Assembly: GCA_000611775.1 (NCBI GenBank)
Contig: KK106984.1
Span: forward strand, 960,364 to 1,024,363
Length of the DNA: 64,000 bases
DNA from: Umbilicaria muhlenbergii
Taxonomy: Eukaryota; Ascomycota; Lecanoromycetes; Umbilicariales; Umbilicariaceae
Direction: 5' to 3'
The notes beneath the pieces were generated by a model. That model saw only the letters and a list, made by a program, of their open reading frames with translations, did not search any database and was not told the origin of the DNA. Every line of letters begins with the position of its first letter. Position 1 is the first letter of the stretch. This document shows positions 1 to 64,000 of this stretch, one piece after another. A program made the translations under genes and the position numbers.

Positions 1-2
1 TC

Positions 3-239
3 ATGCCGCATCGGCCGTCCTTTTCCGACGCCGGCGGCGGGGAGAGGTGGGGCCACGATGGGTCCATCAGTCCGGTCGATGGCGGGAGTTTGGGGGGCCG
101 GAGTCGGGCAGGCAGTTCGGCGGTGGATCGGCAGACTGCGTTGGAGGTGTTTGATAATTCCGCTTGGGGGGAGAGTATTCGGCGGAGTTTTACGCTCAGT
201 CGACGGGGGACGAGGGCGAGGGGGCGGGCGGGGGAGTGA
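3..239 (+). CDS. 3' end of an unidentified gene, cut by the window edge
   Basis: The frame is open from the window edge to a TGA at 237-239. The ATG at position 3 is probably internal, because no upstream sequence is available to test it. The visible 78 residues are rich in Gly, Ser and Arg, and the last part (LEVFDNSAWGESIRRSF) looks like real protein. The G-rich composition matches the 3' halves of other genes in this window, which supports this being a C-terminal fragment. No domain is recognisable and no function can be given. Confidence 0.35.
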   Translation: MPHRPSFSDAGGGERWGHDGSISPVDGGSLGGRSRAGSSAVDRQTALEVFDNSAWGESIRRSFTLSRRGTRARGRAGE

Positions 240-1737
240 GGGGTGCGGGGGTTTTGTGGCTGTGGGGGGTGCGTATTGGGGACTTTATGTGGGTTGTATT
301 GGCATCGGTATTGCTCGGGCAAAGAGCTGGGATGAAAGCGGAATGTGTGGGTGTGGGAAGGCTAGCACGTTCGTCACAGCGGGCAGGAGACCCCGTGATG
401 CATGGGATTGGTGTTGGGTTATACGTACGCCGGGCTGTGGGCGCAGTTAGGAGGTGTGCCGGCCCGAGCATGCCTTTCCTTTTTCCATTTTTTCCTATGT
501 CACAAGAGCATCGCGATTGTTTACGCAGCCGATGGGTTGCGCTGGGGTTGGGGGCGCAGGGGGACGCGGACCGCGGTGGCTGTTTTGGGCCTGCGTGTAG
601 GTCTTTCCCAATTTCAGGGTTTCAAGGGTGGGGCGGGGGGGGGGTCAGAAATTGCATTGCGGGAGGGGCGTTCGGTCTTTTTTTGGGGCATGTCTTGGAG
701 GATGACTGAATTGTTCGATCTTCGGATTCGAGATTACCACCGCGGTAGGCACGCGGATTAGATTAATGGCACGACTTGATACCTCGGGTGGAGATGACAG
801 ATACGTTGGTCACCCATCTGGCACCCCCTTACTCCACACATCGATCCCGTCCCACCTGTAACGATAGACTATGGCTGAGGCAGTTCATGCCCAAAACGTT
901 AGCGATCAGAGCTGTCGCGTCCGTTGTGGCAGATGCCTCGCCCTGGGCCCTCGCGCAAGATGACCCCGAAACCCAGACCCCCGTGCACGCCAACTCTGAA
1001 ACCAGATGCGGCAACACCCGGATCATCTTTTCCAGCCCCTTCGACTCGCGCGACTAAGGCAAGGAAGCCTGGGAGGTCGCGCTCCGCCTCTGCGCGTCAA
1101 TGCCGCGCGACCTGCAATCTTGTTGGCGTGGTCGCTTATTCGCGACACGAACGGTTTTTCGCTCTCGGCAGGTCATTGCGGAGGCGTGCGGACGTTGGAC
1201 GTGTCGAGTTTATGCCGCTCGGTCGGACATTATGCCCGGACGATGCATGGCTGCCCCTGGGTCTGAGAGAGAGGGGGGCGGGCATGAAGGTCTCGATCTG
1301 GCTGGGTGCCGGGAGTCTGGCTTGGTAAGGCTTTGCTGCAGAGGGGGGGTGGGTATAAGTGCGTGGTGGAGTTCTGCTCCTATTTGCACGGCTAAGAGTA
1401 TGGGATCTGTGGATCTGGCCTTGTACGTTTGAATTGTTGAAGACGCAGCGGATGCCTGAAGGTGTGAAGGATTGTTGATTGGGCCTTCACTCTCCGCTCT
1501 CTCTAGCCAGTGACTCCACACCATCACTGTCGTTGCTGCCTACCTTACCTAGCTCTGTCTCTCACATTCCTCCACCTCTCTACGCAACCAACGGAGCAAC
1601 CATCTACCTAGCACCCATCTACACCACACAAACCACTCTTCTATCTACCTACCACCCATCTCCACCACACAAACCACTCTTCTCTTCCAGCATACTACCA
1701 TACTCCACCCGTCCAACCTACCACGCCCATTCGTCCT
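240..1737. other. gene-poor interval, no supported gene
   Basis: Several overlapping ORFs of 60-180 codons occur here on both strands, but none has convincing protein character or joins into exons. The left part (about 240-720) is G-rich with short poly-G runs and is probably the 3' UTR of the preceding gene. From about 1500 the plus strand becomes strongly C/T/A-rich and G-poor, leading into the tandem repeat and small ORF that follow. Confidence 0.5.
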
Positions 1738-1845
1738 CACAACCGCAGCCTCCAACTCCCATTCCAACCTCTACACAACCACAACTTCCAACTCCCAAAC
1801 CAAGCTCGTCACAACCACAACCTCCGACTCCCAACCCGACCTCTT
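1738..1845 (+). repeat. three tandem 36-bp units
   Basis: Three consecutive 36-bp copies start at 1738, 1774 and 1810, each opening with CACAACC and carrying an AACTCCCA-like core. The period is a multiple of three, so one frame encodes a 12-residue Pro/Gln/Ser/Thr repeat (QPQPPTPxPTSx). About 60 bp upstream, a 30-bp string is repeated with a 40-bp period (1613-1642 and 1653-1682). No ATG-initiated ORF clearly includes these copies, so they may lie in a 5' leader of the ORF at 1864. Confidence 0.85.
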
Positions 1846-1863
1846 CTCAACCAACCACGAACG

Positions 1864-2265
1864 ATGTCTTCCCCCCTCACGCAAACCTTCCACAACCTCC
1901 CCCCCCTAACAACCACCCTCCCCCACCACCCCTCCCGCCTCTCCCGCCCCGCCGCCACCTCAACGTCCCCATCCCCATCAACATCCACCTCCCGCAACAC
2001 CTCCCCCTCCTCCACCTTCTCCTCCCGCAGCATCCGCAGCATAAACAGTTTCCTACAACTACGGCGGCGGACGTCGTCGCTCGAGAGTCCACGGTCAGTG
2101 GCTGGCTCGGGGACATCGAGGGGCTTCAGTGAGGTCGAAGGAGAGTTGGAGGAGGAAAACAGGGTGTACGGGCGGGAGGTGAGGTTGGTGCTGGAGCCGA
2201 GGGGGAGTAGGGGGAGGGGGATTTTTGAGGTGCTCGAGGGGAAGGGGGTGGGGGAGGGGTGGTGA
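1864..2265 (+). CDS. small Ser/Pro-rich hypothetical protein
   Basis: This is a 133-codon ORF starting with ATG at 1864 and ending at TGA 2263-2265. The first half is Ser/Thr/Pro-rich; the middle is basic and serine-rich (RSIRSINSFLQLRRR), and the end is acidic then glycine-rich. There is no signal peptide or membrane segment. Base use switches from C-rich to G-rich near 2060, the same pattern as in confident genes elsewhere in the window, and this is the main support for coding. A chance ORF in a skewed region cannot be excluded. I do not recognise the protein. Confidence 0.35.
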   Translation: MSSPLTQTFHNLPPLTTTLPHHPSRLSRPAATSTSPSPSTSTSRNTSPSSTFSSRSIRSINSFLQLRRRTSSLESPRSVAGSGTSRGFSEVEGELEEENRVYGREVRLVLEPRGSRGRGIFEVLEGKGVGEGW

Positions 2266-2645
2266 GAGCGTGAGAAGGAGAGAAAGAAATGTGCAGGCGG
2301 GGGAGAGGGCTGGAGGGTCATGGGTGATGGTGGCTATGTGGAGGGTTGTGGGGACATGCTTTTGGTCGGGGGAACGGACGAAGGGGGGGACGGGGGTCTT
2401 GGTGGGGGAATATAAGGCGTTTTGAGAGGGAAATAGAGGAGGCGTTCTGGGGTCGATGGGTCCTTGCGGGTCATCATGTGAATACGTTCGCTCGTGGCAA
2501 GAAAATCAACTGAGTTGCATGTTTTGAATTGCTACCGCTATCTGAGATGACTGAAAAAGCTTGTGTTGGAAGGAAGGCCGCCTAAGATACCGCTTCAATG
2601 ACAAAAGTCCATCGCAAAGCCCCGACGCCTGCTACCTTGTGTCCA

Positions 2646-2915
2646 TGATAAAAGAAAGAAAGATTAACCTGCTCCCTGAAGTCCGAGATGAGAGAAAGAT
2701 AACCTGCTGCCCTAAAATTCCCCGAGAAGCCCTCACGACTGCATCACTGCAGTGGTCAAAGCCGGCCGGGATGCATGTGTTCGACATGAACACCTTCGAT
2801 CCCGTTCCAAAGGAACCGTCCACCGCAAAAGCCACAACAACTAGTTTTCCCCGATCGATGTCCGAGACGAGAAGAAAGACGAAACCTGCAGCCCGAAAAA
2901 TCCCCTAGGAAGCTC
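2646..2915. repeat. imperfect direct repeats beside the methyltransferase gene
   Basis: Two related blocks, about 2680-2735 and 2860-2915, share GTCCGAGAYGAGA, a following GAAAGA, AACCTGC, then GCCC, AAAA and TCCCC ending in GAAGC. A shorter partial copy (AAGAAAGATTAACCTGC) begins near 2654. The copies differ by scattered substitutions and small indels. They lie just downstream of the stop codon of the minus-strand methyltransferase gene and are probably a decayed local duplication. Confidence 0.5.
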
Positions 2916-2936
2916 TCTTCTCCTACCTGCATCACT

Positions 2937-4620
2937 TCAAAGCCACAACCATTTCTTGCAATTCTCAGCCCCGCACAAACACTTCGTCGCCTCCCCCCCG
3001 GCCTCCTCCGCCCGCTTCCCCACCTCCTCGTCCGTCACCGGTTCGTCGTCATCATTATCCGTGTAGTTGAACGTCAACTCCGTCCCCGCCGGAATATCCT
3101 CCAGCGCAAAGAACGCCAATTCGTAGATGTGGTGGTCGCTGTGGTTCATGGAGACGGTGAATTGGCGAAGGTTGGGGTCGCAGGAGTGGTTAATGAAGCG
3201 GGACGGTCCGCCCATGTATTGCCCGTCGACAACATGGATCTCGTCTTCGGAGTAATTGCACTCTTCGGCGAACTTGTCGAGCGAGTAGAGGTAGGAGTTC
3301 TTGCCGGGACCGGCGGCGGCTTCGCGGACGTTGGCTTCTGCGTGCGTGATGACTTCGCCGCGGTAGGTGTCGACGAATTGGCCCTCTTTTAGGTCGACGA
3401 GGCAACGAAGACCTGGATCGAACGCTGGTTAGTGGAACGGTTTTGGTCGAGGGAGACTGGCTATCCGTACCCCAACCACGAGTTTTGGTCTTGAAGATCT
3501 CCAGCGGGACTTTGCGGCCATGCTGGACTAGGCGGTTCTTGCAGTTCAGTTCGCAGTTGCATTTGGCGTTACATTCGAAGATGTGGTTGCGCGTGTTGAG
3601 GAACGCCTTGCGGAGAAAACCTTTCTGGAAGCCGCTGCCCGTGTACGGGAACATCTTCTTGCCGCTTTCATTCGTGGCGGCGTCGTCGAGACAGTCGCAG
3701 GTGAGGTATTCGCAGCCCATGTTCCTCCCGTTCTCGGCGTAGCAGTTACAGCCGTAGTTGAATCCTTCGCCTGCACGACTTGTTCCGGGCCTGCAGACAT
3801 GCTCGTTGATGAAGTTGAACTGGGTGGGCGATATGTCGTCGTCAATGTCGTTGAAGACGGTCAAAGCTGGTCCATTCACTCCCGCGATGAGTTGGCGGAA
3901 CACGGGACGTTTGGGGGCTATGGCTGTCAATCATTCAATAATCACTGATATGACTGCAACATTTACTTACCAGAACCCTTGGGTTTCGTGGGCTTCCCTT
4001 TCAGGCGGTCGTCGCCCTGGATCGAAGTCTGCTGATTAGCCTTAGTCTTGGTATGTTCCGTACTCGTTGTCTTTGGAGGAATCGCAACGCCGAGAAAACG
4101 TGACCTGGTAGGGCTAGGAGAGCTTCGTGACGATCTGAGGCGTTCGGAGCGTTTAGAGCTTACTTGGAACTGCTGCTTTTTGCTCTTTGTCGAGGCTGCT
4201 GGCTTCTCTTTGGTCTTTCCCAAAGTCTTACGGTGGCTGAGATGGTGGTCTTCGTCAAGTTCTGCTCTCAATTAGCATGATTATATGAAGGTTATTGGCT
4301 GTGGAGAGTTCAGGTCAATTCACCCGAGGTTGCTGTGGAAGATGCGAAGGAATTCTCTTTCTGTTTCCTGGACTTTTTGGGAATCGTTGCAGGCTTCTTC
4401 TCTTTTAGGTCATTCAGGATGTCGTCGCTACTATCCTCGACTTTGATAGGGTCGTCGCTAGATCCTCGGCTCCTTGGCCCATAGGGCTGCTGTTGCTTTG
4501 ACCTATGGTAACAGGTCAGTGTAAAGCTGAATGAGGGCTAAGGGTATTACCTGAACGATAGTGCGGGACTGTGCGACACTGTTGAATCATAGTTAGCCTT
4601 GGAAAATGCCTGTTGGGTCT
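2937..4620 (-). CDS. dim-5: histone H3 lysine-9 methyltransferase, SET domain (DIM-5/Clr4/KMT1 type)
   Basis: Methylates H3K9, the heterochromatin mark that directs DNA methylation in many filamentous fungi. The protein has a cysteine-rich pre-SET cluster (GCNCY, GCEYLTCDCLDD, CNAKCNCELNCKNR), a SET domain (RGWG near its start, FINHSCDPN cofactor/substrate motif, ELTFNY), and a post-SET Cys cluster (TKCLCGAENC) at the C-terminus. The stop is at 2937. Visible exons are 2937-3412, 3471-3923, 3971 to about 4270 and about 4324-4518, with a further one near 4542-4610. Introns 3413-3470 and 3924-3970 have canonical borders and keep phase. The N-terminal third is disordered, with an acidic PIKVEDSSDDI segment and basic stretches. 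The true start is unresolved and more small exons may lie further right. The SET core is C-rich at its 5' side and G-rich at its 3' end. Confidence 0.92.
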
Positions 4621-4759
4621 AAGAGAAAAAGACTGACCTGGAGACTGCTTATGGTTAAGGGTTTGTTAGCCCCGGGGACCAAAACAACAATGACAAGCCT
4701 GGAGCTTAACAATACCTCATCAAGTTTGGGTGAAACTTCGGGCTCTACTAAACAGATTA

Positions 4760-5300
4760 GCGGTAAGATACCTTTAAAGACCTGTTTTGTACAGAGTGAC
4801 AGACTAAGATGTGCCTGCTAATAATGAAGACTTTGTTAGCAGCCAACTACAAAGAAAGAAGTTCAGTCAGCACTTAGTGACATCATACATTGTCTTTGTG
4901 ATCTGATTTTCTCTGCTGATGCTTCTGGTTTGAAGCTTTCTGCAATGTATTTGAAAACATCTATAAGCATATCAGCATAATAAAAATCAACAATACACTG
5001 TAGTCATTAGTTAATACCTTTAGATCAAGTCTTTAAGACAAGAAGTAAACTTATGCTTGCAGTTTTGCAGTCTTATTGTCTTGCTGTTGTAGTACCTTCA
5101 AATGTAGCTTTGACTGCTCTGTCAGATTTAACTCAAATTGAGCACATTAAAAAGTGAAGTACTTACTTTGCAGAGTAGCAAATGATACACATTTACTGCA
5201 TTTAGTAACTAAGTAAAATCTTATGCAGTACTGCATGTAACTTCTTTCATTATCATTGTTGATGAGATGTTGGTTCTAGAGAAAGCAGATCTCAGAAAAG
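4760..5300. repeat. AT-rich tract with no CpG dinucleotide
   Basis: About 540 bp contain no CpG, although roughly twenty would be expected at this base composition, and TpA, TpG and CpA steps are abundant. This is the signature of repeat-induced point mutation (C to T on both strands) or of prolonged cytosine methylation. No ORF over 60 codons starts here. The minus strand carries several intron-like signals (GTAAGT donors near 5167 and 5384, CTAAC/ACTAAT branch-like strings), so part of it could be the intron-rich 5' end of the neighbouring methyltransferase gene rather than a transposon relic. Confidence 0.5.
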
Positions 5301-6284
5301 CGGGTCTTTTTGTTGTAGTGAAATTAAAGTATTTGTGTGAATGATTTTGCGTCACTTCAAGTATGTGAAATACACTAAACTTACTTTAGACATTAGCAAC
5401 GCCACATCAGAGGATACAGTTTACTCTTTGTATTTTATAGAAATATGGCATATTCTATTTCAAACACCATAGAACTTTATAACTACCAACTACTTACCTT
5501 AATTGTTCAGGCTTGAACCGTGGTATTGTCAGGAAGCATGTGTGGTGATATCAAAATCAAGGTTCCCACGTCCCGCGGGGTAAAAACGTGGCGCGGGCCC
5601 TCGGTTAGCCTTACCCGCAGCCCTACCCGGGTGCTTATTTTAACCACCGCTCGAGTCATCTCGTCCCACTAAGAAAAACGATAGAATAATAACTATGGAG
5701 GAAACGGCGTGGGCGAAGAGCGAATTTTTTAATGAGCTCATATCGAGGAACTAATTTGGCGTCCACGGTCTAAAGTAGCCGTACCGCAAGCTAGTGGCGG
5801 GCGCTAGTATCAGATAGGGCTGAGGCCATGATATCGGCTAAAGCTTCTTCCGTAAAACTCCTTTTGAGGCCGAGATACCAGTAGGACATATTAATCTGTT
5901 CATCACATGAAGACGAGGTAGCCATGGCTTCTGACGTACAGGAAACACCTTTTGTAAAGCAGTTGGCTGCTAATGGTACGTCCGAATCTTGCCTACAAAT
6001 TGCGAGAATGTTTTGGTAGATGCTTGTTGTATGCTCCTTAAGTTTTGCGCGAATTGTCCTATTGTCTGTGTAATCTGTTGCCCAGGTCGTCAACGAATAT
6101 GTAGGCATGTTTTTGGATCATAATGGTCTGCGCTTTATGGAGCATAAGACTTATATGGTGCCTCTTTTGCATGTACTCGTATAATTTTTATATCTGACAG
6201 CCATTGTACTACCCAAGCAAATTGAAGCTATGCTTACATTCTATTCTTTTCGATACTATCCTTTCGTTTAACATCACTTCGTCC
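5301..6284. other. intergenic region with a GC-rich block; possible transposon debris
   Basis: An AT-rich stretch to about 5520 is followed by a GC-rich block at 5565-5635 with repeated C/G-rich words (CGCGGGG, GCGCGGGCCC, TACCCGCAGCCCTACCCGGG). Such words resemble the ends of some fungal hAT elements, but I cannot find a matching partner end. A 105-codon minus-strand ORF (5791-6108) has no recognisable domain. The right end is the promoter of RRP1. Confidence 0.35.
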
Positions 6285-7115
6285 ATGCAGTCAATCACTA
6301 ACCATTTCCCACAACTAGATCGCCCAACCCGCGACAAAGCGCTCTCCTCCCTCCGCACCTACCTAGCCAGCAACCGCACCTTCACGCCCCTGGAATTGCT
6401 AAAACTCTGGAAAGGCCTATTCTTCTGTACCTCCCCTGTTCTGAACACCCCCCCACCCACGGTCTCCGTCCCTTCCCTCCCCTTACCCCAACCCACCAAA
6501 CCCCCAACTAACCCCCCCTTCTCCCTCCCAGGCATATGGCACACCGACCGCCCCCTCCCTCAACAACACCTCACGACCACCCTCTCCCACCTCCTCCTTC
6601 CCCTTCCCCCCTCCCTCTTCCTCCCTTTCCTCTCCGCCTTCTGGACAACCCTCTCCAGCAACTACTCCAGCATCGACTCCCTACGCCTCAACAAATTCCT
6701 CCTCCTGACGCGCCGCTACATCCACGCCTCGTTCTTGTACCTCCGCAACTATAGCTGGGACGCTGCGTTAGTGAAAGGGTATGTAGAGCTGGTGGAGGAG
6801 ATACCACTGTGTGTGGGGGAAGAGGCGGGGCGGGTGCCGGATGGGTTGAAGTATCATGTTTTGGATTGTTGGGTGGATGAGTTGGAGAGGGTGGATGGGG
6901 AGAAGGTGGGGCCGGTGGAGGGGTTGATGGCGCCGGTGAGGAGGGTGCAGAGGGAAGGGGGGACGAAGGTGTTGAGGGCGAGGGCGGGGGAGACGTTGGC
7001 GGATGAGCGGTTGGGGGATTGGGTGGCAAAGGGGAATGGCAAAGGGGGCCGAGAGGGTGAGAATGATGGGGACGAAGATGGCGAGGAGGAGGAATGGGGT
7101 GGCCTTGAGGACTGA
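6285..7115 (+). CDS. RRP1: ribosomal RNA processing protein 1 (Rrp1/Nop52 family)
   Basis: A nucleolar protein needed for processing 27S pre-rRNA into the large-subunit rRNAs. The family core is visible: FPQLDRPTRDKALSSLR near the N-terminus, ELLKLWKGLFFC, then the strongly conserved block IDSLRLNKFLLLTRRYIHASF followed by LRNYSWD. The C-terminus is an acidic tail (DGDEDGEEEEWGG). The frame is open from 6204, but the ATG at 6285 is preferred because it sits directly before the conserved start, giving 276 residues, close to the yeast protein. There is no intron. The first half uses almost no G on the coding strand and a Pro-rich loop interrupts the domain; the second half, from about 6760, is G-rich. 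Confidence 0.9.
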   Translation: MQSITNHFPQLDRPTRDKALSSLRTYLASNRTFTPLELLKLWKGLFFCTSPVLNTPPPTVSVPSLPLPQPTKPPTNPPFSLPGIWHTDRPLPQQHLTTTLSHLLLPLPPSLFLPFLSAFWTTLSSNYSSIDSLRLNKFLLLTRRYIHASFLYLRNYSWDAALVKGYVELVEEIPLCVGEEAGRVPDGLKYHVLDCWVDELERVDGEKVGPVEGLMAPVRRVQREGGTKVLRARAGETLADERLGDWVAKGNGKGGREGENDGDEDGEEEEWGGLED

Positions 7116-7352
7116 GGTTATAACAGCGTGGGGGTTTCCACGAGAGCGGTGAAAGGAACTTGTTCGAACGAGAAAGACAGTATTTTATCCAAAGCTCATA
7201 TTCTACCGGACTCCGCGATGGGTGGACCATACGTTCTAGAGTCCCAACGCCACCGAGAGCACGTTCATGCTCAATCCTCGTGTAGTCTAAATAGAACAGC
7301 AGCCGTCTCCAAACGCCGCATATTCTCATCAAAACAGAGCAGACATCCCCAT

Positions 7353-9017
7353 TCATGCCGAATCAGTATATCCGGTCTGAGTAGAAACGCCCTTGGCCTC
7401 GTATACATGACCGCTCCTACTCAGCACGGTGCCCAATCCTTTATGCACTTCGGCTTGAAACGGCTCAAAGGGCACTCGTTCGCCATCGATGCTGATATAA
7501 CCGTCCCGTTGCCCTTTCGGTATGATGCGATAGGCCGATATCTTACGGTATTTGACATGCGGCATGTCGAAAAATGTACCTTTCTCAATTGCTAATAATG
7601 ATTGGATGGCTGAGTAGCGGCTGATGTCGCCGTCGATGGTGACAAGGTCGAGGTGGCCATCGTTGGGGAGGGAGGCGGGGAAGAAGTTGGCGTCAGCGGA
7701 CATGTAGGCCATGTTTCCGGAATAGAAATTACCGAGCTTGTCGTAGGGCACGAGGTTCCAACCGGGGGGTAGATCGTCGTTGATAGACCCATACTTCAGA
7801 CTTGGTAGGCCATCATCCTCGGGGGAATGAAATGAGCCGTCAGCTTCTTGGCTAATGAGTCTTCCCCGGCGGTCATCAGTCTTCGCATGGTTGCCCAACT
7901 CAGTCCGGTAATGCTCCCGAATACCAGCTTTATCCGGGATGTCGACCTTCACTGCCAGATCGCAAGGGTATAGTGTTTGTCTAGCTAGACGAACAAGAAA
8001 ACCGTACGTAAATCTCGCGCTACCCATCCATCGCAGATTCTCCGTCCCAAGGTCACTCTCGGCCACGATGCCAGCGGACTGCGAGAGGAAGGACAACGTC
8101 CGGCGGTCGCCTTGCGTGATGGATACCAAATCCAGCGGCGTCCGAATCCCCTTGACGATACACAGAGCAGCCAAACTGTTACTGCCTGTGCCGTTCAGAT
8201 TCCAACTCATTGCATTGCCAGACCCGCAAGGTAGTTGGACCACCGCGACCTTCGACAGCGCCTCCCGCGCATTCCGCTTCCGGCCGAGACCGTTGAATAC
8301 CTCATGAGGTAATCCGTCACCAGAGCACGATGCTATCACATCGTAGGCGTCTGTATCTAATTTCTCTGCTATCTCCACGGCATGCCCCTTAAATTGTGTC
8401 CGCTCCACATCCAGGTCGCAGTGCGCCGCGGCGAATATAGGCTCGACATCCCGTACATACCACTTCTGAGCACTTCCATTCCCACCGAATGGGTTGATCA
8501 GGACTTTGATACGTTTTTTGCGCTGCGATCCGCCGTATGCGCGCTCCAGGAGCTTCGAGATCCAATCGCTGACGTGCTCTCGGTCCAGCTTCTCAACCGT
8601 GTAATTGACGAAAGCTACCCGGACCACATCTTTGGACGTGGGATGAGCATAATGAATGGTGATATCGAACTCGGACAACTGTGCCCACAGGACGTTGAAG
8701 AAGGGAATGGCTTTGGTAGTCTTCGCCCCTGATGGCGGTCAGCGCTTTCAACGAACAAGGAAGGCGTTGTGGAGGCTGACTGCTCGGTATCAGGCCACAG
8801 CAGTTGGTAGGCTCCCTCGTCGTAAACCCCTCATCTGCGCCAATCTTAGTTTGCTTAATGATACGGGGCGGCTGGTGTCTGACACACCTAGTACAATCAG
8901 AGAATCGGTGCCTAAAGTTAGTGATGCATTTCGGCCAACATTCAGCGTATCGACAAAGCCTTCGACGACGCTTGGGTCAGCGAAAGGATCGCTGTCGGAC
9001 GATATAGTGGACGTCAT
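7353..9017 (-). CDS. LCB4: sphingoid long-chain base kinase (diacylglycerol-kinase catalytic domain)
   Basis: Phosphorylates sphingoid bases to long-chain base phosphates in ceramide/sphingolipid turnover. The glycine-rich nucleotide loop (LINPFGGNGSA), the SGDGLPHEVFNGL catalytic motif and LPCGSGNAMS are all present, followed by the C-terminal lobe ending near DGERVPFEPFQAEVH. Exon 1 runs 9017 to 8888 from an ATG, intron 1 is 8835-8887, and exon 2 reads DEGLTTREPTNCCGLIPS, containing the NCCGLIP segment typical of fungal members. A second intron with an unusual GTCAGC donor then leads into AKTTKAIPFFNVLWAQL and the long last exon. About 500 residues in total. It could correspond to either yeast paralogue (LCB4/LCB5). 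Confidence 0.9.
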
Positions 9018-9630
9018 AACGAAATGCAGAAGTAATCATACTGAAGCTCCGAAGAAGTCGTCGCAATGAGAAGGGCTACGTTGAGGCATTCAGTGTAACG
9101 CAGTCAGCTTACGGAATAAAGCTCGAACAAGCTCCGACACAGGGACGGCGTCCATTCCGCGCGGCGAAAGCGGCCCCACCCCTACTGATCGGGCCTCGCC
9201 ACTAACAACCTCCGCTCATCACGGACTGTTGTTGCTTGCGAGGCACGAGTACAGTTCGTCCGGAGGCAGTGCGTGGCGAGAGGGGAAATGGTGGCAAATA
9301 GCAGCCAATCATTTACAGGGGGTGCCATCATATGAGTGCTGCCTGCTTTTGACGCTATCTATGCTTCACGAGCCGGCCAATAACAAGCAACGACGCCGCA
9401 GGCCGAAGCCACCCCGACCAGACCACCTCATGCATGGCTCAACCCCGACAACATCATTTGATCCTTCACAAGGCTCCCACTTTGTGACCCTTCTGATCCA
9501 GGGTCCATGCAGAACATTGAACTCACCACTACCATCGAACTCAGGCTCCTACACCACGCCACAACGGTAAAGCACAGCAGTTATCAAACAGGCGCAGGCC
9601 GGTACCATGTCAATAGATGCTCAAGGCATG
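9018..9630. other. intergenic region, nothing recognised
   Basis: About 600 bp between the kinase start and the beta-COP stop. It holds the kinase promoter and the beta-COP 3' end. A 113-codon plus-strand ORF (9229-9570) has no domain and no exon partner, so it is not annotated. Confidence 0.5.
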
Positions 9631-12600
9631 TTATGAAGTAGCTCCAACCTTGTTCAGTCCTTTCAGAGAGCCAAGGCTCAGCGCAAGGCCCTGTGAGCGA
9701 CTCCGTATGCGAACGAAGCCCGTTACCGGTCCGTCCTCTCCTTCCTTTTCGATGCTAAGGTTGGCGAGGGCATCCTCACCTGCGGCACATATCAACACGG
9801 GAGCCCGCTCAAACTGATCGGGCAATACTTACCAAAAACACTCCGGGCGTAGAGATTGGCGCTCAAGAACTGGCAGTCCCCCTTCATCGAGGCCTCGGGC
9901 GTCAAACATGTCATGTTCGTGCATGCCATAAGTTGCGCGAGGAAGTCCCGCAGTGATTTGGCTTTCGAGTTGATGTTGACCTTGTTTTCCCATTCGAATT
10001 CGGTCCACATGGTTCGGAATTGTGTCTCGGTACACTGTGCAGGTTGTATATAGTCCATGATGTCCACATGCACATCGTTTAAGATGACAACGTTGCTCTC
10101 CGTTGAACTGGGTCCGTCGTATACCACATTTCCAAATATGACACCAGTATCAGTGGATGATACTCTTATAGTTGACTGCACATTCTGAAAGTCGTGTGCG
10201 CTGAGATTCTGCGTCGTTGGTCTCTCCACAACTTTCAGATCACCCAAAGTAGCGAACTCGACGGATAGGTTTTGTAGGGTTTCCGTTGTTTGGTTGACAA
10301 GCAGAACATCGAGAACGATATCAAATTGGTGAACCTTGACGTATGCCTCGGCATATACGGGATCGGAGAAACCAGTGAGTTGTACTACCCTGCTCAGCTT
10401 TGACGAAAGGTCTTCGACTGCAGAATCGCCACCTGTTGCCTTCTCCAAATCCAGTTCAATCTCGTCGGATCCATCGCCAGCGGTTCTCTTGGCCAACTGT
10501 CGGATAGAAACCACGTCGTCTACCTGCACAGCTGATTTGGCTCTCTCTACTGCATCTTTGGCGGCACGTTTCTGTTCTTCTACCTGTACCATCGCTCGGA
10601 AGGCCTTTCTCGTGTCATCTAGGAAGACTGTTTCAAGCTCCTTCTTCTGCGCGAACTCGGCCAGCGAACGCACGCACGACATGATCCTATCAACCGAGTC
10701 CTCATCTATAGGGGCCTTGACAAATTGTGACTGCCCCACTCGGATTATGGAGATCATGATCAACATGGCTTCGGCGCGTAGTGCATTTGTCCTTGCAGTG
10801 TCTTCTGAAATCTCGGAGTGCCTCATGACGAGCTTGGTCAGGGTGGAAGACAAGACAGAAGCAAGGTAATAATCTCCATCTAAGATGAGCTGTCGTAGTG
10901 GCGGTTTTTGTGCTGCTTTCACCGCCTCAAGTTTGGCAGCGGTAGCGGACTGGCTTGTCAAGGCGCTTTCGGTTGCATAGGTACCGTCAGCCAATACCTT
11001 CCGCGAACCGGTGGGAGCGGAAGCCTTTGCATGGCCGTTGACTTGGTCTTTGGGTTCTGCGCTGTCTTCTGGCGCTGCGTCGAGCAGGCGTTGTTCCGAA
11101 GCTAGGATTGGGATCTCTCCGAGGCTAGCCCGAATCCGTCTCCAGGCGTCACGAATGTCGTTAGCTTCTAGTGAGTACTCACCAACAACCCAAAGCGCTC
11201 CCCTATAGACTTTACCAGCGCGAACTTCACTCAAAGTGGACACAAGACGCTCGACTATCGAAGACCTCAGCTTTGGGAATTTTTCTACGACCTCCTTGAC
11301 GAACGTAATGACATCAACAGCGGAGGTCGCATTGAAGTCGGCTATGAAGTCCATGAGCAGGTCCACTACAGAAGCTGCGACTTCGGAGAACTTGATGGCA
11401 CACTGGTGGATAGAGTGGATGAGTAGTTGCCTGTATTCGATATTCTGAAGACTAACATTAGTGTATCTTCGTGAAAATTGATGGAGAGCGGAAATGTACC
11501 TTCTCATACTGCTCATCCACAGTTTTAGACAGCTCCTTTTTTAGAAGCAGAATGACTTCTTCCACGTTTTTGCTTGAGACCATTTCCATGGCAATGCCAA
11601 GGGCCTTCCTTCGGACATCGATATCAGGACTGGATAGCACCCGTAGGATTTCCATTGTTAGGTCATCCAGAACTCCCTCATTACGTCTCCGAAGTTGGTC
11701 TACTCGGTCCAGGACAATGAGTTTGACGTTGTTGTCAGCCTCCTTGATGCTTAATTCTATAAATTTCGTAGCTGCTGCTTTGACAGCCACAGGATTGTTG
11801 GTGAGTGATGTGAGCGAAGACGCTGCTTCATAAACAACGGTCGTAGCGCCAGCTTCCAGAAGATCGAAAATCAAGCGCAGATATTTGCCCTGTTCAAAAA
11901 AGTTAGCTTCCCTGAACATACAGACACGTTTACATTGTTATCCAAGTTGTTCTCTACCTTATTTTGTGTGTTTTGTACAGCATCCTTGCGGATGAACTCC
12001 AGTTCAACGAGTTGAAGCAGCTCGTCGGCATTTGGTATGCCGTCAAATGCCCCACTCAAGTATTCGAGAGCCTTGTGATGGCTGATCGCAGTGAGGGCTG
12101 CAAACGCATTGCGTTTGCACGTATGATCGCTCTCGGTTTCTAGAAATGCTTGAATGAGGTCAGGGGCGTCGGGAATCAGCGACTCAGAGTGCTGGTAGAT
12201 GGAGGAAACAGCATAGACGGCGTTTTTGCGAACATAGACGTGCCGGTGTTCCAAGCAAGACCGTGCAGAAGACAACAAGGGCTCAATGAGCTCAGGTTCT
12301 CGAAGTTTGCACAGAAAGCGTAAGGTATTGCCTCGAATGTATTCATTTGGATGCTGGAGGTCGTTTCTTATGCCATTACTACAATTGTAATCAGTTCTCG
12401 ACCCAGCAGTTCAATATCCCACTTGTTCCGTACCATACAAGGATCATCTCTTGCTTGAGCTTTCCTGCAGCATCCAGCTTTGGACATATCTCGTAATAGA
12501 AGTAGAGTAACTTTTTGAGCGACTTGCTTTTAGAGGGCATGACGAATCGTATAATATGCATAAGAAGTTGCGGCATAGGGTCTCCATTCAGCATCACGGT

Positions 12601-12738
12601 GAGGATCCGCTTCATTGTCTCCACCTTGGTCTCATCGGTGCCCTTTTCCAGCTGTGTCCTTAGCTCTTGCAATGTGGGCTGATCCGCCGTGTTGTCCTGA
12701 TGGACCAAGCTGTACGAATGGTCTAGAAACGACGCCAT
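9631..12738 (-). CDS. SEC26: coatomer subunit beta (beta-COP, Sec26)
   Basis: Subunit of the COPI coat that drives retrograde Golgi-to-ER vesicle transport. The N-terminus ([16 protein letters not shown]) and the adaptin-like HEAT-repeat region ([35 protein letters not shown]) are clear, as is the C-terminal appendage region near [25 protein letters not shown]. At least five exons: introns fall near 12382-12435 (LV|CNGIRND), 11892-11965 (TQNK|GKYLRL), 11460-11502 (QYEK|NIEYRQL) and 9786-9831 ([11 protein letters not shown]), each restoring frame. The stop is at 9631 after [11 protein letters not shown]. About 950 residues, the usual family length. It shares a short divergent promoter with MAGO. 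Confidence 0.95.
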
Positions 12739-13117
12739 GCTGGGCGAGTCGCACTGTGTCGCGAACCAAATGTAAGGTAGAGCACAGCAGACCCCCCTTA
12801 GCTGGCGTGAAGCTGGCCTTTGGAAGGGGATGGAAAGGCAGTTGCGGCGACTTGCTATCGGTCCAGGCTATGGCGCAGTACCATAGACCCCCAACTCAAA
12901 ACGTCGCTTATCCTGACCCGGTGAACCACCTTTCAATGAACATCCAAGATGTTCTGAAAGATGTCCTTGCTCTGCGCGTTGATAGCTGTCCAAATTGTGT
13001 GTTTCTACGGTAGCCGAGTCAGGCCACGTCCGCGCTAATCATTTGAACACCCCTCCAAGAGCGTCATCACAAGTTTATCTCTAACTTCCTCAGTACCTAG
13101 GAAGTCGCTCCGGAGCA

Positions 13118-13918
13118 ATGGCGAATCTAAACGAACCGTTTTATGTGCGCTACTAGTAAGAGAAGATGTTGCCCAGGTCCCTGCAGCTGCTGATCCTGTC
13201 CGTGCAGCTCGGGGCACTCTGGGCGGTTTGGACATGAGTTTCTAGGTATGTTCTGATGCAAAATATACCACGGCTTGGGAACTATGCTTACTTTTTCTTC
13301 CCAGAGTTCGATTTCCGTACCTTAGGTGACGGTCGAAGTGCATCTGCACGCTACGCCAATAACTCGAACTACCGAAATGATTCCTTGATTCGCAAAGAGA
13401 GTACGTTTGAATCCTACTCAATATATGGTAATCTCTGACCGAGTATAGTGTGCGTGAGCTCTCTACTCATTACCGAGATCAAGCGCATTATCAGGGAGAG
13501 TGAGATCATGAAGTAAACTGGCCTTTCCAAGGTGCTACCGTTCGCCCTGCTGATGTTCAAAAAGGGAGGACGACACCAAGTGGCCAGAGAAGAACAAGGA
13601 CGGGCGCCAGGAGTTGGAAATACGACTCGGGAACGAACACATCTCTTTCGAGGTCTACTCTGCGAGTCATCTTCATTTGAGGAGTTGGAAAACTGACCGA
13701 ATTGCTGTAGACCGCCAAGATCGGATCTCTCGTTGACGTTACTGAATCGGCGGATCCGGAGGGCCTACGAGTATTCTACTACCTGGTACAAGATCTGAAG
13801 GCTTTAGTCTTCTCGCTAATCTCGCTGCATTTTAAGGTACATCATTCAGAGAGTTGGTAGGACCCTTTCGAGGACTGACACTGACATTGATTGGGTATAA
13901 TAGATCAAGCCTATCTAA
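13118..13918 (+). CDS. mago: Mago nashi, exon junction complex core subunit
   Basis: Heterodimer partner of Y14 in the exon junction complex deposited on spliced mRNA. The gene has seven exons and no long ORF: 13118-13155, 13208-13245, 13305-13400, 13449-13512, 13565-13652, 13711-13836 and 13904-13918. The six introns are 48-67 nt with GTAAG/GTATG/GTACG-like donors (GTCTAC for intron 5) and AG acceptors. Spliced, it gives 154 residues with [70 protein letters not shown] and the invariant C-terminal IKPI. Every junction keeps frame, so the identification is firm. The minus-strand 66-codon ORF opposite exons 1-2 is a shadow. Confidence 0.97.
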
Positions 13919-14320
13919 ATATCTGGCTGCTCGAATGAGAACCGGGTCGGAAGAAATTGCAGGGCGTTTGGATTTGGTGACATAGGATAGGCATAGGCGG
14001 TCATACCCATTAGAAGTCAAGGTATATCCTACCTACAACAACGTGTGCACAAAGGCATTTGTGAGACAAAGTGGGGAGGAATGGGGGTGGGAGGCAAAAT
14101 GATCGCCAAGCTGCCCGCCCAACGTGGAGGATTCGAGATTTGGTTTTTGCGCCGGCAACTTCCCCGCCATCACTGCACACTGCACACACCACACACCCCT
14201 TGACGGCTACCCTTAGAAACATTGGTGAATTGGTTCTTCTCTTTTCTGCTTCTGTATACATAATTGTATATCTGGTCATTCTACCTTGTCCCTATGCCTG
14301 CCCATTGACCTGCGACTTCA

Positions 14321-15507
14321 ATGCCGACTCCCAGCGACGACACACTTCATCAGCACTCACTCGTTGACGATCTTCACCACGACCGCTTGACTCACACGAC
14401 CTGTCCGCCTGATAACGAGAGAGTAGACACTTGGAGGAGTAATGACGGTAATCGTGACGGGGAGCTTATGGGTCACAACAATACCGTTGATGATGCGCCG
14501 CCACCACACCATCAAGCCGAGCCCTCAGCTGATGTTGTGACCCCCGGTCCAATGGATACCACCAACGATCAGCAAGGAGTAAACACAAAGATCGTTGACA
14601 TCGAACAAGAGCAATCAAGTACAGATGGCATGAGCCCGATGAGTGTGACTGCGGAGGTTAAAGAAGGGGAGCCGAGACTGTCACCCGCGCCCATCGCGAC
14701 TGCTGTCGCAACGACTTCCTCCTATTCTTCGATGAGCCACGAATTCTCCAATGTCAGGGTATGACTTCTTTCGGCGGGCATGTTCTTGGCGGTCGAGGAT
14801 GCTAATGTCGGGTCTCTAGCTATATCCAAACCACACATCATCTTTCCTCCGTGCGGGTAGTAAATTCCAAGGCACTCAACAATCAGACCGCCAAGTTTAC
14901 AAAGTCGAAGTCGATATCAAGCATGTCGATATGAACGAGTCTTTTCTGTGCGGATATTTGCGCATAGAGGGTATGTATTCAATGACGATGACGTCGAGCG
15001 CCCGGATACTGACAACTTGACGCATTGATAGGCCTTACCGAAGACCATCCTACACTGACCACCTACTTCGAAGGCGAGATCATCGGCCCGAAATATACCT
15101 TCCAAACAAAACACGAGTCATGGGGCGCCACAGACAAGACAGATATGCAGCATTGGGCCAGGTTCCCGCCGTGGCGGCCATTAGCGAAGCAGGCGAAGAA
15201 ACCGGATTTCCACTACAAAAACGGTGCTCAGAGGGAGAACATCTTCATGCGGTGGAAGGAATACTTCCTGGTGCCAGACCATCGCGTTCGGGAGATTATG
15301 GGCGCGAGTTTCGAGGGATTCTACTATATATGTTTTAATCAGGTAGAGGGGACTGTGAGTGGAATCTACTTCCATGCGAAGAGCGAGAAGTAAGTACTAC
15401 CAGATGTAGCGGGAGAGTGGTGTTCATTGACCAGTCACAGATATCAGCAGCTCGAGCTGAAGCACGTTGACGACCGTGGATGTTTTGGCGCTATTGAATT
15501 TCGATGA
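14321..15507 (+). CDS. GID4: GID complex substrate receptor Gid4/Vid24
   Basis: Substrate-recognition subunit of the GID/CTLH E3 ubiquitin ligase, which binds Pro/N-degrons and targets gluconeogenic enzymes when glucose returns. Four exons: 14321-14758, 14820-14970, 15032-15389 and 15441-15507, all with GTATG/GTAAG donors and phase-matched. The first exon encodes a disordered acidic Ser/Pro region; the Vid24 beta-barrel starts at LYPNHTSSFLRAGSKFQG and continues through [48 protein letters not shown] and GFYYICFNQVEGTVSGIYFH. It ends CFGAIEFR. About 337 residues. Confidence 0.95.
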
Positions 15508-16511
15508 ATGATGATACATTTAGCGACGGAGTGTGGAGACTGGGGCTCTCTGTTGTGTTGGATGGACAATGATGATCCTTGGGGTGCTGGCTTCCTCGAT
15601 ATGTACTCTTTAGTACCAAATCCGCGAGCAAGCTCGTTTCTTGATCGCCTGACTCTACAATTCCGCAGCATGATGCAGGTGAATCATATGGAGAAATGGT
15701 GCCGCCTTGCTCACTAAACAATGGCTTCTTGCTCTAGTTGCTGTCTGAGTGCTTTCGCAGAGGCAGAGGTAAGTCAGTCAATTCGTGGGACATATTCTGA
15801 CACAAACCTTTCATTCACGAGCAGGATGGACTTCAACGTCGCAATTCATGACTTGATTTAAATCTAAAGGTAGACATGGCCTCGGACCGGGCTAGAGGTG
15901 AACCCCGGACATTGCTCCGCTATCATTGGGCGCACTGCTTGAAAGATGTCTTTGCTGCTGTACTTCCGCTGAGTTCCGAATACAGAAAGTCTGTTCCCTG
16001 ATGGTTGCCTTGGACCTTGACACTCGAGCCAAGGGATATTGTCAACTAGATCTGTGCGCTACGGTCTCCTGACCCGTATCAATATCAGCTTTATCGAGTC
16101 AGGCGTATGAAAGCCTGGCTGTCTGTGGGAATTTCAGGAACCTCGACGTCCACGCTATCCCTTTACAAGCCGCAAAGAACTGCTATAGAGGTAAATCACC
16201 GCCTACACGGTTTAGCTTTTGCCGTCTGTCTATTCGTATATAATACGCTGACAATTCCTCAATCTTCTCAACTATCTAGACGGTACTTCTTCTGCAAGTC
16301 TTCACTTCGTTACTGCTTACCACTACAAAACGCTGATTCTATTCGCTGCTACATTTTTCTGGAAGTCTACTCTACCTTGGTTCTCTACCTCAACTACGAA
16401 AAACAACCTCGATTTGCTGCAACTGGTTGCCATTCGCTCGCCCTATTCAACAACAACAGCAACAACAACAAAGTCTCCATCTTACCCACCCACTCCACCC
16501 ACCTCACCAAA
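15508..16511. other. intergenic region upstream of the KP4-like gene
   Basis: No gene is supported in this 1-kb stretch. It contains the 3' end of GID4 and the presumed promoter and leader of the KP4-like gene. The leader just before the ATG carries a CAA-rich microsatellite (16450-16472). An in-frame extension of the downstream ORF to 16107 lacks a sensible protein start and is treated as leader. Confidence 0.5.
16237..16244 (+). promoter_or_regulatory. candidate TATA box of the KP4-like gene
   Basis: TATATAAT lies 268 bp upstream of the ATG at 16512 and is followed by a C/T-rich stretch, the usual layout of a regulated fungal promoter with a long leader. There is no direct evidence that it is used. 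Confidence 0.3.
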
Positions 16512-17117
16512 ATGCGTCTCAGCACCCTCGTCAGCTTCCTCCTCGGCGCCAGCATCCTCGACCCCGCCGCCGCATGGGAAGGAATCAACTGCAAAGGCAG
16601 CTCCTTCTGCGGCAAGCCGCTTTGGGGAAAAACGGGCAACGAGCACCATGAAGGCGCCCACAGCACCATCGAGCAACTCCACACCATGGTAAAAGAACAA
16701 TACCGGAACCCCGCGTGCCGGACCCCCCCCGGCGAAGCGATCGTCTGCCGCGCCAACTTCCAAGGCGGCATCTGCGCCGCCCTGCAACACACGCGCGGGG
16801 GCAAATTCTTCCCCGTCGTGGAATGGCGCTACGACCGGCAGGATGAATACGTGCCGGGGCTCAATGCCACGGAGACGCTCGACTTGCTGCAGAGTTTGAT
16901 GGATTATGGGTGTAAGGTGTGCGGGAGCGTGCCGCTGGGGTATCCGCATAACAACGATCCGGAAAAGTATGGGGTTTTGACGGTCAATTATATCCATTAT
17001 GGTATGAGCCCTTATCCGAATGGCGTGATGTACGATTGCGAGAACACTCCTGATGAGAACTATTACTCCAATCCGTTTAAGAAGAATCACGAGAAGAATG
17101 ATCGGGAGGGATACTGA
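16512..17117 (+). CDS. secreted KP4/SMK killer-toxin-like protein
   Basis: A homologue of the KP4 killer-toxin fold, small secreted proteins that in other fungi act on calcium channels of competing fungi or plant tissue. Single exon, 201 residues. The N-terminus is a classical signal peptide (hydrophobic LVSFLLGASIL, likely cleavage after AAA). Family landmarks are GINCKGSSFCG, a VCRANFQGGICAALQ block, DYGCKVCGSVPLGYP and GVLTVNYIHYG. Eight cysteines remain in the mature part, fewer than the ten of viral KP4, so the disulfide set probably differs. The basic tail after VMYDCENTPDENY is extra. The ATG at 16512 is chosen because it begins the signal peptide. Activity and target cannot be inferred from sequence. 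Confidence 0.85.
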   Translation: MRLSTLVSFLLGASILDPAAAWEGINCKGSSFCGKPLWGKTGNEHHEGAHSTIEQLHTMVKEQYRNPACRTPPGEAIVCRANFQGGICAALQHTRGGKFFPVVEWRYDRQDEYVPGLNATETLDLLQSLMDYGCKVCGSVPLGYPHNNDPEKYGVLTVNYIHYGMSPYPNGVMYDCENTPDENYYSNPFKKNHEKNDREGY

Positions 17118-17839
17118 GCGGTTTTGGTCGGGAGAGGCTGGTTTGACGGATATGGGGGAGCGAGGACGGGGTTGGAGGAGTTAGTGAACTCGGTGTGGCT
17201 CTTTCATTGTGATTTTTTTTTTCCGACTCGATTCAATCGTTGTCGAAGAAGACATGAATACTTACTTGAAGGCTCTCTGTCATGTTCTAATAGTTGATTT
17301 AACTAATCCTAGTCACATTGCTCAGACTGGACTGTCTTTAGTTGAGGCCCCTCTGGACAACATAATAGTGAAAGTGATCGAAATCGTCCGTCACCAGTCA
17401 AGGGAGCAATGCTCATAACACCGACCATTGATGACGGAGCTCAATCGAGTACGCAGTGAAGCAACGTCGAAGTGGTTGAAAGTGGAGCGACGCCTAGTCA
17501 AAACCTCAATCTAGAGCTTAGGTTGACTCATGTGGCTTGTGGATACTACGTATGGCTCCACAATGGTTGCCTACTCGAGCTCAGCGCCTGGAGTCTGTAC
17601 GGTGTCCGAACACACCGTTGTCTGCGATGCTGGTCGGCGGCCTGGCAACCATTGCAGAGCGAAATAAGGATTGAAGACTCGCGATTATGGGAAGCCTCCA
17701 TCGACCCTGCGGGGGGCTAGGAATTTTCATCTCATCAAGTGGAGCCAGGACGAAACAGACTTGTCTACTGGAGCATTATCTGGCGAACAGTGCAAGATTA
17801 TATATCCTAGCACCGATGCCTTATCCTTCGGTCCCTCTC
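17118..17839. other. intergenic region, nothing recognised
   Basis: About 720 bp between the 3' ends of the convergent KP4-like gene and GCN20. Only short ORFs without domains are present. No tRNA, repeat or transposon signal was seen. Confidence 0.5.
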
Positions 17840-20480
17840 TTATTTCTGCGCCAGCACAACACCCGCCTCATTCGCCTGTGCAGTGATCCTCTTCTTATAC
17901 GCCTTCACGTCCCCAGGGAATTTCTCAACTGTCCCATGGTCACAAACCCACAGGCTGTTGCACACCGTTTGCAGCATCGTCACATCGTGCGAAACCATGA
18001 GCACGCCACCCTGGAAGTTGCGCAACGCCAGCGACAGCGCATCCATAGCCTCAATGTCGAGATGATTCGACGGTTCATCAAGCACCAAAATGTGTGGATT
18101 CGTAAGCGAAAGGCAGGCGAATGCCACACGCGACTTCTGGCCTCCTGAGAGGAGCTCCATCTTTTGAAGGCCAGTCATGCCGGTGATACCAAAACTGCGG
18201 GAAGTCAGTAACGTCAGTGCATACTCCAAATGCGAGTGAGAAACCAGATAACCTACGCCCCGAGATGTCTCCGGTACTCCTCATCGACCTTGCCAGGATA
18301 GTTCTTGGCCATGAACCCCACGGCGCTGGCGTTCATGTCCAGTGCGTCAACATGATGCTGCGCGAAGAACCCGATCCGCAATCTCGGGTTCTGTGAGATT
18401 AAGCCAGATGTAGGCTGCAGTTGACCAATCAGCAGCTTCAAAACCGTCGTTTTACCCGCGCCATTGGGACCAACGATGCCGATCCGAGAGTCAAGCTGGA
18501 CGTCTAGATCTACACCCTTTAACAACGGCTTGTCGGGAGTATATCCAAACGAAACGCCGCTCATCTGGATGATTGGGGGAGAAAGCTTCTCGACTTCGGG
18601 GAACTTGAAGTGCACGGTGTACTCGCTTTCCGGGGCTTCGAGGATTGGCATCTTTTCGAGCTTCTTAATTCGTGATTGCGCTTCAGATGATTTGGCAGCG
18701 TTGTAGCGGAATTTGTCAATGAACGCCTGCAGATGAGCTCGCTGGGCCATCTGGTTTTCGTACTCACGTTTTGCCGTTTTTCTTCGCTCTTCTTTGGTAG
18801 CATAGAAAGAATCTGGTCATGTTAGCAGCAGTAGCAACGCCGGAAGAGGACGATGTTAGTGATGTCTTACCAAAGTCGGCACCTTTGTAGTAGTCTAGTC
18901 GCTCGGAGTGCTGGTGGATAATGTCTGTTGCAACCTCGTTCAAGAAAGCCCTGTCGTGTGATACAACAAGTAGAGTGCTGGGGTATGTCTGGAGGTAGTT
19001 TGACAAGAACGTGATTGATGGGACGTCCAACATGTTAGAGGGTTCTAAGTATTGTCAGCCCCTACCACATTGAGGCGAACAAGACGTTCAGCATACCATC
19101 GAGTAGTAACAAATCAGGCTCGCAGAACAGTGCTCGTGCAAGGGCGAGCCTCATCCTCCACCCACCGGAGAACGTTTTGGTAGCAAAGTGCTGGCGTTCC
19201 TCAGAAAATCCCAACCCGGCAAGAATACTGGCCGCTCGAGATTCTGCCTTGTCTGATTCCATCTCGGAGAGTTTGGCGTGGATGTCGCTTAGGGTATTGT
19301 CAAGCCCTTCTCGGTGCCTGTCGAGTTTTTCTGCGTCTGTAGAAGTATCCGCCATTGATGACCGCTCCATTTCGATGTCTGCAAGCTGCTTTGTGATTTT
19401 CTGCCTTCGAGGTAAGCAAGCCAGCCATCAATAGACACAAGGAGGTGGAGGGTGAGTGTCGGTACCTCTTGTTCGGCCAGGAGATGCTTTCGCCATACAT
19501 CGGCATCGAGTACCGCTTGTAGAGCAGGTGTGTCATCACCGGTGATCTTAGGCGCAATCAGCACGATTCTTCAAGGGAGGGGTCATTGCGACCGAAGTCT
19601 GCAAGCAGATGATGTTACCTCTTGCTCGACATGCAAAATCGAGATATGAGTCGGGATGGCGAGATCTCTCCGGCTCAGGGCCCGCAAAAGTGTACTCTTC
19701 CCAATACCGTTCTGACCGACTAAACCATAGCGACGGCCGTAGGCCAAAGTTAGTGAAGTATCAGAAAGAATACGTTTCCCACCTATGGAAACATCGACAC
19801 CGTCCACCTTGATGTCTTTGCTCTTTGAAGCTTGGTCGGCGCCCAGTTGTAAAGGGTTTACGGCCATAAAGAATTCTTCATAAGACTGGGCCTCATCCGG
19901 TTGATCAAGTAGTCGCGAGGCCTCGTACTCGACATTCTTCATCACCTTACGGTCTTGCTTTGCTCTGATCTTCTGTTCGGCCTTTTGGAGCTTCTTCTTG
20001 TCGACTCGAGACTCCACCTTCCTCGCGTTTGCCGACTCCAAGTCAACTCCGGTACCGGTAAGACCAAGGGTAGACGAGATATTGCGCTGTGATCCAACCT
20101 GTATGGTGTGATCGAGCTTGCGAGCGGCCGAGAACATTTGCCGCCTTTCGCCATCAATACCATTTGCCACGCTCAGCTTGCTAATGAACCTGTCCACCAG
20201 ATTCCGAATAGACGTTGCATTCTGATCTGATGCATCCCCCGATGCTGAAACGAGCAGGGCAGTGATTGTCTCCGCAGCTTCAGCAAGTGGCGACTGCGCA
20301 TTGGGATCTGAATCTGAGACATCATATAGCTTGGAGGCGTGGGTCAGGTATCCCTTATAACGACGAGTCAGCCAGCCTAAGGACGACTACTAGGGTCCTG
20401 ACCTATGTATAACTTACGACTGAATACTCCGAAATCACCTGATCGATGCCAGGGATCTGGGCCTTGATCTCTGCCTCCAT
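17840..20480 (-). CDS. GCN20: ABC-F ATPase Gcn20, translational control factor
   Basis: Soluble twin-ATPase protein that works with Gcn1 on the ribosome to activate the eIF2 kinase Gcn2 under amino-acid starvation. It has no membrane segments. The N-terminal Gcn1-binding region starts at the ATG 20480 (MEAEIKAQIPGIDQVI). First cassette: GLVGQNGIGKSTLL Walker A, FSGGWRMRLALARAL signature. Second cassette: GIVGPNGAGKTTVLKLL, LLSGGQKSRVAFA and ILVLDEPSNHLDIEA. The stop is at 17840 after NEAGVVLAQK. Six or more exons; clear introns follow EYSV (donor GTAAGT near 20418) and lie near 19610, 19430, 19090, 18870 and 18220. About 750 residues. Confidence 0.93.
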
Positions 20481-23372
20481 TTTGGGAACTTGGGAAATAC
20501 AGTTTCGGCTTGGTGGCGTTCCAACTTGACAGGTCAAGTGTGGAAGGTCAAAAGTGGCTTCGGCTGATGTTCGCAGACGTTCGAATACGGTCAGCCCAGC
20601 TTTACCCTACCTGCACGTGATGATTGTTGTCGATTAGTCCGACGTGGAATAATCTAATATTTGATATTGCCAGTTGTGTAACTAGGCACGCTAGGTTAAT
20701 GGAAAAGAATTCGAAGCTTCTTTTAATTCAATTGCGGTGAGCAAGCCAATCAGCAGTCTTGAAATCTCGCTACCAAACAGAATTTCCAAGCACGATTCCC
20801 GAATTTTTCTGGAGCCAAGGGGCGATTCTTCAAGGATCCTGGGTCGAGTCCCCCACTGCCCTGACAGCGACAAGGAAGAGACACATGAAGCAATGTAGGT
20901 GCAGTGCGGCTGTACACGGCCGAATAGGGATAGTGGTGTTGAGCCTGTGTTTGGGCTGCTGCCATGGAGATTGGTCAGCATAGTGAAACATTGGAACCGA
21001 CAATGTGGCAATGTGCACCGTGGGATCCCTTGCAAGTGACTTGTCATTGCTATCGATGCAGCTCTGCATTGCGTCGACGAGCAGTGACCACCATCGGCAA
21101 CACTACATGGGGTAATCATGGAGACCCGCAATGCAATATCTTTGCAGCTCCATCGCTACTTTACTCTCTCTCTGACAGATAACTGTACGCCAAGACTCAG
21201 GGAAGATCGCCTGGCATAAGGCACTCGACTCCGATCATGAGTACTTGTCGTTGCGCATGTCCGCTACAATGTGCCGCCATCGTATTGCTGCTGAGCCAAG
21301 TCCTGTCTGTTCAGCTTCAACATGCGGGCTTAATCTCACCCGCGCTGACGGATGGGTCGAGGGATGGGTGGTGGGAAGCGTGGGAAGTCGTCGAACGCAG
21401 CGTTGTCGAATAGCAATTCCGGAGTAGCGGCGCTGTCAATTTGGGGCCCATGGGGCATGGGAAGCATGCTGCGCGATTCAGCCAGGGCCCAGGCACGACG
21501 ACACGCGTGGTATTAGCGCGGATTGCGCCAGGATTGTGCACAGATGGGAATCTCCACTTCCTCAAATCACGCTTCAGCTCTTGACCGAACCTCGCTATGG
21601 ATCCCTGGACTATCCGCATGGGATCCCGGTCGGATCGCCGTTACATCAACGCCCGGAATCCTTCCAATTACTTGATTTAGAGCGAGGCTAGATAGTCAAT
21701 CTCACGCAGGGATATTGAAGGAGCAGGATGCGATCGGTATGTGTGTGGGTGTCGCTGCAGCGCTCGTCGCTGCAACTTTCGACGCCCTAACAAAGGTCGT
21801 CGGTATCGTCACAGTTACAACATCATTGGTGCCGAAACCTCGCCGAAACACCAAGTTCAAGAGATCCAACAACGATCATACTCTTTGCCCCACTTCGATC
21901 AGGTCCCAAAGTCTGCGCTGCGTTACCCCGCCAGTTTTTGCCTTTTGCCGTTCAAATGGCAGGTTTGCTCCAGGCACGATGACACTGGCCCACGGTCACG
22001 CCCTTAAGCGACCATACACGCTTCCTGGCCCCCGAACCTGGTAATTTACCTTTACTTCCATATTATACACGGCTGGCCTGAAAAGCCACTCACCGATCTT
22101 GATTGGGCCCAATCGCATGCACATCAAATCGGAACCTTCGTTCATTGACGCTTGGTTTGCCCCTGCTGTCCGGCAAGATGCCTCATGCTGGGGACTCATA
22201 AGTGTGAAGCTGTAAGCCGTTAAGTCGGTCTGGTGGGCCTGGGGGTATCCCAGAAGTCACCGTTTCGGTGGAGCTGAACGGAGGTTGTGGCCGTGATCAG
22301 AATCCGGATGCCGTCTGCCAGTAAACTCTCGGCCCTGCAGCAGACAGCAGCTTAAGTAGTGGCTGGACGCCCGCTTGACGTACGGACACACAAGAAGAAA
22401 GGATTGAGGGGAAGGATGCTGGTATATGGTACAATGACAGGCTCCTGCCGAAGGCACTGTACAGTACCTAGGTGCTGCATGCCAGAGAAGAGACCGGTAG
22501 TTGATACCGTCAACCATGCAAGGGAGCCAGCAGTGTTGGGTAATACCAATGAGTGCTTTAAGAAGGCTCTTGATTGCTATGGAAATAAAAGACTCGTGAT
22601 GCTCTCTGGATTGTGAGCGTAGATATCTACTATCAAATGCCGTGTACGAGTAACAATACGCATCAGAAAGTGAGAGAGTTGCAAAAGAGGAAGCAATGCC
22701 ACGCTTTTGTTGGTAGCAATGTTAGGACGGGCCTTTGGGTCGCCTAGCGCCTTTACCTGCGACTCCGACGAGTAAGGTGCCTCTACCTCCGGGCTGAACC
22801 TCCTCAAACACGGCATCCTTAACACACCACACAGCTTGACCAGCGAAATTCGACGTGTTTAACTCTGCACAGCAGTGCGTGCGCTTTTCCCAATTGCTTA
22901 ATCGGTGCCTGTGGGCCACGAGAAAAGTCAGTCAGCTCGGGTCGGGAACTCGTCGCTTTCCAACTCAAATACTCGTGCCACCGACGACCTCTACACATGA
23001 CGTTTCGGATCTCAAAGCTCACAACGTCGCTTGTCACGCTCAGATGACCTAAAGATCCTGTCTCGGCGGCTTTGTAGATGCGAGGAAGGAGGAATGGAGA
23101 CAGTTCCAACGGTGCGTACTTTCTCGTGTGATCTCCATACTCGCGGTCGAGCCCGCGTGCACGCAGTGCTCCGCCTTGGAGAGCACGACTGGTGTCAACC
23201 ATCTAAATTGCAAAGTGTACTTCTATAGTAGTTAATGCTTATGACCTTGTCGCAATAGCTTTGTGCAGTAAGTACCGTTGGAGCTGCTGCAGTGGGATGG
23301 GCGTTTGGCAGACCGCGGTCAACATCCAGAGAGCCGAAATCGAATAAGAGGAGGGCCCTCGACCGCAGTGCT
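20481..23372. other. large gene-poor interval, no supported gene
   Basis: This 2.9-kb region has only short, unrelated ORFs on both strands, the longest a 146-codon minus-strand ORF without domain features. I looked for small exons that join into a known protein, as for MAGO, and found none. It probably holds long regulatory sequence or the leader of the downstream gene. At 23255-23300 a GTAAGT donor lies 25 nt before a CTGCAG acceptor, too short for a normal intron. Confidence 0.4.
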
Positions 23373-26300
23373 ATGGCAGATGGTCAGCCAACCACGTTTG
23401 GTCTCTCAACACCCACGTCGTTCCCAAACACGGTATCATCCCCGACTATGAAAACCCTCAAACGAAGTTCCCTCCGTCGACCTCAGTCTTGGTCCAACAT
23501 ATTAGACGACGGAAGATGGACGACAAACTCAACACCTGCTCAGAGAAAGGAAGGCGAGCACGAAGTTGGCACATCTGCAGCACAGGGCCATGAGGTTCCA
23601 ATTGAAACCGAACCCTTCGCCTTTGAGTTCAGGGGGGCTGCCGCAAACACGGTAAAATCCTCGTGGCTACGACGAATGTCAACCCTCTCGCTCTATAATC
23701 ATGATGATAGTCCTACATCCAGTCCCCGGCCCGACTCAGCGGCGATATCTTTCTCCAATGGGTCGACAGCGCCCATACTGCATAGCACTGCAAGTTCCAG
23801 TCCAGCTGTACCTCCGAGGAACAAACTAGTGAAGAGGGCGTCTTCGCAACGTGCATCACATAGTCTTGAGGTGACAAACTCCTCGTCGGTGAGAACACAG
23901 ATACCAACACTTCGCAGACCAGCCACCAGCCACCAACGTTCTGCAACCATACAGCAACAGTATCTGCATGATGGAAGAAGGAAGCTCCAGGATTTGTTCC
24001 AACCACCACCAGAGGATGTGTCCGAACCACTACCCGACGAACACGATCAGGAGGATCGTTCTCCGGAAACGTCCAATGACCGTGATCAAGTGTGGAGCCC
24101 GTTCTTCAATGTTCGAAACACAAGCTTGGGCAAAGAAGGTGCGCAAAAACGGGGTGCCGCAGGTGTTTATCCACGCAACAATCCCCTGAAGGTTATCGTT
24201 CCTGCTGGTGATGAATTGCCTACACTTATGGCAGCAACATCTATTAATCCAAAAGCCTCCCAAGACAGCAGACCAAGCACACCAGCTGCCTTCACTACTG
24301 TCCCTCCTCCTACAATCGCAAGCAAGCAAGAGGCCAGCATAGATATAGAGCAAAAATCAAGGCGCTCTTTCTCGATTGGTGATATCTTCTCGTCCCCTTC
24401 GTCTTCAACATGGAAAGCAGGTAGTCTTCGAAAATTCAAAGGCGCTCCCAGATCTACACCTGGGCGAAGAGTGGTTTCGGCTCCTCTGTCCAGCAAACCC
24501 CGACTCGCCACTACTCCGCCAACTCCTTCGTCACCTCTACCCCCCTTGAATCGCCTGTCGGTCTTCGAGATTGACCTTCCCGGGGCACCCTCATATCCTG
24601 CGGCTCAGCCACCCGCGCCATCATCCTATCCAGACAGACCTAAACCAGAAGCATCAAGTTCCTTGCCAACCAGTCCCCAGACCGATCGATCGACCTCGCA
24701 GAGGCACTCCTCCGCAAACACCGGTACCTTCCCTTCACCTCCGGCTCCTACATTACCAAGGAATAAAGTCCATCGTCCCTCAATGGTACCATCAGACCAT
24801 GCTTCAACTTTGGTTGGCTCAGACAACGAGAACAGCCGTTTCTTGTCAGGTGATGAAGATGATGGTGACATGGATTGTCAAAGCGAAACTGTCTTTGACT
24901 CATTGAGAACTGGGGCTACTGGAAGTAGTCATTCTGGTATACGAGGTCCAAGGATTGAAACCATCTTCGACGAGTCTCTCGTTCCAGATCTAAATGAAAA
25001 CAAGTTGGCTGGGCTGGCAGATCTACTGTCAAGCGGCTCTTTCGTGGAGCATAATAGGCGGAAGACTCCTATCGCAGAAGAGGAGGAGAACTTACCCACA
25101 CCCATCCGGGCGAGTCTCGAACGCATAGATGATGATTTTGCAACTCCCGTGCGGAGGGCCGGCGCTTTGGCCCAAGAGACCCCGTCATCTCCGCCTATAG
25201 CTCCTCTACAGCTGAAGCAAAGGCTAGATTATGAGCTTGGCGACGTGCACATCGACGAAGATTGGTCCTCTGATGACGCTCACGACACTAGTTGGGACCA
25301 AAACAACCGGCATACCCTTCCCATGTCTGATAAGAGTGAGAAGCAGGTGAAGTCGAGTATCTTTGATTGGTCGGAGCATCAGACAGTTGGCTCGGACGAC
25401 CTTATCACCGGTTCGTCTCCAAGACCCAATACTGTGCACGGCAAACATCCTACAGAGGCACGTGGAAGTCGCACTTCTGGCCGTCGTGCGCCCAGTGGGC
25501 TTCATTTAAGGAGCCAGAGTGTACCGGTACCTCCAGATTCATCAGCCCACCGATCGTACAACAATGCCTCAAAGCTAGATGCATGGATTCAAGGACAGAA
25601 GACTGTCAGTGAAGATTGGGACGGAGACTTCGAGTTCGACGAAATCGAACGTTCAAGCACACAGGATTCTGCAAGGAATGCAACCATACACAGCAACAGG
25701 TCGTCCAACATCCTAGTTCCGAAGGCTATCTTGGAGAGACAAGCTACCTTTCATGGGCAATATGGCCAAGTCAAGGAGCTGACCCTGCTTGTTGAAGAGC
25801 TCGAACGACTTCGTGTCAAAGCCAGCCCTCTTGGTCTGATACAAGGTCCTTCAGCGGAATTATGGAAAGAAGCGGAAGGGATAATAAGCCTCGCCACAGT
25901 GAATGAAGATGAACAAGATTTCTTGTCTCCTCGGTCGCCTCACTCCACTACTTTGGATTTCGACCCGTTCGAGGACGATTTCCCTGTGAGCCAAGGCCGA
26001 CGTGAATCAGGACCTCCTCCCCCTAAAGATGATCAACCCAACGGCCACGATGATCATACTGGTATGCAGTCTTTGGCACGATCATCACCCGCGAATTCCA
26101 AGATAAGCACGCCACCCCCGGCGCGACCACGCAAGGAGTCTTCTGCAAAAGCCAAATCTGTGCTCGAGGATATCCTTAAGCAGCGTAGTAACAACGACCC
26201 GCCTCTTGTTGACATAAAATCCCCTCAGAAAAAGCTTCCTTTCGATACCACGTCTCTTCGCGATCTAGTGATCCGTGCTGGTGTTGTCACTAGAGCGTTG

Positions 26301-26525
26301 AAGGAGATCGTCCGAAGAGCTGAGAATGGGCCCGCATCACCCGGCCGTCGGCCTGGCACTCCTCCAGATCCGCCTTTCAGCCAGATGTTCCAGCACCAAC
26401 CCAGCTCGCCATTCAGTAGCCCTCAGCTTCCGAAGAGCACTAGCAAGGGTAGCTTTCTAGGGGGTTCGATTACTGGGAACGATAACGATATCAACGGACA
26501 CATGAAGATGATGACCGTGGTGTAA
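23373..26525 (+). CDS. large disordered protein, probable Byr4/Bfa1-like cytokinesis regulator
   Basis: Single-exon, about 1050 residues, very rich in Ser, Pro, Asp and Arg, with no signal peptide or membrane segment. The conserved-looking part is near the C-terminus: SEDWDGDFEFDE, then LVPKAILERQATFHGQYGQV leading into a short helix (ELTLLVEELERLRVKA) and GPSAELWKEAEGIISLATV. Repeated Trp-Asp-Asp-type segments and such a helix are, to my recollection, features of the Byr4/Bfa1 subunit of the GAP that restrains the septation-initiation GTPase. The assignment rests on that alone and is tentative. The frame is open upstream to 23292 through a GTG codon, but the first in-frame ATG is 23373; an upstream exon is possible. 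Confidence 0.5.
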   Translation: MADGQPTTFGLSTPTSFPNTVSSPTMKTLKRSSLRRPQSWSNILDDGRWTTNSTPAQRKEGEHEVGTSAAQGHEVPIETEPFAFEFRGAAANTVKSSWLRRMSTLSLYNHDDSPTSSPRPDSAAISFSNGSTAPILHSTASSSPAVPPRNKLVKRASSQRASHSLEVTNSSSVRTQIPTLRRPATSHQRSATIQQQYLHDGRRKLQDLFQPPPEDVSEPLPDEHDQEDRSPETSNDRDQVWSPFFNVRNTSLGKEGAQKRGAAGVYPRNNPLKVIVPAGDELPTLMAATSINPKASQDSRPSTPAAFTTVPPPTIASKQEASIDIEQKSRRSFSIGDIFSSPSSSTWKAGSLRKFKGAPRSTPGRRVVSAPLSSKPRLATTPPTPSSPLPPLNRLSVFEIDLPGAPSYPAAQPPAPSSYPDRPKPEASSSLPTSPQTDRSTSQRHSSANTGTFPSPPAPTLPRNKVHRPSMVPSDHASTLVGSDNENSRFLSGDEDDGDMDCQSETVFDSLRTGATGSSHSGIRGPRIETIFDESLVPDLNENKLAGLADLLSSGSFVEHNRRKTPIAEEEENLPTPIRASLERIDDDFATPVRRAGALAQETPSSPPIAPLQLKQRLDYELGDVHIDEDWSSDDAHDTSWDQNNRHTLPMSDKSEKQVKSSIFDWSEHQTVGSDDLITGSSPRPNTVHGKHPTEARGSRTSGRRAPSGLHLRSQSVPVPPDSSAHRSYNNASKLDAWIQGQKTVSEDWDGDFEFDEIERSSTQDSARNATIHSNRSSNILVPKAILERQATFHGQYGQVKELTLLVEELERLRVKASPLGLIQGPSAELWKEAEGIISLATVNEDEQDFLSPRSPHSTTLDFDPFEDDFPVSQGRRESGPPPPKDDQPNGHDDHTGMQSLARSSPANSKISTPPPARPRKESSAKAKSVLEDILKQRSNNDPPLVDIKSPQKKLPFDTTSLRDLVIRAGVVTRALKEIVRRAENGPASPGRRPGTPPDPPFSQMFQHQPSSPFSSPQLPKSTSKGSFLGGSITGNDNDINGHMKMMTVV

Positions 26526-27191
26526 GCTCCTTCCGTAAAGCTGAGGACTCCATTGCATCATACACATCGCCTTTTGCGCATAGATGAAGGAGTTTCGTGC
26601 TTTTTGAATGCTCTTCAGTGTACAAATACTACCATTGCTCTTAGAGGGCCTAGTTGCTGGACTCATGCTCTATCAAGGCACCGGCAGCTAGTGCTCTGGC
26701 GTAGCGTCGGCGTTCCTCCAAAATTTCGTACTTTGTACACGTGCGGCTCGGACTCATCGTGGGCACACTTCACTGCCCGATCGGTTCCTTTTTTGGCATT
26801 AGTAACTGTTGTTCACGAATGACACAGCTTTCTTAGCGGTCATTGAAGCGTTGAAGTGTCTTGGTATGACACTCTGTTCTCATGTCCGAGGAAAACACGG
26901 AAAAGCACAGGATATGCTATGAAGACGGCAAGCTCTACATGTACACGATAGTAATCCTCTTTAGATGAGCGACCTAATTATTCGAAACAAAAGCACGTTG
27001 AGTTCAGAACAATCCGTTCACTGTCGAGGGAAGCTGGTGAAACAACAAAATGGCGTTCTGGTAAGAGGTCATACTGAACTTTGGTCACAGCTTCCAGGCC
27101 CGAAGTTGTCAACTTGTTGAAGAGACCAAGCCTGCTGGGTTGCTTGCTTGTAACAGAAGGCTCCGGTACGCCTCTCCATCATCGCAAAGCT
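26526..27191. other. intergenic region between convergent genes
   Basis: About 670 bp of unremarkable sequence holding the 3' ends of the Byr4-like gene and the secreted-protein gene. No coding or RNA feature is supported. Confidence 0.5.
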
Positions 27192-27799
27192 CTAACGTAA
27201 CGCACCAGCCGCATTTGTGGCCTCAAGCGCCCCGTTCCCCACCAGGTACATCCCATCATGGATTGCAAAGGTGCATGCCCCTTGGAATCCGGTCCTTCCC
27301 ATATAATCCATCAAGGCATCGATCGCCGCGCTGAGCACACCCCACGTTGTCTGATGGTTGTTAGCATTCCTCGCCCGCAGGGCCAGACCGACGCGGCTGT
27401 AGGCCCAGGACCCCCCATTAATATTGCCATCGCCCAGGATTTCGATCCGGTCAATGATGTTGGTGTAGGCGTCGTTGAGAAGGTCCATGACGACCCCACC
27501 TGCGATGCTTTGTGCCGTGGTGATCGTTACATGCGTCTGACTGCCGGGAGCGAACCAAGTCACCGAATGGGTGCGGCGGGGCGCGAGCGTGCTTGGGGGA
27601 AACGTGTGCCGGTCAAAGGTGCTGGTAATGCAGACATCAGGCGGTGGTGATCCTGCTAGAAATAGATTTGTCAAACCTACGTTCGTGCCTTGGTGGCGGG
27701 CGCATTCGCGCCGAAGGGGCGTCGAGGGGCTAGCGAGGCGGCAGTCGAGGATGGAAGGGCCAAGGCTAGGGCACAGAAAAGAGCAAAGATGAGATTCAT
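27192..27799 (-). CDS. small secreted protein of unknown function
   Basis: Two exons. Exon 1 (27799 to 27682) starts at an ATG and encodes a signal peptide (NLIFALFCALALALPSSTA). A 60-nt intron (27622-27681, donor GTAGGT, acceptor ACCAG) joins in phase to exon 2 (27621 to 27192). The mature protein is about 160 residues with a Gly/Asn/Ala-rich core (NDAYTNIIDRIEILGDGNI, GALEATNAAGALR) and a single cysteine near the end. It resembles no family I recognise. Reading straight through the intron gives a stop, so splicing is required. Confidence 0.6.
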
Positions 27800-28344
27800 T
27801 GAGAGATGTTCGGCATACATACTGACTGCCGATGGGCCTGTGCGGTACTTTGTAGGTTGCAGCAAAGACCGCTATCAGGTACCAGAGGTCGGCTTGAGTG
27901 ATGAATCATCAAGTACACAAGTAGCTATCCCAATGCACGATTACTCCACAAGTGGCTTCATTGATATGCAGCATTTCTTTCAGGGCCAGGATCAGTCGAC
28001 ACGTTGAAGCGCAGCGATAGCCAATAGGTAGTTGAATTGTTGTCGGCAGTTGCTGGGTGCCACTTGTCAGTCGTCAGCCGCCAAAAGTCACTTGTCCGGC
28101 ATTCGATCTTGTACCGATCGGGTTTCAGAAACAGGGTTAGCTTAAGTTACAGACTGTCTCAAGCCGGAGGAGATGGTAGGAGGTAGTTCGAGATGGCGTG
28201 CATAGGTCGCGATATAGGAGACTAGGAGTAGCATGATGGCGGAGATCCGTCGGCGTTTACTGGACAGGAAGCATGCTCGAATCTGGGTACTGATCCAGCC
28301 CGGAACCCTCGACCCTCGACCCTAGCACGTGCCTAGATCGCCTC

Positions 28345-28386
28345 GGTAAGGTACATGTACGAGTACAGGTACGAGGGTACCTTACC
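28345..28386. repeat. short inverted repeat (hairpin) built on GGTAAGGTAC
   Basis: The arms GGTAAGGTAC (28345-28354) and GTACCTTACC (28377-28386) are perfect reverse complements with a 22-bp spacer that itself holds GTAC repeats. It lies about 190 bp left of the MITE-like element. TACCTTA-type words also recur at 29090 and 51944-51970. Confidence 0.55.
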
Positions 28387-28573
28387 CCGTCCCTTGCCAC
28401 GGCACACACGGCCCCACGGCTACCTTATCGCAAAGCCCTTGCTCTCCTGGGGGGTACATGGATACGAGTCCCGATTACGAGTCGCAGAGACAAACAGTGC
28501 AAACCCCCGGACTTAATCCAAAGCCTCTCAGCCTCACTGAAACAAGCCTGCAAGTCCTCCTTAATCAGCTCAC

Positions 28574-29124
28574 ACGTAAGAGAATCGGACATAAGTCATG
28601 TACTCCGAGTATAGAGGGAGACCCCCAGGCGTGCCATCAAAATAAGTGGCAGTCTCAAATTGAGAATTCTGGGGGATTCTCAGCAGCAAGTCGATAATGG
28701 AAAGGTACCTTCTTATTAAGTAAACCTAAACTGCAGATGAAAGGCTCAATGACCTTGAATAGAATTTGCGCAGCTCAAAACCTGTTTTACTGTTCAGATA
28801 TTGAGGGGCCTCCCTGTGTGTGGACTATCACTTATTTTGATGGTGCACCTATCCCTCAGGTAAATCTCCCAGCGAGCTGTTGCGAATTTCTGAGCACAAG
28901 TACCGCTATAAGTGACAATCTTTAGCTGAGACCCCTCCTGAAAGTGATACATTTTAAGTACCTGAAAAATAAGTGAAAGAGATCTGCGGCTTCTACTATC
29001 ACTGTGTTAAACGATCCTAGATATCTGTCTTGATTGTTGAGTGGCTGAGGGGCCCCTCAGCTGAGGGCTGGCGCTCCTCTCCCTACCTTACCTTATGCAA
29101 GATTTATGTCCGATTCTCTTACGT
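28574..29124. mobile_element. MITE-like non-autonomous DNA transposon with 21-bp perfect terminal inverted repeats
   Basis: A 21-bp string starting ACGTAAGAGAATCGGACA (28574-28594) recurs as its exact reverse complement at 29104-29124, giving a 551-bp unit. If the outer bases ACG/CGT belong to the flanks, the element is bounded by TA dinucleotides (at 28577 and 29120), as in Tc1/mariner-type elements. No transposase ORF exists inside. The interior has three copies of AAATAAGTG (28640-28648 and 28967-28975 direct, 28829-28837 inverted), which may be subterminal binding sites, and a perfect 16-bp palindrome CTGAGGGGCCCCTCAG (29045-29060). Confidence 0.75.
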
Positions 29125-29238
29125 CATTGGCACAACCGAAGCAGAGAACGCGACATAAATTGTCGAAAATAGAATAATCAACTAAGCAGTCCTACTCAAC
29201 ATCGTTCCCCCACTGAGCTAGGAAGTCTTCATATCACC

Positions 29239-29988
29239 ATGGACGTTTTTTACTGGTATACCTATGGCACGGCCGGATGGCTAGGCATCCAAGCCCTTCC
29301 GCTGATAATTTCGTAAGCCTCCAATGATATACTTCCCTCATAATAAACAGCTTTGACGGATTGAGGTTGTTACAGGCCGAAGGTGATTGTCATGCTCCTT
29401 TCCAGTGAGACTCGAGACTCTACACGTATGGATACATTTGAACACCATTGCTGTGTTCCTAGCTTTCATTACTGACCGCTGCCCCAGCACTGGAGGAGTA
29501 CTTCTGCCGCTCTCTTGGTCTCACCTTACTCACGCTTGGCATTTTGACCGTCCTTCTCACCGGCTCCATTCCTTTGACTTCAACCTTCGCAGACGGTACA
29601 CCTGCCACTCACCCCATCCCTGCCATTGCTCCTCTCCCTTCAATGGGCCTGCTAATGTCCTCTTTCATTAGCAAGCTCAGCCGGCACAACGACCGACCCC
29701 TCTGACCCCAAAGCCCCGTATGCCGTCCCCACACTCACCCTCACCGCAACCTTCCACACTGCTTCTGCCTTCTACGCCTACACGCAATACATGACAACAG
29801 GGCAGATATCTTTCGCTTTGAGTGTGGCTGGGTCTGGGTTCTTGGCCGCAATCGCGCTGTGGTGTATCCTTTTCGCGACTAGTGGAGGGAGGATCAGTCG
29901 GAAGACGGGCGCGGATAAGAGAATGAGCGGGTTTCCATTTAGTAATACTGAAGCGGATAAGAAGAAGGCGGGGAGAAAGAAGGTTTAG
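29239..29988 (+). CDS. conserved fungal multi-pass membrane protein, function unknown
   Basis: Four exons: 29239-29312, from 29376 to about 29420, from about 29489 to 29594, and from about 29671 to 29988. All junctions are in phase (IIS|PKVIV, ST|PLEEYF, FAD|ASSAG). About 180 residues with four likely membrane segments: WLGIQALPLIIS, LGLTLLTLGILTVLLTG, an Ala/Tyr-rich segment (TASAFYAYTQYM) and FALSVAGSGFLAAIALWCI. The C-terminus is lysine/arginine-rich (KKKAGRKKV) and could be cytosolic. I have seen similar proteins in other filamentous ascomycetes annotated only as hypothetical. Confidence 0.75.
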
Positions 29989-30655
29989 ATGCGTTGGACT
30001 AGATGAGCATTTGCGAATCTCGTACGGCGAGGAGGAGTGGGCTTGAGAACGTAGAGCCTATGTACGACGGCTATGACCAGAGACCATGGGACGCAATTTG
30101 ATGTAGAACGTTTACGGCAACCGGAAGAGTGCTCAAGGTTGCTAAGCGTTGCAACGTCGGCAGCTACCGCCTACAACTCTTGGTGAAGGTAGACAGCTTG
30201 CGTCTACCCTGGGGTTATCATTGGATATGGACCAGGTCGATCAGTCCCGTCATGGATAGCCTATTTGATACTGATCACTTGGCACCCAAGTCTCTGAATC
30301 ATTGCATCAGATCCTTGACACTGGTCCAAGACATAGAGGATATTGGAGTCTGACACATTAAGCTCTAGTCTAATCTACTCGACTCTGTTTGATACGACCT
30401 CTTTCAGCTCGTTCATTTCCGTATTCTTCGACTTGCTGCTGAGGATCCCCCAGATTTCTCAGCTTGAGACTGCCTTCATGGTATACGCCTGCCTGATGCA
30501 GTGTTTGGCGCTAAAAGTGGGATCTTCGCTTATACCCGCACGCTAACACTGACAGCTGTGGCGCATCGTGAGGGTACCTCAGCTTATCCTCTTTCCTGGG
30601 GCCGTACCCAAAACACAAAACGACGAAACTCCACTTTCCCCAAACATCGCGCACC
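29989..30655. other. intergenic region with one copy of a dispersed repeat
   Basis: No gene is supported. The segment 30433-30503 is similar to 50445-50520 (see the repeat entries). The right end is the PARG promoter, with CAAAACACAAAACG just before the ATG region. Confidence 0.5.
30433..30503. repeat. dispersed repeat, copy A
   Basis: Shares TTG-TGCTGAGGATCCCC, TTCTC, AGACTGCC and ACGCCTGCC in the same order and spacing with 50445-50520. Differences are largely C/T and G/A transitions plus one small indel, as expected for two decayed copies of one element. Confidence 0.55.
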
Positions 30656-31771
30656 ATGGCGACCGGCGAAGTTGAAAAGGTTCAGATGAAGCTAGTGCAG
30701 ACCACACTCACCTCCGCCTTTACCTCCGCAGCCACCAACCGCACCCCATCAACGCCAATAACATCACCCTACTTCACCAAACCCGCAACACCGTCCCAGT
30801 CCCACCTCCCCTCAACTCCCACCGACCCAAACACCCACCTCGCCCCCTCCTGCCGCGCCAACCTCAAATCTTCGTCTTCACCGCCCACCACAAAACGCAG
30901 CACCCACCTCGCCCTCACCGCCCGCGAAACAAAATCCCTCCTCCCCCCGCTCCTCGCCCGCCTCCCCTCCGCCCCTCCCACCGGTCACCTCTTCACCCCC
31001 GCCATCCTCCCCCACCTCGACCCCAAATACTGTCCCCGCCTCCCCCTCACCCCGATCCGCGTCCTCAACATCGACACCCTAGACGCCGCTCTCGCCCTTT
31101 CCTCCTCCCCTTCCACCTCCTCATTTATAGGTGCCACAGGGAGGCCGAAACCAGTTCTAGTCCTCAACATGGCCAACGCCACCCACCCCGGCGGCGGCTG
31201 GCTCCGCGGCGCCCTCGCGCAGGAAGAAGCGCTCTGCTACCGCTCCAGCCTCTCCTTCACGCTGAAGCGGCGCTTCTATCCCCTGCCGGACTTGGGGGGG
31301 ATCTATTCGCCGACGGTGGTGGTTGTGCGGGCGAGCTTGGCGGATGGGCATCAGGTGCTGGGGGAGGTGTGGACGGCGCCGCGGGGGTTGGCGGTCGTCG
31401 GGGTGGTTAGTGTGGCGGCGGTTAGGGGACCGGATGTTGTGGTCACGCCTGGGGATGGGGGGGGGATGGGGGAGGAGAGGTATAAGCGGGTAGAGGATCG
31501 GGAGATGATGAAGGAGAAGATGAGGGGGGTGTTGAGGTGTGCGGCGGTGAGGGGGCATAGGCGGTTGGTTTTGGGGGCGTTGGGGTGTGGCGCGTTTGGA
31601 AATCCGAGAGGCGAGGTTGTTGCGTGTTGGAGGGAGGTTTTTGGGGAGGGGGAGTTTGCGGGCGGGTGGTGGGAGAGTGTTGTTTTTGCGGTGTTGGAGG
31701 AGGGAGGGGAGAGGGAGGGGGAGGGGAATTATGGGGTTTTTTGGAGGGGGTTGGATGGGGTTTTGGTGTGA
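30656..31771 (+). CDS. microbial-type poly(ADP-ribose) glycohydrolase (DUF2263-type macrodomain)
   Basis: Expected to remove ADP-ribose polymers from proteins. Single exon, 371 residues. The catalytic macrodomain signature is clear at residues 175-200: LVLNMANATHPGGGWLRGAL followed by AQEEALCYRSS, with the Gly-Gly-Gly loop and the catalytic Glu pair of the PARG fold. Further conserved parts are PVLVLN, IYSPTVVVVR and the late LVLGALGCGAFGNP. The N-terminal 100 residues are Ser/Thr/Pro-rich and disordered. The coding strand is C-rich up to about 31260 and G-rich after it; the switch falls just after the catalytic motif. Confidence 0.88.
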   Translation: MATGEVEKVQMKLVQTTLTSAFTSAATNRTPSTPITSPYFTKPATPSQSHLPSTPTDPNTHLAPSCRANLKSSSSPPTTKRSTHLALTARETKSLLPPLLARLPSAPPTGHLFTPAILPHLDPKYCPRLPLTPIRVLNIDTLDAALALSSSPSTSSFIGATGRPKPVLVLNMANATHPGGGWLRGALAQEEALCYRSSLSFTLKRRFYPLPDLGGIYSPTVVVVRASLADGHQVLGEVWTAPRGLAVVGVVSVAAVRGPDVVVTPGDGGGMGEERYKRVEDREMMKEKMRGVLRCAAVRGHRRLVLGALGCGAFGNPRGEVVACWREVFGEGEFAGGWWESVVFAVLEEGGEREGEGNYGVFWRGLDGVLV

Positions 31772-31999
31772 GGGTTCTATGGACAGAGGGCGTGTCGGTG
31801 GGAAGATGGGTACGCTTCGTGGGTTGGAGATGAGTGAGATGGAGGCATGATTGCTGCTTGTTGAGCGAAGATACCCTGTTGTTTACATATTCCGCTAAAA
31901 TGTCATGTCGATGTTTTGCAGGTACTTCCCGCTGCTACACTATCGAACCTGGTTGTAGATAACGTAGCAACTGTGATAGGCATGATCCAACTTCTAGTA

Positions 32000-33190
32000 T
32001 CAGGAAACTTCCTCCTTATAATCCTGTGGTATCCTATACCAAGGAGTAGCTCCCGACATCGGAAGCATCGGATGCGGTAGGTCGTCTTTCAACTTCATGA
32101 CCACCTCGTAGTTACCGTTATTATCCAATCCAATCGCCTTTGCCAGCTCGGCCTCCATGACATTTGCCAACACCAATTCTTTGGCCTGCCATTCCTCCTT
32201 CCTTCTCGCTTCTAGAGCCTCCACTTCATCTCGCAATTCCTGCTGTTCTTCTTCACTCCAGTACACTTGTCTGCGCAGTAATCTGAAGAGTTCGTCTGGG
32301 GGCATCGCGAGCTCTTCCTCGGTGAATTGAACGTCGGGTGGGTACTCGAATGGAAGAGAGGATTGGGCGTCACCGTCTGCGTCTGTATTGGTGTAGATTG
32401 TTGCGTCGTCGTCGACATCGCCGCCGTCTCCGTTGCTTCGTTCGCCGGTTGGAGGTTTGCGGTTCATTATGAGCTTGAGTCGTTGTGGCTTCGTCTGAGC
32501 GGCGGAGTGGTTCCTGGGAACAGGATCTGAGGGTCGTAGTGCTTCTGTTTCGTGCACAGTACGCATATGCTTGGCCAGGGCGTCAGAGCGTGTAAATGAT
32601 CGGTCGCATTCTGCCATGGTGTCAGTCTTATGGCGTGCGAATTGTACTGTCTAACAAGCCCCCTCACCTGGTAGAGCGCAATAGAAAGGCTTCTCCCTAG
32701 TATGACTTCTCATATGAGCCCTCAGAGCATATCCACTGGCGTGGTTCATGCCCTTCCTGGCGCAGTCGTCCCATTGACAAGAATACATCTTCTGCCGAGT
32801 CCCAATATGGTCATCGTGTATATGCTGCACCAAAGCGTCCATGTTACGTAGATCACCCGCTGGACATCCTTCCCACCTGCACACGGTGATTTGCTCATGG
32901 CCCGGCTCGTCCTCTTGCACCTGCATGGGTCCAGTACGTGGAGAATCGGGCACATCGCCCGAAGTGTCGGACGAGATGTCTGTGAGATCTTGCGGAGGCT
33001 CCATATGTGATAAGGGAGTCGACCTGTGTGAGAAAGGACCGACACGCTGCCGTTTGGCAGGAGGCATGATATGTCTGTCACTTTGGTCCTGCATTATATC
33101 CTGATTGGAGTCTTGGTCTTCGGTCTTGACATCTTCTGCGAAATCCTCGGACGAGAGTGAGGAGAGCGATGATCCCGGTGAGTCGGCCAT
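32000..33190 (-). CDS. C2H2 zinc-finger protein, probable INO80 complex subunit Iec1-like
   Basis: The ATG at 33190 begins MADSPGSSLSSLSSEDFAED; the frame is open further upstream but without convincing sequence. Zinc fingers follow in order: CRWEGCPAGDLRNMDALVQH, CQWDDCARKGMNHASGYALR with its HMRSH, and FYCALPECDRSFTRSDALAK with HMRTVH. A roughly 50-nt intron (about 32617-32668, donor GTGAGG) splits the third finger at ALPE|CDRSF. The C-terminal part is a long charged helix (SEEEQQELRDEVEALEARRK) and the stop is at 32000. This finger arrangement matches the GLI-like proteins known as Iec1 in fission yeast INO80. The finger assignment is firm, the complex assignment tentative. Confidence 0.8.
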
Positions 33191-33491
33191 TCTTGTAGCT
33201 CTAATTTGCTTGGGGAGTGAATGCACCCAATCGTAATACTGAGGTTTGTCGCGATCTTTCTCACCCTCACTTTCTTCACCGTGATGCGTTGGCAAAGGGC
33301 GTAAGGCTGGAGCGGAAAGATGCCGCACAGACCCAACGGCCTCGAAAGTTTTGCCTGGGCAGGATTCATCGATCGTCTCTCGACTCTGGTATATACTCGA
33401 TATCTGGTCTTCGGGGACGCCATATAATCCATACAAATACTACGGCCATAGCTAACTCCATTTAATCCCTACAATCACTACAACCACAGCC

Positions 33492-33770
33492 ATGTCATCC
33501 TCCAGTTTTGCCACCGATGTTGAAGCCTACTACGAAGCCAAGATGTCATATACTGAAATTCTGAAACGGACCATGGCTCGAGGCCCGCCCAAAGAACAGG
33601 CAAGGACTAATACCCATTCGAAAGAAGAAGGCATCTCCCGGCAGTTCATATTCGCAGGAGGACCTCAAATCTCCCCGGAATATCCCCGCTTGGACTTTGA
33701 AATGTTACGCAAAGCGCAGGCGGAAAACAAAGAGTCGAAAGCGAAAGCTATGCCCACGAGGAAGAAATGA
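33492..33770 (+). CDS. small hypothetical protein
   Basis: 92 codons from an ATG to TGA, divergent from the zinc-finger gene with a 300-bp shared promoter. The sequence is hydrophilic and Lys/Glu-rich, with YYEAKMSYTEILKRTMARG near the start and a basic tail (AKAMPTRKK). No domain, signal peptide or membrane helix. The clean ATG placement after ACAACCACAGCC and the protein-like composition support it moderately. Confidence 0.5.
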   Translation: MSSSSFATDVEAYYEAKMSYTEILKRTMARGPPKEQARTNTHSKEEGISRQFIFAGGPQISPEYPRLDFEMLRKAQAENKESKAKAMPTRKK

Positions 33771-34198
33771 CTCTACACTAGCTTCTGTCTGGCACAGCTT
33801 GTTCCAAGCTCGAAGGTTACATACGAGCCGTGTGAGGTGCGTGCGAGAAGGGCAGAGGGGGAGAAGGCGGGTGCCAACGCGTCTGTTAGCTGGAATATTG
33901 CTGAAAATATCCGCAAGGCGGCCACGGTAAGGTCTTTTTTTCATTATAAAGTCCACCTCGATGTTGTATGATGAACAAGCTCAAGAATTCTGCAATTCGG
34001 ACGGTTTCCAAGTATTTGTGAAGCCGAAAGTCGACACCTTGAACCTACACTTGATCTGACTCAATGCTTGATAAAAGACGCTCAGCAGCAATTGGATTTT
34101 CTCTTCATCATGACTGACAGTTTATCAATCTGGCAAATTGAACTTAGGCTCTCCTACGTCGAAAACGCAGCTATCTATCTCCTAAAATTATATGGCAC
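33771..34198. other. intergenic region between convergent genes
   Basis: About 430 bp with the 3' ends of two genes. No feature recognised. Confidence 0.5.
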
Positions 34199-35300
34199 CT
34201 AGCCGTCGAGCATATGCTGCTGTTGAGCTGGATATCTAGCCCCATGAATCTCCGCCTTCCCCAGAATCTCATTGATCTCGTCCATATCCGCCTTATCCAA
34301 CGTCACATCCTTCATATTTTCAATAACTCTCTTCTCCGTCGTGGCGCCCGGAATCGGAATGATGACCGGCATACCCTCCGTCCCGCTCAACTGCTTAACC
34401 CACGCCAACGCCAACTGCGCACCCGTACAATCCTTCTTCTTCGCCAACTTCTGCAGCTCCTCCACCAACTTGAGATTCTTGTCGAACACATCCTCCTGGA
34501 ATCTCGGCATATGGTGCCGGAAGTCCCCCTCCGGTAGATCACTCTTCTTCTTGATCTCTCCCGTCAAGAAGCCTCTCCCCAGCGGCGAGTATGCCACAAC
34601 CGGGATGCCCAACTCGGCGCAGGTAGCCGCAACGCCATTGTTCAGGATTTCCGTCGACCACAAGCTCAATTCGACCTCCACCGCACAAATGGGATGGACC
34701 TTATGCGCCCTCCTAATCGTCTCGGCCTTCACTTCACTCAAACTGATCCCTCCCAATTTCCCCTCTTTCACATACGTCGCCAACACCTCAATGGTCGTCT
34801 CAATCGGCGTCTTCGGATCCACCCTCGCACACTCGAAAATATCGAGTTTCTTCTTCCCTTCCAGCATCGCCAAGCACGCATCCACACTCCTGCGGACGTT
34901 CTTCTCGCTACCATCTGGTACCCAACTGGGGGTTAAGCCCCCCTTGATGCTGAGCACGACTTTTTCGGCATCGGACGGGTATTTATCGAAGTAGCGGGAT
35001 AGGAGGTGCAGAGAGTTGTAGTCGGGGGTGCCGTAGAATTCGCCTCCGTTCCAGAAGTTGGCGCCGTGGGAGAGGGCGGCGCGCATGGCTGTGAAGGCTT
35101 GGTCTTGGGGGCAGGGGTGCGGGCGCCATGTGAAGCCTACGTGAGGGCGAAGAGGTGTTAGGGAATGTAGATGAGGGATTGAGTTGAAGGTTAACCGGCC
35201 GTCTAGATATTGTATGGTGTGGAGAAGGTTGGATGATGTATCACTTACCCATGAGCCCATAGCCTATGGCGCCGACTTCTTTTCCAACCAGAGTAGGCAT
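34199..35300 (-). CDS. plr1: pyridoxal reductase-type aldo-keto reductase
   Basis: NADPH-dependent aldo-keto reductase of the fission-yeast Plr1 type, which converts pyridoxal to pyridoxine in vitamin B6 salvage. Exon 1 (35300 to about 35249) encodes MPTLVGKEVGAIGYGLMG; an intron of about 112 nt (35137-35248) with GTAAGT donor joins to FTWRPHPCPQDQAF. The family hallmarks NFWNGGEFYGTPDYNSL, VLSIKGGL, DIFECARVDP, GGISLSEV, ELSLWSTEI, VAYSPLGRGFLTG and the C-terminal IPIPGATTEKRVIEN cofactor segment are all present. About 335 residues, ending HMLDG. The coding strand is C-rich at the 5' end and G-rich for most of the rest. Confidence 0.9.
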
Positions 35301-35971
35301 CTTGATTTGACGTGTTTCTTGCTTGATTATTTGTACGTTTGATAGACAGATAGATAATACGTCACATTCAAAGATGATGAGCTCTCGGGGGAGTACGAGT
35401 ATCTTATTTATAGTCCAAAGGTCCAAAGTTACAAAAAGCTATCTCTGACCTCATCGGACTTTAAGCTCGGAGTTAAGATGTCGACGCGCGGACCTTCCCT
35501 TTAAGTTATATCTCCTTGACTGCCCTGCCCGTTTGTCAACCAGAAAGAAAGGAGGGAGGGGAAGACTCAGGGCGATGCAAGCTGATAGAACACACATATG
35601 AATTCGGGCTTTTGCGAAGATATTTCCTGCACTCCGTTGTTTTCGCCGCTGACTTTATGGGATTTGCACATGTTATGTTTGGTTTAGTAACCTGCTTACA
35701 GAAGACTGAACGGTGCATCAACCACCGAGTGAATTCCACGGTTATGCTGTCAAGTCCTCGCACTGATACTGAGATATATTCCAGTCCACGACCTCACCAG
35801 GCGCTGGCTCTACTCTACCCCAAGCACCAGGTCGCGCTATTTGTAGCAACCAAATAGTTCCAGCCACATCCACCAGAACGCCATGCAAGACCGCTGCATC
35901 CAGATGCAAGTCTATCATTGCTATGCATTGAAACCTCAAGCAGAATAAGATAGCGACGCTATGCCATAATC
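35301..35971. other. intergenic region, nothing recognised
   Basis: Promoter of the pyridoxal reductase and the 3' end of NAR1. A 113-codon plus-strand ORF (35516-35857) lacks domain features. Confidence 0.5.
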
Positions 35972-37942
35972 TCACCATCCACCTCCTATCCTCCCAGCCA
36001 GCTCAACCACCCTCTCCGTATCCCCAACCTTATCCTTCCCAACATCACTCTCCACCTTCCTATAACTAGTGAACACCAGCTTCTGCAACTCGATACCCGT
36101 CGATTCCGCCCAGTGATCCAAGACACCCTTGACGTAACTAGTCGAGATCCCATTAACGACATCCGGCAGTCCTCCCTCCTCGCTATCCTCCACTCCTTCC
36201 TCTCCACCCCCACCCCCATCCCCATTCCCACCTTCCAAATCCCCCTCTTCCTCCCCCCCACTCTCCTCCATAGAGAAATACGCCTCATCCACCCTCCCCA
36301 ACCACTCCTTCTGCCCCCCCTTAACCCCCTCAACCCGCTCCTCCACCTTCCCCTCCCCCCTCAACCCCCCCACATCCTCAACCTTAACCTGCCCCCCGCC
36401 ATTCGTGCAACCCCCCGGACAAGCCATCACCTCCACATAAGCGTACTCACCCTCTTTCTCCCCCCCGCCTTTCGCTTGCCCCGGCCGCCTGGACCCCACC
36501 AATTTCCCCCCGGGGAGTCGACTTTTCCGAGCCGGTCGCAGTTTCCGCACGAGGTTCTGGATGTTTCGGAACCCGTAATAGCGCGCTGCGCGGAAAAGGA
36601 CTTCGTCGCCGCGCACGAGCGTGTAGTCCACTACGTCTGCGTTTCTGCCGCGCTCGGCGCGGATGGAGCTGCCGGGGTGGAGGGATTGGATCGTTTGGAG
36701 GATGTGGTAGAGGTAGCCGCCCGAAGTGCCGGCGATGGGTGATTGGTTGCGGTTGGTTTGATGGTCACGCTTTCGCTTGCCAATCGTTGGGGGGGTGGGG
36801 CCTTGGTGTTGGGGAAAGAGAAAAGCGTCGAGTTTCGGGTCGGGGAATGGTGTGCGGGAGGTGGGACCGACTGGTTGTTGGGGGAGAGAAGGGAAACTGA
36901 TGCCGCGCGTGTCGGCGAGCATGAACAGCTCGCGCGCTGTGATGACACAGTCGACGTCACGGACTGGAGGAGAAGCTTGCCTTGATGAGAAGGGTTGCCA
37001 GTAGATGTCTGTGAGCTCTTCACGGGAGGCTTCGAGCTTCTTGTCAAAGCATGGCATTATAGCCACGTGCCATATCCGATCGGGGGTGATATTCAAACGC
37101 CGGCTAAGCACCGTCTTGAGCATGGTCCCTGTGAGAGCTTGAGGTGATTTAAGGCGGGAGAGGTGAGGAAGGACGTGCGGGTGGGTCTTCTCAGCATAGC
37201 AAATCCAACCTGGGCACGCAGAGGTAAGAATGGGTTTCTTTGGTTGTGTTGACCTTGCGCCCTCTCCAGTAGACGCTTGCTGGTCCTCCGAGAGCGACAT
37301 GGAATTCATAACTTCGTCGGCGCCGATGACTAGACATGCTTCCCTCATGGCGTTTGTGTCGACAACCCAGGTAAAACCGTTCCCATAGGCCCCGCCAGTG
37401 CGCAGACCGTTGGGTCCGCTCAAAAGCTGCTCGATCATCCATCCTGCTTTCCGTTCGCTGATGCCATATGTAGCTGCAACACTCGCCCGAACTTGCGGGC
37501 TGACACTTGCAATGAATGTTTTCCCATCCTGTATCGTTGCGCTACCGCCATCTATTCCTTTGTCGCTTGCGCCGGTGTACTGTGACTCCAGTAGACTTCC
37601 TATAGGTATCGACGGCGCCGAATCAAGTGCATTCAGAACTTCAGTATGTGATTGAAGCGATACAAGCATGGCTTCCGCCGATGTGACACATCCAGAGCAT
37701 GCCAAACAATCCGTCAATGAGATTTGTGCAGGTGGCAGATTTTCAGCAGGAAGTTTGTCTTCGGTGGTTACCTCGTAGGGGTTCTATAAAGGGGTTTTAG
37801 CGGAATACTAAGATTCGAATCGTTGTGCATCTATACCTACATCTTGAGGCTTTTGAAGTGGCAGAGTCTCCACAGGCTTTATACAAGCCACACCGGGGGA
37901 TATAAAGTCGTTGAGATCATCTGCAGACAAAATCGCGCTCAT
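35972..37942 (-). CDS. NAR1: cytosolic Fe-S cluster assembly factor Nar1 (iron-hydrogenase-like)
   Basis: Links the early CIA scaffold to the late targeting complex in cytosolic and nuclear Fe-S protein assembly. Exon 1 (from the ATG at 37942) encodes [20 protein letters not shown]; a short intron with donor GTAGGT and acceptor TTATAG joins QD to [10 protein letters not shown]. Cysteine motifs for the two clusters are [16 protein letters not shown] near the N-terminus, [13 protein letters not shown] and PCFDKKLEA in the middle, and [13 protein letters not shown] late. Between the last motif and the C-terminus lies an acidic, Gly/Glu-rich insertion of about 70 residues that is not part of the family core. 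The stop is at 35972. Confidence 0.93.
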
Positions 37943-38939
37943 CGTTTACGGTTGTCAGCCGCACTCGAGCGGGTTTTTCTAGGGTCTCCCAGGGAAACTA
38001 AGCAGCTTAGAAGGCCAATATGTTACAGTACCACCGCAGAATATTAAGGATTAATCGGGAAGTGGACCTGAGGATGTTTAAGGAGTGACTGTTCCGTCTA
38101 AACACGACAGTCTGGCTCGTCTGGGTGGCGGAATTGGCACGGCAGAAAAAGGCGGGACTAATCAGCTGACTGTGATTGGATGCCGTGCTCACCGCCCACT
38201 ATCGTGCAGACATGTGACACGCTCCTTTCTATTGGAAACCACCTCATACCTTACTCAGTGGCTTAGATTCCATCACAACGTTATTGAGTGTATTGGTGCT
38301 CCTAGGTAGCTTAGCTACGGTTGTTACTTGGATGGCGTAAAATGCCAACACCCGGAGATTGGTGGTACTGTATTTGGTTCTCTCAGAGATATTTCTACAT
38401 GATCAGTTATACGGTTGTACCGGATGGCCAGCAACTATTTAGAACTACCAAGTTCTCCTCGAGGAGAAAGTCTTAGTGGAGCAGCCAAGCTTAGGCTCTA
38501 TATGCCTTTGAATAGCTTTTTGGAGGTCAGTAATACGGACGGAACGATCAGCCCCTTAACAATCAGCCTTCACACATTCATAGCTTATGGTTATAGAGGA
38601 CAATAAAAGTGGTTTATGAAATCTTCATAATCTCTGGCCTGTATTGCTCAGGAAGACCATTATGGTACGGGCTTTATAACGATGGAATAAGAAGAGGGGC
38701 AAGAGTTGAGATTTCTTCCCCGCATAGAGACAACAAAGTTTTTACGATAATGCTAACGAGTGATACCAAAGAACGAGTGATTATTAATACTGTAATGGCA
38801 GTTTCAGACAACGGAAGTGAGGAGCACCAGATACCAACCGGTTGTTTACACGGAGCAATGTGAGGCAAGAGACCTTGTTGAAACCAACCTCGCCTCTATA
38901 TAAGCTGTCAAGCCTAGCGCAGCTACCCCAACTGATCGA
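37943..38939. other. AT-rich intergenic region with possible degraded coding relic
   Basis: No intact gene. A perfect 16-bp palindrome TTCTCCTCGAGGAGAA lies at 38452-38467. An ORF at 38609-38863 starts with a GTG rather than ATG and contains YCSGRPLWYGL, a string resembling a motif in repetitive fungal protein families of unknown role, followed by Ile/Val-rich sequence. It is annotated only as a possible relic. Confidence 0.35.
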
Positions 38940-41900
38940 CTACGGTGTGAGCCAAGGTCCGGTCGTACCTGGATCAGTACTGGCGTCATGGGCGTCGTCG
39001 TGTCCACCACCAACAACTGCCTCAGGCATAGGAGCAGGCGACCGCGAACGGGATCTATAGGGCCGAAGTTCATATATTGACTGCCTGGCCGGATCGTTGA
39101 TTGTGCTGAAACTCCCGAAAATGCTTCGGTCATTCTGTCTACCCCTATCATCTGAGTTGGAGCGGGCAGTCTCCGCATCATTAGTGTTGAGACAAGGGAG
39201 TAAGTACGAGATAAATGACCGCCGACGGTTCGTTGCGATTGTGGAGGCACGGCGTCTGGAAACACGATCGGCGTTTTGCGTCCGCTCAGATGTTGTCGAT
39301 TCTGGGACGGTTGTGTTAGCTCCTGTCGCTGATGCTGTGGCTCCTACATCAGGGCCAACTGCGTTTATCTCTAACCATGCTGTTGCCAGTTCCGAGGATG
39401 ACGGACGTCGGGGCCCGGTATTCATCACCACCGCAGGACGGGCCCACGGACCAGTATGGGAAGAACGCCTCACCCGCTCTACATGTGTCATGCTCGCGGA
39501 CGGAGTTCCCAACCCCCAGTTTTCGTCCGAGTCGAACGGAACACGATTCACACGGGGCAGTGCAATGTCGCGCGAGTTCATGGATAGGTTGTGGGCAAAA
39601 TCCACAACCTGAGTGTTGCGTAAGCCCACATCTGGACTAGAATTAGAGCCTCCAGTTTGTGAAGCGACTTGGCTCGATGTCCCTACCACAGCTTCATGGA
39701 TTCCGTCCACAACCTGAGTATCTGCAGAAGTTGGAGACGAAGGATCTTGAAGCTGGTATCTTGGAGGGTCTTCAAGCTGATAGCTTGGGACATCGGTCGT
39801 TGCCGCAACCCTGGCCTCCGGCGATAAAGCTTGCTCATAATGTTCGGTCGTGATATCATCGGGATCTGCCATCATAACTGTATTGGCTGGTGTGTGGACA
39901 ATCGAAGTCACTGTAGGAGGCTCAGCTGGTATGTTAGAGGTCAAAACCGGCTCTTCCGCTGCTGGCGCTATGTCACCCTGAGTCTGATCGCTAGGAACAC
40001 CGCTGCGGGAAGACCTAGGACTATTTGGATAGGGACCATAGCCCACAGAAGCATCCAACAATTTGCTCAAATACTGTTTCGGCCGCTTCTCATCAATCCA
40101 TGGTGGATGTGCGGGCTGTTGCCCGGTAATGACGGAGGCTGGCACCTGTTCGCTTGCGCGCCAACCTGGTCGGCTTTGAGACTCCTCACAAACATCCGCA
40201 TGGCTCGCAGAAAGTCCACAAAGCCGTGATCGACCTCTGTGATCCTCCTCAGTGGTATCATTGGCGCCCTGGTCAACAGAACAAGACAGTAGCCTTCCTG
40301 CAGAATGTCTTCGATGACCTGGAGGACCAGGAAAAGCAGCATCGCGTGAAGATGAATCGGAAGCCTCTGAAACTCTCCCAATAGGTATAATATCGATCGG
40401 GCCAAGACGTCCATCAGCTCCAGGAACCATGCTTCGCCTCACTCTCCCATCCAGTTCCGCCGATGTTGGCATACCAGATTGACGTCCAGCTCCCTCCAAA
40501 GCTATACTAGGATGCGGGGTCCCCGCCCGAGGATGTCCGTGCTCTAAGTACCGTTCGAGCATGCTTGGACGTCTTGCTGGTTCAGCAGTAAGTGCTGGCT
40601 GCTCGATCGTAGGAGTCGCTATCGAATGCCGCCGCAGACGCTCATTCTCGTTGGTATGTGCTCGCGGTGGCGACGAAGCACCTAGGGTGTCCAGTCGATC
40701 AACAAGGCAATCGCCCGTGTGCTCCGTATCAACAGTCACACCATCAGGCGGGGCTGTATTGTTCGCTAGACGTGCAAGAGAGGGGATTGGACCGGGTCGA
40801 GAAGACTCTGGTGCTTTTGAAGACGGAGAGTTGTTCGATAGCGAGGTATGTGCAGCCACCGCCTGGTTTGTCAGTGTCATATCTCTCCCAGGATCATACG
40901 TGTCGTCTAAATCACCGCTATCTTCCCCTAATAAATCTTTGTCTAAAACAGGAACGCTATTGCTAGACATCCGCCGTTTACCTTTTCTCACCGCAATTTT
41001 CCTCCGCCTTTCCTCCGAGTCATCAGAAGGGACAGCGGAGCTGCCCGATTCATCATGAGTCGACTTGAGGTAAGGTTTCGAGGGCTTTCGAGGATCATCA
41101 TCGTCGCCGCGACCGCAGCCTCCACGTTCGATTCCTCCAAGTGTGTTAATCGCTGTCACCGACGGAGTTGTGGTACTGGTTGTCCCCGCTTGATTGCTTG
41201 CGTAGGACGAAGGGTTATAGTGATCAGCTCCATCGGTATAAGACCGCACACCTTCTCCGCTGGCCTTATTGTAGCCTTCCCACTTCGCCAGTAAGATTTG
41301 GAGGCTGGGGCCCAGGACTCTGGTTTTGTGCATTTCTTCCCAGTACTTCGGCCCGAAAGGCGACGACTGGTCGTGCCAATCTGGCGGTGCGGAGGGACCG
41401 GATCGCGTGAAAGACACATTTGACGGGGAAAAGAGATCTGCCGTCGACTGCTCTTCTCCGTATGGGGACCAGAGGCTACTCGAAATCCTGTACTTCTTCG
41501 GGCTTGGACTGCGTCTGAATGGCCGGACGCACAAAGATTGACGTCTTTTTACCGGCCCGAACGAGTTGACGTCAAGGCTTCCAGGACGCTTCCTTCCACA
41601 TCTTGGGAGGATATCGAATTCTCCGCTTTCATTTGCTGCAAAACTTCGTTCCAGAGTCTTTGGTGAAATATAGATAACTCGGCTTGATGGGGGAATATTC
41701 TTCTCAGACGGCTCGATGCTTGGCTGTGGCTTGCGATTCTCCACTCCGAAAGCAGCTTCACCTTCAAATGCGATAAGTCTAGCTACATCGTCTTGTAGCT
41801 CTTTATCCTTGGCTATCTTAATTGAGCGTCTGTACTGTACTATATAGTGGCTTAGCTAATGTACTGGAAATAGGGGTTGTAAAATTGAGGACTTACCTTG

Positions 41901-42077
41901 CCGTATGTACCGACCCTTGGACTTCCGATCGAGGCCGGCAGGTGAGGAACCCTGATACCTTAAGCTGTTCTCTATCTGTCGTAGAACTGGTGGTGCGCTT
42001 CGAATGCACGGTGATTGCCTTGAGAGTGACTCGTAACTACGCGAAAGTCTCCTTGTCGGCGTACGAGATCTCTCCAT
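38940..42077 (-). CDS. large disordered Ser/Pro/Arg-rich hypothetical protein
   Basis: Two exons. Exon 1 (42077 to about 41897) starts at an ATG with RSRTPTRRLSRSYESLSRQ; an intron with GTAAGT donor and ATATAG acceptor joins IRQ to VQYRRSIKIAKDKELQDDVA, and the remaining roughly 960 codons are one exon. Total near 1020 residues. Possibly folded parts are the short helix ELQDDVARLIAFEGEAAFG and KYWEEMHKTRVLGPSLQILL followed by AKWEGYNK; everything else is low complexity with many Ser-Pro and Arg-Arg-x-Ser sites, typical of a heavily phosphorylated regulator. No catalytic domain, signal peptide or membrane segment. I do not recognise it. Confidence 0.75.
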
Positions 42078-43244
42078 GGCTTTCGGCGTAGGCTCCTATT
42101 GCAGCCGGGGCGTAGGTAGCTGTCTCCCCAGGCCTCGAACAGGAATAATACAAATATAAGAGATTGCAAAGTGCTGCTACGGTAAGATTGTACAAGAAAC
42201 AAAATGAACGTCAAATGTGTGAACGTTGCAGAATCGAAAAGAAGAAGATGTTAAACATGAGCAGGCAAGCTAACCATAGCAACAAGGCAAGGAAAGCGTT
42301 GCCCATGTTTTCGGAAAGAGTATTGCAGCGTTGCTCCTTCCAGTATTAATAGCAAGAGTAAGCACGGAAAAGAAGCACTGGCAAGACCAAACGCGCTTGA
42401 AGTAAAGCTTGGATGGTGTACAGACTTATCATTAGAAATCAATGCTAATATATGGTACCGCAATGGTGGTACGCATTGGGAAGTAAAAATATGGAGATAT
42501 AAGCTCGAAGCAGACCTGGTTCAGTACAACTCGGATGCGTGTATTACGATCACTAGGTTAGCCTTGACATGTTTCGACATAATAACAGGCATGTAGAGAC
42601 ATCATGCTCTCTGATGGTACATTGAGTCCGCTCGGTGGCTGGTACATGCGTAACAGTGAGACTTATATCGGATGACCGGTATGGAAGCCGTCATAAACCA
42701 AGCTTTCCATTTCATGAAGTTACCGAAGGTTTACTGTAGGCGGTTGTCTTGGCCGTGGAAGACTCGAAGAGCCACATCGGGTTATGAGGCCTTTGGATGG
42801 AAGCGTATCTCATGAGCTGTGTAGGGCCGAATCAAGTAAATTCCAGATCGGCAATATAGACAAAGATCTCGCTCAAGGCGCAGTATTCGCTTGATTCCTC
42901 GATCTAGTATGTACGTAATCTACTCAGTAGCCGCAATGTAGAGTTGCTGTTGAGTGTACATTGAGGTAGATGTTTTGGCATGCTTAGAGCGGAAGGGCTG
43001 AGGAGGCTTAACTTTATCTCTGTAAGGCTGAAAGCTGCGTAAGGCTGAAATTTCACATCGCTGTGAACTTGCGGAAAGAAATCGCAGTTTTAATAACACA
43101 GGCATCTTCACCTTCAGCACAACCTATAGTGCTTGACATCCTGAGACTCATTTATCGTACCTGGTCATCTCAACCACTAGGGAAAACTACTCCCCTAAAA
43201 CAAAGCCGCGATTCCTCACAACCTCCCACTATCAACGCTTCACC
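42078..43244. other. intergenic region, nothing recognised
   Basis: A 1.2-kb AT-leaning interval between the divergent hypothetical gene and RPB12. Only short ORFs occur. GTAAGGCTGAAA is repeated at 43022 and 43039 just upstream of RPB12. Confidence 0.5.
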
Positions 43245-43531
43245 ATGTCCCGCGAACAATATGCCCCGCCAACGACCCAGCCCTCCTACACCACCGGTTC
43301 GTCCGGCCTCGGCGGTACAAGCGACATGGCCGGCCCCATAACGCAATACCTGTGCGGCGATTGCAACTCGAAGGTGCAGCTGAAGAAGGGTGATCCGATA
43401 CGGTGCAAAGAGTGTGGACACAGAGTTCTTTACAAGGAGCGGACAAAGAGGTTCGGAGTCCAGTAGGGACGATGTTGGGCTTGGAAATGCTGATGAAGTT
43501 GTATAGAATGGTGCAATTTGAGGCTCGGTGA
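43245..43531 (+). CDS. RPC10: RNA polymerase I/II/III common subunit RPABC4 (Rpb12)
   Basis: Smallest zinc-binding subunit shared by all three nuclear RNA polymerases. Exon 1 (43245-43450) encodes a Ser/Thr/Pro-rich N-terminus and the zinc ribbon [33 protein letters not shown]. The uninterrupted frame would end at FGVQ, but the invariant C-terminus MVQFEAR is found downstream at 43508-43528. An intron from 43451 (donor GTTCGG) to 43506 (TATAG) restores [10 protein letters not shown] exactly. A better-looking donor (GTAGGG) 15 nt later would insert FGVQQ, which the family lacks. 76 residues, close to the yeast 70. Confidence 0.93.
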
Positions 43532-43807
43532 CGGAAGTGGATGAGAGACCTGGAGCGTGGAGATCGAGGCGGGGAGGGCGTGTTGCGCCGTGTTCCGTTA
43601 GCCAGTAGCGTTTCGCTCGCATGGAGGCGTTCAGTATTTGGCAAGATGGGCTCATGGGGGTTTCTAGGATGGCGTTGCGGTGATAGAGACGCCCGACACC
43701 AGTTGGGCCCTTAACTATCAGCCTGGTTTGGCAGAACTCTACGCACGTATTCGCAAGCTTGGCATCCATCTGGTATTGATTTTTGGATTTAGTTCAACAG
43801 TGATATG

Positions 43808-45118
43808 CTATCCACTAGCAAAGCTGTTGGTGACTTTGATAAAGCCATTCAGAGACCTCCAGGCCTCCCCGCTTTCTATGGCCCATCTAGCCCTCCGCAC
43901 GCCCTCTTTCCACCTACCACCTCCCGGGCCTTGTTCTGATATGACGCCACCGGTATCACCGTGCCCCATATCGCTGGTATCGGCATCACACACGCCGGCA
44001 ATAAAGAAGAGTGCTGCCGTGTTGATCAAAACAAAATGCAATATTGGATCATCCTTCGGGAGCTGATTCTGAAGTAGTTTGACCAAGATGCCAGCATTCT
44101 CATGCGGTAGCTTGCCACCGGCCACCTTTTCCAGCGGATGTGCTGGCAACCCAAAACTTGACGGGTCGAGTTCAAATTCCTCGATTTTCACCAGCATTCT
44201 CGGGGAAGCTTCTTCGTCACTGGTTGTGTATTCCTCATCCTCTTCGTTCTTCGGGCCACGAAATGCAGGGTTTGGCCGCTCGACCAATCTCCAGCAGTAC
44301 GTTTTGCCGGCACAACTGATTTCGTCGAGATCTTCAGCACCACAAACAACCATGGCTTTCTTCGCCCCACTCAGTCTCAGGGCTTCTGCGAAGACCGGTC
44401 CCAAATCTCTGTGAGATACTCCAACAACTCTTGCTTCTATAATACCTTCGACTGGATTTGCTAATGGTCCGAGTATGTTGAAGATGGTCCTGAAACCAAG
44501 GTCTTTCCTGATAGGTGCTACATGTTTCATGCCGGGGTGAAATATCGGCGCGAAGAGAAAGGCGTAATTGGTCTCCTGATACACCTCGAGCAGCGTGGTC
44601 GTATTTACTGCTTGAATGTTTGGGGATGTAGGCTTTATCGATTGCAAGAGATCGGCAGAACCGGACGTTGATGATGATGCACGGTTTCCATGTTTACTCA
44701 GCAAAAGTAGAGACGAAGCCAGAATAGAAGCTGTCGTGGAGACATTGAATGTCGAATGACCGTCTCCACCCGTACCCACAACGTCACATAGCCCACCTCT
44801 ATAGCTCCCTTCCTTGCGCCCTCGAGTCCTCACGATCTCTCTCAGTACTTTCCGATCTACCTGTGCGGCAGCATCTCTCATTCTCTCTGCACATCTTGCA
44901 ATGACGAGCGGTTCTCGATCCAATTTTAGGAAGCTTAACGCTGTTAAAAGACTTGCGCATTGAACAGCTGAGAGTCTGTCATCAAATATAAGAGCAAGGG
45001 CTGAAGCGATTTCATCCGCAAGCTTTGATACGCTGCCATTTGCCGCACCACGCAGCTGATTGAGTAATGGTGAGATTGAAATAGTTGGGCGATGATTTGG
45101 CTCCGCTCTGGTTGCCAT
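43808..45118 (-). CDS. TRP4: anthranilate phosphoribosyltransferase
   Basis: Transfers phosphoribose to anthranilate, the second committed step of tryptophan synthesis. Single exon. Start at ATG 45118 (MATRAEPNHRPTISI). Catalytic and PRPP-binding motifs are DVVGTGGDGHSTFNVST, KHGNRASSSTSGSADLL and FLFAPIFHPGMKHVAPIRKD, then LGFRTIFNILGPLANP, and VVCGAEDLDEISCAGKT. The tail has GPGGGRWKEGVRRARWAIES. About 436 residues, longer than bacterial TrpD because of an acidic loop (KNEEDEEYTTSDEEASP). It shares a 213-bp divergent promoter with the mitochondrial uL10 gene. Confidence 0.95.
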   Translation of the reverse strand: MATRAEPNHRPTISISPLLNQLRGAANGSVSKLADEIASALALIFDDRLSAVQCASLLTALSFLKLDREPLVIARCAERMRDAAAQVDRKVLREIVRTRGRKEGSYRGGLCDVVGTGGDGHSTFNVSTTASILASSLLLLSKHGNRASSSTSGSADLLQSIKPTSPNIQAVNTTTLLEVYQETNYAFLFAPIFHPGMKHVAPIRKDLGFRTIFNILGPLANPVEGIIEARVVGVSHRDLGPVFAEALRLSGAKKAMVVCGAEDLDEISCAGKTYCWRLVERPNPAFRGPKNEEDEEYTTSDEEASPRMLVKIEEFELDPSSFGLPAHPLEKVAGGKLPHENAGILVKLLQNQLPKDDPILHFVLINTAALFFIAGVCDADTSDMGHGDTGGVISEQGPGGGRWKEGVRRARWAIESGEAWRSLNGFIKVTNSFASG

Positions 45119-45331
45119 TGTTAAATTTGTGAACTTCAAGAAGCTCTACGAGGGTGAAGGTGAGAGATGCATTGAAGTTGTCGAAGTTTGGAAAGTTAGA
45201 GCTGTAAGGCTGAGACTGAGGGTTTGGCGAAAATGAATCTAAACTTCAAGTGTGAATGCCCTGTATGTACGAGGAGCTGCAGACCTCCAAATTCTGCTGT
45301 GGACTGAGTCACATTCAATATATCCAGCACA

Positions 45332-46396
45332 ATGCCTCCTCGAATACGCCTGTGTCCGGGATGCCATCGGACACTCCCTCGGACGCAATGGGCATATCCA
45401 TCAACGTTCAGATATGCTTCGGTGGCATCAGCCATAGCCCCAGCGCCTTCAATTGAGCAAATGACAACCTCCATCCCACCCATTGCACGGTATCCGCCTA
45501 CACAACCTCCATCACATCGACCTCCCGAATACCGCAAATCTCAGTTACACAGACAATACACCTCTCTCCTTCGATCCTCGCCGTTGATACTCATCTTCCA
45601 GCACAGTAATCTCAAAGCCACGGAGTGGATGGCCATACGGCGGGAAGTCGCACAAGCGGTGCGGAAAGTCGACGAGAGCCGTGCTGCAGAAGGTCGAGAG
45701 GACGCCAACCCAGCGGACGGTGTCAAGGTTCAGATTATACAGACGGGCATCTTTGCAGCTGCATTGCGAGTGGTGGAGTACTTTCGGCCCGAGTTACAAC
45801 CAGAAGCATCATCACCACATGCCTCAGATCCCTCTACGCAGTCCTCCGCCGAATTACCCAACACACTACCCACGCCCAATGACCCCACGCTTAAGCACGG
45901 CCTGTCACGCGCTGCGCACGATGCGGTAGCGGACAAGAAGAGATCAAAACATCCACTCGATCCACTACTTTCGGGGCCTTTGGCTGTTGTCTCGTTTCCA
46001 ACAGTCTCACCGCAACACCTGAAAGCGGTACTTTCTATCCTTGCCCCAAGCGCGCCCGATTTCCCCGCGCCTACACGACGAGCGAATCCCGGATATTATG
46101 ATTCTTCTGTGCAGAATGGGACACAGAAGCTTCTTCTGCTAGGCGCACGAGTGGAGCGGAAGGTCTTCGATGCTGATGGAACCAGATGGGTAGGAGGTAT
46201 TGAAGGCGGTTTAGATGGGCTGAGAGGACAGTTGGTGGCCATGTTACAAGGCATTGGCGCTGGCATTACGAATACCTTGGAAAGTGCTGGGAAGAGCCTG
46301 TACTTTACGGTTGAGAGTCGGCGTGGGATGCTAGAGGACGAGCAAAAGGAGAAGACCGGAGACGACAGTGGCAGCAAACCGCCTACGGCGCCTTAA
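45332..46396 (+). CDS. MRPL11: mitochondrial large-subunit ribosomal protein uL10m
   Basis: Stalk-base protein of the mitochondrial ribosome. Single exon from the ATG at 45332, 354 residues. The N-terminus is Arg/Pro/Ser-rich without acids, as in a matrix presequence, and includes two Cys (LCPGCHRTL). The uL10 fold starts near SQLHRQYTSLLRSSPLILIF and continues through NLKATEWMAIRREVAQAVRK, VQIIQTGIFAAALRVVEYF, GPLAVVSFPTVSPQHLKAVL, and KLLLLGARVERKVFDADG. A Ser/Thr/Pro-rich insert of about 60 residues sits in the middle, as in other fungal mitochondrial homologues. Confidence 0.8.
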   Translation: MPPRIRLCPGCHRTLPRTQWAYPSTFRYASVASAIAPAPSIEQMTTSIPPIARYPPTQPPSHRPPEYRKSQLHRQYTSLLRSSPLILIFQHSNLKATEWMAIRREVAQAVRKVDESRAAEGREDANPADGVKVQIIQTGIFAAALRVVEYFRPELQPEASSPHASDPSTQSSAELPNTLPTPNDPTLKHGLSRAAHDAVADKKRSKHPLDPLLSGPLAVVSFPTVSPQHLKAVLSILAPSAPDFPAPTRRANPGYYDSSVQNGTQKLLLLGARVERKVFDADGTRWVGGIEGGLDGLRGQLVAMLQGIGAGITNTLESAGKSLYFTVESRRGMLEDEQKEKTGDDSGSKPPTAP

Positions 46397-46839
46397 CATA
46401 ATCATGTAGAAGATAACGATTGCCTCTGGCATGGTTTACGAATGCTACAACTATGATCGCAGGAGGCTGATGTGTCTGGGTTGTGAAGCTCGCGCGTCCA
46501 CGTGTACTGAGACATTTGGGGATCTCCCAAATCAATTTCCCATCTTGTAGCTCCGGTCTTCCAGTGCTGCTTGTTGCCTGGTTTTAAACACATAAATTCC
46601 TTCCAGGAACCTTATACGCTCTTATAGAAAACGTGAGGAAGAGGGATAGAATGGAAGGTTCACGTAAAGTACACCGCAGGCTTTCAGGCGCAGGGCGAAG
46701 ATCAAAAGGAGGAAAACAGTGACCCGAGCTTGACCTGAGCTTGACCTGTCTAAAGGCGGGCTTTTAACTGGACACGCGAGCGATTCGCCAAACCAGTACG
46801 GCACAAAAGAACGGAAATCTATCGAAGGATCAGGCAGCC
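46397..46839. other. intergenic region between uL10m and the tRNA gene
   Basis: About 440 bp with no gene. A short direct duplication of GAGCTTGACCT occurs at about 46726-46748. Confidence 0.5.
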
Positions 46840-46846
46840 AAAAATC

Positions 46847-46852
46847 AAAAAA
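46847..46852 (-). terminator. Pol III terminator of the initiator tRNA
   Basis: Six consecutive T on the minus strand begin 8 nt after the discriminator base A73 (46860), followed by GATTTTT as a backup. This is the standard RNA polymerase III stop signal and shows that the locus still has Pol III architecture. Confidence 0.8.
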
Positions 46853-46870
46853 GATATTCTAGCAACACCT

Positions 46871-46881
46871 GGTTTCGATCC
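46871..46881 (-). promoter_or_regulatory. intact internal B box of the initiator tRNA
   Basis: GGATCGAAACC in the T-arm is the initiator version of the TFIIIC B box. The A box (TGGC then GCAGCGG) is split by intron 1, although the unspliced TGGCGTAAGTT is itself close to an A-box consensus. Confidence 0.75.
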
Positions 46882-46909
46882 AGGGTCCTCCGGGTTATGA
46901 GCCCGGCGC

Positions 46910-46961
46910 CTGATATTGGGTTAGTTCGTTGAAAGCTTATCATTAATTGCAGGTTACTCAC
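46910..46961 (-). other. tRNA intron 2, 52 nt, spliceosomal type
   Basis: Starts GTGAGT, ends ATATCAG, and has GAACTAACCC with the CTAAC branch-site core 11 nt before the 3' end. It separates nucleotides 23 and 24 of the D-stem. Length and signals match the mRNA introns of neighbouring genes (47-67 nt). Confidence 0.85.
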
Positions 46962-46972
46962 GCTTCCGCTGC

Positions 46973-47027
46973 CTGGAAGATTTTTAGTGAGCTGAACATG
47001 GGAAATTTGAATTGATCTTGAACTTAC
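46973..47027 (-). other. tRNA intron 1, 55 nt, spliceosomal type
   Basis: Starts with the optimal donor GTAAGT and ends CTTCCAG. The likely branch site is TCACTAAAA, weaker than that of intron 2. It separates nucleotides 11 and 12 of the D-stem, so exon 2 between the two introns is only 11 nt. Confidence 0.85.
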
Positions 47028-47280
47028 GCCATGTTGCTGCTGATTGGTAATTTGCCTCCCTATTTGAATGAATAACCGCAAGTACAGTGCCTAGCACAAA
47101 ACGACATAACAATCCCATACAATTACTACCGAACATCATTTATATTGATCTAAGAAAGTCCTGGGAATTGCTGAGTATAACAGTTGCCCAGAACCTAGTC
47201 AGAGATTCATCTAGGTGACACCACTCCAATTAAGACCAACTAACCTTGTCCATTCCTACAACTTTCACTACCCCTATGCT

Positions 47281-48350
47281 ATGGTCAGGCTAGCCTCAAT
47301 TCCCACAAGAAAGGCAATATCTACTTTAGAATCATGTCTGTTCTGTCAATTTCGACGGCCAATCCGACCACCAACTCGAAAGGCTTACACCTCCGCCCAA
47401 CCGCCTCCGCCCCCTAAACAGTCCAAGCCACCCAACAAACCAGATGAAGACCACAACCCCAAACCTCTCGACCGACCCCTCGGCCAGCGCAACCCCCCCA
47501 AAGCCGGCGAAAACAGCGGCATAGACCCCCGCACATGGCGCCAACGCCGCGACGACTTCGTCAACTACGACAAGCACCTTGAGCGCCGGCGCCAACTGTA
47601 ATAGCCCCCTCCGCCCACGCCCCATCTCAGACCCGTACCTAATATTGACACAGGACCAAAGCCGTCGCCAAGCCCTACTTCCGCGAATGGACCAACATGC
47701 GCTACCACAAAGGCAAGACCTTCCGCTCCAACTCGCGCCTCTTCCGCGCCGACAAAGCCCTCTACTTCCCCAATCTGCAGGGCATCACGCTCGCCACTTC
47801 CCGGCAGCTGTGCGACACGACGCCCGTGCTGGAAGACAAGATCTCTGTAGTCGGCGTGTTTTCGGAGACGTGGGCGGAGCGGCAGGTAGCGACGTTTGTA
47901 GGGGAGAAGGAGAATCCGGCATTACATGTGCTGCTTAAGGAAGGGAAGGGGTTAGCGCAAATGGTTGAGATCAACTATGAGCCGAATGCGATGAAGGCCG
48001 CTTTGATCAGGTTGTTTATGCCGAGGTTGAGAAGACAGATGCCGAAGGAGGCGCATGGGAGGTATTTTGTTGTGAGGAGAGGGGTCACGGAGGAGATGCG
48101 GGATGATGTTGGGTGGATCAATAGTAAAGTGGGATATGTGTATCTGGTGGATAGGGAGTGTAAGATCCGGTGGGCTGGGAGCGGGCGCGCAGAGGCCGGG
48201 GAGAAAGAAGGGCTTGTAGCTAGTGTCAAAAGGCTCCTCGAGGAGTACAAGAAGAAGCCGAGACCGGAGGCGGATAAACGGGAAAGAGATGGAGACTCGC
48301 CTGCCCTGCATGCGGCGACTGAGGCTGTTGGTACCGCTATAGAAAAATAA
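47281..48350 (+). CDS. ATP10: mitochondrial ATP synthase assembly factor Atp10
   Basis: Inner-membrane chaperone for Atp6 during assembly of the Fo sector. Two exons, 47281-47597 and 47654-48350, with donor GTAATAG and acceptor ACACAG; the junction reads RRQL|TKAVAKPYFREW. The N-terminus is a basic presequence (MVRLASIPTRKAISTLESC) followed by a Pro-rich linker. The conserved domain has FREWTNMRYHKGKTF, FRADKALYFPNLQGITL, ISVVGVFSETWAERQVATF and YVYLVDRECKIRWAGSGRA. About 337 residues. The 5' part is C-rich, the 3' part after about 47850 G-rich. Confidence 0.9.
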
Positions 48351-48428
48351 TACAGATACCCCACTCCGTTACACCTGACTCCACGCTCCCATGAAACACC
48401 AAACCCCCTCTCCTATTATCACCCCCTG

Positions 48429-49244
48429 TCACCTGAAATACAAAAGCATCAGACAACAAAAGGCGATAAAACTGCCCAATATAATCCCATCCCTCCTCTT
48501 CTTCGCCCCGATCCTCCCAATCAACCCATTAATCCCCGGCACCTGACTCGCCGCCCCCACAATCCTCCGATTAATACTCGCCAACGTCTCCCTCTGCGTC
48601 CCGAAACTCTCATTCACCGCATACGCCTGACTCAGCACGCTATCCGCCATGCCGTGGCTGTTGTCGATGCGCCGCCGCTCGTCCAGCATGTATTCCGCTT
48701 CGGCGGCTTCGGGGTTCGAGGACCGGTACGCGCTGATGTCGGAACGGACGTTCGAGAGCAGGTTGGCGCGGTTGCGGGCGTCGGTGATGGTGGAGCGCAG
48801 GCGGGAGAGCTCGCGGCGGTGGTCGAGGAGGATTTCGCGGTGGCGGGAGAGGTTGGATTGTTTTAGGGCGGAGGAGGTGAGGGCGGATTCGGAGTCGAGG
48901 AGGCGGGAGAGTTGGGATAGGAGGGTTTCTCGCTGTGAGGAAGGGGTTGTTAGCTTTGGGGGTGCAGACGGGGAGGAGGTCGTGGCTGTTGTCAAGGGGG
49001 CGGTACTCTTTCTAGGATGTCTTGGAGTTGGGCTTCGGTTCGCTGTTCGTCTTCTGTGGGCTTTGGGGGGATGTTTGATGATGAAGCGAATTGTGAGTAG
49101 GTGTGAAAGAGAGTCTCTGTCTGGGTTCTTGATCAGTCGCGGTTGCTTGCGGTGTTTGGGTATTGTTGTGATGGATACCTGGGTCTCTAATGAGCGGGCT
49201 TGCTGGCGGAGCTGAGCCCAGCCAGTCCCCGTTGATAATGACAT
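48429..49244 (-). CDS. GOS1: Golgi SNARE Gos1 (GOSR1/GS28)
   Basis: Qb-SNARE for intra-Golgi and early Golgi transport. Three exons from the ATG at 49244 (MSLSTGTGWAQLRQQARSLE): the first intron (GTATCC donor) joins LETQ to TETLFHTYSQFAS, and the second (GTACCG donor, CTCACAG acceptor) joins QDILER to RETLLSQLSRLLD. The SNARE motif covers DERRRIDNSHGMADSVLSQA, YAVNESFGTQRETLASINRR and VPGINGLIGRIGAKKRRD, followed by a C-terminal anchor IILGSFIAFCCLMLLYF. About 230 residues, the normal length. Confidence 0.93.
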   Translation of the reverse strand: MSLSTGTGWAQLRQQARSLETQVSITTIPKHRKQPRLIKNPDRDSLSHLLTIRFIIKHPPKAHRRRTANRSPTPRHPRKSTAPLTTATTSSPSAPPKLTTPSSQRETLLSQLSRLLDSESALTSSALKQSNLSRHREILLDHRRELSRLRSTITDARNRANLLSNVRSDISAYRSSNPEAAEAEYMLDERRRIDNSHGMADSVLSQAYAVNESFGTQRETLASINRRIVGAASQVPGINGLIGRIGAKKRRDGIILGSFIAFCCLMLLYFR

Positions 49245-49509
49245 TATCTCGCGTCGTCCTCAGAGAATGCAGACATAGAGTGCATCTGAAAACGACACAT
49301 CAACGTCTTTAAGTCTCTGAGATTGATGACCACGCAATAGAATAAACACGTTGGAGGCCTGCCCGAACGCCAAGCCCAGTTTCTGGGGTTCCGATTCGGG
49401 CTTAGCACATTTCGCTTGCGCAACGTTAGCGTGAGGGTTTCCACACTCTGAATTCGACGACTTCGATATTTTGCGCCCAGCACGACGACAATCGCCAGCA
49501 ACCAAAAAG

Positions 49510-50095
49510 ATGTCGACCTCCAAAGTAAAGGCCGGCCAGCTATGGGGCAAGAACCGTGACGACCTCAAAAAGCAACTCGACGAGCTGAAGACCGAGCTCG
49601 GCCAGCTGCGTGTGCAGAAAATCGCCGGAGGGGCCGCCTCGAAACTCACCAAAATGTACGACCCCTTCGACCATTTTTCGTCCCTACGATTTATCACGAA
49701 GTCTTGAGAACAAGGGAGAGAGCATTGAGGCTAACCTGGTTCTCTAATAGCCACGACCTCCGAAAATCCATCGCCCGCGTCCTCACAGTCATCAACGCCA
49801 ACCAACGCTCCCAACTCCGCATCTTCTACAAGAACAAGAAATACCTACCATTGGACCTGCGCCCGAAGCAGACGAGAGCGATCCGGAGGCGGTTGAACAA
49901 ACACGAGGCGAGTATTGTTACGCAGAAGCAGAAGAAGAAGTCGACGCATTTCCCGCAGAGGAAGTACGCTGTTAAGGTATGTTGGCTACGATCTGTTGGG
50001 TTGGAAGTGGGTGCACTGGCGCTTGGATGATATACTGAGGATACAAGGGCTTTATGGTGAGGACTGTGGCTGACTTGTTGCAGGCGGAGGCTTAG
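49510..50095 (+). CDS. RPL35: 60S ribosomal protein L35 (uL29)
   Basis: Large-subunit protein at the peptide exit tunnel. Three exons: 49510-49655, 49751-49976 and 50084-50095. Exon 1 encodes [19 protein letters not shown], exon 2 [20 protein letters not shown] through FPQRKYAVK, and exon 3 only AEA plus stop (12 nt). Introns of 95 and 107 nt are longer than those in most neighbours, as is common in ribosomal protein genes. 127 residues, close to the usual length. It shares a 265-bp divergent promoter with GOS1. Confidence 0.96.
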
Positions 50096-50782
50096 ATGAC
50101 TTCTTTGTGTGCAAGGGGTTGCTCGCTGGGATGACTATGTGGAATTGGTGGATTGGCATGGACTTGGCAAATAGGCTCTGTTGCTAGAATACCGATCACG
50201 TTCTACAAATCTCTTCCTGCAACAATTCATATGTGAAGCTGGTTCCATATGAAGAGCGTGCAACTACGACTCCGACTATCCTCCTGTGCACTTGTGATTC
50301 CACGTCATCTCGAAAAGATCCACCAACAGGCGCACCATCAATGGTGACAGTATCAGAAGAGGAAGCTCCCAATATTCTGAAATATTTGAGCTTTATCATC
50401 TGCACTCCGGTTTCACCGAATAACAGGTTGCTTTTCACAAGGAGTTGTTGCTGAGGATCCCCAATACTTCTCTATTTAAGACTGCCACTTATAATGATAG
50501 TACGCCTGCCATAATGCCCTATGGGTTACTAGAGCTACGGCTCCAGATTCATGGACTTTGCTTGTCGTGGCACAATCTCCTCGTCGAAGCATGGGACAGA
50601 TGTATTTTTCCTCATCTTATTCCGTAAGGTACAAGCATGCTCGACTTTTGTGCATTGAGTTATCTCAAAACCTTCAACAAGCGGTAAAAGTTAGAAATGT
50701 TTCTACAATTATGACAGCCCAATCAGAACACCTCTCAGCACCCGCACACCACCCTGTATATGCTCAAAGGGACCCAATTCAT
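50096..50782. other. intergenic region with the second dispersed-repeat copy
   Basis: No gene supported. It holds the RPL35 3' end, the repeat copy at 50445-50520 and the 3' end of the GPI-type gene. Confidence 0.5.
50445..50520. repeat. dispersed repeat, copy B
   Basis: Partner of 30433-30503. It begins TTGTTGCTGAGGATCCCC and ends near TACGCCTGCCATAATGC. Compared with copy A it has more T and A at the differing sites, for example TTTAAGACTGCC for CTTGAGACTGCC. Confidence 0.55.
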
Positions 50783-51558
50783 CTATAAAGTAAGAGCCAA
50801 CCCCAAGATCCCAACCACACCGGCCAACCCTGCAGCTACAGCCCCATCAGGCCTTGAAGCACCCCCCGTCTTAGCCGAAGATGTCGTAGCAGAACTCTGC
50901 CCAGCAGCACCCGCCGCACTGGTCGAACTCCCGCCCGTAGGAGTAGCCACAGTCCCCGAACTCGTCATCGTCGTCATCGACATCGTACTCCCCGCCGCCG
51001 CGCTCGACCCGCCCGTCGTCGCTCCACTCGTAACACCAGAAGCCCCCGTCGCCGTCGCCGTCGCACTCACACTAGCCAACCCGGCATCCAGCGCCGCGGC
51101 CCCCGCCGCCAAACTCGGAAACCCCTGATACGTATGCAGATAACTCTTGACGTCCGTGGGCAGGGCGTTGAACCAACTCGGGGACGACCCGGCTTCGAAG
51201 GCCGCTTCAAAGGACGAGGCGAAGGCCGGGTTGTAGAGGATCGAGCTGACGAATGATTTCGGGGCGGCCGTTTCGAGGACGGAGAGGACGGGGGCGGTGG
51301 GCAGGGCGGATTCGAGTGGGGCGGCGGCTTGGCCGAGTTGGAGGAGGGCGGTGGGGTTGGTGGGGAGGGCGGTGATGCCGACCCAGGAGGCGCTTGGGGG
51401 GGGGAAGGGGGTGAGTTTGGGGGGTTTGTGGGGGGGAAAGGGAGGGGGACTTACAGGCCTAGGAGTTCGGTGAGGTCGCCTTGGCGCTTTTCTTCGCGGT
51501 TGGGGGCGGCGAGGGAAGTGGCCGCGAGGGCGGAGAGGAGGAGTGCTGCTGGACGCAT
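50783..51558 (-). CDS. secreted, probably GPI-anchored Ser/Thr/Ala-rich protein
   Basis: Exon 1 starts at ATG 51558 with a signal peptide (RPAALLLSALAATSLAAP) followed by a possible Kex2 site (REEKRQ). An intron with GTAAGT donor and CCCCAAG acceptor (about 51397-51455) joins LLGL to ASWVGITALPTNPTALLQLG. A roughly 100-residue N-terminal domain (FVSSILYNPAFASSFEAAF, LPTDVKSYLHTYQGFP) precedes a Ser/Thr/Gly/Ala-rich stalk and a C-terminal hydrophobic segment (AAGLAGVVGILGLALTL) fitting a GPI signal. About 240 residues. Likely a cell-wall or surface protein of unknown function. It also shows the C-rich to G-rich switch, near 51120. Confidence 0.75.
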
Positions 51559-52630
51559 GGTTTTTGGCTGGGCTCGAAAGGTGATGGGTTTATTGACGTC
51601 ACACAAATAGTACTGATTGAGTTTAAATGATTTCCTCAAAAGAAAGCGAATGTGATTCACGACTGATTGCCAGAGATGAAGCGATATCTGAGTGAGGGAA
51701 TGGAGAGGTATTTTCACTGGTAGGAATACAGGACAAGGCAAAAGAGCGGGCGTGGGGAGGGTTTCTATTAATGTGTCGAGGTACGTAGTTCGACCCGGAA
51801 AACCATCCGCTTCCAAGTTTTGCGTCGCCATTCGCCGCGCCCGTTGGTAGCTTTGGCGCTAAGAGTGGCACAGCCACAGATGTGCAGAAACGCCACAGGC
51901 AAGCGCACGCGAGGTTCTTCTGAGCTGCTGGAGATCTTCAACGTACCTTAAGTCCTCCCTAAGTACCTTAGTTCCCTTGCTTATGTCTCTCTGCCAATAT
52001 GCGCTCTCGACAACCCCTCGTGTTGGGCATTTGTTGTGAAGATTCATTTTCACCAAACGTATCAGCGCTCATTTTACACTCGTGGAGTGCTTCTGAGGAG
52101 CCCCAAGGTGTATTTTGACTTGACAGCGTGCCAAGTCCCAGCATCTTAAGATTAACATGAAATATAAATTATCGATACGGCTGAGGAGGCAGGCGAAGTA
52201 TGGAATTAATTGGCAATTCTGACGGAAGAGCTCGAGGGGACTCTCGGCAGCATATTGGGGACGATTGTGATACTCGGCAATTCTGAATTTCAGAATTACC
52301 AGTGCTCGTAACAGATTGAGCTGTTCACAGTTGTTGATCTATCGAGGGGGTCCGAGCTACGGACTGCTTTATGTTCTGATGGTGCGCCTGGTGCTTCTCG
52401 GAGGATGGTCCTGATCACCAGCCTATGTCTCCATTGGGAACTCTCGCCGTGATATTCCAGACTTCGGCATATTAGGGCCCGAGCCTCGGCATCTGATTCG
52501 CGACGTCTACGTCATTTTACAAATGTATAACTTGACGTAAAAAGGCTGCAGGGTCTCCACAAACACTGGCCCCGCAGGCAGAATAAATAATAGACCCCAC
52601 ACTGGCCCTATTTCATCCCTTCTTTTCCAA
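51559..52630. other. intergenic region, nothing recognised
   Basis: A 1.07-kb interval between divergent promoters. Short hairpins occur, such as AATTCTGAA-T-TTCAGAATT at 52281-52299, and a cluster of TACCTTA/TAAGGTA words at 51944-51970. No ORF with protein character. Confidence 0.5.
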
Positions 52631-54030
<1,400 letters not shown>

Positions 54031-54267
54031 ATGGTACCAGTTTCGGCGAATAGTGTATATATGTAGACTATCCTATCGCAAGATAGCAGCAGCCTTCAAG
54101 AGATTTTGGATACGGTACTATAATAATACTTCTTTTGGCCACGTGATTGGTTCAACTGCAGTAAAGATTGGGAGAGTCTGTGAAATCACCAACCGGCACC
54201 AACATACCCACCAGCAACAATGCTCTCACTATTTCTTCCTTCTTGACATCTCCCTTTCACCCTTTTT

Positions 54268-54525
54268 CTAGAAACCTCTCATCTCTCGATTCACTACACT
54301 GACCTCATCCATCCTCCAAACTAGTACAAAAGCATCTTTCAGTTTCCCCCCAAACCCCACCCAAGTCCCGCCCCCTCTCCCCTTCATTCCATCTAGCAGC
54401 ACTCTCCCACGCCAGCTCGCAAGCGATTCTCCGACCGGATCTTCCCAATACAACAAGCCCGTAGTAGTGATCTCACTACACCTGCCCGAGACCTCCACAT
54501 CTTCTGCAGGGGTTATGCTGTACAT
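54268..54525 (-). CDS. small hypothetical protein, weak support
   Basis: 85 codons from ATG 54525 (MYSITPAEDVEVSGR) to TAG, with a Gly/Trp-rich middle (GGGTWVGFGGKLKDAFVLVW). A TATATATA box on the same strand at 54613-54620 lies about 90 nt upstream, followed by an A/C-rich leader. Those two signals are the only support; no domain is recognised and chance remains possible. Confidence 0.3.
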   Translation of the reverse strand: MYSITPAEDVEVSGRCSEITTTGLLYWEDPVGESLASWRGRVLLDGMKGRGGGTWVGFGGKLKDAFVLVWRMDEVSVVNREMRGF

Positions 54526-54612
54526 CAACTGCCCCGACAACCTCCGAGGACTTTAAAAAATAAAGAGAGAGGAACTTTGTGGTGTTGTTCTTGTTGATGT
54601 AGCTGTGGCTGG

Positions 54613-54620
54613 CTATATAT
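54613..54620 (-). promoter_or_regulatory. candidate TATA box
   Basis: TATATATA upstream of the small minus-strand ORF at 54268-54525. Only sequence resemblance supports it. Confidence 0.3.
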
Positions 54621-55251
54621 AGGGTTATGGCGATGGAATGACCGAGGTTAGTGAGATGTTGAATAGACAGACGCGTTATGGAAGCTCTTATGCCGACTTG
54701 AAAACTTTTTGGGATTTCTCTTCGTAGGGATAGATGGCTTCGATTGAGCCTCCGGATGGCGCTTTTGGAGATGTCGGGATTGAGCGGTGCCAATAGTAAG
54801 ATACTTTTACTGTCCCATATCAGCTAGTAGAACAGCACACGATTCATCTCTAGTGTAGCAACATCTAATTTCATTGATAACGTAGCCATATGTATACAAA
54901 AACACCAATTTCACATCACATCGAAAAAATCTCCCCTAATGATGTGATAAGAACAAAAAGACGAGCCAAGTTCCGGTCATGCCATGCCATCGACTTGTGA
55001 AACACCTGCAATGATATGACCTTTCGCAAAGTGTCATCCCGGTACCAAACACCAACCGATCCTCACCCCCCAAAACGACCCAACTCCTATGTGTACGGCG
55101 CCTTTCCCTTTTCCCCCCTCCCAGCCAATGACAGATTACAAACCCCTATCCGTAGGAACGGGCAAATTGGGAATAGTGACTCCATTCTGCGTGCTACGCC
55201 AACACGCAAACCCTCCTCCACTTCCACGTTTTTCTCCCACTTGTGAGACGT

Positions 55252-58200
55252 CTATCGAGCAGTCTGGCCGTTGCTCTTCGGTCCGTCGCCGGACGAGGCT
55301 TCTTTGCCCAGTAAGGCGTTCTCCGCCGCAGCAAGACGATCGTACATGCTTCTGACCTGGCTGCCAGGCGTACCCGGATTAGGCCAGTAAGAGGCAACAA
55401 AATCCCTATAAACGCTGGTTTAGTATATGAAACAATGGCTGTTGGAGACTCTGCGCGGTGCAGGGTTCTTACCAGAATCTTCCCTCCAGAGACACAGCGT
55501 CGAGCTCCACACCACTGCTCTCCTCCTCGACAACCTTCTTCACAAATTCGCCAATCTTCACCAGCTCGATCCGTAGGAGTTTTGCTCGCTCGTGCTTGTC
55601 CGGAACACCCTCCTTTGTCGCTCCCTGCACAGACTTGAGGCTTTCTCGGACAGGCTTGAACAAGACCCGTAACATCATTGTGGTATCATCGCCTCGACTG
55701 CCGCCATTAGTAGTATGGTCATTACTTCGGCGATGATGGTGCTGTGACGAGTGCGGACGCGAATCCTCGACTTTGACATGATCATTGCTCATCCTTGGGC
55801 GTATGTCAGGCCGTGGAGTATGACCGTTTTGCTCTCCGTGAGAGAAGCGTCGTTCAGCACTGTTACGATGCCGATGCTTATCTGCCTCACGATGGCCTTT
55901 GCGAGCAGAAGATGGAGCTGGCGAAGCGGACACACTTGGCCGGCCATCAGGACGCCTTGCGGCGTACATCCCATTCTTCTTGTTGTTTCGGTGATGATTT
56001 TCCACAGCTCGTTTCGCAGCAAGGTTCTGGCCGTTGCTCGTCTTTTCCTTCAGAACCGAGAGTAGATAGTCGGCCCGACGGACTAGGTGAACAGCCCCAG
56101 GAGATTTCACCCCCTTTTCCTCGCCTTTGACCCGTTCCTCTTTCTTCTCTACGCGATGCTCCTCGAGGTAAAACTTATCTGCAAGGGCTAGATCGGGATC
56201 ATCCCGGATTTGAACCCAGGCACCATATCCATGTCGAACAATACCAACGCAAAGCATGCCATCTTCTCGCGCACCCCACTCACATGTGTACGTGGCGCCT
56301 TTCGAAGCTTCGGGGATGCGAAAGCTCTTTGGGTCAGACGCTTGTGCAGTGACATCCCTCAACATACGCATCTCACCTGGGCGTTCAATTATAGTCTCCG
56401 CGTTGATGCGCTTGACTCCTCTGTAATCGAACAGAACGGCCTTCCGGTCCTTCTTGGTCAGAGCTTTGTGGGTTTCACGTTCTAAGGCCTCAACCCTGTC
56501 CTGCTCCTCCTTCAATAGCTTGGCTGCAATGTCGGTGATCTCTTGTAGAGTTGCTTTCAGCAGATCACGGTCTCGTGTTACAAGTCTAGCATCCTGACAA
56601 AGTTCGTCACCCCGGTCGTCAATCGAGCCATACCGTAGGAAACCCCGCAGTAGATGACGAACCTCTTTCTCGCTCAAAGGTCGCTTTGGATCTTGGCCTG
56701 GTCGTTGGTCCGAGTCTTCTGCTGCTGCTTCAATGGCCGCAAGATCCCTTGCGCGCTTTTTGGCCGCACGTTCTTCACGATCCTCATCGGCCTGCTTCCT
56801 CTTCCTCGGTGCATTCTGCTCGATTACATCAGCAAGGTACTTCTCGTCTGCTTTTCTCTTCTCCTCGGCCTTGATCTCTTCAAGCTCTTCTTTAGGTATG
56901 ATTTGATCCCACTCGAGGTCGATCTTGACATCCATATATTCAAAGCTCTTAAGAAACTCGTCGCCACCATCTGCTGCGATACCTTCTGGCTGTTCGGTTG
57001 AATGTTCCTCCGCGTCCTCGAGTACAGCATCAATGTCGAGCTCTTCAAGTTTCTTCTGGTTACCAGATTGCTCGAACATTTTCTGGCCCCTTCGTTTCAA
57101 GATTCGCGAGATATCTTCAGACGAGGTAGGTTCGCTAACACTCTTGCCAACGCGGGCCATCTTATCCGTCAACTCCTTGGCATCTTTGTCGGTAACACCC
57201 CGTTGGATTGTAATAAATTCTAACATGAGCTTGTTGCGAGCTCGTTCAAGGACTTCTTCCTCAACGGTCTCCTTAGACACCAGCCGGTAGATGCTGACAG
57301 GTCTTGTTTGGCCGATACGATGAGCCCGGGCCATGGCTTGGAGATCGGCCTGAGGGTTCCAGTCAGAGTCAAACAAAATTACAGTGTCTGCTGTCATCAG
57401 ATTGATTCCCAGACCACCTGCTCTTGTGGAGAGGAGAAAGCAGAAGTCGTTGCTGTCAGGAGCGTTGAAATGGTCGATAGCCATTCGGCGAGGCCCTGCG
57501 GCTATGGTCCCGTCCAGACGTTGGAACTGATATCCGCGAAGATGTAGATAATCACCAAGGATGTCAAGCATTTTGACCATCTGGCTGAAAATCAAGACAC
57601 GATGATTGTCTTTCCGCAGCTTCGTGAGCAGTTGGTCAAGCAACATCATCTTGCCGCTGCTAGTAATAAGAGCCTTTAAGATGTCTTCACGACGTTCGCT
57701 TCCAGCCATGATGCGATCTTCTGCGTTCGGGAACATGAAAGGATGGTTGCTGGCCTTTTTCAACTCCATCATGATGTTGAGTAGAGATTGCTTCTGGCCT
57801 TTGGCGCCTTGATTGAGTGCAGCGTAGTTGCGTGTGAGGATGTTCTTGTAGTACTCTAGTTGAACATCGGACAACTCGACTCGAATGATCTTTTCAGTCT
57901 TTGGTGGCAAGTCGTTCTCCACCTTGTTCTTCGTCCGGCGAAGCATGTAAGGCTGTATGGCATTCGTGAGCTCGGCGATCTTCGCTCCAGCTTCTTCTGA
58001 CTGCAGGTCCATATTTTCCTCAATGTTGATAACCCCAGGCATGAGGAAATCCATGAGCGCGGATAGTTCTCCAAGAGTATTCTGCATCGGGGTACCAGTA
58101 ATTAAGAGCCGGCTCGGGGCCTTGAAGTCGAGGAGTTTAGCGTACAGCTGCGACTCGCGGTTCTTGAGGCGGTGAGCTTCATCAATGGCCATGAACTGCC

Positions 58201-60135
58201 ACTTGATCTGTGATAAGAAGGAGGCATCTGCAAGGATATACTCGTATGTTGTGAGGAGTACGTGAAATTTCGCACGTCGTGAGTTACCATCAATCAACAA
58301 CTCGTACTCTTTTATGATATTGCGAGCAGTTTCATTGCCATTGTACACAACATAATTGATGTCCGGCGTCCAATTATCAAAAGTTTCGGCCCAGGATGGC
58401 ATGGTGGATAAGGGCACCACGACAATGAACGGTCCCTGCTGTTGTCGATCATGCCGCAGCCAATTCATAAAGGCAACGGTCTGAACGGTCTTCCCAAGAC
58501 CCATCTCATCGGCGAGGATGACGTTCTTGCTCTTACACCAATTGTAAGCGAGGAAGTTCAATCCAGTGATCTGAAACTCCCTCAACGTGCCATGCTTTAT
58601 GTACGATGGCTGCTCTCTGATGGGGTCGAATTTTCGTCTCGTGCTCGGATTCGATTCGGTCTTGTTCGAAACAGGTAGCTGAGAAGTCCGATCTAGGTAA
58701 CGGTCGATTTCATTTTGAGCGACGCTGCTGATCAGACTCGCGCTCTCCCATGTGCAAGAGTCATAGTAGAGTCCCTTCCACTTGACAAAGTACTCCGTCT
58801 CTGCATCTTCTCCTTCTCGAGCCCCAATGACTCGCTCAACTCTCATGTAATCATTTAGAGCATCCGCGTCGCGCTCCCGGTCAAGGCTCCACTTCTCTTT
58901 TTCTTCCGGCGGTATCTCATTATCATGAGCCATGTGGATGTCCTCCAGCACAATCTTTCTGAAGTAATTTTCGAGTCTTCGAATGCCACGATACGCTGCC
59001 AAGGCTGAATTGATCTCCCAGGTGGCGTGGTAATGTGCTTTACCTTGCCATTTGATGTAGTACTCAAAATCGTCCTTGCCCGGATTGGGGAGGTCCTTGC
59101 TGACGCCCTCTTTAAGACGATGATTGAGGACGGCGTCAATGGCGGGGACATTTTCCTCGGTTCCGGCAGCCCAATAATTGGGAGTCAGCATCTCCTCTTC
59201 GTCTTCGTTGAACATATCGTCATCGTCCTCGTTATAATTCGAGATCTTTGCTGCTTTTCGTGTCGAGAAGCGCAATTCGGCATGTGTAGGGATCGATGAC
59301 GCGCCAGACTGGAGGAGGTGACGACGCTGCTTCTTGCTCATGCCGCGCTGGCGAGGTCCGCCGTAGACGTCAGATTCGGACCCTGAATCGGATGTGGCTT
59401 GGCCTGATGGCGTCGGCTGCTTGGAGACTGCGGCAGATGGATGATCAGTCATAGCTCACTAGGGCTAAACCCCCTTTTCGGGCTCGAGGTAGGAAGTACC
59501 GGGTTTAGATGCGGCATGCTTTCGCCGCTTACGAGGGCCGCTCTGTATGTCGGAGCCAGAGCCATCATCTTCGGAATCGCTATCAATCTGGTAGACATAT
59601 TTTAGTAAAATCTGCCATACGTAGGATGAACGGAAAACACTCACTACTCGTCGGGACTCGCGGGCACGACCCTGTAAATCAAGTCTTAGCAACTGACCAT
59701 ACTGCCGATATCAGAACGGCTTACACTGCGCCGAAGCCCGTACAGCTCCGGATTGTTCATGATATCATCCTCAATGCCGGCTTTTCGCTTGGCTGGTCGT
59801 CGAGAGTCCTGAGATGACGAACGAGCATCACGATGCGCGCCTGCGTCTGGAGAGGGTGGTGTTTCCACATCGTAATCAGCATCTTCAGACCCTACTGCAT
59901 CCTCTTCATGTGAAGATACGGAGCTTCTCTTGCTATGATAGCCATTCCCAAGATTCTCTTGCTTTCTATCGGGGGAGGATAAGCTTGCGGCGTTGGGTGG
60001 ATCGACAACCTCCGAAAGATCGCTTTCGCTTCCTGATGTAATAGCACCGGTGCTGGTAAATGTATTCGGCGGAGGGGAGAGGTGGCCGTTGGAGAGATGG
60101 AGAGTAGAAGTGGATTCGGGGTTCGTTGGATACAT
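55252..60135 (-). CDS. CHD1: chromodomain helicase DNA-binding protein Chd1
   Basis: ATP-dependent nucleosome spacing remodeller linked to transcription elongation. N-terminal exons start at ATG 60135 ([17 protein letters not shown]) and include [16 protein letters not shown] and [14 protein letters not shown]; then a long exon of about 4 kb and a last exon ending at 55252 ([18 protein letters not shown] onward). Double chromodomains: [16 protein letters not shown] and [18 protein letters not shown]. The Snf2 ATPase has [14 protein letters not shown], the DEAH box [19 protein letters not shown] and the C-lobe [24 protein letters not shown]-like region and the CHD1 C-terminal helical domain follow. 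About 1480 residues. A 5' leader intron acceptor (CTTATAG) lies just upstream of the ATG, so extra N-terminal codons are possible. Confidence 0.95.
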
Positions 60136-60988
60136 GAGGCTACCCGCTATAAGACAGTGACATTAGCATTGGCCAGTTTATTTAAGTCGTGGAGAGTCTG
60201 AAAAGAACAGAGACGGTCTCCAATGATACGCGACCCAGACAGAAGTCTATTGGTCACGTACGCCTCCACGGTAAGAGGTCTGGACGTCTCGGGGATGTTA
60301 TGAAGAGGATTGCTGATGGATTCGATGGGAAACGATTGCTCGCCTAGCATTGACTCTCCGACTCACGGGCAGAGCATAGATATGGAACGATTGACGGCTC
60401 ACATCACAGTAATCTGTTAGAGGGAAACAAAAAGGTCCGAAGTACATGGGGTTGTGCTGGTATCATAGTCTGCTTCGGAGCTGGAGAACGGAACGGGCTG
60501 CAGACGCAAAGCTATCTGGGTAGGTGGAGCAGGCCAATGTCACAGACGCAATGAACTCGTACACGACTTACAAGCCATGGCTTGAGGAGCCTATCTGAGA
60601 GTGTTTCGGTGTGACCGCCGTGCTTTGGTATGTTCTCTTCACGAAAGGGTGTTGAAGGTGTCTGGATTAGTCGGTGGTCAATGTTCGAAAGATGGTAACT
60701 TAAGGCTGAGATGGCTTGACGCTAGGCCGCCGTGGCCGCTAACCAATGAACAATCCGAAAAGAGCCTGACGACCACTTTCCTATTGACGGTCTGACACTT
60801 CCAGCTGCTCTATTGCCTCTGCAAGGCAGCGATATTGTTCTACAGCTATTGAGGACCATTCACCGTCTGCAGAACAATAGAAAGTTTGCTTGAGTAGCGT
60901 CCTCTACTCCACCAAAGTCTCCAAACTTAGCATTGTTCCTACGGTACAATCATTCTCAAATTCTCAAATTCGACCTGCCAAAACCGCA
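60136..60988. promoter_or_regulatory. divergent promoter between CHD1 and RLI1
   Basis: About 850 bp with no convincing ORF. The left part includes the CHD1 leader with a probable intron acceptor (GCTAATG branch, CTTATAG) at 60148-60170. Confidence 0.5.
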
Positions 60989-63200
60989 ATGTCTGACAAG
61001 CTGACCCGGTAAGTCAAGGGGCTCCCCAGAGTCTCAGTGCTGGTCAGAACTAATTCTGTGTAGGATTGCCATCGTCAATAATGACAAGGTGCGGCGCAAT
61101 TTACCCTAGTTGACCCCCACGTAATAAGCAAGACCTGGGTGCTGACTGTCCACCCGCGAGTTACAGTGCAAGCCGAAGGTGAGGGATGCTGGAAGATTAT
61201 CTTGCTACAGGATTTGGCTAATATCCGCTCAGAAATGTCGGCAGGAGTGCAAGAAGTCTTGCCCTGTGGTGCGAACCGGCAAGCTTTGCATCGAGGTCAC
61301 CCCAGACTCGAAGATCGCCTTCATTTCCGAACGTCTTTGCATAGGGTGCGGTATCTGCGTCAAGAAATGCCCTTTCGCCGCAATCAACATCATCAATCTG
61401 CCAACAAACCTTGAATCTCAGGTTACGCACCGCTATTCGGCCAATAGTTTCAAGCTTCATAGGCTGCCAATGCCACGGCCGGGACAGGTACTAGGACTTG
61501 TAGGAACAAACGGTATCGGCAAGAGTACTGCATTGAAAATACTTAGTGGTAAACTCAAGCCGAATTTGGGCCGCTATGACGATCCCCCAGATTGGGAGGA
61601 GATATTGAAGTACTTCAGGGGCTCTGAGCTTCAGAGTAAGTCTACTGGCCACAAAGACTAGATTGACTACTGACATCCAGCAGACTATTTCACGAAGGTG
61701 TTGGAGGACGATCTAAAGGCAGTTGTAAAGCCTCAGTATGTCGACCAAATCCCAAAAGCCGTGAAGGGGGCAGACCGGACCGTAGAGACGTTGCTCACAG
61801 CACGGTCACAAATGGACAATCTCGAGAAGATCCTAGATGTCTTGGGTATGTTGAGACTTTCGATGACAAGGAGGCTCGTCGCTAACGTCAATATAGAGTT
61901 GGGGCAGGTGTTGGATCGGGACATTGGTCTTCTATCAGGCGGAGAGCTCCAGCGATTTGCAATTGGGATAGTCTGTGTGCAGCAGGCGGATGTGTATGTT
62001 TTAACCCTTCAAATCCTGGCGACGTTGTTTGACAGTCGTATAGTTACATGTTTGATGAGCCGTCCTCATACCTCGACGTCAAGCAGCGTCTCAACGCCGC
62101 CAGGACCATTCGTGATCTGCTCAGACCCGATGACTATGTCATTGTGGTTGAGCACGACTTATCAGTCCTGGATTATCTCTCTGATTTCATTTGCGTACTC
62201 TACGGCAAGCCTGCAGTCTATGGTGTCGTGACACTCCCCGCATCCGTCCGCGAAGGTATCAACATCTTTCTTGATGGCAACATCCCAACCGAGAATTTGC
62301 GTTTCCGCGAGGAATCCTTGACTTTCAGAATTGCGGAGGCCGGTGATGAATTTATGGTTGATAAGGCCCACGCCTATAGCTACCCGGCTATGCAGAAGAC
62401 TCTTGGAGGTTTCCACTTGACCATTGAACCAGGCCAGTTCACAGACTCCGAAATTATCGTCATGATGGGCGAGAATGGAACGGGCAAGACCACCTTTTGT
62501 AGGATGCTTGCCGGCGCCGAGAAGCCTGACGGCACCAAGTCTGTGCCGAAAATGAACATTTCAATGAAACCGCAAAAGATCACCCCCAAATTTCAGGGCA
62601 CCGTGCGTCAGCTATTCTTCAAGAAAATCAAGGCGGCCTTCCTAAGTCCGCAATTCCAGACAGACGTTTACAAGCCACTCAAGCTTGACGATTTCATCGA
62701 CCAGGAAGTCCAGAATCTCTCTGGAGGAGAATTGCAGCGTGTTGCTATTGTACTTGCTTTGGGCATTCCCGCAGACATCTACCTCATCGACGAGCCAAGC
62801 GCCTACCTCGACTCCGAACAACGTATTGTGGCTGCCCGTGTCATCAAGCGTTTCATCATGCATGCAAAGAAGACGGCTTTCATTGTTGAGCACGATTTTA
62901 TCATGGCCACCTATCTCGCAGACCGAGTCATCGTATTCGATGGGCAGCCTTCAGTGAACTCGAGAGCAAATGCGCCAGAGGGGCTGCTGACTGGATGCAA
63001 CAAGTTCCTGAAGAACCTTGATGTCACGTTTAGGCGAGATCCCAATAGCTTTAGACCTAGGATCAACAAGTACAACAGCCAGTTGGATCAGGAACAGAAG
63101 CTGAATGGGAATTACGTAAGTCTTTCATCGCCTTCCTTTCCACTACATAATCAAGTCCTGACATAAGCTCTTTCAGTTCTTCCTGGAAGATGAGAGTTAA
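60989..63200 (+). CDS. RLI1: ribosome recycling ATPase Rli1/ABCE1
   Basis: Essential Fe-S ABC protein that splits ribosomes after termination. The gene begins with three tiny exons: 60989-61008 (20 nt), 61064-61088 (25 nt) and 61167-61178 (12 nt, CKPK), then from 61233. Together they give [20 protein letters not shown] and the ferredoxin-like [12 protein letters not shown] and [12 protein letters not shown] clusters. Cassette 1: [48 protein letters not shown]. Cassette 2: [51 protein letters not shown]. Introns also follow SELQ, LDVL and ADVY. The last intron after GNY joins FFLEDES, and the stop is TAA 63198-63200. About 600 residues, fully typical. Confidence 0.96.
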
Positions 63201-63889
63201 AATGGGCGTTCCGGAAGATTCATATGGAAATCGTGGCGGATCATTGGACGAAGGCGTTGTAGCAGCCACTGGCGTTTGTAAAAGCGCCGGAAAGCGAAGC
63301 GCAGGTCTCCCTGAGGACGAGACATGCTCCGACGACGATGACGACGAAGACGATATACCCCTCCCGCAGCAGTCCACCCCCTGTCAACCGAGCTCTACCC
63401 ATGCATCCGAGGAGATCGCGCAGCGCGCTCCGATGATGTCGAGCGTAAGAGTTAGTGCTGGGTCAAGCTAGGTGACTGCCGTCATGTTCTCATCACGCCT
63501 ACTGGGATATAATCGCTGTCATGCATGGTTCCGTAACAGCTTTCAAATTATCTAGATCACGCTTCATCTTGGCATGCTATCCTAGCATATGACCTCTCAA
63601 CTAGAGGTAGAAAGTAGAAACACGCAGGTCTTGACCAGTATCCGAAAACGTTCCGCTGAGGAACTGACATGATACTACGGTATCACCTCGCGGATTCAGA
63701 ATGCTTGACTCAAGAGGAATTCACATACCATTAATGATGACTGCCATGAAACAGTAGTACGCGCTCACACTCTAACCACGTTCTGCCCAAGTCGAAGAAT
63801 CGAACTCTGCTCCTGGAGCGCAAGTAGCTGCTCGTCCATCTTCCACGAGTAATACTGACCTTCATCTGTCCGCTACCCCTTAATCCTCC
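63201..63889. other. intergenic region between convergent genes
   Basis: About 690 bp. ORFs on both strands near 63063-63471 contain an Asp/Glu run (63330-63355) but overlap the RLI1 end in another frame and have no exon partners, so they are not annotated. Confidence 0.45.
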
Positions 63890-64000
63890 TCCACCATCTC
63901 GCCTTCTTCACTTCCCGAGTGCACGGCGGGATCCTCCTTCACCGGCGCAGACACAACAGGAGTCCTAGATTTACGTCTCACGGGCGGGGTACGCTCACGA
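63890..64000 (-). CDS. 3' end of an unidentified gene, cut by the window edge
   Basis: The minus-strand frame is open from the window edge to TAA at 63892-63890. The visible C-terminus reads ERTPPVRRKSRTPVVSAPVK and then an acidic tail ending EEGEMVEED. Arg/Ser/Pro repeats followed by a GEM-type acidic end occur in RS-rich nuclear and splicing-associated proteins, but 36 residues are not enough to name it. Confidence 0.5.

Follow-up and report, generated by a model that had tools for sequence, protein, structure and literature searches.

At least 22 tRNA genes, including the initiator tRNA gene, contain spliceosome-type introns in the lichen-forming fungus Umbilicaria muehlenbergii

Results

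The initiator tRNA gene has two introns in its D arm

The lichen-forming fungus Umbilicaria muehlenbergii is amenable to culture and transformation. Its initiator tRNA gene (iMet) lies on the minus strand at positions 46860-47038 of the window (the whole 64-kb stretch of DNA that was analysed, bases 960364-1024363 of contig C4) and consists of three exons (11, 11, and 50 nt) and two introns (55 and 52 nt). It sits between a gene that we read as encoding mitochondrial L10 (open reading frame 45308-46396) and ATP10, which starts at 47215 on the plus strand, divergent from iMet. The closest named relative of ATP10 is from Lasallia pustulata (86% identity over 87%). Elsewhere in the window, at 33963-34061 on the plus strand, there is a C/D box snoRNA that matches Rfam RF01499 (Afu_191) with 67.9 bits. 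The features of iMet, and the ATP10 intron used for comparison, are:

47061..47065, minus strand: TATA-like box of iMet, AAATA, 27 nt upstream of the tRNA
47028..47038, minus strand: iMet exon 1, nt 1-11, AGCAACATGGC
46973..47027, minus strand: iMet intron 1, 55 nt, GTAAGT..CCAG, between nt 11 and 12
46962..46972, minus strand: iMet exon 2, nt 12-23, GCAGCGGAAGC, the D loop and one half of the D stem
46910..46961, minus strand: iMet intron 2, 52 nt, GTGAGT..TCAG, between nt 23 and 24
46860..46909, minus strand: iMet exon 3, nt 24-73, carrying the anticodon CAT
46871..46881, minus strand: B box of iMet, GGATCGAAACC, inside exon 3
46847..46852, minus strand: candidate Pol III terminator of iMet, a run of six Ts (T6)
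47598..47653, plus strand: intron of the ATP10 mRNA, 56 nt, GTAATA..CCTAATATTGACACAG

The hallmarks of a eukaryotic initiator tRNA are A1:U72, a GGG:CCC anticodon stem, the anticodon CAU, A54, A60, and a full cloverleaf. In iMet this set is complete after removal of both intron segments. The spliced product is a 72-mer with a 7-bp acceptor stem (including A1:U72), a D stem of GCGC/GCGC, an anticodon stem of CCGGG/CCCGG, the loop CUCAUAA, and both A54 and A60. ARAGORN recognised it as tRNA-Met(CAT) with a score of 117.9, and found no tRNA in the unspliced gene, in forms retaining either intron, or in the 64-kb window as a whole. That is, the original prediction that a perfect initiator tRNA forms only when 46973-47027 and 46910-46961 are removed was borne out, and the borders that it gave (GTAAGT..CCAG and GTGAGT..TCAG) are exact in their coordinates. 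Skipping of exon 2 was also considered, and ARAGORN recognised no tRNA in that product.

The two introns interrupt the same rung of the D stem on opposite strands, between pairs 11:24 and 12:23. They are at 11/12 and 23/24, and hence not at the canonical position, 37/38. The structure of the tRNA fixes each border to within one base, GT-AG being one of two equivalent registers. Segments of the form GTRAGT..YAG are rare in the window: counting both strands, with real introns and the iMet gene included, they make up 3 of 127,896 segments of 52 nt and 5 of 127,890 segments of 55 nt. Based on these rates, the probability of two such segments in place by chance is ~1e-9 (4e-9 if either register is accepted).

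In intron 2 the branch motif is CTAAC (46924-46920), which puts the branch A at 46921. This is 11 nt from the 3' end of the intron, just as had been claimed. A YTNAY at the usual distance is lacking in intron 1, where the candidates are CTAAA (-15, 46987-46983) and CTCAC (-19, 46991-46987). The 56-nt intron of ATP10 is built like the tRNA introns, with CTAAT 16 nt from its end, and its removal restores QLTKAVAK, matching the homologue P0007. The two iMet introns had been described as equal in length to local mRNA introns; the one mRNA intron compared, that of ATP10, is of similar length. The consensus for a U2-type 5' splice site is GTRNGY, and within GTRNGY..YAG segments of the window CTRAC peaks at -14/-15 (7 occurrences vs 1.4 in shuffled sequence, iMet included). 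Group I and group II introns have a catalytic core and are far longer than 55 nt. Self-splicing introns are ruled out in iMet by the sizes (52 and 55 nt), and Rfam at the gathering threshold gave no group I or group II match at this stretch.

Searches of the genome for another iMet gene

The original prediction had set, as a test, a search for an intact iMet gene elsewhere. We searched the draft assembly (34,788,950 bases in 7 contigs) with the anticodon arm, the 3' half of the tRNA, BLAST, and the D arm, and found no such gene. The sole exact match in the genome to the anticodon arm (GGGCTCATAACCC) was the iMet locus itself; 71 others were one base off. There was no other match to the 3' half (CTCATAA..GATCGAAAC) with fewer than two mismatches genome-wide, and the two matches with two mismatches were not readable as tRNA. 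BLAST of spliced iMet against the genome (E<=10) returned only exon 3 of this gene. The pattern for an uninterrupted iMet D arm had no match in the genome with fewer than two mismatches, and looser matches were as numerous (59) as those to a reversed control (likewise 59). The 3' halves were also sought in viral and prokaryote contigs, with no match; short-pattern matches in those records (45 viral contigs; at least 117 and 28 listed) were taken as bacterial initiator tRNAs or chance and given no weight.

Many of the near-matches to the anticodon arm are alike. Genome-wide, 60 of the 72 exact or one-off matches read GGGCTCATAACCT. At 25 of 29 loci (L022-L050, near position 1500), the reverse strand reads GGTTATGAGCCC right after CAACA, CAATA, or CTATTA. 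These look like primer sites of copia-type LTR elements that are primed by the inside of the initiator tRNA. The part of iMet that they match stops short of the splice junctions.

At least 22 tRNA genes have spliceosome-type introns

The original prediction dealt with iMet alone. Its assignment of the introns to the spliceosomal type stands, and its scope was too narrow: at least 21 further tRNA genes are alike. Among 43 recognised tRNA genes sampled, 22 had spliceosome-type introns and 21 did not (L002-L017, L366, L384, L385, L293, and L370). The intron-bearing genes of the sample, at least 22 with at least 31 such introns, are found on contigs C1 to C6:

Thr(AGT), Thr(TGT), Leu(AAG), Leu(TAA), Ala(CGC), Ser(AGA), Gly(CCC), Gln(TTG): one intron each
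iMet, Pro(TGG), Pro(AGG), Ser(GCT), single genes: two introns each
Ala(AGC), two genes: one intron and one intron
Arg(ACG), two genes: one intron and two introns
Lys(CTT), two genes: one intron and four introns
Asp(GTC), two genes: two introns and one intron
Phe(GAA), two genes: one intron and one intron

The sample comprised 121 stretches around B-box matches (84 + 20 + 17), one longer stretch, and 19 loci from a search with RF00005. The B-box stretches were drawn from 100 of 248 matches and from lists that excluded repeat families; those without a gene counted here were not readable as tRNA. For RF00005, 63 of 1258 candidates were scored, a set biased to uninterrupted tRNAs and no census. 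Genes split within the B box are overlooked by B-box patterns, and the sample is a lower bound. One RF00005 candidate (L019) was unrecognised by ARAGORN and was left out of the count.

The 22 spliced forms had ARAGORN scores of 104.4-120.5. An anticodon-loop intron was present as well in 16 of the 22 genes (15 according to ARAGORN, and Leu(TAA) by reading). The most heavily interrupted gene, Lys(CTT)-2 (L397, G000:C5:1571930-1572360), is split by four GT-AG introns into exons of 4, 5, 9, 13, and 51 nt. Exons as short as 4, 5, and 9 nt would be difficult for the spliceosome to handle. By reading, the anticodon stem contains a U.U mismatch in both Lys(CTT) copies, and Lys(CTT)-2 may be in the process of being lost.

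Two of the loci without spliceosome-type introns (L293 and L370) resemble each other: both are tRNA-like, both have an insert of ~80 nt in the anticodon loop, and neither has a clear anticodon. We also noted a repeat family with the B-box-like sequence GGTTCAATTCCTATTGGCGCTAC scattered in the genome (for example at L323, L325, L331, L334, and L359).

Sequence features of the introns

The 31 tRNA introns are 48-69 nt long (median 53), similar to the single homology-supported mRNA intron (ATP10, 56 nt). At the 5' end, 29 of 31 begin with GT, one with GA, and one with GC; all 31 end in AG. Position +5 is occupied by G in 29 introns and position -3 by a pyrimidine (C or T) in 30. A YTNAY motif starts at -16 to -14 in 27 of the 31 introns, compared to a mean of 2.7 and a maximum of 10 in 500 shuffles; the branch motif had played no part in setting the intron boundaries. 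Four introns, including intron 1 of iMet, miss the usual branch motif. The two non-GT starts, GAAAGT in Pro(AGG) (L387) and GCAAGT in Ser(GCT) (L380), are both accompanied by good branch motifs, and the GA in Pro(AGG) may mark a damaged gene or a lesion.

We compared all 256 pairs of end dinucleotides for their ability to restore a tRNA. Every segment of 40-80 nt, singly or in pairs, was removed from 144 stretches, and the products were given to ARAGORN. GT-AG ranked first, with rescue at 17 loci; the other pairs had a mean of 4.5 and a maximum of 13. The runners-up, GT-CA and TA-AG (13 loci each), were taken as one-base slips of GT-AG borders. The unaided GT-AG scan gave introns identical to those of the curated set in 15 of the 22 genes. 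It picked a different AG for one intron of Asp(GTC)-1, favoured other segments in Gly(CCC), Asp(GTC)-2, Leu(TAA), and Pro(AGG), and did not detect Ser(GCT) or Lys(CTT)-2 (the latter lay only partly within its stretch). The last six of these genes, from Gly(CCC) to Lys(CTT)-2, were spliced by eye and scored afterwards. When ARAGORN was free to place the anticodon-loop intron, it named Ala(AGC)-1, Thr(AGT), Thr(TGT), and Pro(TGG) differently and gave Leu(TAA) a four-base anticodon; with the position fixed at 37/38, the four names were as curated. We found no sign of a mobile intron family: at E<=0.01 the only introns to match each other were those of the two Phe genes.

Paralogues differ in their intron positions

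The two Phe genes are identical at 72 of 73 exon positions and at 42 of 50 intron positions, and both keep their splice sites. That is, the exons are held and the introns are drifting. Other pairs have no intron position in common. Lys(CTT)-1 has its intron after nt 11, and Lys(CTT)-2 has introns after nt 4, 9, 18, and 31. Of the two Ala(AGC) genes, the first is interrupted in the T stem and continuous through the D arm, and in the second the reverse holds. Nor is any position shared within the Arg(ACG) pair or the Asp(GTC) pair. In such pairs one copy provides an intron-free reference for the other. Because none of these four pairs has a position in common, intron gain is the simpler reading. 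Such gain would be recent, and it may have occurred through reverse splicing. We think it probable that spliceosomal introns invaded the tRNA genes on a large scale, that tRNA genes are still acquiring introns (since near-identical paralogues differ in intron sites), and that the spliceosome gates translation and its initiation.

Transcription of the intron-bearing tRNA genes

All 22 intron-bearing genes have a run of at least four Ts within 40 nt downstream, compared to a background of 10%. Eleven of them had been found with patterns that included a T-run, and the remaining 11 were found independently of it. An AT-rich upstream box was present in 13 of the 18 intron-bearing genes that had enough upstream sequence, and in 7 of 16 tRNA genes without such introns (background 2.3%). 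In iMet, the B box and a T6 are present (the background for T6 within 20 nt is 0.16% in the 64-kb window) and the A box is split by intron 1. Based on the T-runs and the upstream boxes, Pol III is likely the polymerase of these tRNA genes.

The main competing possibility is that the tRNAs are spliced by the spliceosome, yet from Pol II transcripts. Spliceosomal introns usually accompany Pol II, and some of those described here fall where the internal promoter should be: 11 of 31 are after nt 9 to 18 (the A-box region) and one is just before T54, in the B box of Arg(ACG)-2. We nonetheless consider Pol II transcription improbable. It is at odds with T-runs at every gene and with upstream boxes that are common to the uninterrupted tRNA genes, and the U6 introns of fission yeast, in the passages of the source cited, are a precedent for such introns under Pol III (PMC10484740). 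Introns in the A-box region may be tolerated because of the upstream AT-rich box.

Dead gene copies and the tRNA-splicing endonuclease

It is very unlikely that the iMet gene described here is a dead or non-functional copy, with the intact one hidden in an assembly gap. The assembly is a draft and its masked stretches read N, which would leave room for such a gene. Against this, the iMet exons retain every hallmark and all stems, the intron type recurs in 21 other tRNA genes (both Phe copies included), and in the Phe pair exons are conserved while introns drift. A pseudogene, or a chance reading of the locus, is unlikely because at least 21 other tRNA genes carry the same type of intron.

Least credible is that the tRNA-splicing endonuclease excises these introns from ectopic positions, as happens in archaea and Cyanidioschyzon merolae, and that the GT-AG ends are incidental: multiple ectopic BHB introns do exist in tRNA genes of such organisms, according to passages of one source (PMC4090602), but here none of the 31 introns passed a strict-geometry test for a BHB (four central pairs plus flanking helices; the iMet junctions have one or two of the four pairs), the enzyme needs a folded tRNA body that these introns break, and the GT-AG ends, the G at +5, and the branch spacing would be left unexplained.

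Discussion

We conclude that iMet and at least 21 other tRNA genes very probably produce Pol III pre-tRNAs from which U2-type introns are removed by the spliceosome, as judged from the sequences of the genes and their introns. RNA polymerase III would make the pre-tRNA, guided by the upstream AT-rich box, the B box, and the T-run. The nuclear spliceosome would then excise the GT-AG introns via their branch sites, and the cloverleaf would fold once these are gone. Where there is an anticodon-loop intron, the tRNA-splicing endonuclease would act after the spliceosome.

In the textbook view, nuclear tRNA introns are the province of the tRNA-splicing endonuclease and spliceosomal introns belong to Pol II transcripts; rRNA and U6 are the exceptions. 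Bhattacharya et al., in 2000, reportedly described introns of the spliceosomal type in the nuclear rRNA genes of ascomycetes that form lichens, and Tani and Ohshima, in 1989 and 1991, are said to have described mRNA-type introns in the fission-yeast genes for U6 snRNA. Spliceosomal introns outside of mRNA thus have precedents (rRNA and U6); for tRNA biology they are a new intron class. The prediction that such a tRNA was undescribed agrees with our search of the open-access literature (most subscription journals and preprints lay outside it), in which we found no spliceosomal introns in tRNA genes.

The rDNA of lichens is described, in passages of two sources, as having group I introns together with ectopic spliceosomal introns, all of which are removed (PMC8527467, PMC6652019). 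The tRNA introns are like these rRNA introns in being small (57 bp in Cladonia grayi, in the same passages) and in residing in genes for structural RNAs that are not transcribed by Pol II (PMC8527467, PMC6652019). They are unlike them in their hosts, here at least 22 tRNA genes that include the sole iMet gene found. U6 of fission yeast, a Pol III transcript, has an mRNA-type intron for which an origin by reverse splicing has been proposed, in passages of the source (PMC10484740). The likeness is that spliceosomal introns would be in Pol III transcripts in both cases (Pol III being the probable polymerase here); the difference is that U6 is a component of the spliceosome and tRNAs are not. U6 of U. 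muehlenbergii is intron-free, because the full family model matched within 100 nt.

There are also likenesses to known tRNA introns. Sixteen of the 22 genes seem to have a canonical eukaryotic 37/38 intron too; the introns described here differ from it in their positions, their GT-AG ends, and their branch motifs. Ectopic tRNA introns are known from archaea, nucleomorphs, and Cyanidioschyzon, and the passages of the source do not mention the spliceosome (PMC4090602). As in archaea, nucleomorphs, and Cyanidioschyzon merolae, there can be several introns per gene, in the D and T arms (same passages, PMC4090602). Unlike those introns, the ones here have no BHB by the strict test, and the nucleomorph introns are quoted as 3-24 nt (PMC4090602). 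A common tRNA finder handles non-canonical introns by BHB models in archaea, according to passages of its description (PMC8450103). Finders that expect introns in the anticodon loop only will overlook genes of the kind found here, as ARAGORN did in the window, where it reported zero.

If the introns are spliced as we infer, tRNA joins rRNA and U6 as a host of spliceosomal introns. The near-identical tRNA paralogues with and without introns are a clean record of the origin of spliceosomal introns. These genes also bear on whether the spliceosome needs Pol II, on the minimal length of an exon, and on how Pol III deals with split internal promoters. In lichens, the rDNA introns have been proposed, in passages of two sources, to be tied to slow growth and desiccation tolerance (PMC8527467, PMC6652019). 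There may be a tie between the tRNA introns and that proposal, in which rDNA introns slow growth and aid desiccation tolerance (PMC8527467). If our reading is true, the initiation of every protein in U. muehlenbergii would rely on the spliceosome, which the sole iMet gene found would need.
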